A DNA stretch of 35,263 bases from a virus: positions 1-35,263 of the IMG/VR virus record IMGVR_UViG_3300020159_000861; one strand, given 5' to 3'. This document shows, piece by piece, positions 1 to 35,263 of the stretch. Made by a program: the position numbers and the translations under genes. Below the pieces are notes generated by a model. The model worked only from the letters and a program-made list of their open reading frames with translations, searched no databases and was not told where the DNA came from. Within the stretch, counting starts at the first letter, position 1. Every line of letters begins with the position of its first letter.

Positions 1-11
1 AGGAGGATCTA

Positions 12-155
12 ATGGACGCGAAGAACCAGTACGCAGTGTTACTCGCTGACGTTGCGTTGTACGAGGACAGGGGCGAGCGCATCAAGCGGCTGGAGGAGGA
101 GAACGACGCAATGAGAGCGGATCTACTGCTGTGGCGTGAGCAGGAGGCCAAATGA
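12..155 (+). CDS. Small early protein, 47 aa, unknown function
   Basis: This ORF was found by eye because it is short. It opens with ATG seven bases after a perfect AGGAGG (1-6) and encodes a charged, mostly helical peptide with a central Glu/Arg-rich stretch (ERIKRLEEEND) that could form a short coiled coil. The stop overlaps the next start as ATGA, and its last codons lie in a GGAGGCCAAATGA junction that supplies the next gene's ribosome binding site, giving the C-terminus QEAK. If the contig is circular, its own start overlaps the stop of the ORF running off the right end (TAATG). I do not recognise a family. It is probably a real member of the early micro-gene series. Confidence 0.75.
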   Translation: MDAKNQYAVLLADVALYEDRGERIKRLEEENDAMRADLLLWREQEAK

Positions 156-352
156 AAGACAGCATCGCATTCATCTACGTCCACAAGACCAACGGAGTGG
201 TCCGAGTGGAGAGTTTGGATACAGCTAAACACATCGACGGCAATCCAGAGTGGAAGCACGTTTCGACGGTCAATGCTCTCTATATTTTAGAGAGTATTTT
301 GAGAGCGAAGGGCAAAGAGCGGAACCTAATCATCAAACACCTACTATCATGA
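152..352 (+). CDS. Small early protein, 66 aa, unknown function
   Basis: The ATG overlaps the previous stop by four bases and is served by the GGAGG at 143-147. The protein starts with a hydrophobic strand (SIAFIYVHK) followed by VVRVESL, then a helical, basic C-terminal half. This suggests a small alpha/beta fold, but there is no motif I can name. Its stop overlaps the start of the 170-aa gene as ATGA, so the three first genes are translationally coupled. Function unknown. Confidence 0.7.
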   Translation: MKDSIAFIYVHKTNGVVRVESLDTAKHIDGNPEWKHVSTVNALYILESILRAKGKERNLIIKHLLS

Positions 353-861
353 GTACACACATCAAAATCGAGAATCAGACAGAAGTGCCGGTATTGGTTG
401 CTCTTTTCGAGCAGCCCAAATGCAACGACCATCCGACACGCTCGGCTGTTCTCAAACCCGGCGAGAGCTGCGACTGGGGCAGCGGCTCCGTACCGCTAGG
501 CAACTACCAGTGCTATGCCGTTATGTCCGGTGACGCATCATCGCACGACGAGTGGGTGTGGCATTTTCCCGGCATTGCAGAGGTTGTCGCGCCTTTGGAA
601 CTAGGATTCAAACTCTGGCACGAGGGCGACATTGACTGGCTCAATCTTAAAGCCATGTCCGCTGACGACCTCAACGCTACGTTTGGATCTGCATACACCT
701 CGGCCAAGAGCAGCACGAAGAGCTGGAACGGAATGTCCTCCTGCATATTCCACATCCGCGGTGGCCCCTCCTGGGTCGAGGAAACCGAGCAGGTTGGGAT
801 CTGGAGGCCCAAGACTCTGGCGTACAACGGCGTTCAATCCACGCCCATGAAGAGCGAATAG
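349..861 (+). CDS. Hypothetical beta-rich protein, 170 aa
   Basis: The start at 349 is chosen over an upstream in-frame ATG (250) because it overlaps the preceding stop as ATGA, like its neighbours. The sequence alternates short hydrophobic strands and turns: HIKIENQTEVPVLVALFEQ, then VLKPGESCDWG, then VPLGNYQCYAV. It is rich in Trp, with a C-terminal segment around GGPSWVEETEQVGIW. The look is of a soluble beta-sandwich domain of the kind found in lectin-like or pore-forming folds, but that is an impression from strand pattern only. There is no signal peptide and no transmembrane helix. It is unusually large for this run of micro-genes and has no known partner nearby. Confidence 0.75.
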   Translation: MSTHIKIENQTEVPVLVALFEQPKCNDHPTRSAVLKPGESCDWGSGSVPLGNYQCYAVMSGDASSHDEWVWHFPGIAEVVAPLELGFKLWHEGDIDWLNLKAMSADDLNATFGSAYTSAKSSTKSWNGMSSCIFHIRGGPSWVEETEQVGIWRPKTLAYNGVQSTPMKSE

Positions 862-868
862 AAGACAA

Positions 869-1111
869 ATGACGCTGCTTCAAAAATTGGGGTTGACGAA
901 GGAGTCAATGGCGAAGATGGTGGGGCCTGTCACTCCGTTCAAAGATCCTAACCCCAGGGTCAATCGGCGGTGGGAGGCTGTTCCGACAGAAATTCGAGAG
1001 TCCATTCTCAAGGCTGATAAATCATTTACACTCAGAGAGTTGGCCAAGAAACACGACATCTCAATTACAAGCGTATGGAACATAAGGAAAAACAAAACAA
1101 ACAAACAATAG
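869..1111 (+). CDS. Small helix-turn-helix protein, 80 aa
   Basis: The C-terminal half contains a clear helix-turn-helix pattern: a first helix FTLRELAKKHD, a turn at IS, and a recognition helix ITSVWNIRKNK (about residues 52-76). This resembles homeodomain-like or transposase/Trp-repressor type DNA-binding domains. The N-terminus (to about residue 35) is Pro/Val-rich and probably disordered. The gene overlaps the 58-aa zinc-ribbon gene that begins at 1075. It is likely a DNA-binding regulator or replication accessory protein of the early region; the target is unknown. Confidence 0.72.
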   Translation: MTLLQKLGLTKESMAKMVGPVTPFKDPNPRVNRRWEAVPTEIRESILKADKSFTLRELAKKHDISITSVWNIRKNKTNKQ

Positions 1112-1251
1112 AGGAACTAGAACGATGGAAACTGTTATGTCACGAATTGGCCGCATGCTTGGGATGCGGATGCACAACTCAAACCGGCCTGTGTGTCCAG
1201 TGCCACAAAGCCCAGAAACGGTATCGAGCAGTCCAGATACCATTGCAATAG
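1075..1251 (+). CDS. Zinc-ribbon micro-protein, 58 aa, overlapping both neighbours
   Basis: This ORF was found by reading the frames between the two HTH genes. It starts ATGGAACATAAG, has a charged helix (TIEELERWKLLCHEL), and then a Cys-rich block: CLGCGC followed seven residues later by CVQCHK. These two Cys knuckles are typical of a small zinc ribbon. It overlaps the end of the preceding gene by 37 nt and stops at TAG 1249-1251. Because this frame looks like protein, the competing longer ORF starting at 1125 is probably not used upstream of 1299. No Shine-Dalgarno is evident. Function unknown; small zinc ribbons in phages often bind nucleic acid or protein. Confidence 0.6.
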   Translation: MEHKEKQNKQTIEELERWKLLCHELAACLGCGCTTQTGLCVQCHKAQKRYRAVQIPLQ

Positions 1252-1298
1252 CCAAGGCACCTAAACGCAAAACAAGAAAGCATCTCAAGTCAACATAC

Positions 1299-1676
1299 AT
1301 GAAAACCAACGACTCAATAGATAAGGTAAACGCTCTAAGGATTAAAGGTCTTACATACAAGGCTATCGGTGTAGAACTGAACATATCCAAGCAACGGGTG
1401 TTCCAGATCATCGCCGCCGGCAAGAAGCGGGATGAGGCCAGCCAGCAATGGACCGCGGGTCTCGGCTCTCGCAACACGAGCCTGATGAACAAACTCGGGA
1501 TCAAAGATAAGGCGACCGCTCTCCACGCAATCCAGGTTCGTGACATCGTCCCATTCAAGTGGCCCAACTTCGGGCTTCGATCCTACCACGATCTATGCGC
1601 GTGGCTCGAAACTGCTCCGATCGATTCCGGCATAGGTAGACACTGCCCGCATTGCGGCAAAACCTCTAAGCAATGA
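1299..1676 (+). CDS. HTH protein with sigma-region-4-like motif, 125 aa
   Basis: The frame is open from 1125, but the region 1125-1251 reads better as the zinc-ribbon gene, so the internal ATG at 1299 is preferred. Residues 7-37 (DKVNALRIKGLTYKAIGVEL then NISKQRVFQII) match the sigma-70 region 4 or homeodomain-like helix-turn-helix pattern in which a protein recognises when to bind DNA. The middle is basic and polar, and the C-terminus ends with a single CPHC pair, which may be half of a zinc site. The stop overlaps the next gene as ATGA. It could be a phage transcription regulator or a terminase-small-like DNA binder; the former fits its early position. Confidence 0.68.
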   Translation: MKTNDSIDKVNALRIKGLTYKAIGVELNISKQRVFQIIAAGKKRDEASQQWTAGLGSRNTSLMNKLGIKDKATALHAIQVRDIVPFKWPNFGLRSYHDLCAWLETAPIDSGIGRHCPHCGKTSKQ

Positions 1677-1933
1677 GCAAACACTCATACCCACTCGTCG
1701 AATCTATCAAGGTGGTCCATCTCTCAGATGGACGAACCATCCGAGTGCGGCGTGATCGAACAGACGAGAATCTAAAGACCACCTACGGAGATGGTGATAT
1801 CCACCTCACTTGCGTGTCACAGGCTCATGATCCCATCGAGATGATCAAGACTCTGGCCCGCTTGGAGAGTGTTCGATCCGTAGAACTGGTTGATTCAAAG
1901 GGCAATGGAATCGTAATCCACAAACAAAAATGA
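1673..1933 (+). CDS. Conserved-looking small early protein, 86 aa
   Basis: The start is fixed by an ATGA overlap with the upstream gene. Strands such as SIKVVHLSDGRTIRVRR and a C-terminal SVELVDSKGNGIVIH, around a helix (DPIEMIKTLARLESV), suggest a compact alpha/beta fold. No catalytic motif, Cys cluster or membrane segment is visible. It ends in an ATGA overlap with the next gene, so these proteins are probably made in similar amounts. Function unknown. Confidence 0.7.
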   Translation: MSKHSYPLVESIKVVHLSDGRTIRVRRDRTDENLKTTYGDGDIHLTCVSQAHDPIEMIKTLARLESVRSVELVDSKGNGIVIHKQK

Positions 1934-2175
1934 AACAGTCCTCAACACACGACCTAGTCAACGCGCTCAATATCATCTCAGCCCAACTCGACACCCCAGA
2001 TGGAATCCCCAATGCGCTCTGTGCAGAAGCCTCCCAACGTCTCCTTGAGCTGGTCCAGCTCACGAGCGACCTCACAGCGCACATCATCTCCAATCCTGTG
2101 CATCACGGTCGATGTAACGCCAAGACCAAGGGGAACTACTGCAATTGTATCTTGGCACGCCTCATCACCACATGA
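1930..2175 (+). CDS. Small early protein with His/Cys-rich C-terminus, 81 aa
   Basis: The ATG overlaps the upstream stop. The first 55 residues form amphipathic helices (DLVNALNIISAQL, ASQRLLELVQLTSDLTAHI). The C-terminal part carries HHGRCNAKTKGNYCNCILAR, whose His and three Cys residues could bind a metal ion. The helical bundle plus metal-site layout is unlike the neighbouring genes. The stop overlaps the next ATG as ATGA. I do not recognise a family. Confidence 0.68.
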   Translation: MKQSSTHDLVNALNIISAQLDTPDGIPNALCAEASQRLLELVQLTSDLTAHIISNPVHHGRCNAKTKGNYCNCILARLITT

Positions 2176-2429
2176 AGACCCCAAGACAAGAGCAACCTTG
2201 GTACGAATCCCGCCTGCTAAATAACAAGAAGCCAAGCCCCATCACCGATGAGGAACGCACCATCCTCACCGATGAGAACCGCCGGCTCATCGAACAGTCA
2301 GCCAAGATAATCGAGTGGGGAATTACTAAAGGCTGGATCGCATACCCCGAACCCCCCGAACGTCGCATATGGAAATTACCGCAACTCAATCAACCTCCCG
2401 GTTTATCAATCGAACCAACCCAGGAGTAG
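2172..2429 (+). CDS. Small early protein, 85 aa, unknown function
   Basis: The start at 2172 is chosen for the ATGA overlap; an upstream in-frame ATG at 2145 would overlap the previous gene further. The protein is hydrophilic, with a central helix rich in Glu/Arg (TDEERTILTDENRRLIEQ) followed by AKIIEWGITKGWI and a Pro-rich tail. The tail region is also read in another frame by the following gene (61-nt overlap). No motif identifies it. Confidence 0.62.
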   Translation: MKTPRQEQPWYESRLLNNKKPSPITDEERTILTDENRRLIEQSAKIIEWGITKGWIAYPEPPERRIWKLPQLNQPPGLSIEPTQE

Positions 2430-2569
2430 TAGTCACAGTCCTTCATGTTGGCCAGTATCGGCTCGCAGAACTCAGAGCACCCGTCATTGTCTACCAGAGA
2501 GACAACAGGATTTATGTTCGCCTCACCTCGGAATTCCACACCAAGTTCAAACCCTATGAAGAAAGCTAA
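2369..2569 (+). CDS. Small beta-rich early protein, 66 aa
   Basis: The sequence is dominated by beta strands: VVVTVLHVGQYRLAELR and VIVYQRDNRIYVRL. It ends with a charged tail, giving the look of a small SH3-like barrel. Its ATG lies 61 nt inside the upstream gene, with no good later Met, so either the overlap is real or a non-ATG start is used. It overlaps the following 41-aa gene by 14 nt. Function unknown. Confidence 0.58.
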   Translation: MEITATQSTSRFINRTNPGVVVTVLHVGQYRLAELRAPVIVYQRDNRIYVRLTSEFHTKFKPYEES

Positions 2570-2681
2570 GTCCAAGACCGCCAAGCCCTACGCCGCCAAG
2601 CCCAGCACCAAGAAGATAGGCACCTACACCGCCAAGACCCAAGCCATCAAACGACTGATGAAGATCGACAAAATGAAGTAG
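2556..2681 (+). CDS. Very basic Lys/Ala-rich peptide, 41 aa
   Basis: This short ORF encodes repeated K-A-K/P units (KKAKSKTAKPYAAKPSTKK) and ends RLMKIDKMK. Nearly a third of its residues are lysine, a composition typical of small nucleic-acid-binding or DNA-compacting peptides. The start ATG at 2556 is inside the tail of the upstream gene. It could be a phage histone-like peptide, but only composition supports that. The next gene begins after a 35-nt gap containing the leader CAAACAAACAACGAC with no Shine-Dalgarno. Confidence 0.55.
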   Translation: MKKAKSKTAKPYAAKPSTKKIGTYTAKTQAIKRLMKIDKMK

Positions 2682-2716
2682 CCCCCCACAACGATCGGTC
2701 CCAAACAAACAACGAC

Positions 2717-4510
2717 ATGACACCGCACCAACGTGCGGCCCTTTGGCTTTCCAAGGTGCCGCCAGCCGTCTCTGGCCAGTCCGGCCACTCAGCTACCTAC
2801 ACCGCCGCCGTGGGCCTCGTACACGGTTTCCAGCTATCCGAGGGTGACGCTATTGGCCTGCTCTCCAGCTGGAATCAATCCTGCCAACCCCCGTGGACCG
2901 ATCGCGAACTCATCCACAAGATCCGCGAGGCCGCTTCCAAGTCCCACTCCAAGCCAGCCGGCCATCTCCTTCAGTCTGGATCCGCACCCTCCACCGCTCC
3001 ATTCGATATCACCAAGGTCTCATTCAAGCGACCGTCGCCACCCATACCAACCACCCCTCCCGATCCTCAAGCCAGCGAGTTCAAGCGGTTCCTGCAAGCC
3101 GCCTTCGCTCCCACCGAGGTGGTCTGCATCTGCGACTCCGTCGAGGAGGGTAGGCCAGTCAGTGCTGGATCATTCATTCCCATCGAGGAATGGATCGCCC
3201 GCTTCGATGATCCGGCATCCCGCATCCTCTCACAGGAACGCGAGGGGATCTTCGTACGCATCAATCCCTTCAAGCCCAACCTCTACAGCGGCTCCGACAA
3301 CGACATCAGCGCGTACCGCCATGTCCTGGTCGAGTTCGATGACAAGCCCAAGCCCGAGCAGGAGAAGCTCTTCCGCGATTCTGGCCTACCCATCACCGTA
3401 CTCATCGACTCCGGTGGCAAGTCCATCCATGCCTGGGTCCGCGTCGATGCACCCAGCCGCAAAGAATGGGACGCCCGCCGGGATCTCATCTACTCGCTCA
3501 TCCCCGGAGTGGATGCTAAGAACAAGAACCCATCGCGCTACTCCCGGCTCCCAGGCGCATGGCGTAGTCCCACCTCGCAGCAACGGTTGCTGGCCACTAA
3601 CCTCGGCTCCGCTTCATGGGAAGACTACCTCACCTCACGCGAGTCCGATGACGACAAGTCCACGGTGGTCTCGATCAAAGACCTCATCAACTTTGATCCC
3701 GACAACGATCCCGACAACCTGATCGGCAAACGCTGGCTCACCCGCGGATCCTCCATGATCATCAGCGGTGGTACCGGTATCGGGAAGTCCAGCCTCATGA
3801 TGCAGATCGTCATCCGATGGTGCCTCGGCCTCGACTTCTTCGGGATCAAGCCGGTGAAGCCACTCAAGATCGGGGTCATCCAGGCCGAGAACGACAAGGG
3901 CGACCTCGCCGAGGCGTTCCGCGGGGTGGTCAAAGGACTCAACATGAGCGTCAGCGACATCGCTATCCTTCAAGAGAACCTCCACTTCCGCACCGAGGCC
4001 GTCCGCACAGGCGATCAGTTCCTCGCCTACGCCCGCCGGTTCATCCACAAATCCAAGCTCGATGTCATCGTGGCCGATCCTCTGTTCTCCTACTTCGGCG
4101 GTGATCTCAGCGACCAAGGCGAGGTCAGTGTCTTCCTTCGCAACAAACTCCAGCCCATCCTACACGAGACCAAGGTCGCTTGGATCTGGATGCACCATGT
4201 CGCCAAGCCTCAGCGCAAGGAAAGCAATGAACCACTCACCACAATGGAGCTGGCCCACTCAGGCTTCGGATCCAGCGAGCTTGCCAATTGGGCGCGGGAG
4301 ATAGCCGTTCTCCATGAGGTAGGCCAATCGAAGCCTCGACGCTTCCAGTTGGCCTTCTGCAAGCGGGGATCGCGGCTCCAGTCTAGCTCGCTTCATCTTC
4401 AGCACGCTCCCAGCGGTATCGTATGGGGGCAGTGGAACCCGATGATGATGACCGGGGCGCAACTGAAGGAGCCTCAACCACCTTCCCGTCATCCAAGGCG
4501 TCGCGCATAG
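2717..4510 (+). CDS. Primase-helicase: AEP-like primase fused to RecA-like (RepA-type) ATPase
   Basis: 597 aa. An N-terminal PriCT-like helical module (about residues 1-80; WTDRELIHKIREAASK) is followed by a region with archaeo-eukaryotic primase hallmarks: VEFDDK at 205-210, a GGKSIHAWV strand at 233-241 and SRYSRLPGAWR at 273-283. The C-terminal half is a RecA/RepA-type ATPase with Walker A GGTGIGKSS (351-359), QAEND at 389-393 and Walker B VIVADPLFSYF (D454). Such fusions prime and unwind DNA at replication forks, and this is the only replicative helicase/primase in the genome. It closes the early + strand run. The last 128 nt overlap the oppositely oriented gene at 4383-4985. The gene is visibly C-rich on its coding strand, in contrast to the G-rich terminase and portal genes. 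Confidence 0.88.
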   Translation: MTPHQRAALWLSKVPPAVSGQSGHSATYTAAVGLVHGFQLSEGDAIGLLSSWNQSCQPPWTDRELIHKIREAASKSHSKPAGHLLQSGSAPSTAPFDITKVSFKRPSPPIPTTPPDPQASEFKRFLQAAFAPTEVVCICDSVEEGRPVSAGSFIPIEEWIARFDDPASRILSQEREGIFVRINPFKPNLYSGSDNDISAYRHVLVEFDDKPKPEQEKLFRDSGLPITVLIDSGGKSIHAWVRVDAPSRKEWDARRDLIYSLIPGVDAKNKNPSRYSRLPGAWRSPTSQQRLLATNLGSASWEDYLTSRESDDDKSTVVSIKDLINFDPDNDPDNLIGKRWLTRGSSMIISGGTGIGKSSLMMQIVIRWCLGLDFFGIKPVKPLKIGVIQAENDKGDLAEAFRGVVKGLNMSVSDIAILQENLHFRTEAVRTGDQFLAYARRFIHKSKLDVIVADPLFSYFGGDLSDQGEVSVFLRNKLQPILHETKVAWIWMHHVAKPQRKESNEPLTTMELAHSGFGSSELANWAREIAVLHEVGQSKPRRFQLAFCKRGSRLQSSSLHLQHAPSGIVWGQWNPMMMTGAQLKEPQPPSRHPRRRA

Positions 4511-4985
4511 CCTTGAACCAATCCTCTCCATCAGCCGCTTTCTCTTCGGGGGGAGCGGCTTGTTGCTGCTCGGGCTTAGGCTCCGAATCATCCTCCGAGT
4601 CGGCCACTTCCTCATTCTTCCTTCCACCCTTGCGCCGGCGCAACGACACCATCTCGTTCTTCACCTTCCGAAGCTCCGATCTCAATGACGATATATCACG
4701 CTTCAACTCCGTAACAACACTCATCAATAGTGATATCTTGTCCACCTCCTCGGCAGGAACCCAATCACATCCACGCCACTGCCTATGAATACGATCGTAT
4801 ATCAACACCGCGCTCTTCAGGTGGCGCATCGAATCAAACGCACGAATCGCACGGCCCAATTCACACCTCAGATTCTCGCGGATGTAGGCCACAACCTCGG
4901 ACCTCGTGGGATCGGCATCGTGCCGCATCGGCGGCGTCAGCCGGAACATGGCGCGTAACGTGGAACCGTTCTCTAAGTAACTCAT
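4383..4985 (-). CDS. Coiled-coil protein, 200 aa, convergent with primase-helicase
   Basis: Residues 1-80 look globular, with VVAYIRENLRCELGRAIRAF and LIYDRIHRQWRGCDWVP. Residues about 82-120 form a coiled coil (SLLMSVVTELKRDISSLRSE and on), followed by a basic patch (RRRKGGRK) and an acidic, Gln/Ala/Pro-rich linker. A final helix contains WFKAMRDALDDGK. The protein-like composition supports the - strand call although its last 42 codons lie opposite the primase-helicase 3' end. A candidate promoter (4995-5023) sits directly upstream. As the only product read away from the repeat region in this direction, it may be a replication-initiation or regulatory protein; that is inference. No family is recognised. 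Confidence 0.75.
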   Translation of the reverse strand: MSYLENGSTLRAMFRLTPPMRHDADPTRSEVVAYIRENLRCELGRAIRAFDSMRHLKSAVLIYDRIHRQWRGCDWVPAEEVDKISLLMSVVTELKRDISSLRSELRKVKNEMVSLRRRKGGRKNEEVADSEDDSEPKPEQQQAAPPEEKAADGEDWFKAMRDALDDGKVVEAPSVAPRSSSSGSTAPIRYRWERAEDEAS

Positions 4986-4994
4986 GAGAGAACC

Positions 4995-5023
4995 AAGGTA
5001 GCTTCTACCAGGACACCCGTCAA
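4995..5023 (-). promoter_or_regulatory. Candidate sigma70-type promoter for the 200-aa gene
   Basis: Read on the - strand, TTGACG (5023-5018) is followed after exactly 17 bases by TACCTT (5000-4995). Transcription would begin a few bases before the ATG at 4985, giving an almost leaderless mRNA. The spacer contains GGTGTCC, a half-site of the inverted repeats at 5514 and 5560. The -10 is only a moderate match, so this is a candidate. Confidence 0.35.
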
Positions 5024-5080
5024 GTATCCGAAAGGAACTTCAGACTACGGTAGCACAAAGTTCCCAGCCCCCCCCGCTAT

Positions 5081-5120
5081 CTCCCCTAAAAGGGAGTTCC
5101 ATACTCCCTTAAAAGGGAGT
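5081..5120. repeat. Two tandem quasi-palindromes (CTCCC..AAAA..GGGAG)
   Basis: The first element (5081-5096) has CTCCC and GGGAG arms around CTAAAA. The second (5103-5120) reads ACTCCCTT-AA-AAGGGAGT, a perfect 8-bp inverted repeat. Both share the string AAAAGGGAGT. They stand just before a 64-nt hairpin in the gene-free region, so they may be protein-binding or strand-opening elements of an origin. They lack a T-run suited to a normal terminator. Confidence 0.6.
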
Positions 5121-5184
5121 CAATAAATGCATCGCCGCTACGCTCTTGGGGGACTTACGCCCCCCGCGGCGGCGGCATTTATTG
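5121..5184. other. 64-nt imperfect hairpin, candidate replication-origin structure
   Basis: Outer arms CAATAAATGC (5121-5130) and GCATTTATTG (5175-5184) are perfect complements. Inside them CGCCGC (5133-5138) pairs with GCGGCG (5166-5171 or 5169-5174), and GGGGG (5148-5152) can pair with CCCCC (5160-5164). The result is a long cruciform-capable element with AT-rich outer arms and a GC-rich core. It follows two tandem palindromes, and the G/C bias of the + strand appears to switch here from C-rich to G-rich. A role in replication initiation is inference; an RNA hairpin is the alternative. Confidence 0.5.
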
Positions 5185-5360
5185 TGAACCCCGACTGATT
5201 GCGAAGTATCAGGTTGGTGGTGGTTGTGGTGGTGGATCGGGGATGTGGATTGCTGGAGCTGGGAGGGGCCTAGGAGCGCGTTTGATGGTGGAAGTGACCT
5301 TGGATCCGGAACGGGGGTATCGAACGCTTAAAACAGGATTGCTTGGTTTGGCCTACTCGA
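5185..5360. other. Gene-free, G-rich segment with G-quadruplex-prone GG repeats
   Basis: I see no convincing coding frame here. At 5212-5235 the + strand is almost entirely GG doublets separated by T or TTGT, enough for a two-tetrad G-quadruplex. The rest is G-rich and featureless. It forms the left part of the control region between divergently arranged - strand blocks. Confidence 0.4.
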
Positions 5361-5457
5361 CCGCACCATGATTCCGAATTTCCCGATTCCCGATTCTGGG
5401 ATTCCGAATTCCGAAATCCGTATGGCATATGGGAAATCTGGAATACCGCACCATGAG
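5361..5457. repeat. Cluster of short direct repeats (CCGCACCATGA, ATTCCGAATT, GATTCC)
   Basis: CCGCACCATGA occurs at 5361-5371 and again at 5447-5457, bracketing the cluster. Between them ATTCCGAATT appears at 5371-5380 and 5401-5410, exactly 30 bp apart, with further copies of CGATTCC at 5384-5396. The 30-bp spacing is close to three helical turns, so proteins bound at the two copies would face the same side. The cluster resembles iterons of replication origins, but no initiator is identified. Confidence 0.5.
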
Positions 5458-5513
5458 GTTGCGGGTCCGCGGGGGCGCACATGGGGGGGCACATGAGCCG
5501 GTGTAACGGGGAC

Positions 5514-5528
5514 GGACACGAAGTGTCC
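5514..5528. promoter_or_regulatory. Inverted repeat A: GGACAC-GAA-GTGTCC, operator-like
   Basis: This is a perfect 6-bp inverted repeat with a 3-bp spacer. The same architecture and nearly the same arms recur at 5560-5574 and 7733-7749. The size and symmetry suit a homodimeric HTH regulator. It lies 46 bp centre to centre from repeat B, with the motif GTTCTATGTAA (5538-5548) between them. Confidence 0.5.
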
Positions 5529-5559
5529 TACCTCGGAGTTCTATGTAAATAGCGGGGTG

Positions 5560-5574
5560 GGACATGGGATGTCC
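5560..5574. promoter_or_regulatory. Inverted repeat B: GGACAT-GGG-ATGTCC, operator-like
   Basis: The arms are perfect and differ from repeat A at only one symmetric position. The surrounding 31 bp (5552-5582) match 7726-7756 at 26 of 31 positions, so this is a dispersed element and not a chance palindrome. An ORF reading through it from 5557 is judged non-coding. Confidence 0.5.
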
Positions 5575-5645
5575 GATGGGGTACCTGGTCGCATAGTGTT
5601 AAATCGGAATGGGAACTATTGGCAAAGGAAGGGGGACCAAAGGGG

Positions 5646-5736
5646 GACCGGACTAGGGACCGACACTAGGAAGGAAGGGGACCGACACACTAGGGACCGA
5701 CACACTAGGGGGGACATTGGCCAACTAGGAAGGAAG
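5646..5736. repeat. Tandem direct repeats (GGGACCGACAC(AC)TAGG), iteron-like
   Basis: GGGACCGACACTAGG begins at 5656, and GGGACCGACACACTAGG begins at 5678 and again at 5693. In addition ACTAGGAAGGAAG occurs at 5665-5677 and 5724-5736. The units are adjacent, close to identical and sit in the gene-free region just before the terminator at 5772. They may be iterons or an array for a regulator; the sequence is too G-rich and stop-poor in one frame by composition only. Confidence 0.5.
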
Positions 5737-5771
5737 AGCGGCAAGCGGGGCGTCGGTACTATCGGGGCAAC

Positions 5772-5801
5772 AAAAAACCCCGTAGGGGTGAACCTACGGG
5801 G
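5772..5801 (-). terminator. Strong intrinsic terminator of the - strand gene cluster
   Basis: Read on the - strand, a perfect 9-bp stem CCCCGTAGG / CCTACGGGG (5801-5793 and 5786-5778) with a six-base loop is followed by TTTTTT (5777-5772). It lies just downstream of the 31-aa gene and would stop transcription coming from 7570, protecting the repeat region from read-through. Confidence 0.9.
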
Positions 5802-5820
5802 CGGAGTGGGGGTGATTGGA

Positions 5821-5916
5821 TTACTTGCCGTTGCCCGCTAGGGCACTAAGGACAAGCAATAGGGTGAACAGCAAACACAGGGCTAAATAGCCCAAGACAC
5901 GAAGTAAGGGCTTCAA
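5821..5916 (-). CDS. Single-span membrane micropeptide, 31 aa (TTG start)
   Basis: This tiny ORF starts with TTG, overlaps the upstream stop as TTGA and is preceded by GGGAGGAATC, a good Shine-Dalgarno. The peptide begins MKPLLRVLGYL and continues into a Leu-rich hydrophobic helix (about residues 8-26), with basic residues on the N-terminal side and a short polar tail ending GNGK. It is a likely inner-membrane peptide with its N-terminus in the cytoplasm. It resembles the 37-aa peptide at 7239-7352 in its MKPL start, size and single helix. Candidates for such peptides include holin-like, superinfection-exclusion or host-membrane-modifying factors. It is the last gene before the terminator. 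Confidence 0.7.
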   Translation of the reverse strand: MKPLLRVLGYLALCLLFTLLLVLSALAGNGK

Positions 5917-6161
5917 AGATTCCTCCCATCGATGACCTCGAGGCGCATGCCAAGATCGGCCAGCTTTGCTTCGATGCTCGGACGCACTCGGTCGGCGCAG
6001 TCGGCGCAGAATACTTTGATTGAAACGTACTTGTCCCCCTTACAAGCGGAAAACTCCGCGGCACGTTTCCAATCCAAGATCACCCCGCACTCGGGGATCG
6101 CGCAGAAAATTGAGCGGCCGACCGCGAACTTGAACGCGTCCCTTTGAATGGTTTCTTTCAC
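5913..6161 (-). CDS. Zinc-ribbon-like protein, 82 aa
   Basis: The start is GTG, three codons into a short gap after the 106-aa gene. Residues 20-25 (CAIPEC) and 52-55 (CADC) with an extra Cys at 40 make a plausible zinc-ribbon with an intervening strand (KYVSIKVF). The C-terminal half is helical (VRPSIEAKLADLGMRL). Small zinc ribbons of this kind usually bind nucleic acid or proteins. It is followed by the 31-aa membrane peptide with a TTGA overlap. Function unknown. Confidence 0.7.
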   Translation of the reverse strand: MKETIQRDAFKFAVGRSIFCAIPECGVILDWKRAAEFSACKGDKYVSIKVFCADCADRVRPSIEAKLADLGMRLEVIDGRNL

Positions 6162-6165
6162 AGGC

Positions 6166-6486
6166 TTAGAATTGGCGGATTAGAACTCCGTTTTCCCACA
6201 CCCGAACGCAGTCGGTTCGGTTTGAAAGCCATTCAATGGGTGATTCATCTTTGGAATCCACACCCTCTAAGTAGCCGTAGTCCTTAGCAGCTTCCAACGC
6301 GGACGGGTACTCGGCCCATTCACAGCAAAGGGCGATCGGATCCAATTCAAGTTCTGTGTCTGTGTCCTCTTCCACCCTTTCAAGGTGTTCAAATAAAGCC
6401 CGTAAGGCGTGACTGCTAAATTGCGACTCGCGCCCGCATGCGCGGAACGCTTCGACGAATGAGTACTGCGTTACAATAGTTTTCAT
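6166..6486 (-). CDS. Conserved phage protein, 106 aa, unknown function
   Basis: The sequence begins MKTIVTQYSFVEAFRACGR and contains FSSHALRALFEHLE and LDPIALCCEWAEY, segments I recognise from short proteins of unknown function in many unrelated phages. It is acidic in the middle (EEDTDTELELD), soluble and without a catalytic motif. It starts 66 bases after the 229-aa gene, and that gap contains a small hairpin. The wide phage distribution suggests a general host-takeover or anti-defence role, but this is only inference. Confidence 0.8.
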   Translation of the reverse strand: MKTIVTQYSFVEAFRACGRESQFSSHALRALFEHLERVEEDTDTELELDPIALCCEWAEYPSALEAAKDYGYLEGVDSKDESPIEWLSNRTDCVRVWENGVLIRQF

Positions 6487-6552
6487 GATGTTTGATCGGA
6501 CGTTGATCGCCCGGCGGACCCCACAGGCTTTCCCGTGGAGTCTCCCGGAAGA

Positions 6553-7242
6553 TCACACACCCGAGAAGTGCACAGCGCCTTTCCCATGGGGCGGAATCCA
6601 CACGTTTTCCAATCCGCCCCGGGCACCCTTGCAGAGAAGACACACGGAACAAGGGGTACCGAACGCTTCGGAGGCGCACAGGCTTTCGTTGGCTTGGGCT
6701 TCGGAGCCGACACGGAAAGTACTCCAACCCATTGACCGAGCGATCACAAGCTCCGCCACGGAGTCAACACTGGCCATTAAAAGGGTTTTCCAAGCCTGCA
6801 GGGAGGGTTTTCGCCACTGATGGGTGTATCCCGTGTGGCCACTGGCAACGCCCGCGATGGCCAGCGCAAGGCTAAGGGGAATATGCGTGGGGTCACCGTA
6901 TGCTCCGAAACGGACTTTCCTACCGGTGAAACCCTCTAAAGATCGCAGGGGGGAATAGTTGCCGGCTTTCCATGATTTATAAATCTGCAACGGAGCCTGT
7001 CCTTCGTTGACGTAGCAAGTCCGTTCCACACCGAAGCGCCCGTCAACTTCGTGGCCACGGTGTCGACAGTTGCCGCAGATAATGCGATCAAGTCCGGTTC
7101 GGATCGCGGTGACGGGGTCTTCCGCTTTGCACAGAATCCAGATCTGGATCATATCGCCCGTTTTACGGTTGTCGCTGGGGGTTTCGAAGCCCGTGGCGAT
7201 GATTACGCGGGCGTGATCCTCGTGGATAATGAAGCCGTTCAA
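6553..7242 (-). CDS. Conserved phage protein with ICGNCxHRG motif, 229 aa
   Basis: The start codon is TTG, overlapping the stop of the 37-aa peptide as TTGA. After an N-terminal beta region (MIQIWILCKAEDPVTAIRTG) come DRIICGNCRHRG, a second Cys in RTCYVNEGQAPL and a later CSVCLLCKG cluster. This layout is that of a phage and mobile-element family I know only as conserved, Cys-rich and of unknown function. It probably binds one or two zinc ions. A GATGD/KVRFGAYGDP-type strand lies near the middle. It is the largest product of this - strand cluster. Role unknown; the zinc clusters suggest nucleic-acid contact. Confidence 0.75.
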   Translation of the reverse strand: MNGFIIHEDHARVIIATGFETPSDNRKTGDMIQIWILCKAEDPVTAIRTGLDRIICGNCRHRGHEVDGRFGVERTCYVNEGQAPLQIYKSWKAGNYSPLRSLEGFTGRKVRFGAYGDPTHIPLSLALAIAGVASGHTGYTHQWRKPSLQAWKTLLMASVDSVAELVIARSMGWSTFRVGSEAQANESLCASEAFGTPCSVCLLCKGARGGLENVWIPPHGKGAVHFSGV

Positions 7243-7352
7243 AGGACACCCCCAACGAGAAGCTCGGCCACACAGTAGGAAAGAGCGATTAGGACAAGGG
7301 CGGAAGCGATTAGGATCGCGAGGGCGGTAAGGAAGGGTTTAAGGGGTTTCAT
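7239..7352 (-). CDS. Single-span membrane micropeptide, 37 aa
   Basis: The ATG at 7352 opens a peptide beginning MKPLKPFLTALAIL with a hydrophobic helix over about residues 7-26 and a second weak hydrophobic stretch near its end (VAELLVGGVL). The stop overlaps the TTG start of the 229-aa gene. It shares the MKPL start, size and single helix with the 31-aa peptide at 5821-5916, so the two may be paralogues or a two-part system. It is probably a cytoplasmic-membrane peptide; the function is unknown. Confidence 0.7.
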   Translation of the reverse strand: MKPLKPFLTALAILIASALVLIALSYCVAELLVGGVL

Positions 7353-7357
7353 GGGAT

Positions 7358-7570
7358 TCAACGGGTGCAATGCATGGTGCGTTCGATTTCCATTTGCAAT
7401 TCACCACAGATTCCACGGCCTTCGGCATCGGTAATCCGATACCAGATGAAAGAGCCGGGGGAGTTCCGGCTGAGCCTGCGGGCATGGGCGATGCGGGCTT
7501 TAATCGCGGCCGCAACCGTACGGTGACGCGAAATGCGTGTTTTGTTGAAGTGATCGAGGAGGATTATCAT
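7358..7570 (-). CDS. Small basic protein, 70 aa, first gene of the - strand cluster
   Basis: An upstream in-frame start gives a 174-aa ORF, but the region before 7570 overlaps the terS gene and control sites, so the ATG at 7570 is preferred. The protein starts with a hydrophobic strand (MIILLDHF), continues with a basic helix (RTVAAAIKARIAHARRLSR) and ends in SFIWYRITDAEGRGICGEL. It looks like a small alpha/beta nucleic-acid-binding protein. A perfect 16-bp palindrome lies 11 bases upstream of its start codon. Confidence 0.65.
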   Translation of the reverse strand: MIILLDHFNKTRISRHRTVAAAIKARIAHARRLSRNSPGSFIWYRITDAEGRGICGELQMEIERTMHCTR

Positions 7571-7580
7571 GTGTTTTGAT

Positions 7581-7596
7581 GCTCCGATATCGGAGC
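7581..7596. promoter_or_regulatory. Perfect 16-bp palindrome upstream of the - strand cluster
   Basis: GCTCCGATATCGGAGC is identical on both strands. It lies between the divergent - strand cluster (start 7570) and the + strand late region (start about 7659), where an operator would be expected. On the - strand, TTGACT at 7633-7628 could be a -35, though no good -10 is seen. It is a plausible binding site for a dimeric repressor or a transcript-start hairpin. Confidence 0.5.
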
Positions 7597-7658
7597 GCGG
7601 GTGAAGGTTGCGACGGTTCACGAGACAAGTCAACTTGGGAATACAAGGGAATTGGAAA

Positions 7659-8138
7659 ATGCTATCGGGAGGCATGGCGAAGGTGGGGGCGAAAAAAAAT
7701 TTAGAGGTTAACCTGGAGAACGGTTCCGGGGTCGGACATGGAATGTCTGAGGGGGTGAAGAGGAAGACGGGGAGGCCCGAAAAGTCCGTTTCTTCCGAAC
7801 AGAAAAAAATAGCCCTGCGTGCTGCGTATCTAGGAATGCCGGAAGATCGCGTGGCTGTTCTGTGTGGGTTCTCATGCGGCAACCCTGCTGGATGGGGTCA
7901 ATATCTCATGCGGCATCCAGAGTTTAAACGGGAGCTTGAAAGCGCAAGGGTCACTGGCGAAGTGGAGATGCAAGGAAGGGTTCTGGATGCGGGAAATGGA
8001 TGGCAAGGCAGCGCGTGGCTACTTGAACGCACCCGAGGCTACGTCGCCCGCGCATCGTTAGAGCACACAGGCAAAGGAGGGAAGGAGTTAAGCGTTAGTG
8101 GTAATCTCCTTGGCGCATTCGGTGGTCAATCTAAATAG
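7659..8138 (+). CDS. terS: Putative terminase small subunit, 159 aa
   Basis: The ATG at 7659 is chosen because AAGGGA stands eight bases upstream. The frame is open from 7608, and later Mets at 7674 and 7743 are possible. The N-terminal part is low-complexity. From about residue 38 comes a typical small-terminase region: GRPEKSVSSEQKKIALRAAY, then an HTH-like stretch (PEDRVAVLCGFSC) and a C-terminal helical region (ESARVTGEVEMQGRVLDAG). It precedes the large terminase by 185 bases, the usual order. It would bind the packaging site and load the packaging motor. Inverted repeat C lies inside its 5' end. Confidence 0.65.
   Translation: MLSGGMAKVGAKKNLEVNLENGSGVGHGMSEGVKRKTGRPEKSVSSEQKKIALRAAYLGMPEDRVAVLCGFSCGNPAGWGQYLMRHPEFKRELESARVTGEVEMQGRVLDAGNGWQGSAWLLERTRGYVARASLEHTGKGGKELSVSGNLLGAFGGQSK
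7733..7749. promoter_or_regulatory. Inverted repeat C: GGACAT-GGA-ATGTCT, operator-like
   Basis: This is the third member of the family at 5514 and 5560, with one arm mismatch. The flanking 31 bp (7726-7756) match those of repeat B at 26 of 31 positions. It lies in the weakly conserved 5' part of terS; if terS starts at 7743 it would overlap the start codon and could control it. Confidence 0.45.
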
Positions 8139-8247
8139 GATAGGGAATAGGAATAGGAATAGCAATAGTATTAATCAACTATATGATCCATTGCTCATAT
8201 TTAAATACAATAGCGGTACTACAATAGTGGCTATTGTAATACAATAG
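8134..8247. repeat. AATAG ladder and TACAATAG octamer cluster, candidate packaging site
   Basis: From 8134 to 8168 ATAG recurs six times at six- to seven-base spacing. Then TACAATAG occurs directly at 8206-8213, 8220-8227 and 8240-8247 and inverted as CTATTGTA at 8231-8238; 8220-8238 is a perfect 8-bp inverted repeat with a 3-bp spacer. The array fills the only gap between the terminase genes. Small terminases bind short repeated motifs beside their own genes, so this is a natural pac or cosB candidate. It may also hold a late promoter (TATGAT at 8182). Confidence 0.5.
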
Positions 8248-8253
8248 ACCACA

Positions 8254-8301
8254 GGGGGGGGGACCACCCAGGAGGGGGGTGGGTTCTATGTAATACCCCC
8301 C
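8254..8301. other. G-run and C-run hairpin segment before the large terminase gene
   Basis: A run of nine G (8254-8262) is followed by ACCACCC, then GGGGGG (8274-8279), TGGG, the motif GTTCTATGTAA (8283-8293, shared with 5538-5548) and CCCCCC (8296-8301). GGGGGG and CCCCCC can pair across a 16-base loop, and CCACCC can pair with GGGTGG. The terL start at 8324 has no obvious Shine-Dalgarno. It may be a processing, packaging or attenuation element. Confidence 0.4.
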
Positions 8302-8323
8302 ATCCCTAACCACCACAGATTTT

Positions 8324-9859
8324 ATGAGTGTCAAGCAAATTAAACGCAAGAAATCCCCTTCACTAGGAATGGGGTCGCATATCCCTGCGTGGAAGCAGCG
8401 TAAGCTCCTGGAGGAGGCACAACATTTGGCCAACTTCCCTAAGATGATGCTAGGGCTTCGCGATGTGTACCCGTGGCAGGAGAAGGTGCTGGGAGCGTTG
8501 AACGAGAAGCATTCCAAGGTGGCCCTCAAAGCCGCGAATGGTTCTGGCAAGACGAGCATGGTAGCCGCGAGCGCGGTTGTCTGGCACATGCTTCGATGGC
8601 CGGGGAGCCTTGTGGTATGTACGGCTGGTGTGTACCGACAGGTAGCGGACGCTCTGTGGCCTCACCTTCGGAAGATGATCAATGGATTGGGTGGCGAGGA
8701 GAACGGGTTCTCGATCAAGGATGGCGAGATCCGCTATGTGTATCCGAAGAAGGTGGATGGTCAGGAGCTGGTGAGTAGATGCATAGGGTTCAGCGCGAGC
8801 AACCCTGAGAAGGCGGAGGGCTGGCATGTGCAGGGTCCGAGCAATGATTTGCTGTATATTGTGGATGAGGCGAAGGCGGTTCCGGACGGGATCTTCCAGT
8901 CGATGGAGCGGTGCCAGCCAACGAGAACCCTTCTCATGAGTAGCCCCGGTGGGTCATCCGGCTATTTCTACGATGTGTTCCGGCGGAACGATGGGAAGTG
9001 GAATACGTTTACGGTGACCGCATTCGACTGCCCGCATATCCGGCAGGAGTGGATCAATGATCAGTTCGCGAGGTGGGGCGAGGGTCATCCGCTTGTTAGA
9101 TCCATGATCTATGCGGAGTTCATGGAGGACGACGGGAGCCTGACGGCGGTGAAGACGATCGATTGGCAGAAGGTGGTTAGTGGCCCACCCAAGGAGGATA
9201 CCGCCGGCCAGCCGTTGACCGCGGGCTGTGATTTCAGTGCCGGCGGGGATGAGAGTGTGCTGGTGATACGCCAGGGTAATACGGTTAAGAGCCTGATCCG
9301 GTGGAGGGATAAGGACACGATGGCCAGTGTGGGTAGGTTTGTGTCTGAGTTCAGGAAGTGGAATCTGAAGGCTGCGGATATCTATGCGGATGTGGGTGGC
9401 ATGGGGGTTGTGATGTGTGATGCGCTGCGGTCCGAGGGTTGGGATGTGCGGCGGGTGAACTTCGGGGAGCGGGCCATTCGGGATGATCAGTTCGTGAACC
9501 GGGCGGCGGAGATGTGGATCGAGTTCGGGCGGATGGTGGAGGAAGCGAAGGTGAATCTCGGGCCTGTTGGAACGGACGAGATTCTATTGCAGCAGTTCGT
9601 GAGCAGGAAGGTGCGGACGAATGGTAAGGGGAAGCTGACGCTGGAGGGTAAGGATGAGTTGCGCTCCCGTGGGGTGAATAGCCCTGACCGTGCGGATGCA
9701 ATGGTATTGGCCTTCTGCGGTGGTGGCGGGAAGCGGATGGATGAGTACCTGAAAGCGTTGGGCGAGGATGGAAGGAGCTTGCTTGAGCGGATGGAGGATG
9801 AGATAGGTCCGGTTGAGGAAACCGGGTCTCCGCTTGCTGGATGTGAGGTTGGGGGGTAG
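8324..9859 (+). CDS. terL: Terminase large subunit (packaging ATPase and nuclease)
   Basis: 511 aa. The ATPase half carries the Walker A loop AANGSGKTS (70-78), Walker B LLYIVDEA (176-183, catalytic DE) and the coupling motif MSSPGG (205-210). The C-terminal nuclease is RNase-H-like: GCDFSAGGDES (D303, D309), YADVGG (D356) and NSPDRADAM (D455, D458). It pumps DNA into the prohead and cuts the concatemer. It follows terS and precedes the portal gene. Its coding strand is strikingly G-rich compared with the primase-helicase gene. Length and motif order are normal for the family. Confidence 0.95.
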   Translation: MSVKQIKRKKSPSLGMGSHIPAWKQRKLLEEAQHLANFPKMMLGLRDVYPWQEKVLGALNEKHSKVALKAANGSGKTSMVAASAVVWHMLRWPGSLVVCTAGVYRQVADALWPHLRKMINGLGGEENGFSIKDGEIRYVYPKKVDGQELVSRCIGFSASNPEKAEGWHVQGPSNDLLYIVDEAKAVPDGIFQSMERCQPTRTLLMSSPGGSSGYFYDVFRRNDGKWNTFTVTAFDCPHIRQEWINDQFARWGEGHPLVRSMIYAEFMEDDGSLTAVKTIDWQKVVSGPPKEDTAGQPLTAGCDFSAGGDESVLVIRQGNTVKSLIRWRDKDTMASVGRFVSEFRKWNLKAADIYADVGGMGVVMCDALRSEGWDVRRVNFGERAIRDDQFVNRAAEMWIEFGRMVEEAKVNLGPVGTDEILLQQFVSRKVRTNGKGKLTLEGKDELRSRGVNSPDRADAMVLAFCGGGGKRMDEYLKALGEDGRSLLERMEDEIGPVEETGSPLAGCEVGG

Positions 9860-9876
9860 GAAAGGGGCATACATTT

Positions 9877-11781
9877 ATGATGAGCGAAAAACAGCGGAAT
9901 TCGTTGCAGGGCCAGATTGTTGAGGCCGTTGGCCAACGTAGCCCGTGGGAGATAAGGCAGACGCGGTGGTATGAGTTACGCCATCATGGATTGCGCCGTA
10001 CCAATAAGCCCTGGCCCAAGGCCGCGGATTTGCATTGGCCGCTCATTGATACGGCGATCGAGAAGCTTAAGCCGCTATTCCTCCAGCAGGCACTTGGTAT
10101 GGATGTAGTGGCCAGCTTTATTCCGATGCGCCAGCAGTTGAATGCGTACACGAAGGTGGCTGAGGACTGGTTCAATTATAAGATTCGGGAGAAGACCAAC
10201 TTCACGGATGAGATTCTGAGCTGGGTGGATTACACGCTGATGAGCGGGCGCGGGGTGATGAAGTGCTTCTGGAATCCTGGTGATAAGCGGGTGGGGTTCG
10301 AGGCGGTGGACCCGATGTACTTTGTGGTTCCGGCCTACACCGTGGATTTGCAGGATGCAGATTGGGCGGTGCATGTGATGCCGATGAGCGTTAATGCGTA
10401 CAAGCGCATGGCTGGGCAGTTCGGGTGGAAGGCCGATTCCAAGACGATCGAGAAGATTCGGGGCAACCCGCAGACTGATGATAACATCCCGGGGGCAGCG
10501 ACCGAGGATGACGCGAAGCAGCTCCGCGAGGGTATCACTTACACTACCAATACGGATGGCGTAATTGTGTGGGAGGTTTACCGGAAACGGGATGATGGGG
10601 TGTGGGAGGTTTATCTGTATAGCCCCGCCGCAGTGGATCTCGATCTCCGGGATCCCATGGAGCTGCCCTATGATCATGCCCAGCTTCCGTTCGTGGATTT
10701 CCCCTACGAGATCAAGGACAAGGGATGGTTCAGTCCCCGGGGCGTGTGCGAGATCTTGGCTCCGTTCGAGTTGTCCATGACCTCGATGTGGAACCATAAG
10801 CATGACGCGATGACCCTGTACAACCGCCCGCTATTCCGAGCGGAACGGGAGCTGCCGAACAGCATCAATCTTCGGTTCTCGCCGGGTCAAATCCTCCCCT
10901 ACGGCGTGGCCCCGGTTCAGATGCCGCAGCCCCCGGTGAGCTTTGATCAGGAGCTGAACCAGACTCGGGCAGTGGCGGAGAACCGTATCGGTAGCCCCGA
11001 TTACGCGATGGGCAGTGCGATGGGCGGGGGTAGTGACCGGCGCACGGCCACCGAGATCCAGAGTATCAACGCTCAGTCGATGCAGAGCGGGGATCTGCGG
11101 GCGCGATTGTTCCGTATGGCACTGGGCAAACTGTACCGGCAAGCTTGGGGACTTTATGTTCAGTATGATTCCAAGAGTTTACGATACCGCTTTGCCGAGG
11201 ACTCGCTGGATGCGGATCCGGTGGCACTCCACGATCAATATGAGCTGGAGCCGAAGGGCGGTATGGACATGGTCAGCCGTCAGATGATGGTTCAGCAGGC
11301 CATTAACCGTAAGCAATTGTTCATGAACAGCCCCTGGGTGGACCAGGTGGAGCTGGATAAGAGCATCATGGAGCTGGATGACCCGTCTCTGATCAAGCGA
11401 TTGCTGCGGGATCCAGGTCAGAAGCAGCAGGACGAGCTGGAGGACGAGACCAAGACGATCCCGACACTGCTAATCGGTATCCCGGTGCCGGCCAAACCGG
11501 GTCAGAACTACGCGGGCCGTATCGGTGTGCTGATGCAGTACCTGAATGCGGCGATCCAGCAGGGTCAGCAGTTCAGTCCTGCCTCGAAGAATGCGTTTAT
11601 GGTGCGTATCGACAGCCTGTTGCAGGGGTACGAGCAAGTGGCGACCAATGAGGCGCGGAAACTGCGTAAGGAGATCCAGAAGTTCTTGGAGGGAAGCGGT
11701 TTATTGCAGCAGCAGCAGCCTCAAATGCCAGTTCCGCCCGCCGGACCCGAGCCTCAGATGGCCCCGCCACCAGTTCAATAA
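9877..11781 (+). CDS. Portal protein, 634 aa
   Basis: The gene directly follows terL and has the size of podovirus portals. Recognisable features are HWPLIDTAIEKLKPLFLQQA near the N-terminus, a middle region with SMTSMWNHKHDAMTLYNRP, and MGGGSDRRTATEIQSINAQS, a segment often conserved in these portals. The last 25 residues are Gln/Pro-rich. Two ATGs stand side by side (9877, 9880). Portals form the dodecameric ring that joins head and tail and through which DNA passes. The exact portal subfamily cannot be assigned by eye. Confidence 0.88.
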   Translation: MMSEKQRNSLQGQIVEAVGQRSPWEIRQTRWYELRHHGLRRTNKPWPKAADLHWPLIDTAIEKLKPLFLQQALGMDVVASFIPMRQQLNAYTKVAEDWFNYKIREKTNFTDEILSWVDYTLMSGRGVMKCFWNPGDKRVGFEAVDPMYFVVPAYTVDLQDADWAVHVMPMSVNAYKRMAGQFGWKADSKTIEKIRGNPQTDDNIPGAATEDDAKQLREGITYTTNTDGVIVWEVYRKRDDGVWEVYLYSPAAVDLDLRDPMELPYDHAQLPFVDFPYEIKDKGWFSPRGVCEILAPFELSMTSMWNHKHDAMTLYNRPLFRAERELPNSINLRFSPGQILPYGVAPVQMPQPPVSFDQELNQTRAVAENRIGSPDYAMGSAMGGGSDRRTATEIQSINAQSMQSGDLRARLFRMALGKLYRQAWGLYVQYDSKSLRYRFAEDSLDADPVALHDQYELEPKGGMDMVSRQMMVQQAINRKQLFMNSPWVDQVELDKSIMELDDPSLIKRLLRDPGQKQQDELEDETKTIPTLLIGIPVPAKPGQNYAGRIGVLMQYLNAAIQQGQQFSPASKNAFMVRIDSLLQGYEQVATNEARKLRKEIQKFLEGSGLLQQQQPQMPVPPAGPEPQMAPPPVQ

Positions 11782-11784
11782 GCT

Positions 11785-12087
11785 ATGACCTGTAAAGATT
11801 GCCGATATCGAGCCTCCGACAGAACTTGCCGGCGGTTTCCACCTACCAGTAGACCAACTTGCTGGCCCACTGTCTTAGAATTTGATTGGTGCGGTGAATT
11901 TCACGCCATGACTACCATTGTTGAACCCCCTCAAGCGATTCCGGCTGCGATTCCGGCCCCCATTCCTCATGTAGCTACCAATATGGAGCAGCTTGAGGAG
12001 GGTGTGGCACCGAAAATCAGGTTCCAGAAGGCTAAGAAGCCCGAGAGCATCAAAGAATTGCAGGATTCACCTCTATTCCAATCTTGA
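11785..12087 (+). CDS. Cys-rich small protein fused to a head-region small protein, 100 aa
   Basis: Residues 1-41 have the pattern CKDCRY...CRRFPP...CW...DWCGEF, which matches very small Cys-rich phage proteins that end with this DWCGEF signature. From residue 42 a new Met begins a Pro/Ala-rich segment leading to a basic KIRFQKAKKPESIKELQD tail, which resembles another small phage protein. This looks like a fusion of two short proteins, or one gene with an internal start at 11908. It sits three bases after the portal stop. Confidence 0.68.
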   Translation: MTCKDCRYRASDRTCRRFPPTSRPTCWPTVLEFDWCGEFHAMTTIVEPPQAIPAAIPAPIPHVATNMEQLEEGVAPKIRFQKAKKPESIKELQDSPLFQS

Positions 12088-12088
12088 T

Positions 12089-12403
12089 ATGGCTGAGTAC
12101 CAAGGTAAGAAGGTCTCGCTTGGCAAACCGTTCTACACGCCGGGTGAGCGGAAGAAGAGTGCGGTGTACGTTCGCAATCCGAAGGGTACCGTGATCAGGG
12201 TTCGATTCGGTGACCCCAATATGGAGATCAAGAAGGACGATCCCGAGCGGCGGAAGAGCTTCCGAGCGAGGCACAACTGCGATACTGCGACAGATAAGAC
12301 AACCCCGAGGCATTGGAGCTGCAAAATGTGGGGGGTTGCAATTCTTGGTACATCTTCTATGATGTCCATGTGCAACCTATTGAATCAAACAATCAGCGGA
12401 TAA
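12089..12403 (+). CDS. Small head-region protein with 3' end disrupted by HNH insertion, 104 aa
   Basis: Residues 1-80 form a conserved phage domain that I recognise: YTPGERKKSAVYVRNPKG, then VRFGDPNMEIKKDDPERRKS, FRARHNCDTATDKT and RHWSCKMW. In relatives the chain continues for only about ten Lys/Pro-rich residues after this Trp. Here it runs into GVAILGTSSMMSMCNLLNQT and stops at 12403, in a frame that overlaps an HNH endonuclease gene. The expected ending, SKKPYTPPTIP, instead appears at the end of the HNH ORF. The gene is therefore probably interrupted but still makes a nearly full-length domain. The role of the domain in the virion is unknown. Confidence 0.72.
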   Translation: MAEYQGKKVSLGKPFYTPGERKKSAVYVRNPKGTVIRVRFGDPNMEIKKDDPERRKSFRARHNCDTATDKTTPRHWSCKMWGVAILGTSSMMSMCNLLNQTISG

Positions 12404-12861
12404 AATCCGGTCGCTGGAACTTCTTCGACCTCAAGTGCATCACATGCGAAACTCGAATGCTGGTTCGGATTGATGTGGTTAGAGTTCTCGACAAAAATCA
12501 AAGGCATTGGAGGTGCAGAGAATGCACCTCGTCTGAACATCTTACGAAACTATCAACAAGGCATGGAAAATACGGGTCTGGTTCGTACCGATCATGGACT
12601 AAAATGAAAGACAGGTGCTTGAATCCGATGCACGTTCATTCTAAGACTTACCTTCAAAGAGGAATTGGAGTCTGCGAAAAATGGATGTCTTTTGAAGGGT
12701 TCTACGAAGACATGGGTGATCGTCCAAATGGATGGAGCCTAGATCGAATCGACAACTACAAAGGGTATTTAAAAGAAAACTGCCGATGGATTCCGTTGAG
12801 AGATCAGCCTAAAAACCGTAGAGACAGCAAGAAGCCTTATACGCCTCCGACAATCCCATGA
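12313..12861 (+). CDS. HNH homing-type endonuclease, 182-aa ORF
   Basis: The N-terminal part has a Cys pair (CITC) and a second (CREC), a zinc-binding lead-in. The C-terminal part is a typical phage HNH module: SYRSWTKMKDRCLNP, RGIGVCEKWMSFEGFYEDMG, then WSLDRIDNYKGYLKENCRW and PKNRR. Such enzymes nick or cut DNA at a specific site and promote their own spread. The exact start is uncertain (12313 or a GTG near 12370). Its codons are more AT-rich than its neighbours. The last eleven residues, SKKPYTPPTIP, do not look like HNH and are probably the severed C-terminus of the preceding gene. No intron-sized RNA flanks it. Confidence 0.8.
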   Translation: MELQNVGGCNSWYIFYDVHVQPIESNNQRIKSGRWNFFDLKCITCETRMLVRIDVVRVLDKNQRHWRCRECTSSEHLTKLSTRHGKYGSGSYRSWTKMKDRCLNPMHVHSKTYLQRGIGVCEKWMSFEGFYEDMGDRPNGWSLDRIDNYKGYLKENCRWIPLRDQPKNRRDSKKPYTPPTIP

Positions 12862-13013
12862 AAAAGAAATCGAAGTTCAGCAAACTAGCAACGCAACTCA
12901 AGAAGGAGGGCGCGGACGATCCCAAAGCTCTCGCGGCATACATTGGTCGCAAGAATCTTGGGGCCGCGGAGTTTATGCGCCGCGCCGCCGCCGGTAGGAA
13001 GAAGGCCAAATGA
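12858..13013 (+). CDS. Small basic head-region protein, 51 aa
   Basis: This short gene starts with an ATGA overlap with the HNH ORF and encodes KKKSKFSKLATQLKKEG, then DDPKALAAYIGRKNLGA and a basic tail AAAGRKKAK. The DPKALAAYIGRK block recurs in small phage proteins next to portal and scaffold genes. It is positively charged and may bind DNA or the scaffold. The stop overlaps the next start (ATGA). Function unknown. Confidence 0.75.
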   Translation: MKKKSKFSKLATQLKKEGADDPKALAAYIGRKNLGAAEFMRRAAAGRKKAK

Positions 13014-13333
13014 TCAGCTTCATCGCCAAACTCCGAGCAGCGTGGACGTTCACCCGGCATCAGCGGTGGGTGGACCCGCTCCCGTGGAGCAAACCAGACG
13101 CCATCACACTCAACAATTTTTTCAAGAGCGAGACCGGGAAAAAGTTTAGGGACGCTCTCCTGAATACTGTTCTTATGCAGAACGCTTCTGCTATAACGGA
13201 CAGAAACCATTTGCAATATTCCTCTGGATTTGCAATGGGTCAGGCCAGTCTTGTGAAGGTTATCGAGATGATGGCCGATCAAGAATCAATTACGGGGCAG
13301 GAAGATGATCCAGATTCTGCCACGAACACATAG
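13010..13333 (+). CDS. Hypothetical head-region protein, 107 aa
   Basis: The start is fixed by the ATGA overlap. The N-terminus is a short helix (MISFIAKLRAAWTF), followed by a Trp/Pro region (VDPLPWSKPD), a central helical region (TLNNFFKSETGKKFRDALL) and FAMGQASLVKVIEMMA. The composition is that of a soluble helical protein; the short hydrophobic N-terminal segment is too polar for a signal peptide. It may be a head-assembly accessory protein given its position between portal and scaffold. Confidence 0.7.
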   Translation: MISFIAKLRAAWTFTRHQRWVDPLPWSKPDAITLNNFFKSETGKKFRDALLNTVLMQNASAITDRNHLQYSSGFAMGQASLVKVIEMMADQESITGQEDDPDSATNT

Positions 13334-13389
13334 GATCAAAGTTGCGGTTGCTGCGTCTGTGCGGACCAGCAAACGAATATAAGCACAAT

Positions 13390-14349
13390 ATGTCAGATGA
13401 AACAATGAGTGCCGATGCGATGCTCGCTTTGGCCAATGATCACGATGCTGGTGTCGATATCGACAGCCAACCACGGGAGACGACTCAAAATAAAAACGAG
13501 TCAACTTCGGTTGAGCAAGATTCCTCCAATGAGGGGAGTGCCAGTAAAGAGAACAATGACCGCGAGCAAGAGGATGTAGGCACGAGCAGTAAGTCAGAGA
13601 ACGATTCCAAGGCCAAGCAGAAGGAGGGGGAGAAGCCGAAGGATCAGAAGAGCAAATTCGCCCAGGATCAGAATCGAAAGACCAAGACCTGGGAACAAAT
13701 CAACGCTGAGAAGGAGGCCATCAGGGCCGAGCGCGAAGCGGTGAGGCGTGAACGGGAAGAATGGAGCAAGCAACGGGAGCAATCCAGTGTTGCTGATACC
13801 AACTCTTTTCGGGACGAGAAGGGTTACACTGCGGAGGATTACGAGGCTGCGGCCAAGGAATTCGATGCGGATGGTGACTCTCAGTTGGCCAAGGCAGCGC
13901 GAGCTAAGGCTGATGGCGTCCGTAAAGTGGCAGGCACGAAGCAACAGCAAGTTCAGCAGGAGCGTTTTAACAAGTCATGGGCTGACAACTATGGCCGGCT
14001 TTCTGAAAAGGAAGTCTGGTTGAAAGATCAGTCCAGTCCTGAATACAAACGCACGGTTGAATTGTTGCAGCGTGTTCCGTTTCTAACCGCGATGCCGGAT
14101 GGACTTGTCCATGCGGTAGAATTGATGAAGCTCCAAGATACTGCGGGCAGATCTCAGTCACTTGAGTCCGAGAATAAGGCTCTGAAAGAACAGCTCAATA
14201 AGCTCCAGCAGAAGACCGCCATTGGTAAAAGCGTTCCGGCAGGACAACTCAAGACCGAGGAGAAAGATTTCTCACGGTTATCCATGAAGGAGCAAAGGGA
14301 GGCCCTTATGAGGGCTACGAGAGAGTTCGATCGGGAAAGCAACCAATAG
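13390..14349 (+). CDS. Scaffolding protein, 319 aa
   Basis: The start at 13390 is chosen because the upstream in-frame codons (from TTG at 13342) are not protein-like and lie in a 56-nt gap. The first 100 residues are acidic, Ser/Asn/Glu-rich and probably disordered. A long helical region follows (EKEAIRAEREAVRREREEW) and another near the end (LESENKALKEQLNKLQQK). Highly charged, coiled-coil-rich proteins directly before the capsid gene are typical scaffolds that shape the procapsid and leave before DNA fills it. No protease domain is visible. Confidence 0.82.
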   Translation: MSDETMSADAMLALANDHDAGVDIDSQPRETTQNKNESTSVEQDSSNEGSASKENNDREQEDVGTSSKSENDSKAKQKEGEKPKDQKSKFAQDQNRKTKTWEQINAEKEAIRAEREAVRREREEWSKQREQSSVADTNSFRDEKGYTAEDYEAAAKEFDADGDSQLAKAARAKADGVRKVAGTKQQQVQQERFNKSWADNYGRLSEKEVWLKDQSSPEYKRTVELLQRVPFLTAMPDGLVHAVELMKLQDTAGRSQSLESENKALKEQLNKLQQKTAIGKSVPAGQLKTEEKDFSRLSMKEQREALMRATREFDRESNQ

Positions 14350-14367
14350 CACAACCACAACTAAAAT

Positions 14368-15522
14368 ATGGCAGGCATTACTACTTCAACCACGCTAACC
14401 AGTCAGTTCCAGAACTTCTTCAGCAAGGAGCTGCTCTCGATCGTCCAACAGGAGACGATTCTTGATCAGTTCTCTATGAAGGCTCCGATCCCCAAGAATA
14501 ATGGTAACAAGGCCATCACGATGTTCCGTTTCGGTGCGCCGAGCGTCGCTAATGTCCAGACCATCAGTTCTGAAGGTACGGCAATCAGCTCCGGTAACTA
14601 CCGTTCTCTGGTTCTGAACAGCCTCAGCAAGTCGCTCGCTCAGTACGGTCAGGTGATCGGTTTGACCGACATCCTCCGCGCTACGGACCTGTTCAACTCG
14701 CTCCAGCAGGCCACCAAGACCTCCGGTCTGGATATGGCTCTCTGGGTTGACTCAGTCATTCGTAACACCTTGGTTGGCTCTAACCTCACTGCGAGTGGTT
14801 CCTCTATCGGTTCCGCCGCCGAGGGTGGTGGTACGTTCGATAACTCGGATGCTTGTAACACTGCCGCTTCTTCCGGCGGTATTAAGGTGTACGGCAACCC
14901 CGCTACGTTGACCACTCAGACGTTCTCTGCGTTGAACAGCGATACGACTGCCGCTAACACCACGATGACCGCTTCGGCTGTCCTCGATTCAATGACTCGT
15001 CTGAAGCGTAACCGCGCTCCGATGATCAATGGCGGATACGTCCTTGCGACCGATCCCCGTGTTACCCGTGATTTGATGCGCGATACCGATTGGTTGAACG
15101 CTTCCAACTACGGCAACAAGGGTACCCCGTTCTACAAGGGCGAGGTGGGTTCCATCTACGGTTGCCGCGTTGTCACTCAGACCAACTCGTTTGTCAGCAC
15201 CGGCTCCGGTACTGCGGCTGACGAGTTCATCTATCAGGCCACTGCCGCGGGTGGCGGTCTGGCGGTCAGCAAGGACATCATCGCCTCGTTCTTCTTCGGT
15301 AACGAGTCCTTTGGTATCCCTGCCTTGACCGGTGATGATCCGTTGTCCCCGAAGGTTGTGATCACCGATACCCCCGACAAGAGCGATCCGTTGAACCAGC
15401 TCGTCACCGTTGGTGTGAAGCTGTACTTCGCCGCTCTGCGTTTGGCCGCTGGTAACACTGGTTCCACTGCCAATCCTACTTGGTACCTGGTGCATCGTAC
15501 TAAGACCTCTACCACGCTGTAA
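14368..15522 (+). CDS. Major capsid protein, N4-gp56 type, 384 aa
   Basis: The protein opens MAGITTSTTLTSQFQNFFSK and continues with LLSIVQQETILDQFSMKAPI, both typical of the N4-gp56 family of HK97-fold capsid proteins. A region GNKAITMFRFGAP follows, and later RAPMINGGYVLATDPRVTRD, a segment conserved in this family. It forms the icosahedral shell. It is expected to be the most abundant virion protein. The leader lacks a Shine-Dalgarno and reads AACTAAAAT before the ATG. There is no obvious pro-domain. Confidence 0.9.
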   Translation: MAGITTSTTLTSQFQNFFSKELLSIVQQETILDQFSMKAPIPKNNGNKAITMFRFGAPSVANVQTISSEGTAISSGNYRSLVLNSLSKSLAQYGQVIGLTDILRATDLFNSLQQATKTSGLDMALWVDSVIRNTLVGSNLTASGSSIGSAAEGGGTFDNSDACNTAASSGGIKVYGNPATLTTQTFSALNSDTTAANTTMTASAVLDSMTRLKRNRAPMINGGYVLATDPRVTRDLMRDTDWLNASNYGNKGTPFYKGEVGSIYGCRVVTQTNSFVSTGSGTAADEFIYQATAAGGGLAVSKDIIASFFFGNESFGIPALTGDDPLSPKVVITDTPDKSDPLNQLVTVGVKLYFAALRLAAGNTGSTANPTWYLVHRTKTSTTL

Positions 15523-15523
15523 T

Positions 15524-15910
15524 ATGCGACCCAAGACGGCCACCATCATGGTGATTGCCGTCAGCCCAAAGGGGCATCATCGAGCAATCGGTGGTGCCCC
15601 TTCTCATTCCGCTTGCGGATGTGAGGAAGCTGACAACAATGCGCCAATGATTGCGATTCCAGTCGAGGCTCTTTCCACTGATACGGAAGATGGCCAACAG
15701 GCTTCTCCCGAGGTTGGTGATGAAGTGGTCCTACAGGAAGTTCGGGGCGTTCTCAAGAAGCTCGAAAATGGTGAGGCTTACGTTGAGATCAAAAGCGTGA
15801 ACGGCATGCCCGCTGAGTACGAAGAAAAGAGCATGGAAAAGGAAGGCCCTATGGACGAAGAAGGTATGCGTAACATGGTTGCCGAGTACGACAGCGAAAT
15901 GGAGTCCTAA
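15524..15910 (+). CDS. Hypothetical acidic protein, 128 aa
   Basis: The ATG follows the capsid stop by one base (TAATATG). The N-terminus is basic (MRPKTATIMVIAVSPKGHHR) and contains CGCEE, a Cys pair; the rest is acidic and Glu/Met-rich (YEEKSMEKEGPMDEEGM). It is probably mostly disordered. Its location right after the capsid gene suggests a decoration, maturation or head-completion role. The stop overlaps the next start (TAATG). Confidence 0.65.
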   Translation: MRPKTATIMVIAVSPKGHHRAIGGAPSHSACGCEEADNNAPMIAIPVEALSTDTEDGQQASPEVGDEVVLQEVRGVLKKLENGEAYVEIKSVNGMPAEYEEKSMEKEGPMDEEGMRNMVAEYDSEMES

Positions 15911-16164
15911 TGCCCATCTACACCTTCGAGAACAAAGGCAAGTCCGTGGAGCAAATCGCTCCAATGGGAACCGATTCTCTTGTTATCAAGGGTGAACGCT
16001 GGACGAGACAGCCGGTAGCCCGCTTCGGGGTTACCGGTTTCGCTCGCGAAGCCGAACTCAAGGACAAGGTAAAGCAGGGCTTTAGCCGGATGGAAGACCG
16101 GCAGGGAACCCGCTTTGAAAGCACTTTCAGCAAGAATCAAATTCGCAAGATCTGGGACATATGA
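15910..16164 (+). CDS. Small head-region protein, 84 aa
   Basis: The start is in TAATG. The N-terminus MPIYTFENKGKSVEQ resembles the opening of FmdB-type zinc-ribbon proteins but the Cys residues of that family are missing, so no metal site is expected. The middle is GERWTRQPVARFGVTGFARE, and the end is basic (FSKNQIRKIWDI). It ends with an ATGA overlap to the next gene. It may be a small capsid accessory protein. Confidence 0.62.
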   Translation: MPIYTFENKGKSVEQIAPMGTDSLVIKGERWTRQPVARFGVTGFAREAELKDKVKQGFSRMEDRQGTRFESTFSKNQIRKIWDI

Positions 16165-16427
16165 GCATAGAATCTAATCTAGCAACCGAGTATTCGATGG
16201 GCAATGCGGGCTTCCAGCTCGTGACCTCTACCGCGTTGACCACTGGCCCGTTCGTTGCGATCACCACGATTGCTGTCACCACCTTCGCTTCGATCACCGG
16301 CAATGGTATCAGCGGCTCTTGGTCCACAGTGGCTATCCCCGCTGGCATCACGCTTCCTGGACCGATCCAGAGCTTCCAGATTTCGAGTGGTCAGGTAGTC
16401 GCATTCAACGGAGTGATTAGCTCTTAA
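16161..16427 (+). CDS. Small Thr/Ile/Gly-rich virion-like protein, 88 aa
   Basis: The start overlaps the preceding stop as ATGA. The protein is rich in Thr, Ser, Ile and Gly (TTGPFVAITTIAVTTFASIT) with alternating strands and no helix-forming charge pattern, as in decoration or spike-like proteins with beta structure. Position between capsid and fibre genes fits. No family recognised. Confidence 0.6.
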   Translation: MSIESNLATEYSMGNAGFQLVTSTALTTGPFVAITTIAVTTFASITGNGISGSWSTVAIPAGITLPGPIQSFQISSGQVVAFNGVISS

Positions 16428-16431
16428 ACCT

Positions 16432-16671
16432 GTGACTCTCGCTCTCGGAACACGATTGGCTTCAAGCGGGTCTGGCGGAAACGTCACGCCCGTTGATCCG
16501 CCGATCATGCGCCGGGATCTTCTTCAGGAAGACGAGTTCTTCGTCTTACAAGAGGATGGCACTGGAAAGATCGTGTTGTCTTTTGGCACCTACGATCGAA
16601 TGGCTACTGAGCAGGGCACAGATCTCATTTTAACCGAAGCATCCGACAAATTCATTCTAACCGTTTACTGA
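16432..16671 (+). CDS. Small hypothetical protein, 79 aa (GTG start)
   Basis: The frame opens with GTG four bases after the previous stop, with no Shine-Dalgarno. The product has a polar N-terminus ([12 protein letters not shown]), then acidic [18 protein letters not shown] and a beta-rich ending [16 protein letters not shown]. It is probably virion-associated or a connector to the fibre gene. It ends one base before the next ATG (TGATATG). Confidence 0.6.
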
Positions 16672-16672
16672 T

Positions 16673-17608
16673 ATGGCAGACACAAAGATTACAGCACTGA
16701 CGGCGTTGACCGCCGCTGATCCGGCTAATGACGTTATCCCTATCGTTGATGTCAGCGATACCTCGATGGCGGCAAGTGGCACCACGAAGAAGATCAGCGT
16801 AAACAACATCCTCGGAGCATCCGGCACCGCCACCCTCGCCTCCGCCACCATCACCGGCGATCTGACGGTGGATACCTCGACGCTGAAGGTTGATTCGACG
16901 AACAATCGGGTGGGTATCAATACCGCCACTCCGGTTGCTGGAGTTGCGCTTCATGTCTGCGACAATGTTTTCGGCGCAAGTCTTTCGAGCGGAGTTCGGT
17001 TCGGCAATTCTGGAAACAACTACTACTTCGATCAGTTGATCGTTACGGATGGTAGCTCAAATCCTTCTTATCAGTTAAAGTTCGCAACCCATAATCTTGC
17101 GAAATATTTTTACGGTGGCGGAAACAACTACTGGGAGTGGTACGCAAACAACACCCTCGGAATGACCCTCAACTCCACCGGATTGGGGATTGGGGCGAGT
17201 CCGTCGTACAACATACACACTCGCGGAGCTACAGACGGACGCATTCAAGTGGAAGGTGCTAACGGATTCGGGATGGTGTTCATTCAAGCATCCAGCGGAA
17301 ACTCCGCACAGCTTCAACTGAACTCCAATGGTGGTTCTGGGCGGAGATACGTTGTTGCATCCAGTTCATCGGGACAATTCATCATAGGTGACGAAACCGC
17401 TGTTGTTACTCGTCTCACCATCGACTCCTCCGGCAACGTCGGCATCGGAGCCAGCACGTTTGGAACCTCTGCCGCTAAGGTTCTCGGTCTTGCTAACGCG
17501 ACTGCTCCAAGCACTTCTCCCGCTGGAATGGGTCAACTCTACGTCGAAGCCGGTGCGCTGAAGTACCGTGGAAGCTCCGGCACCGTCACCACCATCGCCA
17601 ACGCCTAA
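16673..17608 (+). CDS. Fibre-like protein, 311 aa
   Basis: The N-terminus [20 protein letters not shown] with [10 protein letters not shown] is a conserved anchor of phage head or tail fibres. A repetitive beta-rich body follows with [15 protein letters not shown] and [13 protein letters not shown], typical of trimeric fibre shafts. The C-terminal part ends with a [17 protein letters not shown] segment commonly seen at the end of such fibres. There is no S74 chaperone. It likely binds the host surface or decorates the head. Confidence 0.72.
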
Positions 17609-17619
17609 TTCATACCACC

Positions 17620-18051
17620 ATGACCATCCTCTGGCTCATCGAACGCCTTCTCGTAAAGCCCACCGAAGGCTCACTCACGGACGTTGTCATCACCGCCGAT
17701 TGGCGATGCAACGGCACTGAAACCACCGGCAGCGGAGACACCGAGAAGAGCTACAGCGGAACCTGCTACGGCTCCTGCTCATTCGCCGCGCCGACTGGCA
17801 GCTTCACTCCTTATCCTGATTTGACGCAGGATCAGGTTCTCGGTTGGTGCTACGCCAACGGAGTCGATCAAGCGGCCATCGAAGCGAACGTCACCGCGCA
17901 GATCAACGACCAGATCAACCCGCCCGTGGTAAGTCTGCCGCTGCCGTGGGTTCCGCCGGTGCCGCCGGTGGAAATCGTCCCGCCGCTCGTCGAGCAGAAG
18001 GTGCCGGTTTTGGTTGCGGAGCAGCCTGTCGTTTCCGACACTGCGGTCTGA
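17620..18051 (+). CDS. Conserved phage protein with FTPYxDLT and INPP motifs, 143 aa
   Basis: The ORF has a beta-rich N-terminal part (TDVVITADWRCNGTE) with YSGTCYGSCSF, then FTPYPDLTQDQVLGWCYANG and ANVTAQINDQINPP. These last segments recur in small proteins of unknown role beside fibre genes in many podoviruses. The tail is very Pro/Val-rich and probably disordered. It likely belongs to the virion or helps fibre assembly. Confidence 0.7.
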   Translation: MTILWLIERLLVKPTEGSLTDVVITADWRCNGTETTGSGDTEKSYSGTCYGSCSFAAPTGSFTPYPDLTQDQVLGWCYANGVDQAAIEANVTAQINDQINPPVVSLPLPWVPPVPPVEIVPPLVEQKVPVLVAEQPVVSDTAV

Positions 18052-18052
18052 T

Positions 18053-18205
18053 ATGGAAATCACCATCACACTCACTCAGGAGCAGACCAATAGCCTGCTC
18101 CAGCTCATCGACATCGCCATCAAGGCCGGTGGCTACCAGAACGCCAAGGTAGGCGTTCCTTTGGCCGACATCATCCTCGCAGCCGCACAGCCTAAATCCG
18201 AGTAA
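18053..18205 (+). CDS. Small conserved-looking protein, 50 aa
   Basis: The ATG follows the previous stop in TGATATG, so the longer in-frame ORF from 18014 is not used. The sequence is a two-part helix: MEITITLTQEQTNSLLQLID and IAIKAGGYQNAKVGVPLAD. This resembles short phage proteins near the lysis block. There is no membrane helix. Function unknown; the stop overlaps the next ATG as TAATG. Confidence 0.62.
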   Translation: MEITITLTQEQTNSLLQLIDIAIKAGGYQNAKVGVPLADIILAAAQPKSE

Positions 18206-18375
18206 TGGAACCAACGAACAGCAGCACTAGCCCCGGTGTCTCCCTAGCCGCAGCAGCAGGGGCTACTGCTGTTTCGTTTATCCCACAGCTAACCGACTGG
18301 GTAAGGCTTATCACCGCGTTGATTGGCTTAGTTTGCGCCTGTTACGGCGCGTATCGATTATTTAGATCCAAATGA
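18205..18375 (+). CDS. Holin-like membrane protein with one helix, 56 aa
   Basis: This short gene was found by eye. After a Ser/Thr/Pro-rich N-terminus and an Ala-rich stretch (VSLAAAAGATAV) comes a hydrophobic segment (about 33-50: VRLITALIGLVCACYGAY) and a basic C-terminus RLFRSK. The pattern matches a small single-span holin or antiholin. It overlaps the next gene (ATGA), which also looks membrane-embedded. Confidence 0.65.
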   Translation: MEPTNSSTSPGVSLAAAAGATAVSFIPQLTDWVRLITALIGLVCACYGAYRLFRSK

Positions 18376-18563
18376 AAAACACGAAAACTACTCTCGCCGG
18401 TATCGGTGCCATCCTCGTTGCTGTTGGTGGGGCTATTAAGGCCCTGTTCGACGGTGACCCGACAACCAATCTCGACCTGACCACGACCATTGCCGCGGTG
18501 ACCGCCGGCATTGGCCTTATCTGGGCTAAGGATGCCAAGGAAGTCGAAGTCACTAAGCCGTGA
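18372..18563 (+). CDS. Holin-like two-helix membrane protein, 63 aa
   Basis: Two hydrophobic segments (AGIGAILVAVGGAIKALF and LTTTIAAVTAGIGLIWA) flank a short loop containing DGDPTTN, and the C-terminus is charged (KDAKEVEVTKP). This is a common small phage holin-like layout. It sits between the single-span protein and the lipoprotein-containing pair, forming a lysis-like block. The start is an ATGA overlap and the stop is shared with a GTG start (GTGA). Confidence 0.75.
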   Translation: MKNTKTTLAGIGAILVAVGGAIKALFDGDPTTNLDLTTTIAAVTAGIGLIWAKDAKEVEVTKP

Positions 18564-18733
18564 ACTGGGTCTACCAGATCCTCAAGGCTCTGCTCGACTG
18601 GTTCCGAGAAACACCACCCACCGATGTGCAACATGGTAAAGCTCCCGAGGCCATCAAGGACGATCTGGCTGGCCGTGTTGCTGACCTGCCTGGGCTGCCA
18701 GGTGACACGGGTGGTCCTGGTCCCTTCCGGTGA
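18560..18733 (+). CDS. Small protein of lysis block overlapping the lipoprotein gene, 57 aa (GTG start)
   Basis: It starts with GTG in GTGA. The N-terminus is an amphipathic helix, NWVYQILKALLDWFRETPP, followed by a charged helical stretch KAPEAIKDDLAGRVAD and a Gly/Pro-rich tail (LPGLPGDTGGPGPF). It is not a clear transmembrane protein. The last 110 nt overlap the lipoprotein gene in another frame, which recalls nested spanin pairs, but it lacks the usual inner-spanin anchor and coiled coil. Confidence 0.6.
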   Translation: MNWVYQILKALLDWFRETPPTDVQHGKAPEAIKDDLAGRVADLPGLPGDTGGPGPFR

Positions 18734-18854
18734 TCCGGTGATGCTGGCCAAGCCGGTGAAGGCTAGCGTCTACGGATTCGACAAAGATAAGAAATTGGTG
18801 GGGCCGTCCACCGTCACTCTGCCGGCTGGTTGGTACGTTTTACCGAAGAACTGA
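18624..18854 (+). CDS. Small lipoprotein, outer-spanin-like, 76 aa
   Basis: Residues 12-25 have a basic N-region followed by a hydrophobic core and Cys (RTIWLAVLLTCLGCQ), a lipoprotein signal ending at C25. The mature part has VVLVPSGDPVMLAKPVKASV and ends in TVTLPAGWYVLPKN; the segment before GWY recurs in small phage lipoproteins found after holin genes. It could be an outer-membrane spanin that fuses the membranes at lysis. The gene overlaps the 57-aa ORF in another frame by 110 nt. Confidence 0.65.
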   Translation: MCNMVKLPRPSRTIWLAVLLTCLGCQVTRVVLVPSGDPVMLAKPVKASVYGFDKDKKLVGPSTVTLPAGWYVLPKN

Positions 18855-18855
18855 T

Positions 18856-20163
18856 ATGGGAACACCACTTACAGGAAGTAGCGTCGCATCGACCTATACT
18901 GGCCTACTCAAGAACACCGACAACTCCACCGTAGGCGCATCGCTTAAAGCCATCAGCGACGGCAGCGGCAATGACTCCGCACTCCAGATCTCCAACGCCG
19001 CAGTCAATACGACCGGAGACTTCAGCGTAGCCACTAACAAGCTCACAGTAGCCTCTGCAAGCGGCAATACGCTCATTGCGGGCACTCTTGGTGTGACCGG
19101 GGCCACCAGCCTCTCCAGCCTCGCTACGAGCGGTGCAGCGACCATAGGCGGTGCGCTCAATGTTACCGGAGCAACCACGCTCACCGGCAACCTCACGGTC
19201 CCGGGTAACCTTGCAGTCACTGGAACCTCCACTCTGACCGGTAATACCGCAGTCACAGGAACCCTCGGGGTCACTGGAGCAAGCACCTTGGCAAGCGTTG
19301 GAGTAACCGGAGCCGCTACTGTCGGAACTACTCTTGGCGTTACCGGAGCTACTACGTTGGCCAGTGTTGGAGTCACAGGTGCTGCCACGGTTGGAACGAC
19401 CCTCGGGGTCACTGGAGCATCAACCTTGGCCAGTCTTGGTGTTACAGGTGCAGCAACCGTTGGAACCACGCTGGATGTAACAGGTAACACCACGCTGACC
19501 GGAGACCTTGCAGCCAATGGAAACACCACACTTGGAAACGCTGGCACCGACACGTTGACGCTTAACTCGGACAATATTACGGCTCCTAACATATCAACCG
19601 TCACGGTTGATATTGCTAACGACAAAGTGCTAATTGCTGACGCAAGCGATTCTAGCAAGGTTAAGGTAGTTGCTGCGAGTTCGTTGGGAATCACAGCGGC
19701 CAATGCGCCACAATGTGTTCAGCAAGTATCCGATGATCGAATCACATATACTGGTGGCCTTACTGCTCCTGGAACAGAAATTGGAACTTTAACAAAATCA
19801 ATAACCCCAAGATCTACCGCTTCAAAAATCTTAGTAAGCATTGTTCTAAATTACTCGTGCGTCAGCAATACGTCTCAATTAGTTTTGTTTAGGCTTACTA
19901 GAAATGGAACTGAGATTGGAACTTCTGTTGGAGCAGGTCAAAAAGGTATAGCTTCGGGAAGCTATGAAGACGGTGAAGTTAACGCAGTTAACAACACTAA
20001 GATTGAATTCTTTGATTCTCCTAATAGCTCAAGTGCTGTTACTTATAAGATTAACGTTTTCAGCCCTCTTGGCGCAACAGACCTGTATCTTAACTATGCG
20101 ATAAACGGTGGAGCTAGTTTTACAACAATCTCTACAATGACACTGCAAGAATTCTTCGCATGA
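18856..20163 (+). CDS. Tail fibre-like protein with repeat shaft and divergent tip, 435 aa
   Basis: After a Ser/Thr-rich N-terminal part (to about residue 70) come degenerate VTGxxTLxxx units. These include three almost identical 23-residue units between about 137 and 206 (GVTGAATVGTT alternating with LGVTGASTLASV). They form a triple beta-helix-like shaft. From about residue 280 the tip changes to a compact domain: ITYTGGLTAPGTEIGTLT, then KILVSIVLNYS, and SYEDGEVNAVNN. The tip is markedly more AT-rich than the shaft, and the segment resembles fibre tip domains of other phages, suggesting module exchange. It is likely the receptor-binding fibre. The stop overlaps the next gene (ATGA). Confidence 0.75.
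   Translation: MGTPLTGSSVASTYTGLLKNTDNSTVGASLKAISDGSGNDSALQISNAAVNTTGDFSVATNKLTVASASGNTLIAGTLGVTGATSLSSLATSGAATIGGALNVTGATTLTGNLTVPGNLAVTGTSTLTGNTAVTGTLGVTGASTLASVGVTGAATVGTTLGVTGATTLASVGVTGAATVGTTLGVTGASTLASLGVTGAATVGTTLDVTGNTTLTGDLAANGNTTLGNAGTDTLTLNSDNITAPNISTVTVDIANDKVLIADASDSSKVKVVAASSLGITAANAPQCVQQVSDDRITYTGGLTAPGTEIGTLTKSITPRSTASKILVSIVLNYSCVSNTSQLVLFRLTRNGTEIGTSVGAGQKGIASGSYEDGEVNAVNNTKIEFFDSPNSSSAVTYKINVFSPLGATDLYLNYAINGGASFTTISTMTLQEFFA
19264..19470 (+). repeat. Three 69-bp tandem repeats coding the fibre shaft
   Basis: The units encode alternating LGVTGASTLASV (12 aa) and GVTGAATVGTT (11 aa). They are nearly identical in protein, but synonymous codons differ, which limits exact DNA recombination between the copies. 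The copy number may change between related phages. It is part of the coding sequence and not a CRISPR. Confidence 0.75.
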
Positions 20164-20921
20164 AACCATCAGAAGCGGCTCAGGCGGCTTGCGACAAGCT
20201 GTCGTTCACAGATTCGGCCACCATCGCGTTGGCCAAGAAGTTCTGTATCCGCCGCTACTCGATGATCTGGGATTCGTGCCTGTGGAACGATACCCTCGGC
20301 GTGATCTCCCATCCCGTCACCGCTGGCGATGAACTTGTCACGCTCTCGGACTACGTCACTTCCGCCTACGCTTCAGGTACCGGATACAACACCTTCCTCG
20401 ACTTCCCCGTAGCCATCCGATTCACCGTCACCGGGGATACCGATGGCATCGAAATCCCCGCCGCGGAATGGGTCTCATTCTTCCAGCTCGATCCCAACAC
20501 ATGGAACAACGTCGATAGCCGTAAGTCCACTCCTGGCAACTTCGTTAACTGGACCCGACTCATTGGTGGAGCCTACGGACAAGCCGGTGTTCCGCGCCTC
20601 AAGCTCGTTCCTACGCCCAATGCAGATGGAACCCTGTTCATCCTCGGTAAGAAACAGTCCCAGATGCGGCAGTTCGGTGAGGCTGTCACCATCTCCAACG
20701 ATACCAACTTCGAGCTACGAGGCGTAGAGAACGCACTGATGGCCTACACTGAAGGCGATCTCCTCGAATACTCCCGTCAGTACGGCAAAGCCCAATCCAA
20801 GTTCCAAGAGGGAGCCGCTCAAGTCTCCGTTATGAAGGACATGGAACGAGGCCAACAACAGCAGATTAGCCGCATCATTCCTGATAGCTTGTACGATTAC
20901 ACATTCCAAGACATCCTGTAG
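20160..20921 (+). CDS. Putative neck or tail-adaptor protein, 253 aa
   Basis: The protein opens MKPSEAAQAACDKLSFTDSA and continues with KKFCIRRYSMIWDSCLW, a helical start common in head-tail connectors. A beta-rich middle (ISHPVTAGDELVTLSDYV, AIRFTVTGDTDGIEIPA) is followed by helices ending DSLYDYTFQDIL. Genes of this type stand directly before the large tail-accessory protein in short-tailed phages and often form the ring below the portal. No catalytic motif. Assigned by position, size and pattern. Confidence 0.6.
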   Translation: MKPSEAAQAACDKLSFTDSATIALAKKFCIRRYSMIWDSCLWNDTLGVISHPVTAGDELVTLSDYVTSAYASGTGYNTFLDFPVAIRFTVTGDTDGIEIPAAEWVSFFQLDPNTWNNVDSRKSTPGNFVNWTRLIGGAYGQAGVPRLKLVPTPNADGTLFILGKKQSQMRQFGEAVTISNDTNFELRGVENALMAYTEGDLLEYSRQYGKAQSKFQEGAAQVSVMKDMERGQQQQISRIIPDSLYDYTFQDIL

Positions 20922-20927
20922 TCCGCC

Positions 20928-22886
20928 ATGCCATTCCAATCCTCAGATGCTCTCGATGACCAGATGCTTCTGGATGGAAGCACTGGGTTTTCGACCGGCG
21001 TAATTTCAGCCACTCGTCCTGATGGCATCCCTGCGACCAGCATGGAATCGGCCATCAACATGGACTATGACGATTTCGGGAACATCGTCACCCGTCTCGG
21101 AACCGTTTCACTGGCAGGCAACAGCATCACGGCCAACTGGGAGGACATCATCACGAATTGGGAGTCAACGACTTCCAACTACGGAAGCAATCTCCCAATC
21201 AATGCCACGGTATTGTCCGGTTTCTACTTCGATACAGCCGCATCCGAACGTCTCGTCATCGCTGTTAATGACCTTAGCACCTCCACCAAGAGCCTCTACT
21301 ACGGGTCACCCGGCGTTTCCTACAACCTGATTTCAGGATCAACGCTCAACGCTTCTGCTTCTTACGTCTATTTTGCTCAATTAAATGACAAATTGTTTTA
21401 TTCAGACGGTTTAGGAACGCTGAAATACGTCTCCAGCGCGAACCTCGACAGCTCCACCACAGCCGGCAAGATCAGCCGCATCGATGTCATCAATCAGGGG
21501 TCGAACCTGTCATCAGTTCCCACGGTAACCATTGCCGCTCCTCCTAGCGGTGTAACGGCCACTGCAACCGCTGTTGTCGCCAACGATGGCAACCTTGTTT
21601 TCGTAACGATTACCAATCCCGGCAGTGGCTACACGACCGCTCCCTCCGTAAGCATTAGTGGCGGTGGTGGTTCCCACGCAGTAGCCTTTGTATCGCTCAC
21701 GCCTCCTGCCAAGCCGATATTCCTAACCACCCATACCAATCGGTTGTGGGCTGTTTCCGCGGATACCTCGATCCAGCCCGATACCCTCTACTTCTCGGAT
21801 ATCCTCGATGGCGAATCCTGGGATCCTCTCGGCTCCATCCGAATCGGTGGCGATGGCGATCCCATCAAGGGACTCTACTCTTGGTTCGGCTATCAACTCA
21901 TCGTCTTCAAGGAACGCTCTATTTGGAGCGTAAATGCCGATCCTACGCAGGATGCTGCCGATTGGACCATCTCACTCATCAGCGGTAATATCGGATGCTC
22001 ATCGCACCGCTCAATCGCCGCGGTTGGTCCCGATGTGTTCTTCTTCTCCCGCGACGGCATCCGCTCCCTCCAGCAGATCCAAGCCGGCACCCAGACCAGC
22101 GTAGGTCTCGCGCTCTCCAGCCCAATCAACGACCTCATCAGTAGGATCAACAAGACTAAGCTCGATCTCTGCGACGGTGTATTCTGGAACAACCGCTATC
22201 TATTGGCCGTTCCGTTCGTCACCGAGGAACCAGCGATCGTTGGACTCGAAAGCGAGTACGCGCTACTGACCGAGAACAGCGTCGATATCGCGCTCGAAGG
22301 TGCTCTCAACGAGAATAACGCGGTCATCGTCTACCACTCACTGGCCCGCTCGTGGCTTGGATACTGGGATAACTGGATCGTCAACGACTTCATCCCAACC
22401 TCGTTTGGTACATTTGGACCCGTCCTCATGTTTGCCGGCGACATCGTCTCGGTGTCAGCGGGAGCAGGCCAGGTCTGGTCATTCAACGATTACCTCCCGA
22501 ACACCCGGTTGTCACCGGTCTCAAGCTCCGCATACACCGATGGCGGTGCGGATTATCAATCCACGGTGATCACTAAGGCTTACAACCTCAGCGAGCCCAT
22601 CCCCGACAAGATCGGGTACAGCGTTCAGTTCGCCTTCGATAATCCGTACACCACCGCAACCACGACCGCCGAAGTGTCGTTGGCCAAGGATATGTCGGAC
22701 ACATTCGTAACTCTCGACTCCGCGCTGGCGATCACCTCAAGCCAGAAGTTCCTGAAGGCTTACAACCTGATCAGCCAAGGTCGCTGGAATACTTTGCAAT
22801 TCAAGGTAACCGCAGACGCTGGTCGCTTGTCTCTGCAATCCACCATTCTCTCTGGCTTCGTAGACTCGGTGCGCCCTCAACAATGA
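20928..22886 (+). CDS. Tail-accessory / DNA-stabilisation-like protein, 652 aa
   Basis: The sequence has an Asp/Gly-rich start (SSDALDDQMLLDGSTGF) with DYDDFGNIVTRLGT and repeated blade-like strands, for example LNDKLFYSDGLGTLKYV, TNRLWAVSADTS and FKERSIWSVNADP. These suggest a beta-propeller or P22 gp10-like fold. Phage proteins of this type close the head-tail channel. It follows the putative neck protein and precedes the ejection proteins. No enzyme motif. Its coding strand is C-rich. Confidence 0.62.
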   Translation: MPFQSSDALDDQMLLDGSTGFSTGVISATRPDGIPATSMESAINMDYDDFGNIVTRLGTVSLAGNSITANWEDIITNWESTTSNYGSNLPINATVLSGFYFDTAASERLVIAVNDLSTSTKSLYYGSPGVSYNLISGSTLNASASYVYFAQLNDKLFYSDGLGTLKYVSSANLDSSTTAGKISRIDVINQGSNLSSVPTVTIAAPPSGVTATATAVVANDGNLVFVTITNPGSGYTTAPSVSISGGGGSHAVAFVSLTPPAKPIFLTTHTNRLWAVSADTSIQPDTLYFSDILDGESWDPLGSIRIGGDGDPIKGLYSWFGYQLIVFKERSIWSVNADPTQDAADWTISLISGNIGCSSHRSIAAVGPDVFFFSRDGIRSLQQIQAGTQTSVGLALSSPINDLISRINKTKLDLCDGVFWNNRYLLAVPFVTEEPAIVGLESEYALLTENSVDIALEGALNENNAVIVYHSLARSWLGYWDNWIVNDFIPTSFGTFGPVLMFAGDIVSVSAGAGQVWSFNDYLPNTRLSPVSSSAYTDGGADYQSTVITKAYNLSEPIPDKIGYSVQFAFDNPYTTATTTAEVSLAKDMSDTFVTLDSALAITSSQKFLKAYNLISQGRWNTLQFKVTADAGRLSLQSTILSGFVDSVRPQQ

Positions 22887-23311
22887 GCGTTCACCCGACA
22901 AACATTGAAGCGGCCAAGCTGCTGCGAGAGCATTGGCCAACTTGTTCCGAGTGGACCGATGAGCAGATCCTCAACTGGATCGGTATCTTCAACGCCAAGA
23001 AGTTGATCGGCATTGTGAAGAACGATGAAGGAAAGTGTGTCGGTGTAGGAGCTGTTCGGTTCCTGAACTCCATCGAGGAGTCCGAGGATCTCAACAACAA
23101 CTTCCCTGATGGCCATATCGCGTGGATCGAGATCGCCATTGGTACCGAGCCGTGCGCGGTTCAAACTCTTTGGTTGGCCATGATGCGGCTGTGCTCGAAA
23201 AAAGTCACCAAGCTGGGTGGGTTTCGGAAGGGCATTTCCCGTTTGTACGATTTCGATAGGTACTTCAAACTGCTGATGAACAAGAGGATTTCTTATGGGC
23301 GGAACATATAA
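22883..23311 (+). CDS. GNAT-like internal-virion accessory protein, 142 aa
   Basis: The segments GVGAVRFLN, HIAWIEIAIGTEPCAVQTLW and RLYDFDRYFKLLMNKR have the shape of a small acetyltransferase-like (GNAT) fold. A similar protein accompanies internal virion proteins in T7-like phages, where it is structural and not catalytic. The acetyl-CoA loop is not clearly conserved, so no activity is claimed. It starts with an ATGA overlap and overlaps the next gene by 17 nt. Confidence 0.55.
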   Translation: MSVHPTNIEAAKLLREHWPTCSEWTDEQILNWIGIFNAKKLIGIVKNDEGKCVGVGAVRFLNSIEESEDLNNNFPDGHIAWIEIAIGTEPCAVQTLWLAMMRLCSKKVTKLGGFRKGISRLYDFDRYFKLLMNKRISYGRNI

Positions 23312-24647
23312 AGCACCAGACATGGCGGCGGCGAACCGCGAGGCGGTTTATGCCCAAGCGGAGACTTTCCCTATCATTCGAGAGCTGGAAGCGGCCTCTC
23401 GGCTTGGACAAGCGGGATCGTATGTGATGCTCGATAAGGAAGGGAATCCTCGCATTGATCCCAAAACCGGTAAGACTATAATTCGTGAATACGATTTCTC
23501 CGGTCAGGGAGATGTAGATCTAACACGACAAATTGCTCAAGCAACCAATGAGTTGGCTGATCCACAGGCCGCAGCTCAACTTGCTGTAGCTCAAAAGTAT
23601 GGGCGTCAATTTGCTGCTCAAAGAAGGTCCGAGCTTCAAGAGGTTGATCCTACTCGTTACGCTCTTTATGAGAATTTCCTTCAAGATCTTAAGTCTGGAA
23701 ACAATCAGATTCCCGAAGACACGGTTGAATCCCCATCTTACGAGCGCGTAGGAATGCCGGGTGGTCCTCAAGACACTGGTGAAGCTGCAAGAATCCGTAG
23801 CAACCTTGAGCGGCAGATCAGCTCTGGTCTCGCTCAAGCCGGTACGCTTGATCCAGCTATGATCCGAGGTGCGGAACAGGCTGCTCGCGCCCGCGGAACT
23901 TCCACTGGCAATCTCCTTGGCAATCTCTCGGCATTCCGCGAAGCCCGCGCTGTAAACGAGGCCATCTCCAACGCCGATGTCCAACGCCGGCAGCAAGCTC
24001 TCGGGCTTCTTCAGAGCGGTCAGACCAGCAGCGATGTCGCCAATCGCCAATCGCAGGAAGCTTTCCAGAACATTCTTGCTGCCACCGGCCAGCGGAATAC
24101 CGCAATGCAGCAGAGCTTTGCTGGTCAGATGGCTTCTCAACAGCAGCGTCAGGGCATCCAGCAACAGAACATCGCCAACGTCCAATCGGCTCTTGGACTC
24201 CAGCCGATCGTTTCTCAAGCCGCCCAGCTTGGTAATCTCCAGCAGGGTGCGTCTCCGTTTGCTCCGCCTCAATACATCCAAGGTATGCAGCAGGCCGGCC
24301 CAGGTCAGTTGCTCCAGACTGGATCCAGCTTCGCTCTTCAGAACGCTCAGAATCAGTTTCAAGCCTCTCAAGCTGGATCTCCGTTGGCCATTCTTAAGGG
24401 TGTTACAAGCGCAATAGGATCACTTGGAAGTGCTGCTATAGGCTGCTACGTCGCTCGCGAGTGTATCCCTGATCAATGGGAGGCGTTCTACTTCTGGAAG
24501 GAACTCGTTGGACCGAAATGGTTCAAGAGCTTCTACGACAGCAATGCCGAGAAGTTCGCGAAGTGGCTCAAGGACAAGCCGAAGGTCAAGAAGCTTGTGG
24601 CCAACTGGATGATATCTCGTATCAACAGCTTGGTCCCAAAGGCTTAA
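23295..24647 (+). CDS. Internal virion (ejection) protein, 450 aa
   Basis: The N-terminus is helical and Gln/Ala-rich, with segments such as AREANRE-like helices, RSNLERQISSGLAQAG and RGTSTGNLLGNLSAFREARA. Near residues 362-383 there is a Gly/Ala/Ile-rich hydrophobic segment (LKGVTSAIGSLGSAAIGC). The last 67 residues form a conserved phage C-terminal domain: CYVARECIPDQWEAFYFWKE, then WFKSFYDSNAEKFAKWL. This domain is frequent in podovirus ejection or needle-associated proteins. The protein is probably ejected with the DNA. Start chosen for AGAGGA six bases upstream. Confidence 0.72.
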   Translation: MGGTYKAPDMAAANREAVYAQAETFPIIRELEAASRLGQAGSYVMLDKEGNPRIDPKTGKTIIREYDFSGQGDVDLTRQIAQATNELADPQAAAQLAVAQKYGRQFAAQRRSELQEVDPTRYALYENFLQDLKSGNNQIPEDTVESPSYERVGMPGGPQDTGEAARIRSNLERQISSGLAQAGTLDPAMIRGAEQAARARGTSTGNLLGNLSAFREARAVNEAISNADVQRRQQALGLLQSGQTSSDVANRQSQEAFQNILAATGQRNTAMQQSFAGQMASQQQRQGIQQQNIANVQSALGLQPIVSQAAQLGNLQQGASPFAPPQYIQGMQQAGPGQLLQTGSSFALQNAQNQFQASQAGSPLAILKGVTSAIGSLGSAAIGCYVARECIPDQWEAFYFWKELVGPKWFKSFYDSNAEKFAKWLKDKPKVKKLVANWMISRINSLVPKA

Positions 24648-24650
24648 ACT

Positions 24651-25691
24651 ATGGCAAACGAGATCCCAAATTCATTTGAGATTTTCAATAACATTGGAAC
24701 TCCGCTCGATCCTCTAACCGAGCAAAGGTATAATGTCACAGGATCAAAGCCTCCATTTGAAAACGAAGCTGCACCGCCCTCTCAACGCTTAGAAATATCA
24801 CCGTTTGAGAAGTACCTTATTGCGCTAGAGAATCTTCAGGCTCCAGTTGATTTTGAAGCGGGTTCATATCAGGGGACTTCCGCTCCAGTGTTTACTCCAA
24901 TGGCCGCTCCTGCGGCTGTTCAGGTCTCTCCAGCCAGCAAATTCGGTCCAGTAACTCAATCTGGATACGCTCAACCTCCTGTGGATCCGATGAGCTATTA
25001 CTCGAATCCAGATCTGAGTAATCCACAGACCTTAAACCAAGAGCAGTTAAATCCTGTAGCACAGCAATTAGGAACAAGCGCAACAACAATAATGGACCCA
25101 AACACTGGGTTGCCTATTGAAGTTATTGCAAACCCTGACTTTGTAGAACCGCGAGTTCTTCCAAACCCTCCAAGACTTGGTCTTCCTGAAATTCCTCCTG
25201 GAATGCTGGATCCCGTCATGGACTACGATCAATGGAAGTATGTTGACCGTTACATACTAAAGCCCGATAAGCCTGCTCCTCCTAAAGAAGATGAGAATGT
25301 AAAAGAACTTACTCCAGAAGAGGTTGAGCAAATGCTTGGAGGACAAACCCCTCTTCCTCCGGTGCCTCCTCAAGAAGAGGTGCCTAGGCTTAATCCTGAA
25401 GCACCTCCTACGCCTGGGTTGCCTACAATTGTTAGGCCAAGACCAGTCGTTTCTGTTCCTAAACCTAATCTTAATCTTACAGAACTCCCGAATACTACCA
25501 CTCCGGTGCGTAATCCTGGGCGCGTAATACCGTTTAAGATGCCAACGGAAGTTCCTATCCCACCTCGCAGGGCCGCGGAACTGCTTGCTCCTGGCTACTC
25601 TCAAGATATCAACTATGACCCCGATGAGATCCTTGCAGCGGCAATGAGGGTGATTCGTGGACGTAGCGCGGGAAGATCTCTGATGTACTAA
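24651..25691 (+). CDS. Pro-rich virion protein, 346 aa, unknown function
   Basis: The sequence is rich in Pro, Asn and Gln with long disordered stretches (APVFTPMAAPAAVQVSPAS, PPKEDENVKELTPEEVEQ, PLPPVPPQEEVPRLNPE). It lies among the ejection genes and ends with a basic segment (AMRVIRGRSAGRS). It has no recognisable domain or membrane helix. It could be an internal linker protein or a head-filling component. The ATG follows the previous stop after three bases. Confidence 0.65.
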   Translation: MANEIPNSFEIFNNIGTPLDPLTEQRYNVTGSKPPFENEAAPPSQRLEISPFEKYLIALENLQAPVDFEAGSYQGTSAPVFTPMAAPAAVQVSPASKFGPVTQSGYAQPPVDPMSYYSNPDLSNPQTLNQEQLNPVAQQLGTSATTIMDPNTGLPIEVIANPDFVEPRVLPNPPRLGLPEIPPGMLDPVMDYDQWKYVDRYILKPDKPAPPKEDENVKELTPEEVEQMLGGQTPLPPVPPQEEVPRLNPEAPPTPGLPTIVRPRPVVSVPKPNLNLTELPNTTTPVRNPGRVIPFKMPTEVPIPPRRAAELLAPGYSQDINYDPDEILAAAMRVIRGRSAGRSLMY

Positions 25692-25695
25692 CACT

Positions 25696-26133
25696 ATGGC
25701 TTTAGAAAACTTCCTACAGAACGCTGCAAATTTCGCCACAGGTGGTTTGTACAACAACCTCAGCGGGCGCGAGAAAGAGCTTCAACAGCAAAAGCTTGCT
25801 GAGGCAGAAGCATTCCGAATCAACCCCGAGCTGGTTCGCGAAGCCGCGAAGTACGATCCATCCATCATGGAACGGCTTGGCAATCTGCTGACTGGAGGTA
25901 TCTATGGGCAGGCCAGTGGCATGAACGACAAGCTCGAACAACGATCTATGGCCATGAAGCAGATTAGAGATGAAGAGCTTCAACGACGAATGGAGGATCG
26001 AATGAATCAATACAGAATGGGTCCAGTACAAGAACCTGTTGGGAGCGAACTGAATCCCGATCGCAGCATGGCATCCCCACCCGTCGCACCCGGAACACTT
26101 CGCAAGAAAAACACTTTCGCTGGAGGCTATTAA
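25696..26133 (+). CDS. Helical internal-virion-like protein, 145 aa
   Basis: The protein begins with ENFLQNAANFATGGLYN and is then strongly helical (REKELQQQKLAEAEAFR, QRSMAMKQIRDEELQRRMED), ending in a Pro-rich tail. The opening (AxxFATGGLYNxL) shares a look with the next protein's start (NVLTGGLAGQITG). It is likely another small ejection protein. Four-base spacing to its neighbours on both sides. Confidence 0.65.
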   Translation: MALENFLQNAANFATGGLYNNLSGREKELQQQKLAEAEAFRINPELVREAAKYDPSIMERLGNLLTGGIYGQASGMNDKLEQRSMAMKQIRDEELQRRMEDRMNQYRMGPVQEPVGSELNPDRSMASPPVAPGTLRKKNTFAGGY

Positions 26134-26136
26134 CCT

Positions 26137-27660
26137 ATGGCTACGAACTACAACTATCCCGATCCCGCCGACATCGAGGCGCAAGCTCAATACCGCCCTG
26201 GGGTTGGATCCAACATCTTCAACGTCCTTACCGGTGGACTCGCCGGCCAGATCACTGGAAGTACCCAACGCGGTCAGGAAGCGGCTCGTGCGCGTCAGGC
26301 ATTGCTTCAGGAGGAGTTTAATAAGCGAGACGAGCAGCGCATGCTTGAGCGTCAGTTAATGATCAATGCGCTTCAGAGCGGAGTAGATGCTCCTGTTGGA
26401 GCAGATATTTATGCGAAGATGGCCGACATGAAGAATAAGGTTCTTCGTAAGACTCTTGCTGCTGGAGAGGGAGCAGCTTCTGTGTATAATAACACGATGG
26501 GTCCATCTCAGTATGAGGGTGATCCAGCCTACAGAATATCAGCAACCCAAGCTCAGAATCAAATGGCTCAAAGAAGGGCTGAGTTGCTGCAAACAAAAGA
26601 CTTGGCAAGGGAGACCGATATTCCAGAGCTTGTTGCAGGACTAAGTGCTTATGGTGTTGAGGCTCGACCCGACATGCCTGCTGGCCAGCTTAGGGGTATG
26701 CTTCAGCAGGCGGTAGCAAGATCGCAAAGTCAAATCCCTGCGGAAGAGAGGGGGAAACAAGCAAGGGCTGGACTTAGTTTTCTTCAGCAAAAAGGAGAAA
26801 TTCCGATGGTCGAGGATCTTAGCAAGATCCCTGACGAAGAGGCTGTTGTTAGGTTCAGTATGCTTGGAGAAGAATACAGGCAGAAGAATCGTGAGTATCA
26901 ATTTGAACGAAAAGGCAAGTTTCAAGAAGAAGCAGTCAAAGGCTTCATGCAAGAGCTTAAGTCTCAAAAACCGGATAAAGATAAGCTTCAGTCTTTGTAT
27001 TATCAGATGCCTAAATCTTCTCAAGACAACGAAGAGTTTAGAGTTTCTGCTGGTATTACAAGGCCAATGGTTAAGGACGAGAGAGACTCTCTAAACTCTT
27101 ATGTAGAAGGTCTTGGAATGGCTGGAACACTTGCTCAATCTATATCCGCACTTCAGGGAACTGGTGATATAGCAAAGGTTTCTCAGAAGGGGTTCAATGG
27201 ATTTAAATCTTGGATCACTGGAATTAAAAACAAATACGGTGTTGAAGACCCAAGATATGCAGCATTAAACGATGTGATTCAGGAATTTGAAGGATACGTT
27301 TCTGGAAAGAGGAAAACATTATTTGGAGCTTCTCTTACCGGAAACGAACTTATGTCTGCAAAACGGTTGTTTGGTGATCCAGAATCGGCCAACTTCCTGC
27401 CTCGTGCGTTGAAGCTTATTGATTCCGCGTTTAAGGATGATTTGATTGATAAACGATTCAATCGAAACGCCATCTTTGTTGATCCTACAACTCAGAGGGA
27501 AATTCAAGATGCTAGGCAGAACTGGTTTAACACCAGAGATCAATTCGGATTCTTAACCCTTGGCAAGAAAGGCAAAGTTGGCCAAGTAGTTCCGGCAAGT
27601 GGAACAAACGCTGTAGACACTATCATTGATATGGATGCTCAAGGAAGGGAGATCAAATAA
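26137..27660 (+). CDS. Internal virion protein, 507 aa
   Basis: After a Gly-rich hydrophobic segment near the start (IFNVLTGGLAGQITGST) the protein is almost all helices rich in Gln, Glu, Lys and Ala (RQALLQEEFNKRDEQRMLER and similar). It matches the large, mostly helical ejection proteins of short-tailed phages. No transglycosylase or protease motif is visible. From 26.4 kb the DNA becomes noticeably more AT-rich. Its last codons overlap nothing; the next ATG follows at one base. Confidence 0.7.
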   Translation: MATNYNYPDPADIEAQAQYRPGVGSNIFNVLTGGLAGQITGSTQRGQEAARARQALLQEEFNKRDEQRMLERQLMINALQSGVDAPVGADIYAKMADMKNKVLRKTLAAGEGAASVYNNTMGPSQYEGDPAYRISATQAQNQMAQRRAELLQTKDLARETDIPELVAGLSAYGVEARPDMPAGQLRGMLQQAVARSQSQIPAEERGKQARAGLSFLQQKGEIPMVEDLSKIPDEEAVVRFSMLGEEYRQKNREYQFERKGKFQEEAVKGFMQELKSQKPDKDKLQSLYYQMPKSSQDNEEFRVSAGITRPMVKDERDSLNSYVEGLGMAGTLAQSISALQGTGDIAKVSQKGFNGFKSWITGIKNKYGVEDPRYAALNDVIQEFEGYVSGKRKTLFGASLTGNELMSAKRLFGDPESANFLPRALKLIDSAFKDDLIDKRFNRNAIFVDPTTQREIQDARQNWFNTRDQFGFLTLGKKGKVGQVVPASGTNAVDTIIDMDAQGREIK

Positions 27661-27661
27661 C

Positions 27662-30304
27662 ATGGCTATCAAAGTAAGAGTTGAGGGGGTTGGAACCCTG
27701 TCGTTTCCAGACGGAACATCTCGTGACGTTATCTCAGATACCGTGCGGAGATATTCATCCGAAAAAGCTCCTGCAACGATTGCAGAGATGCGCCGTCGCG
27801 AGGAGCAGCCTGGGTTCAATCCCACTCAGGAGCAGAAGATGGGTGCTGCGATGCAGGCTGAAGAAGCAAGGCTTGCTGAAACTGAAGCTGGATCAGCATT
27901 TGATGAGGAAGCTCCAGTAAAACTGAATCCAAAGACCGTTTCTCGTTATGGAATCCCATTGGCCATTGCATTGGGTACGGGAGGATCCAGCATTCCAATT
28001 CAAATCGCAGCAGGAGCATTGTCTTCTGGACTTGGAGAAGCTGGCGCACAGACGATTGAGAAACTGGATGAAGATCAGGATTATCGGTTTGGAGAAATCG
28101 CTGGTTCTGCAATTCGAGGCGGAGTTCCGGTTTTCAAGGGTTTTCCAGGCGCAACTAAAGCGACCATAGGAGCGGGTGCTTTAGGTGGACTTGCAGGAGG
28201 GGCATTTGAGGGAAAAATTGAGAACCCTCTTGAAAACCCTCTTTCAAGCACTGCGAGTGCGATTAAGGAGTCTTTAATCGGAGCAGCAATTCCAGGTGCG
28301 TTGGCAACACTTGGAGCTGGTGCTCGCGGAGGTGCTGGAATGATCAACCGAGCGTTGGAAAACATTCAAGACGTCGAACGGATTGGTCCTGGTACCAGAG
28401 CTACCATAGGTCAGGCTTTCCCCGTGTTAGCTGGTTTTGAAAAACGAATTGCAGCAAGAACTGGTGGAGAAGAACTAAATCGCCAACTTCTTGAGCAATC
28501 GGATGCAATTACATCCGCTGTTCGTGGCCTACAAGGAAAAGCAGAACCAACTGAAAATGTAATCGGAAAGATACTTAATCAATTTGGAATAACAGATCCA
28601 AACACTGTTGCTCGTATTGCTGATGAATCAAAAGGATTAATAAACGCTGAACAAGCTGTTGTTAATGCAAGGACCGCTGCTCAAAGAAGCCTCGCTCAAG
28701 AATCGCTTCAAGATGCTGAAGGCGCATTTAGGAGAGTTGTTAATAAGGAGCAGCAGATCCTAAGTGCAGTTCCTTTTGAATCAGCAAAAATGGGCAATGC
28801 GATTGAGAACACATTTGATCAGACAAAAAAAGCCATCCAAGATCACTCTGATATATTGTACACGCCTGTTCGCTTCTTTGAAAACGACAAGGTCTTCAAC
28901 TTAGGACTAAAGTCTGGAAAAAACACAACCTCAGTTGAACAGGCTATTTTAGATCTTAAGAAAAATCACCCGTATTTGCAAAGCGGCGATGAGAATCGAA
29001 GGTTTATACCGTATTTGGATGATTTGAATTCGGTTTTAGAAAATCAATCCCCGTCGTCACTATCACAGCTTAGAGCAATACGACAAAAACTGTACGATGC
29101 ATCATCAAGTTATGATCCAATTGTAAGTAAGGCTAAAAAGGATCTTAGAGACATAGCCGATAAGATCACACAAAGCATTGACTATCAAGGAAGCTATCTT
29201 CTAAAGCCTGCCGATTATCAATCACTAAAGACAGCGAACAAGTTCTGGTCCGAATTTACACCTCAACTTGATAACTTTGGAGTATCTCAAGCATTCAAGG
29301 AAGGTTCCGAAGAACTTGGGCAGATGGCTGAGCTGTATACTGGAAGAGTTTCTCAACAAGGGTCGGAAGCTCCTGCGTTCAAAAACGCTGTCCAATTGTT
29401 ATCCGATTTAAGGAAAGTTGGAGTAAGAAATGTTCCTGATCCTCAAGGTTTGAATGAGATTGTAAAATCAGGAATCATTGAGAACTCGATCAACAAAACT
29501 ACACAGCAACTTGATCTGAGTTCGCTTGCGGCAAATCTCAATAAGATTGAACGCACAAGCCCAGGGTCTCTCTCTCAACTTGGGTTTGGAAATACAACAG
29601 AGCTGAATAGGTTTGTCAGCTTTATTGAACGATTGCCTGCTGCTCAGCAGCAAGGGCCTGAGGCAGTACTTGCCTTGCTCCAGCACGGAACCCCTGCAAG
29701 CCTTAGGTTTCTTTCCAGCGCAGTTAATCAGCTTCCTGATGTCGCAACCACTAGGTCCGTTATGAACGCTTTGGAGCGGAGGGCTGTGGCTGGTTCTAAA
29801 ACCGCTCTAAGCACCCAGACATCGATCCGCGCAAAGGCCATCGAAGAATTGCTCCTTCAAGTATCTGAGGGTGGGGCTGCTCGCGCCGGAAGTCCTGGGG
29901 CGACAGGTATGGCAGCCCGCATGGAGTCTCTCAAAGACATGGTAGGAACCGACAGCGCGGCAAAACTGGAAACAATTCTTGGCCGGAATCTTTTCGACAT
30001 CGTTCAGAATCAAATCATCCCCGGATTCAGGGTCATAAATCAGGCTAAGCAAAGGGCCGCTGGAGCCGGATCAACGGTCGCTGGATCAGTGTTTGAAAAG
30101 CTTGGAACAACTCCAGGAATCGGATCTATGACCGATTTTCTTGGATATCAAGGACTTGCCGCTGCTTTAGCTCACGGCGCAGGAGCAACCGGCATGGTTA
30201 GCCGTCGAAATCAGCTTGAAAGACTCGCTCGATTGGCCGAAATGCCTTCTGCCTTGATGCAGCAAACGGTGGCGAAATACACGCTGGCGGACGAGCCAGA
30301 GTAA
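27662..30304 (+). CDS. Large internal virion (ejection) protein, 880 aa
   Basis: The true start is ATG 27662, just after the previous stop. The N-terminus has MAIKVRVEGVGTLSFPDG, a short beta segment (xxGVGxLxFPDGT) often seen at the start of large ejection proteins. Gly/Ala-rich helices around residues 97-135, 165-180 and 207-227 (for example IGAGALGGLAGGAFEGK, GALATLGAGARGGAG) could insert into the membrane during DNA delivery. The rest is a long helical region with many Gln, Asn and Ser. No lytic enzyme motif is visible. It is the last late gene, and the early block starts 55 nt downstream. Confidence 0.72.
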   Translation: MAIKVRVEGVGTLSFPDGTSRDVISDTVRRYSSEKAPATIAEMRRREEQPGFNPTQEQKMGAAMQAEEARLAETEAGSAFDEEAPVKLNPKTVSRYGIPLAIALGTGGSSIPIQIAAGALSSGLGEAGAQTIEKLDEDQDYRFGEIAGSAIRGGVPVFKGFPGATKATIGAGALGGLAGGAFEGKIENPLENPLSSTASAIKESLIGAAIPGALATLGAGARGGAGMINRALENIQDVERIGPGTRATIGQAFPVLAGFEKRIAARTGGEELNRQLLEQSDAITSAVRGLQGKAEPTENVIGKILNQFGITDPNTVARIADESKGLINAEQAVVNARTAAQRSLAQESLQDAEGAFRRVVNKEQQILSAVPFESAKMGNAIENTFDQTKKAIQDHSDILYTPVRFFENDKVFNLGLKSGKNTTSVEQAILDLKKNHPYLQSGDENRRFIPYLDDLNSVLENQSPSSLSQLRAIRQKLYDASSSYDPIVSKAKKDLRDIADKITQSIDYQGSYLLKPADYQSLKTANKFWSEFTPQLDNFGVSQAFKEGSEELGQMAELYTGRVSQQGSEAPAFKNAVQLLSDLRKVGVRNVPDPQGLNEIVKSGIIENSINKTTQQLDLSSLAANLNKIERTSPGSLSQLGFGNTTELNRFVSFIERLPAAQQQGPEAVLALLQHGTPASLRFLSSAVNQLPDVATTRSVMNALERRAVAGSKTALSTQTSIRAKAIEELLLQVSEGGAARAGSPGATGMAARMESLKDMVGTDSAAKLETILGRNLFDIVQNQIIPGFRVINQAKQRAAGAGSTVAGSVFEKLGTTPGIGSMTDFLGYQGLAAALAHGAGATGMVSRRNQLERLARLAEMPSALMQQTVAKYTLADEPE

Positions 30305-30323
30305 ACTTTCCAGAAGATTCCTC

Positions 30324-30351
30324 TCGACAGTTTGCAACACGCTGCTACTTT
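30324..30351 (+). promoter_or_regulatory. Candidate promoter of the early operon
   Basis: TCGACA (30324-30329) stands 16 bases before TACTTT (30346-30351). Transcription would begin near 30358, one base before the GTG start of the excisionase-like gene, giving a leaderless mRNA. This mirrors the layout of the 4995-5023 candidate. The matches to consensus are moderate. Confidence 0.35.
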
Positions 30352-30358
30352 GGCTTGC

Positions 30359-30532
30359 GTGAGCGTAAAACTTCTAACCGTCCAAGAGATCGCTTCGGCT
30401 CTCGGGACTCATCCCGAGACGGTGCGACGGTGGATCCGGTCAGGAAAGCTTCCGGCTATGAAAGCCACGAAGCGCACCATCCGTGTCCGCTCCGATGTAA
30501 TCGAGGAACTCCTCCGACAAAACCCACAATGA
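30359..30532 (+). CDS. Excisionase/MerR-like small HTH protein, 57 aa (GTG start)
   Basis: The protein reads VKLLTVQEIASALGTHPETV then RRWIRSGKLPAMKATKRT, the classic winged-helix helix-turn-helix of excisionase/MerR-like DNA-binding proteins. Residues 6-28 form the HTH and KATKRTIRVRSDVIEELL the wing and helix. No integrase is present, so it more likely regulates transcription of the early block than excision. GTG 30359 is chosen over TTG 30332 because the longer N-terminus is not conserved-looking. The next gene starts four bases before its stop. Confidence 0.78.
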   Translation: MSVKLLTVQEIASALGTHPETVRRWIRSGKLPAMKATKRTIRVRSDVIEELLRQNPQ

Positions 30533-31320
30533 ACAACTCAATCGCAACGACAACCCCCCAACCCTCAGATCAATCTGAGATGTACTCCAAGATCCAAGAC
30601 CCCATCTCAGCCATCGAGAAGATGGGCGAGTGGATCGCAGCCAGCGGAATGCTGGGATGCACCAAGATCGAACAAGGTAAACTCATCGCGTGGCAGTGCG
30701 CCGCCGAGAAGAAGACCCCGTTCGATTTCAAACGCGAGTACCACATCATCAATGGTTCTCTCTCCATGCGCTCCGATGCCATGCTTGCCGGATACCGTGC
30801 CCGCGGCGGTAAGATTTTATGGAAGCAGTTCGACTCCCGCGCCGCCATCGCCCTATGGACCTACGATGGCAATGCATGCGAGATCTCATTCACCACCGAG
30901 GACGCTAAGATGGCCGGCTTACTACCCGCCAAGCCGGGTTCTGGGTGGGCCAAGGATCCCGCCGCAATGCTCCGCGCTCGCTGTATCAGCAAAGCGGTTC
31001 GCATGCTGGCGCCAGAGGTTGTGGCCGGCATCTACACGCCAGAGGAGACCGAGGACTTCCAGCCCTCCATCACCGAGGTCGCAGCCGTTCCCACTAAGTC
31101 CTTCGATATCACCGCCAAGCTCGAAGGCTTATTCGAGGATCGCGAGGATGAGGTCAACGCTCTCCTGCTCAAGGCCGGTCGCATTCAGGATGGTCAGACC
31201 TTCCGCGATCTTCCCGATGCGGTCGCCTCCAAGTACATAGCCAAGCCTGACCTCATCCTGTCCAAGCTGGCCGTCATCGTCACCCCCGAGATCGTCACCA
31301 CGGAGGTTTCCAATGGTTGA
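30529..31320 (+). CDS. recT: RecT-like single-strand annealing protein, 263 aa
   Basis: Residues 55-172 match RecT strongly: WQCAAEKKTPFDFKREYHII, NGSLSMRSDAMLAGYRARGG, FTTEDAKMAGLLPAKPGSGW and AKDPAAMLRARCISKAVRML followed by APEVVAGIYTPEE. RecT binds ssDNA and anneals it with complementary strands during phage recombination and replication. The start at 30529 is preferred to the long upstream ORF extension, which reads as a frame shadow of the excisionase-like gene. The gene overlaps the exonuclease gene by eight nt, as RecT and RecE usually act together. Confidence 0.9.
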   Translation: MNNSIATTTPQPSDQSEMYSKIQDPISAIEKMGEWIAASGMLGCTKIEQGKLIAWQCAAEKKTPFDFKREYHIINGSLSMRSDAMLAGYRARGGKILWKQFDSRAAIALWTYDGNACEISFTTEDAKMAGLLPAKPGSGWAKDPAAMLRARCISKAVRMLAPEVVAGIYTPEETEDFQPSITEVAAVPTKSFDITAKLEGLFEDREDEVNALLLKAGRIQDGQTFRDLPDAVASKYIAKPDLILSKLAVIVTPEIVTTEVSNG

Positions 31321-32089
31321 TATCATGCACGACATGCCCGCCGCGGATTACCACGAGGCAAAGGCACTCTCGAAGTCTGGTCTCGACCAGTTCCGCAAGT
31401 CCCCCGCTCACTTCCGCGCTTGGCAGGATGGCAAGACCCGCAACGAATCCAGCCCCGCGCTGGAGTTCGGTACCGCCGCTCATTGCGCTGTCCTGGAGCC
31501 GGAACGCTTCATCCTGACCTACCGCCTCTTCACCGGGGATCGCCGCACCAAGCAAGGTAAGGAAGACCACCAGCTCATCATCGACAACGGATTCATTCCG
31601 CTGCCGCAGGATCAGTGGAACAACCTCACTGGACTCGCGTCTGCCGTACACGCTCATCCTGCTGCTGCTGGCCTACTGGATGGCATCAAGACCGAGGTCT
31701 CGTACTTTGCCGAATGGTCCGGCATTGAAGTCAAAGCTCGTATCGATGGTATCGGTAAGGACTTCATCATCGACCTCAAGACCACCCAGGATGCCAGCCC
31801 TTCGGCGTTCGCTAAGTCTTGCGCTCAGTTCCGATACTTCGTCCAAGCCGCTTGGTACATGCGGATCACCGGCATCAATCGCTTCATCTTCATCGCAGCC
31901 GAGAAGGAAGCACCCTACGGGGTCTGCTGCTATGAGCTTGATCAGCAGGCCATTGATCTCGGAGTCTCGATCATCGAGGAACAACTCCGCACGTTCGTCG
32001 AATGCCAGGAACTAAACTCTTGGCCCTGTTACCCATCCACCACACAAACACTTTCGCTGCCCGCGTGGGCCGCTCGTCAGTCCGAATAA
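31313..32089 (+). CDS. RecE/YqaJ-like exonuclease, PD-(D/E)XK family, 258 aa
   Basis: The sequence contains LSKSGLDQFRKSPAHF, LEFGTAAHCAVLEPERF and KARIDG (D145) followed by DFIIDLKTT (D154, K156) and QFRYFVQAAWYM, the order of motifs expected of a PD-(D/E)XK exonuclease of the RecE/lambda-exonuclease-like group (exodeoxyribonuclease VIII family). It degrades one strand of double-stranded DNA ends, producing the ssDNA on which RecT acts. The overlap with recT and the position next to an SSB-like gene make a complete recombination cassette. Confidence 0.88.
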   Translation: MVDIMHDMPAADYHEAKALSKSGLDQFRKSPAHFRAWQDGKTRNESSPALEFGTAAHCAVLEPERFILTYRLFTGDRRTKQGKEDHQLIIDNGFIPLPQDQWNNLTGLASAVHAHPAAAGLLDGIKTEVSYFAEWSGIEVKARIDGIGKDFIIDLKTTQDASPSAFAKSCAQFRYFVQAAWYMRITGINRFIFIAAEKEAPYGVCCYELDQQAIDLGVSIIEEQLRTFVECQELNSWPCYPSTTQTLSLPAWAARQSE

Positions 32090-32114
32090 ACAAACACAAC
32101 AAACGCATACCAAA

Positions 32115-32534
32115 ATGACATTCAAAGTTGATCGCGCATCCGCAGAAGTAAAACCGTTCGCCGGCCCCGGCGAATACACCGTCACCGTCAACTCCTGCAA
32201 GGACGACGGTCTCGATAAGAACGGTAACGCCGTCGCAACCCTCCGTTACAAGGGGCCAGCCGGTGAGATCATCAGCGACCGGTTCGTTCTTAAAGACACC
32301 ATGATGTGGCGGCTCCAGGCACTCATCAGTGCCACCGAAGCCAACATCGCCGATGGAGACGAGTTCGATTTTAGTGTCGGAGGGGCTTTCCTCCGGTTCC
32401 TGCAAGGATTCGTAGGTCTGTCCCTCGTGATCGTGATCGAGGAGGAACGGTACACCGACAAGTTCGGGGCGGAACAGACTGCCTTCCGAGTTCGTCGCAT
32501 GAAGAAGCTGCCGGTGGATCTCGACGCCATCTAA
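32115..32534 (+). CDS. SSB-like protein (DUF669-type), 139 aa
   Basis: It begins MTFKVDRASAEVKPFAGPG, then YTVTVNSCKDDGLDKNGNA, and has strand-rich GEIISDRFVLKDTMMWRLQA. The layout resembles DUF669-type OB-like proteins that accompany RecT and exonuclease in phages and bind ssDNA. It is the third gene of the recombination cassette. The leader CATACCAAA has no Shine-Dalgarno. A perfect GC hairpin lies 15 nt downstream. Confidence 0.72.
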   Translation: MTFKVDRASAEVKPFAGPGEYTVTVNSCKDDGLDKNGNAVATLRYKGPAGEIISDRFVLKDTMMWRLQALISATEANIADGDEFDFSVGGAFLRFLQGFVGLSLVIVIEEERYTDKFGAEQTAFRVRRMKKLPVDLDAI

Positions 32535-32548
32535 CCTACAAACGAAAG

Positions 32549-32576
32549 CCCCCCGGAGAGTGCAAGCTCCGGGGGG
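32549..32576 (+). terminator. Strong 10-bp GC hairpin without U-tract after the SSB-like gene
   Basis: CCCCCCGGAG (32549-32558) and CTCCGGGGGG (32567-32576) are perfect complements with an 8-base loop AGTGCAAG. It lies between the SSB-like gene and the helicase gene. The missing T-run means that it may be a partial terminator, an mRNA-stabilising 3' end or a processing site that sets unequal expression. Confidence 0.6.
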
Positions 32577-32619
32577 TGATCGAGTCCTAACAAACAAAAC
32601 ATAGTCGCAACGACACGCT

Positions 32620-33741
32620 ATGCAGACCAAAGATCATCCTGAAATTAAAACGGCGCAAGCTTTTCTGCTTCGTCCCTATCAGCAACGAGCAGTCGAGTGG
32701 GCCAAGTCTGGTGCTGATGGACTTATCATCGCGCCAGCCGGTAGCGGAAAGACCCTCATCGCTTCCTCCATCATCAAGCACTTTGCTCGGTGGCCCGAGT
32801 GGACCTTCGGATGGCTGGCTCCTACCCGTGAGACCTGTCAGCAGGCGATCGCTTCGCTTGTCGCAGTAGGAGTCGATACTTCACGGGTCGAGGTTCGTTG
32901 CCCCCATGAATCCGTAGATTTCTCCCGTAAGAACCTCATCATCGTTGACGAGTGTAAACATAGTCCAGCGAAAATTTGGCACAAAATTATAGACCAGTGC
33001 AAAGGACTCCGCTACGGCTTTGACGCCACCCCCTGGTGCGATGATCCAGAGCGTAACGAGATCCTTCGTAAGATGTTCCGCGATACCCAGTTCGAGATCC
33101 GCCGGGATGAACTGGCCGGTGTACTCGCACATGCCAACATCTACATGCACTCTGCTACTGACCTGCATCTCCAGCAGAAGATCGATGATCAAATCGAGAG
33201 GCTGTTTGCCGATCGCAAGAGGTACATGCAGGTCAGCCAGCCTATCCTTCGGGCCATGTGCGCTTGGGAGGCACTCACCGAGATTGGTATCTGTGGGAAC
33301 AGGGCCAGGAACGATATGGCGATCATGATGGCCGCATCCAGTGGTCCTAAATCTCCCACGCTTGTTCTGGTTCCACGAGTCACACTCGGAATGCATTACA
33401 TGCTGTCATTGAGCGGCTCCATACTCGTCCACTCGAAGATGCCGAAGAAGCATCGGCGCGAAGCAATGGAAGAGTTCAAAGCGGGGAATATCCAAACCAT
33501 GATCGCCACCTCGCTGGCCGATGAGGGTCTCGACCTTCCTAACGTCCACACGCTCGTAATGGTATCTGGAGGGCGATCCGCACAGAAAACCATCCAGCGG
33601 GCCAGCCGTGCGCTGCGGCGGGCACCGGGTAAGGACACTGCCATCATCCATGACTTCAAGGATACCTTCCATCCTCTGGCTCTGGCTCACTCCAAGAAAC
33701 GGGTCAAGTGCTACAAGGAACTTGGATGTTCGATCCCATGA
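32620..33741 (+). CDS. SF2 DEAD/DEAH-like helicase, 373 aa
   Basis: A Q-motif-like RPYQQRAVEW (18-27) precedes Walker A APAGSGKTL (38-46), motif II LIIVDECKH (107-114, DECK), motif III FDATPW (134-139) and the C-terminal helicase motifs LVHSKMPKKHRREAMEEF, IATSLADEGLDLPNV and QRASRALRR (about 325-335). These are the ordered motifs of a superfamily 2 helicase. Phage proteins of this kind (such as T4 UvsW-type) resolve recombination intermediates or remodel replication forks. It starts 79 nt after the SSB-like gene and is followed by an ATGA-coupled small membrane protein. Confidence 0.88.
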   Translation: MQTKDHPEIKTAQAFLLRPYQQRAVEWAKSGADGLIIAPAGSGKTLIASSIIKHFARWPEWTFGWLAPTRETCQQAIASLVAVGVDTSRVEVRCPHESVDFSRKNLIIVDECKHSPAKIWHKIIDQCKGLRYGFDATPWCDDPERNEILRKMFRDTQFEIRRDELAGVLAHANIYMHSATDLHLQQKIDDQIERLFADRKRYMQVSQPILRAMCAWEALTEIGICGNRARNDMAIMMAASSGPKSPTLVLVPRVTLGMHYMLSLSGSILVHSKMPKKHRREAMEEFKAGNIQTMIATSLADEGLDLPNVHTLVMVSGGRSAQKTIQRASRALRRAPGKDTAIIHDFKDTFHPLALAHSKKRVKCYKELGCSIP

Positions 33742-33875
33742 GCACTGCACTGACTATCATGGGCATGGCGATACTGCTGCCATTCTGCGTGATCGCCGGT
33801 ATCTATGTCGGCCACTCTCTCACTATTCGGTCCCAACAAACTAATGAAAACAAACCAAACAATAGTCGCATGTGA
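33738..33875 (+). CDS. Single-span membrane peptide, 45 aa
   Basis: The ATG is in an ATGA overlap with the helicase stop. Residues 4-24 form a hydrophobic helix (ALTIMGMAILLPFCVIAGIY) followed by a polar tail rich in Asn and Gln. The gene overlaps the start of the RuvC-like gene by 32 nt. It may anchor something at the membrane or be a small anti-host peptide. No family recognised. Confidence 0.6.
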   Translation: MSTALTIMGMAILLPFCVIAGIYVGHSLTIRSQQTNENKPNNSRM

Positions 33876-34305
33876 CCCAGGCGTTAACGGTGGATTCGCA
33901 ATCCAAACCAAGGACGGTATACTCCTGTTCGCAATGCCCGAGTCGCTGCCCGATATGGCGCAACTCCTCAGCGGATTCAAGCTGGCGGACTCCCACCTGT
34001 GGGTTGAGAAGGTTCCTAAGTTCGTGTCCAAGCTGACCCCCTCATCGAGCGTGGCAACACTCCATGAGAACTACGGTATCGTCCAAGGACTGGCCTACTC
34101 ACAAGGTTACGCGCTTCACCGCGTGGAACCCAAGGTGTGGCAGGATCCTCTTGGACTCGGCGGCAAACGATCATGCGCCAATTCCGCGGAGTGGAAGCGT
34201 AAGCTCAAGAGCAAGGCCCAGGAACTCTACCCTCACCTCGATGTGACTCTTAAGAACTGCGATGCCCTGCTGGTTCTCCACTACGCACTCGGAGGTGGCC
34301 GATGA
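33844..34305 (+). CDS. RuvC-like Holliday-junction resolvase, 153 aa
   Basis: The start at 33844 is preferred to an upstream in-frame one at 33805. The sequence has an RNase-H-fold opening TIVACDPGVNGGFAIQTKDG (D11), a middle acidic VEKV (E55), and KNCDALLVLHYALG (D140), with D133 nearby. Those acidic residues are the metal ligands of a RuvC-like nuclease that cuts branched DNA. It follows the helicase, so branched intermediates from RecT-mediated recombination can be resolved before packaging. Confidence 0.83.
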   Translation: MKTNQTIVACDPGVNGGFAIQTKDGILLFAMPESLPDMAQLLSGFKLADSHLWVEKVPKFVSKLTPSSSVATLHENYGIVQGLAYSQGYALHRVEPKVWQDPLGLGGKRSCANSAEWKRKLKSKAQELYPHLDVTLKNCDALLVLHYALGGGR

Positions 34306-34457
34306 GCGACAAGATCAGGAACATCATCGATGGTGGCACTGGGGTGTACAGCATCAGCAAGAAAGAAGCTGGAGAAATCCACAAAGCGGCTAAGAAAGTT
34401 AAAAACCACGAGGTCAGTTACTGGACGAGGAATAGGAAGAAGAAGGAGGCGAAATGA
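34302..34457 (+). CDS. Small basic early protein, 51 aa
   Basis: It starts with an ATGA overlap and has a helical, lysine-rich sequence (KKEAGEIHKAAKKVKNHE) ending RNRKKKEAK. The final codons coincide with the GGAGGCGAAATGA junction (34445-34457) that starts the next gene. The high charge suggests nucleic-acid binding. No family recognised. Confidence 0.7.
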   Translation: MSDKIRNIIDGGTGVYSISKKEAGEIHKAAKKVKNHEVSYWTRNRKKKEAK

Positions 34458-34654
34458 CCACACTACACGAAACTGAAGAAACAATCCGCCTCACATTGAA
34501 AGGGCTGCTGTCCATCTATCTGCCAGAAAAGACGATGAACGAGGTCTTCAACGCAATCGAACTATCATGCCGTCGCAACAACTGGGGCATCGCAATCGAC
34601 GAGAACAATCGTCTGGACTTCGTTCCGATGTTGAAAGTGGAGGAGGCGAAATGA
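34454..34654 (+). CDS. Small early protein, 66 aa
   Basis: The ATG is supplied by the junction GGAGGCGAAATGA. It reads TIRLTLKGLLSIYLPEKTM, NEVFNAIELSCRRNN and a polar strand WGIAIDENNRLDFV, then ends VEEAK, encoded by the next copy of the junction. It looks like a small alpha/beta protein. Function unknown. Confidence 0.7.
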   Translation: MTTLHETEETIRLTLKGLLSIYLPEKTMNEVFNAIELSCRRNNWGIAIDENNRLDFVPMLKVEEAK

Positions 34655-35001
34655 CACGCGAACAAACAATCGAAGCCATCCGAGTCATGCAGGCGTTTGT
34701 GGATGGGAAGGAAGTGGAGGTCTTGCTTCCTTTCTCACAGTCGGAAATAGCAACTACACCTGTATGGAACTGGGATGCTAACAACTACCGCATCAAACCC
34801 ACCCCTGTCCTTCGCCCGTGGACTGCGGATGAGGTTCCGCTGGGGGCGTGGATACGGTACAAAAGAGCGTTGCATGATCGAAGCATCCTCGCATGGACAT
34901 CAAACCAAGCTGACCGAGATATGTGGCTGGATGAACGCGAACACAGCATCGACGGCGGCAAAACGTGGCTCCCGTGTGGAGTCGTGGAGGAGGCGAAATG
35001 A
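34651..35001 (+). CDS. Hypothetical early protein, 116 aa
   Basis: The start at 34651 is chosen for its place in the junction (34642-34654). It starts with a helix EQTIEAIRVMQAFVDGKEVE and continues with a Trp-rich beta region (PVWNWDANNYRI, LRPWTADEVPLGAWIRYKRA), later HSIDGGKTWLPCGV. This Trp-rich pattern is reminiscent of small phage DNA-metabolism accessory proteins, but I cannot name it. It ends VVEEAK in the next junction. Confidence 0.68.
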   Translation: MTREQTIEAIRVMQAFVDGKEVEVLLPFSQSEIATTPVWNWDANNYRIKPTPVLRPWTADEVPLGAWIRYKRALHDRSILAWTSNQADRDMWLDEREHSIDGGKTWLPCGVVEEAK

Positions 35002-35168
35002 ACGAAGAAATACTGAACAAACTATTGGAATACATTGACGCGGCAATCGACGCAAAATCCGAACAAGCGAGAGAATCGTCTGACGGAGGATTGTGTGAGG
35101 CGCGTGTAAAAGATCGCGTCAAAGACGAGCTGTTTGAACTGATAAATAAGGAGGAGGCCAAGCCGTGA
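34998..35168 (+). CDS. Small early protein, 56 aa
   Basis: The start is in the junction GGAGGCGAAATGA (34989-35001). The sequence is charged and helical (EEILNKLLEYIDAAIDAK, RVKDRVKDELFELINKEEA), ending EEAKP at a variant junction GGAGGCCAAGCCGTGA (35153-35168). It could be a small helical regulator or an inhibitor. Function unknown. Confidence 0.7.
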   Translation: MNEEILNKLLEYIDAAIDAKSEQARESSDGGLCEARVKDRVKDELFELINKEEAKP

Positions 35169-35263
35169 GTGATACCCCGAGGATGGACCTTGCGCTTCGT
35201 AAGGCACAGGAAGATTGCACTGAATCATATCTATTAACTGAAGGCCTGAAACTAGAACGCGAA
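35165..35263 (+). CDS. Partial small early protein running off the right end (GTG start)
   Basis: It begins with GTG in a GTGA overlap and reads VSDTPRMDLALRKAQEDCTE, then SYLLTEGLKLERE at the window edge. The 33 codons end exactly at the last base. Continuing from base 1 of the window adds codons AGG, AGG, ATC and the stop TAA, whose last bases overlap the next ATG (TAATGG). The protein would therefore be 36 aa. This supports a circular or circularly permuted genome. Confidence 0.7.
   Translation, partial: MSDTPRMDLALRKAQEDCTESYLLTEGLKLERE

Follow-up and report, generated by a model that had tools for sequence, protein, structure and literature searches.

The window analysed here, the whole 35,263 nucleotides of the IMG/VR virus record IMGVR_UViG_3300020159_000861, carries tailed-phage genes (terminase, portal, capsid and tail) together with an array of very small genes that runs off the right end of the record and resumes at its left end. 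All the features of the window given here lie on the + strand. To the left of the array are genes for a RecT-like single-strand annealing protein (30355..31320, phrog_561), an Exonuclease VIII or RecE-like protein (31313..32089, phrog_412), a single-strand DNA binding protein (SSB; 32115..32534, phrog_378), a DNA helicase (32620..33741, phrog_16) and a RuvC-type Holliday junction resolvase (33805..34305, phrog_1770), the last of which is the left anchor of the array. To its right, the gene for an HTH-type protein (869..1111) is the first conserved gene in most close relatives, and a DNA primase gene (2717..4510, phrog_2597) serves as the right anchor.

The first array gene (34302..34457, 51 aa, family F1) is constant in following the resolvase, to which it is joined by an ATGA overlap with a Shine-Dalgarno (SD) sequence, GGAGGTGGCCGATGA (34291..34305), that is kept in relatives. 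It is followed by gene 2 (34454..34654, 66 aa, F6), gene 3 (34651..35001, 116 aa, F4, phrog_21668/phrog_15048), gene 4 (34998..35168, 56 aa, F27), a gene 5 that is divided between the two ends of the record, and gene 6 (152..352, 66 aa, F2), which is a frequent late array gene. No Pfam family was matched at accepted scores by the array proteins scanned. The 116-aa protein has a confidently predicted fold (pLDDT 90), and its model matched no solved structure, only unnamed phage proteins. No near DNA match was found in named phages, and a search of GTDB genomes for a host, made with a resolvase alignment, gave only distant, uninformative matches. Gene order and the helicase, the only two pointers, suggest a Verrucomicrobia-type phage: Verrucomicrobia phage P8625 (KP792622) has a similar order of RecT gene, helicase and small-gene run, with the primase at right, and its helicase is 35% identical to that of the window.

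The array junctions

Consecutive array genes are joined by nearly the same short sequence, referred to here as a connector. Connectors 1, 2 and 3 (34445..34457, 34642..34654 and 34989..35001) all read GGAGGCGAAATGA, which holds the SD, the codons for a C-terminal EAK and a stop TGA that overlaps the next ATG. Connector 5 (143..155) reads GGAGGCCAAATGA, and connector 4 (35153..35168), of a GTGA class with the consensus AAGGAGGMCAAGCYGTGA, reads GGAGGCCAAGCCGTGA. Each of the five sits on a 4-nt ATGA or GTGA stop/start overlap of the consecutive ORFs listed above, with the fifth ORF running from 35165 onwards. No exact repeat in the window is longer than the 18-nt GTGGAGGAGGCGAAATGA, which is common to connectors 2 and 3, at the starts at 34651 and 34998. 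The shorter motif GGAGGCSAA has five sites in the whole window, all on the + strand and all at array junctions (34445, 34642, 34989, 35153 and 143), compared with about 0.4 expected from base composition; for GGAGGCGAAATGA the expected count is 0.0008.

The connector junctions are exceptional in this genome, not ordinary, which was the doubt that an earlier sequence-only reading of the window had itself raised. Besides the confinement of GGAGGCSAA to junctions, most large genes of the window outside 34302-352 lack an SD, whereas the array genes have strong ones. Among relatives, the share with an SD-like 5-mer is 76% for array genes, falls to 29% for long genes elsewhere and is 11% for random positions. 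Two initiation styles, an SD-strong one in the array and an SD-less one in the large genes, are seen within one genome. The sequence-only reading had described six repeated junctions, each combining a ribosome binding site, a stop and the overlapping start of the next gene; this architecture is present at five, and the sixth, across the record ends, proved false. It further stated that most of the proteins end in EAK; four of the six do, one of the others ends in EAKP and the last in HLLS.

The rejected junction is AGGAGGATCTAATGG at position 1, for which relatives place both ends of the record inside one gene. In the 12 relatives shown, ...CGCATCAAGCGG(C/T)TGG or comparable coding sequence stands before AGGAGGATCTAATGG or a close variant of it, and the right end of the window, ...GAACGCGAA (...CTAGAACGCGAA), runs on in relatives as CTCAACGC..GCCAATGAGCGCATCAAG.... 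In locus L164 (relatives are designated by L numbers) 34 nt lie between the two flanks and keep the frame (CTCAACGC..CGCATCAAGCGGTTGG). The record ends therefore interrupt a single gene, array gene 5, which spans 35165 to 155 and whose protein reads ...LERE-LNAANDRIKRLEE-DLMDAKN.... Its 5' part (35165..35263), of a coiled-coil 'SDTPR...LERE' type, continues across the record ends; in its 3' part (1..155) the frame is open from base 3, and AGGAGGATCTAATGG at 1-15 is internal coding sequence. About 34 nt appear to be absent between the ends, where no terminal repeat was found. The break in assembly (35263 / 1) lies at a repeated coiled-coil seam. Since the record-end junction is false, the array in the window has six genes and five repeated junctions.

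Gene content in relatives

With the resolvase and the 116-aa array protein as anchors some 160 loci were obtained, and three further resolvase queries and a connector scan gave more, with overlaps; about 490 fetched loci were compared, and 495 sequences including the window entered the final gain/loss test. Genes were called with our own simple dynamic-programming caller. All relatives are metagenome contigs. Across them the backbone is conserved, with RecT, exonuclease, SSB, helicase and resolvase on the left and primase on the right, and the array in between varies; RecT, exonuclease or resolvase was found in 30 of 32 loci. Counted over 47 non-redundant close arrays, 327 of the 379 junctions are 4-nt overlaps, and the 69 families present form 147 different adjacencies.

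A given gene has different successors in different relatives, joined to it by the same connector. The slot after F1 is occupied in relatives by nine different families, joined via connectors of the AAGGA..AAATGA type, and F4 is followed by any of four (F0, F3, F27 or F76) through GTGGAGGAGGCGAAATGA. Gene 2 of the window (34454-34654) is missing in L013, L015, L146, L149 and L162, where gene 1 is joined straight to the family of gene 3. Gene content thus does change at the junctions, and the check that the sequence-only reading had proposed, whether different genes occupy the same slots with an unchanged junction, is answered positively for both the F1 and the F4 slots. Of the downstream-gene clusters at SD-bearing 4-nt overlaps, 77% have more than one upstream partner, compared with 22-30% of those at other gene boundaries in the same loci.

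Near-isogenic phages, whose flanks are 98-100% identical, carry different cassettes. For L058/L060 versus L063 the left 1700 nt are 100% identical and the right flank 99.2%, and the homology blocks end in a 23-25 nt repeat, AAGCCAAGGAGGCCAAGCTGTGA(GC), on either side of one cassette. L079 and L083 (flanks 99.1/98.8%) differ in their cassettes, and L026/L035 and L063/L074 are further near-isogenic pairs with different arrays. The block ends in such pairs fall exactly at ...AAGGAGGCCAAGCTGTGA repeats.

The ends of blastn homology blocks, which are fuzzy by several bases, fall 0-10 nt past start codons in 195 cases compared with 35 expected, and they occur at junctions four times above random expectation. 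Between backbone groups I and III, defined by resolvase identity above 80% and below 45% (aa), junctions account for 36-39% of block ends where 9% would be expected, and an intragenic seam for 10-13% where 1% would be; about half lie at neither. The two groups also hold near-identical segments, some of them bounded by connectors on both sides, as in L010/L265. The seam, CGCATCAAGCGGCTGGAG, is at 78..95 in the window, encodes RIKRLE of a coiled coil and is a recurrent block-end site in relatives. It has 403 sites in the loci compared, at which different micro-proteins have exchanged N- and C-terminal halves. Comparison of the contigs shows that genes come, go and are replaced at connectors that themselves persist.

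In two relatives a gene for an HNH endonuclease (PF13392) lies inside an F3 micro-gene, which it splits in one (L035:5983-6684) and apparently in the other (L074:1972-2650). It is possibly a homing endonuclease and, if so, a potential source of additional breaks in the arrays of some phages.

Conservation of the connector beyond ribosome binding

Might the connectors be nothing more than optimised ribosome-binding sites, with genes joined at random by illegitimate recombination and selection keeping SD, frame and overlap, so that their similarity is convergent? The SD and the overlap are functional and needed for coupling, the array is SD-rich in an SD-poor genome, and ATGA-class junctions are indeed looser, with chiefly GGA, AA and TGA conserved across families; between non-homologous genes it is mainly GGA and TGA. 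The GTGA class points the other way. Here AAGGAGGMCAAGCY-GTGA is conserved across 18 upstream-gene groups with unrelated C-termini, and the conserved part includes a linker, AAGC(C/T), that has no anti-SD role. An IMG/VR scan with the 18-mer of this class found it in at least 120 stretches, in phages whose backbone similarity is divergent or undetectable, and 195 of 201 matches, among the matches listed, are true coding junctions. A control motif with the same composition, SD and overlap was found in only two IMG/VR stretches, some 60 times fewer. The concentration of block ends at the intragenic seam, which is not a gene boundary, also argues against selection for translation as the whole explanation.

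A test of start-codon A or G against upstream or downstream family was uninformative at the family level, and connector identity was compared at the nucleotide level instead. Where the downstream gene is the same and the upstream genes are non-homologous, connector identity is 9.07/14, compared with 5.02 in unrelated pairs, and this identity decays within -14..0, though -14..0 codes for the upstream protein. Exact tracts of at least 20 nt are shared by 1.2% of non-homologous connector pairs and by 0.02% of other overlaps; 36% of array pairs share at least one such tract. By these comparisons the connector is common to non-homologous genes and to divergent phages, including bases that have no SD role.

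Connector arrays are also present in L167, L219, L242 and others, contigs in which none of the anchor genes of the window was detected, and the cassette pool therefore reaches beyond this phage group. A third junction type, the SD-less GARAAACC-ATGA with protein ends EKP or IKP, is found between several unrelated genes in the right part of the array, as in L029 and L047.

Connector similarity and cassette exchange

The proposal of the sequence-only reading, that the junction is a recombination point for swapping micro-genes, is well supported by the comparison of these loci, in which similarity between connectors predicts cassette gain and loss. Cassettes of one to three genes that have been gained or lost have flanking connectors more similar to each other than those of other cassettes (odds ratio 2.9, p = 2.5e-5), and the effect persists when only SD-bearing connectors are counted (odds ratio 2.8, p = 9e-4); both p values are optimistic because the loci share ancestry and the events are not phylogenetically independent. 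An earlier and smaller indel test gave p = 0.01-0.05 at lower similarity cut-offs, and 10 of 40 indels had dissimilar connectors. The persistence of the effect among SD-bearing connectors is a further point against the view that they are ribosome-binding sites and nothing else. Random joining, with selection retaining intact genes, would likewise place breakpoints at gene boundaries, and most connector pairs share less than 20 nt, below the published minimum for both Redbeta and RecA, which counts against homology-driven exchange. On balance we consider the explanation by random joining and selection unlikely, and the strongest of the alternatives.

The minimum homology is 23-27 bp for Redbeta and 31-34 bp for RecA (PMC3945230). 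By these values the connector tracts of 20 nt or more approach the Redbeta length and fall under that for RecA, making the phage's own annealing protein the more plausible agent. The enzyme that uses the connector is probably the RecT/exonuclease system of the phage itself, and the short homology in the connector may be the physical substrate of the crossover.

Discussion

We conclude that the repeated junction is probably a standardised connector for translational coupling that serves at the same time as a short-homology seam for exchange, with annealing of the RecT/exonuclease type as the most likely means. The array would consist of small, translationally coupled accessory genes between the recombination operon and the HTH and primase genes, each ending in a standard connector of SD, short linker and a TGA overlapping the next ATG or GTG. 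Crossovers would form where connectors of 13-25 nt pair, and additionally at the intragenic RIKRLEE seam; strand annealing while the phage replicates or when two phages share a cell is the most likely route. Cassettes would change hands singly or a few at a time, with reading frames, ribosome binding and coupling left intact, and usefulness in translation together with homogenisation through exchange would keep the connector standard.

Three other readings of the array are, in our view, far less probable than convergent ribosome-binding sites. The array could have been built by tandem duplication and divergence, the junctions being alike through the common descent of paralogs; 80 of 426 array genes do have a same-family member in their own array, and coiled-coil C-termini (RIKRLEE...) recur in many proteins. 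Neighbours are nevertheless mostly of unrelated families (membrane-like, zinc-ribbon-like and mixed) with the same last five or six codons, and identical cassettes occur in divergent phages, leaving this origin very improbable. We attach as little weight to the possibility that the swaps are chimeras of metagenomic assembly at short repeats, to which the metagenomic source of every relative and the position of the window's own ends inside a repeated seam lend some colour. Such chimerism is unlikely to be the general explanation, since the same arrays turn up in separate samples (L058/L060, L023/L024, L050/L051 and L014/L015/L038); in addition, connectors of 13-25 nt are short relative to modern assembly k-mers, and the connector is common to the ends of non-homologous genes even within one contig. 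Site-specific, integron-like insertion by a recombinase that recognises the connector would account for one-gene units with a conserved short sequence at both ends, but it is the least credible of all, given that the window proteins scanned (a subset of ORFs) included no integrase or recombinase family, that variation in mid-connector (GCG, TCG, TGC, ACC and others) is unusual for a recombinase core, and that hybrid connectors suggest variable crossover points.

The exchange seam proposed here has relatives among known systems. The nin region of phage lambda is a 'chain of interlinked genes' (Kroger and Hobom 1982, described in PMC8022706), and like it the array comprises small accessory genes with ATGA overlaps and an SD in the upstream gene, placed beside replication and recombination genes and variable between relatives. 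Lambda (NC_001416, our L286) has a shorter connector of its own in the same style, GC(T/C)GCATGA, at three nin junctions, the starts of ninC, ninD and ninH. The lambda nin connectors are less alike, however, with a mean identity of 5.5/14 compared with 9.5/14 in the window, and the connector of the window has a longer non-SD consensus that is common to unrelated genes across divergent phages. No homologs of nin genes (ninB/orf, ninG/rap, ninX and others) were found by Pfam or PHROG among the array proteins scanned, and the adjacent resolvase is phrog_1770, not NinG/Rap. In phage P8625 the connector motif was not found in the 20.0-32.9 kb stretch searched.

Short conserved gene-boundary sequences of lambdoid phages have reportedly been proposed as sites of homologous exchange, in the 'boundary sequence' or linker model of modular phage evolution attributed to Susskind and Botstein in 1978 and Clark et al. 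in 2001. The array resembles these in that one short sequence separates neighbours that are non-homologous on either side, and in that gene content changes at this boundary in close relatives. The difference is that here the boundary is a functional, in-frame SD/stop/start connector that recurs at nearly all array junctions, so that any cassette can follow any other. The promoter-early stem-loops (PeSLs) of T4-type phages, for their part, are mobile regulatory cassettes that mediate modular shuffling (Arbiol 2010 and Comeau 2014, as cited in PMC4503421). Both are repeated regulatory elements between small genes, acting as shuffling points in a hyperplastic region. PeSLs are promoter-terminator elements between genes, whereas the connector is a translational element of 13-25 nt within a coding overlap, with no promoter or terminator; indeed the array has no intergenic early promoter and stem-loop terminator, since genes overlapping by 4 nt leave no room for them. 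Integron cassettes are likewise one-gene units with a common junction, but the connector encodes ribosome binding and coupling, not a recombination hairpin; no integrase was seen among the window proteins scanned, nor was an attC-like site noticed. A literature search for SD-type phage cassettes found nothing. The array, which is not nin by gene content and not a PeSL system, is the clearest case we have found of a standardised translational connector that may double as an exchange seam.

It is debated whether the mosaicism of phages reflects recombination at short shared sites or random joins filtered by selection (PMC3945230). The array offers one connector at most junctions, near-isogenic phages that differ only in their cassettes, and a seam in which identity can be altered by recoding while translation is left as it is, and it therefore makes the question directly testable. 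In addition, AAGGAGGMCAAGCYGTGA and GGAGGCGAAATGA provide a DNA handle with which large sets of phage accessory genes could be collected from metagenomes. Finally, and more tentatively, divergent phages may draw on a shared micro-gene pool in which a single in-frame connector is at once ribosome binding site, coupling overlap and recombination address, its non-translational bases being maintained by exchange itself with RecT-type annealing as the engine. If this is true, it would amount to evolvability by standard parts.
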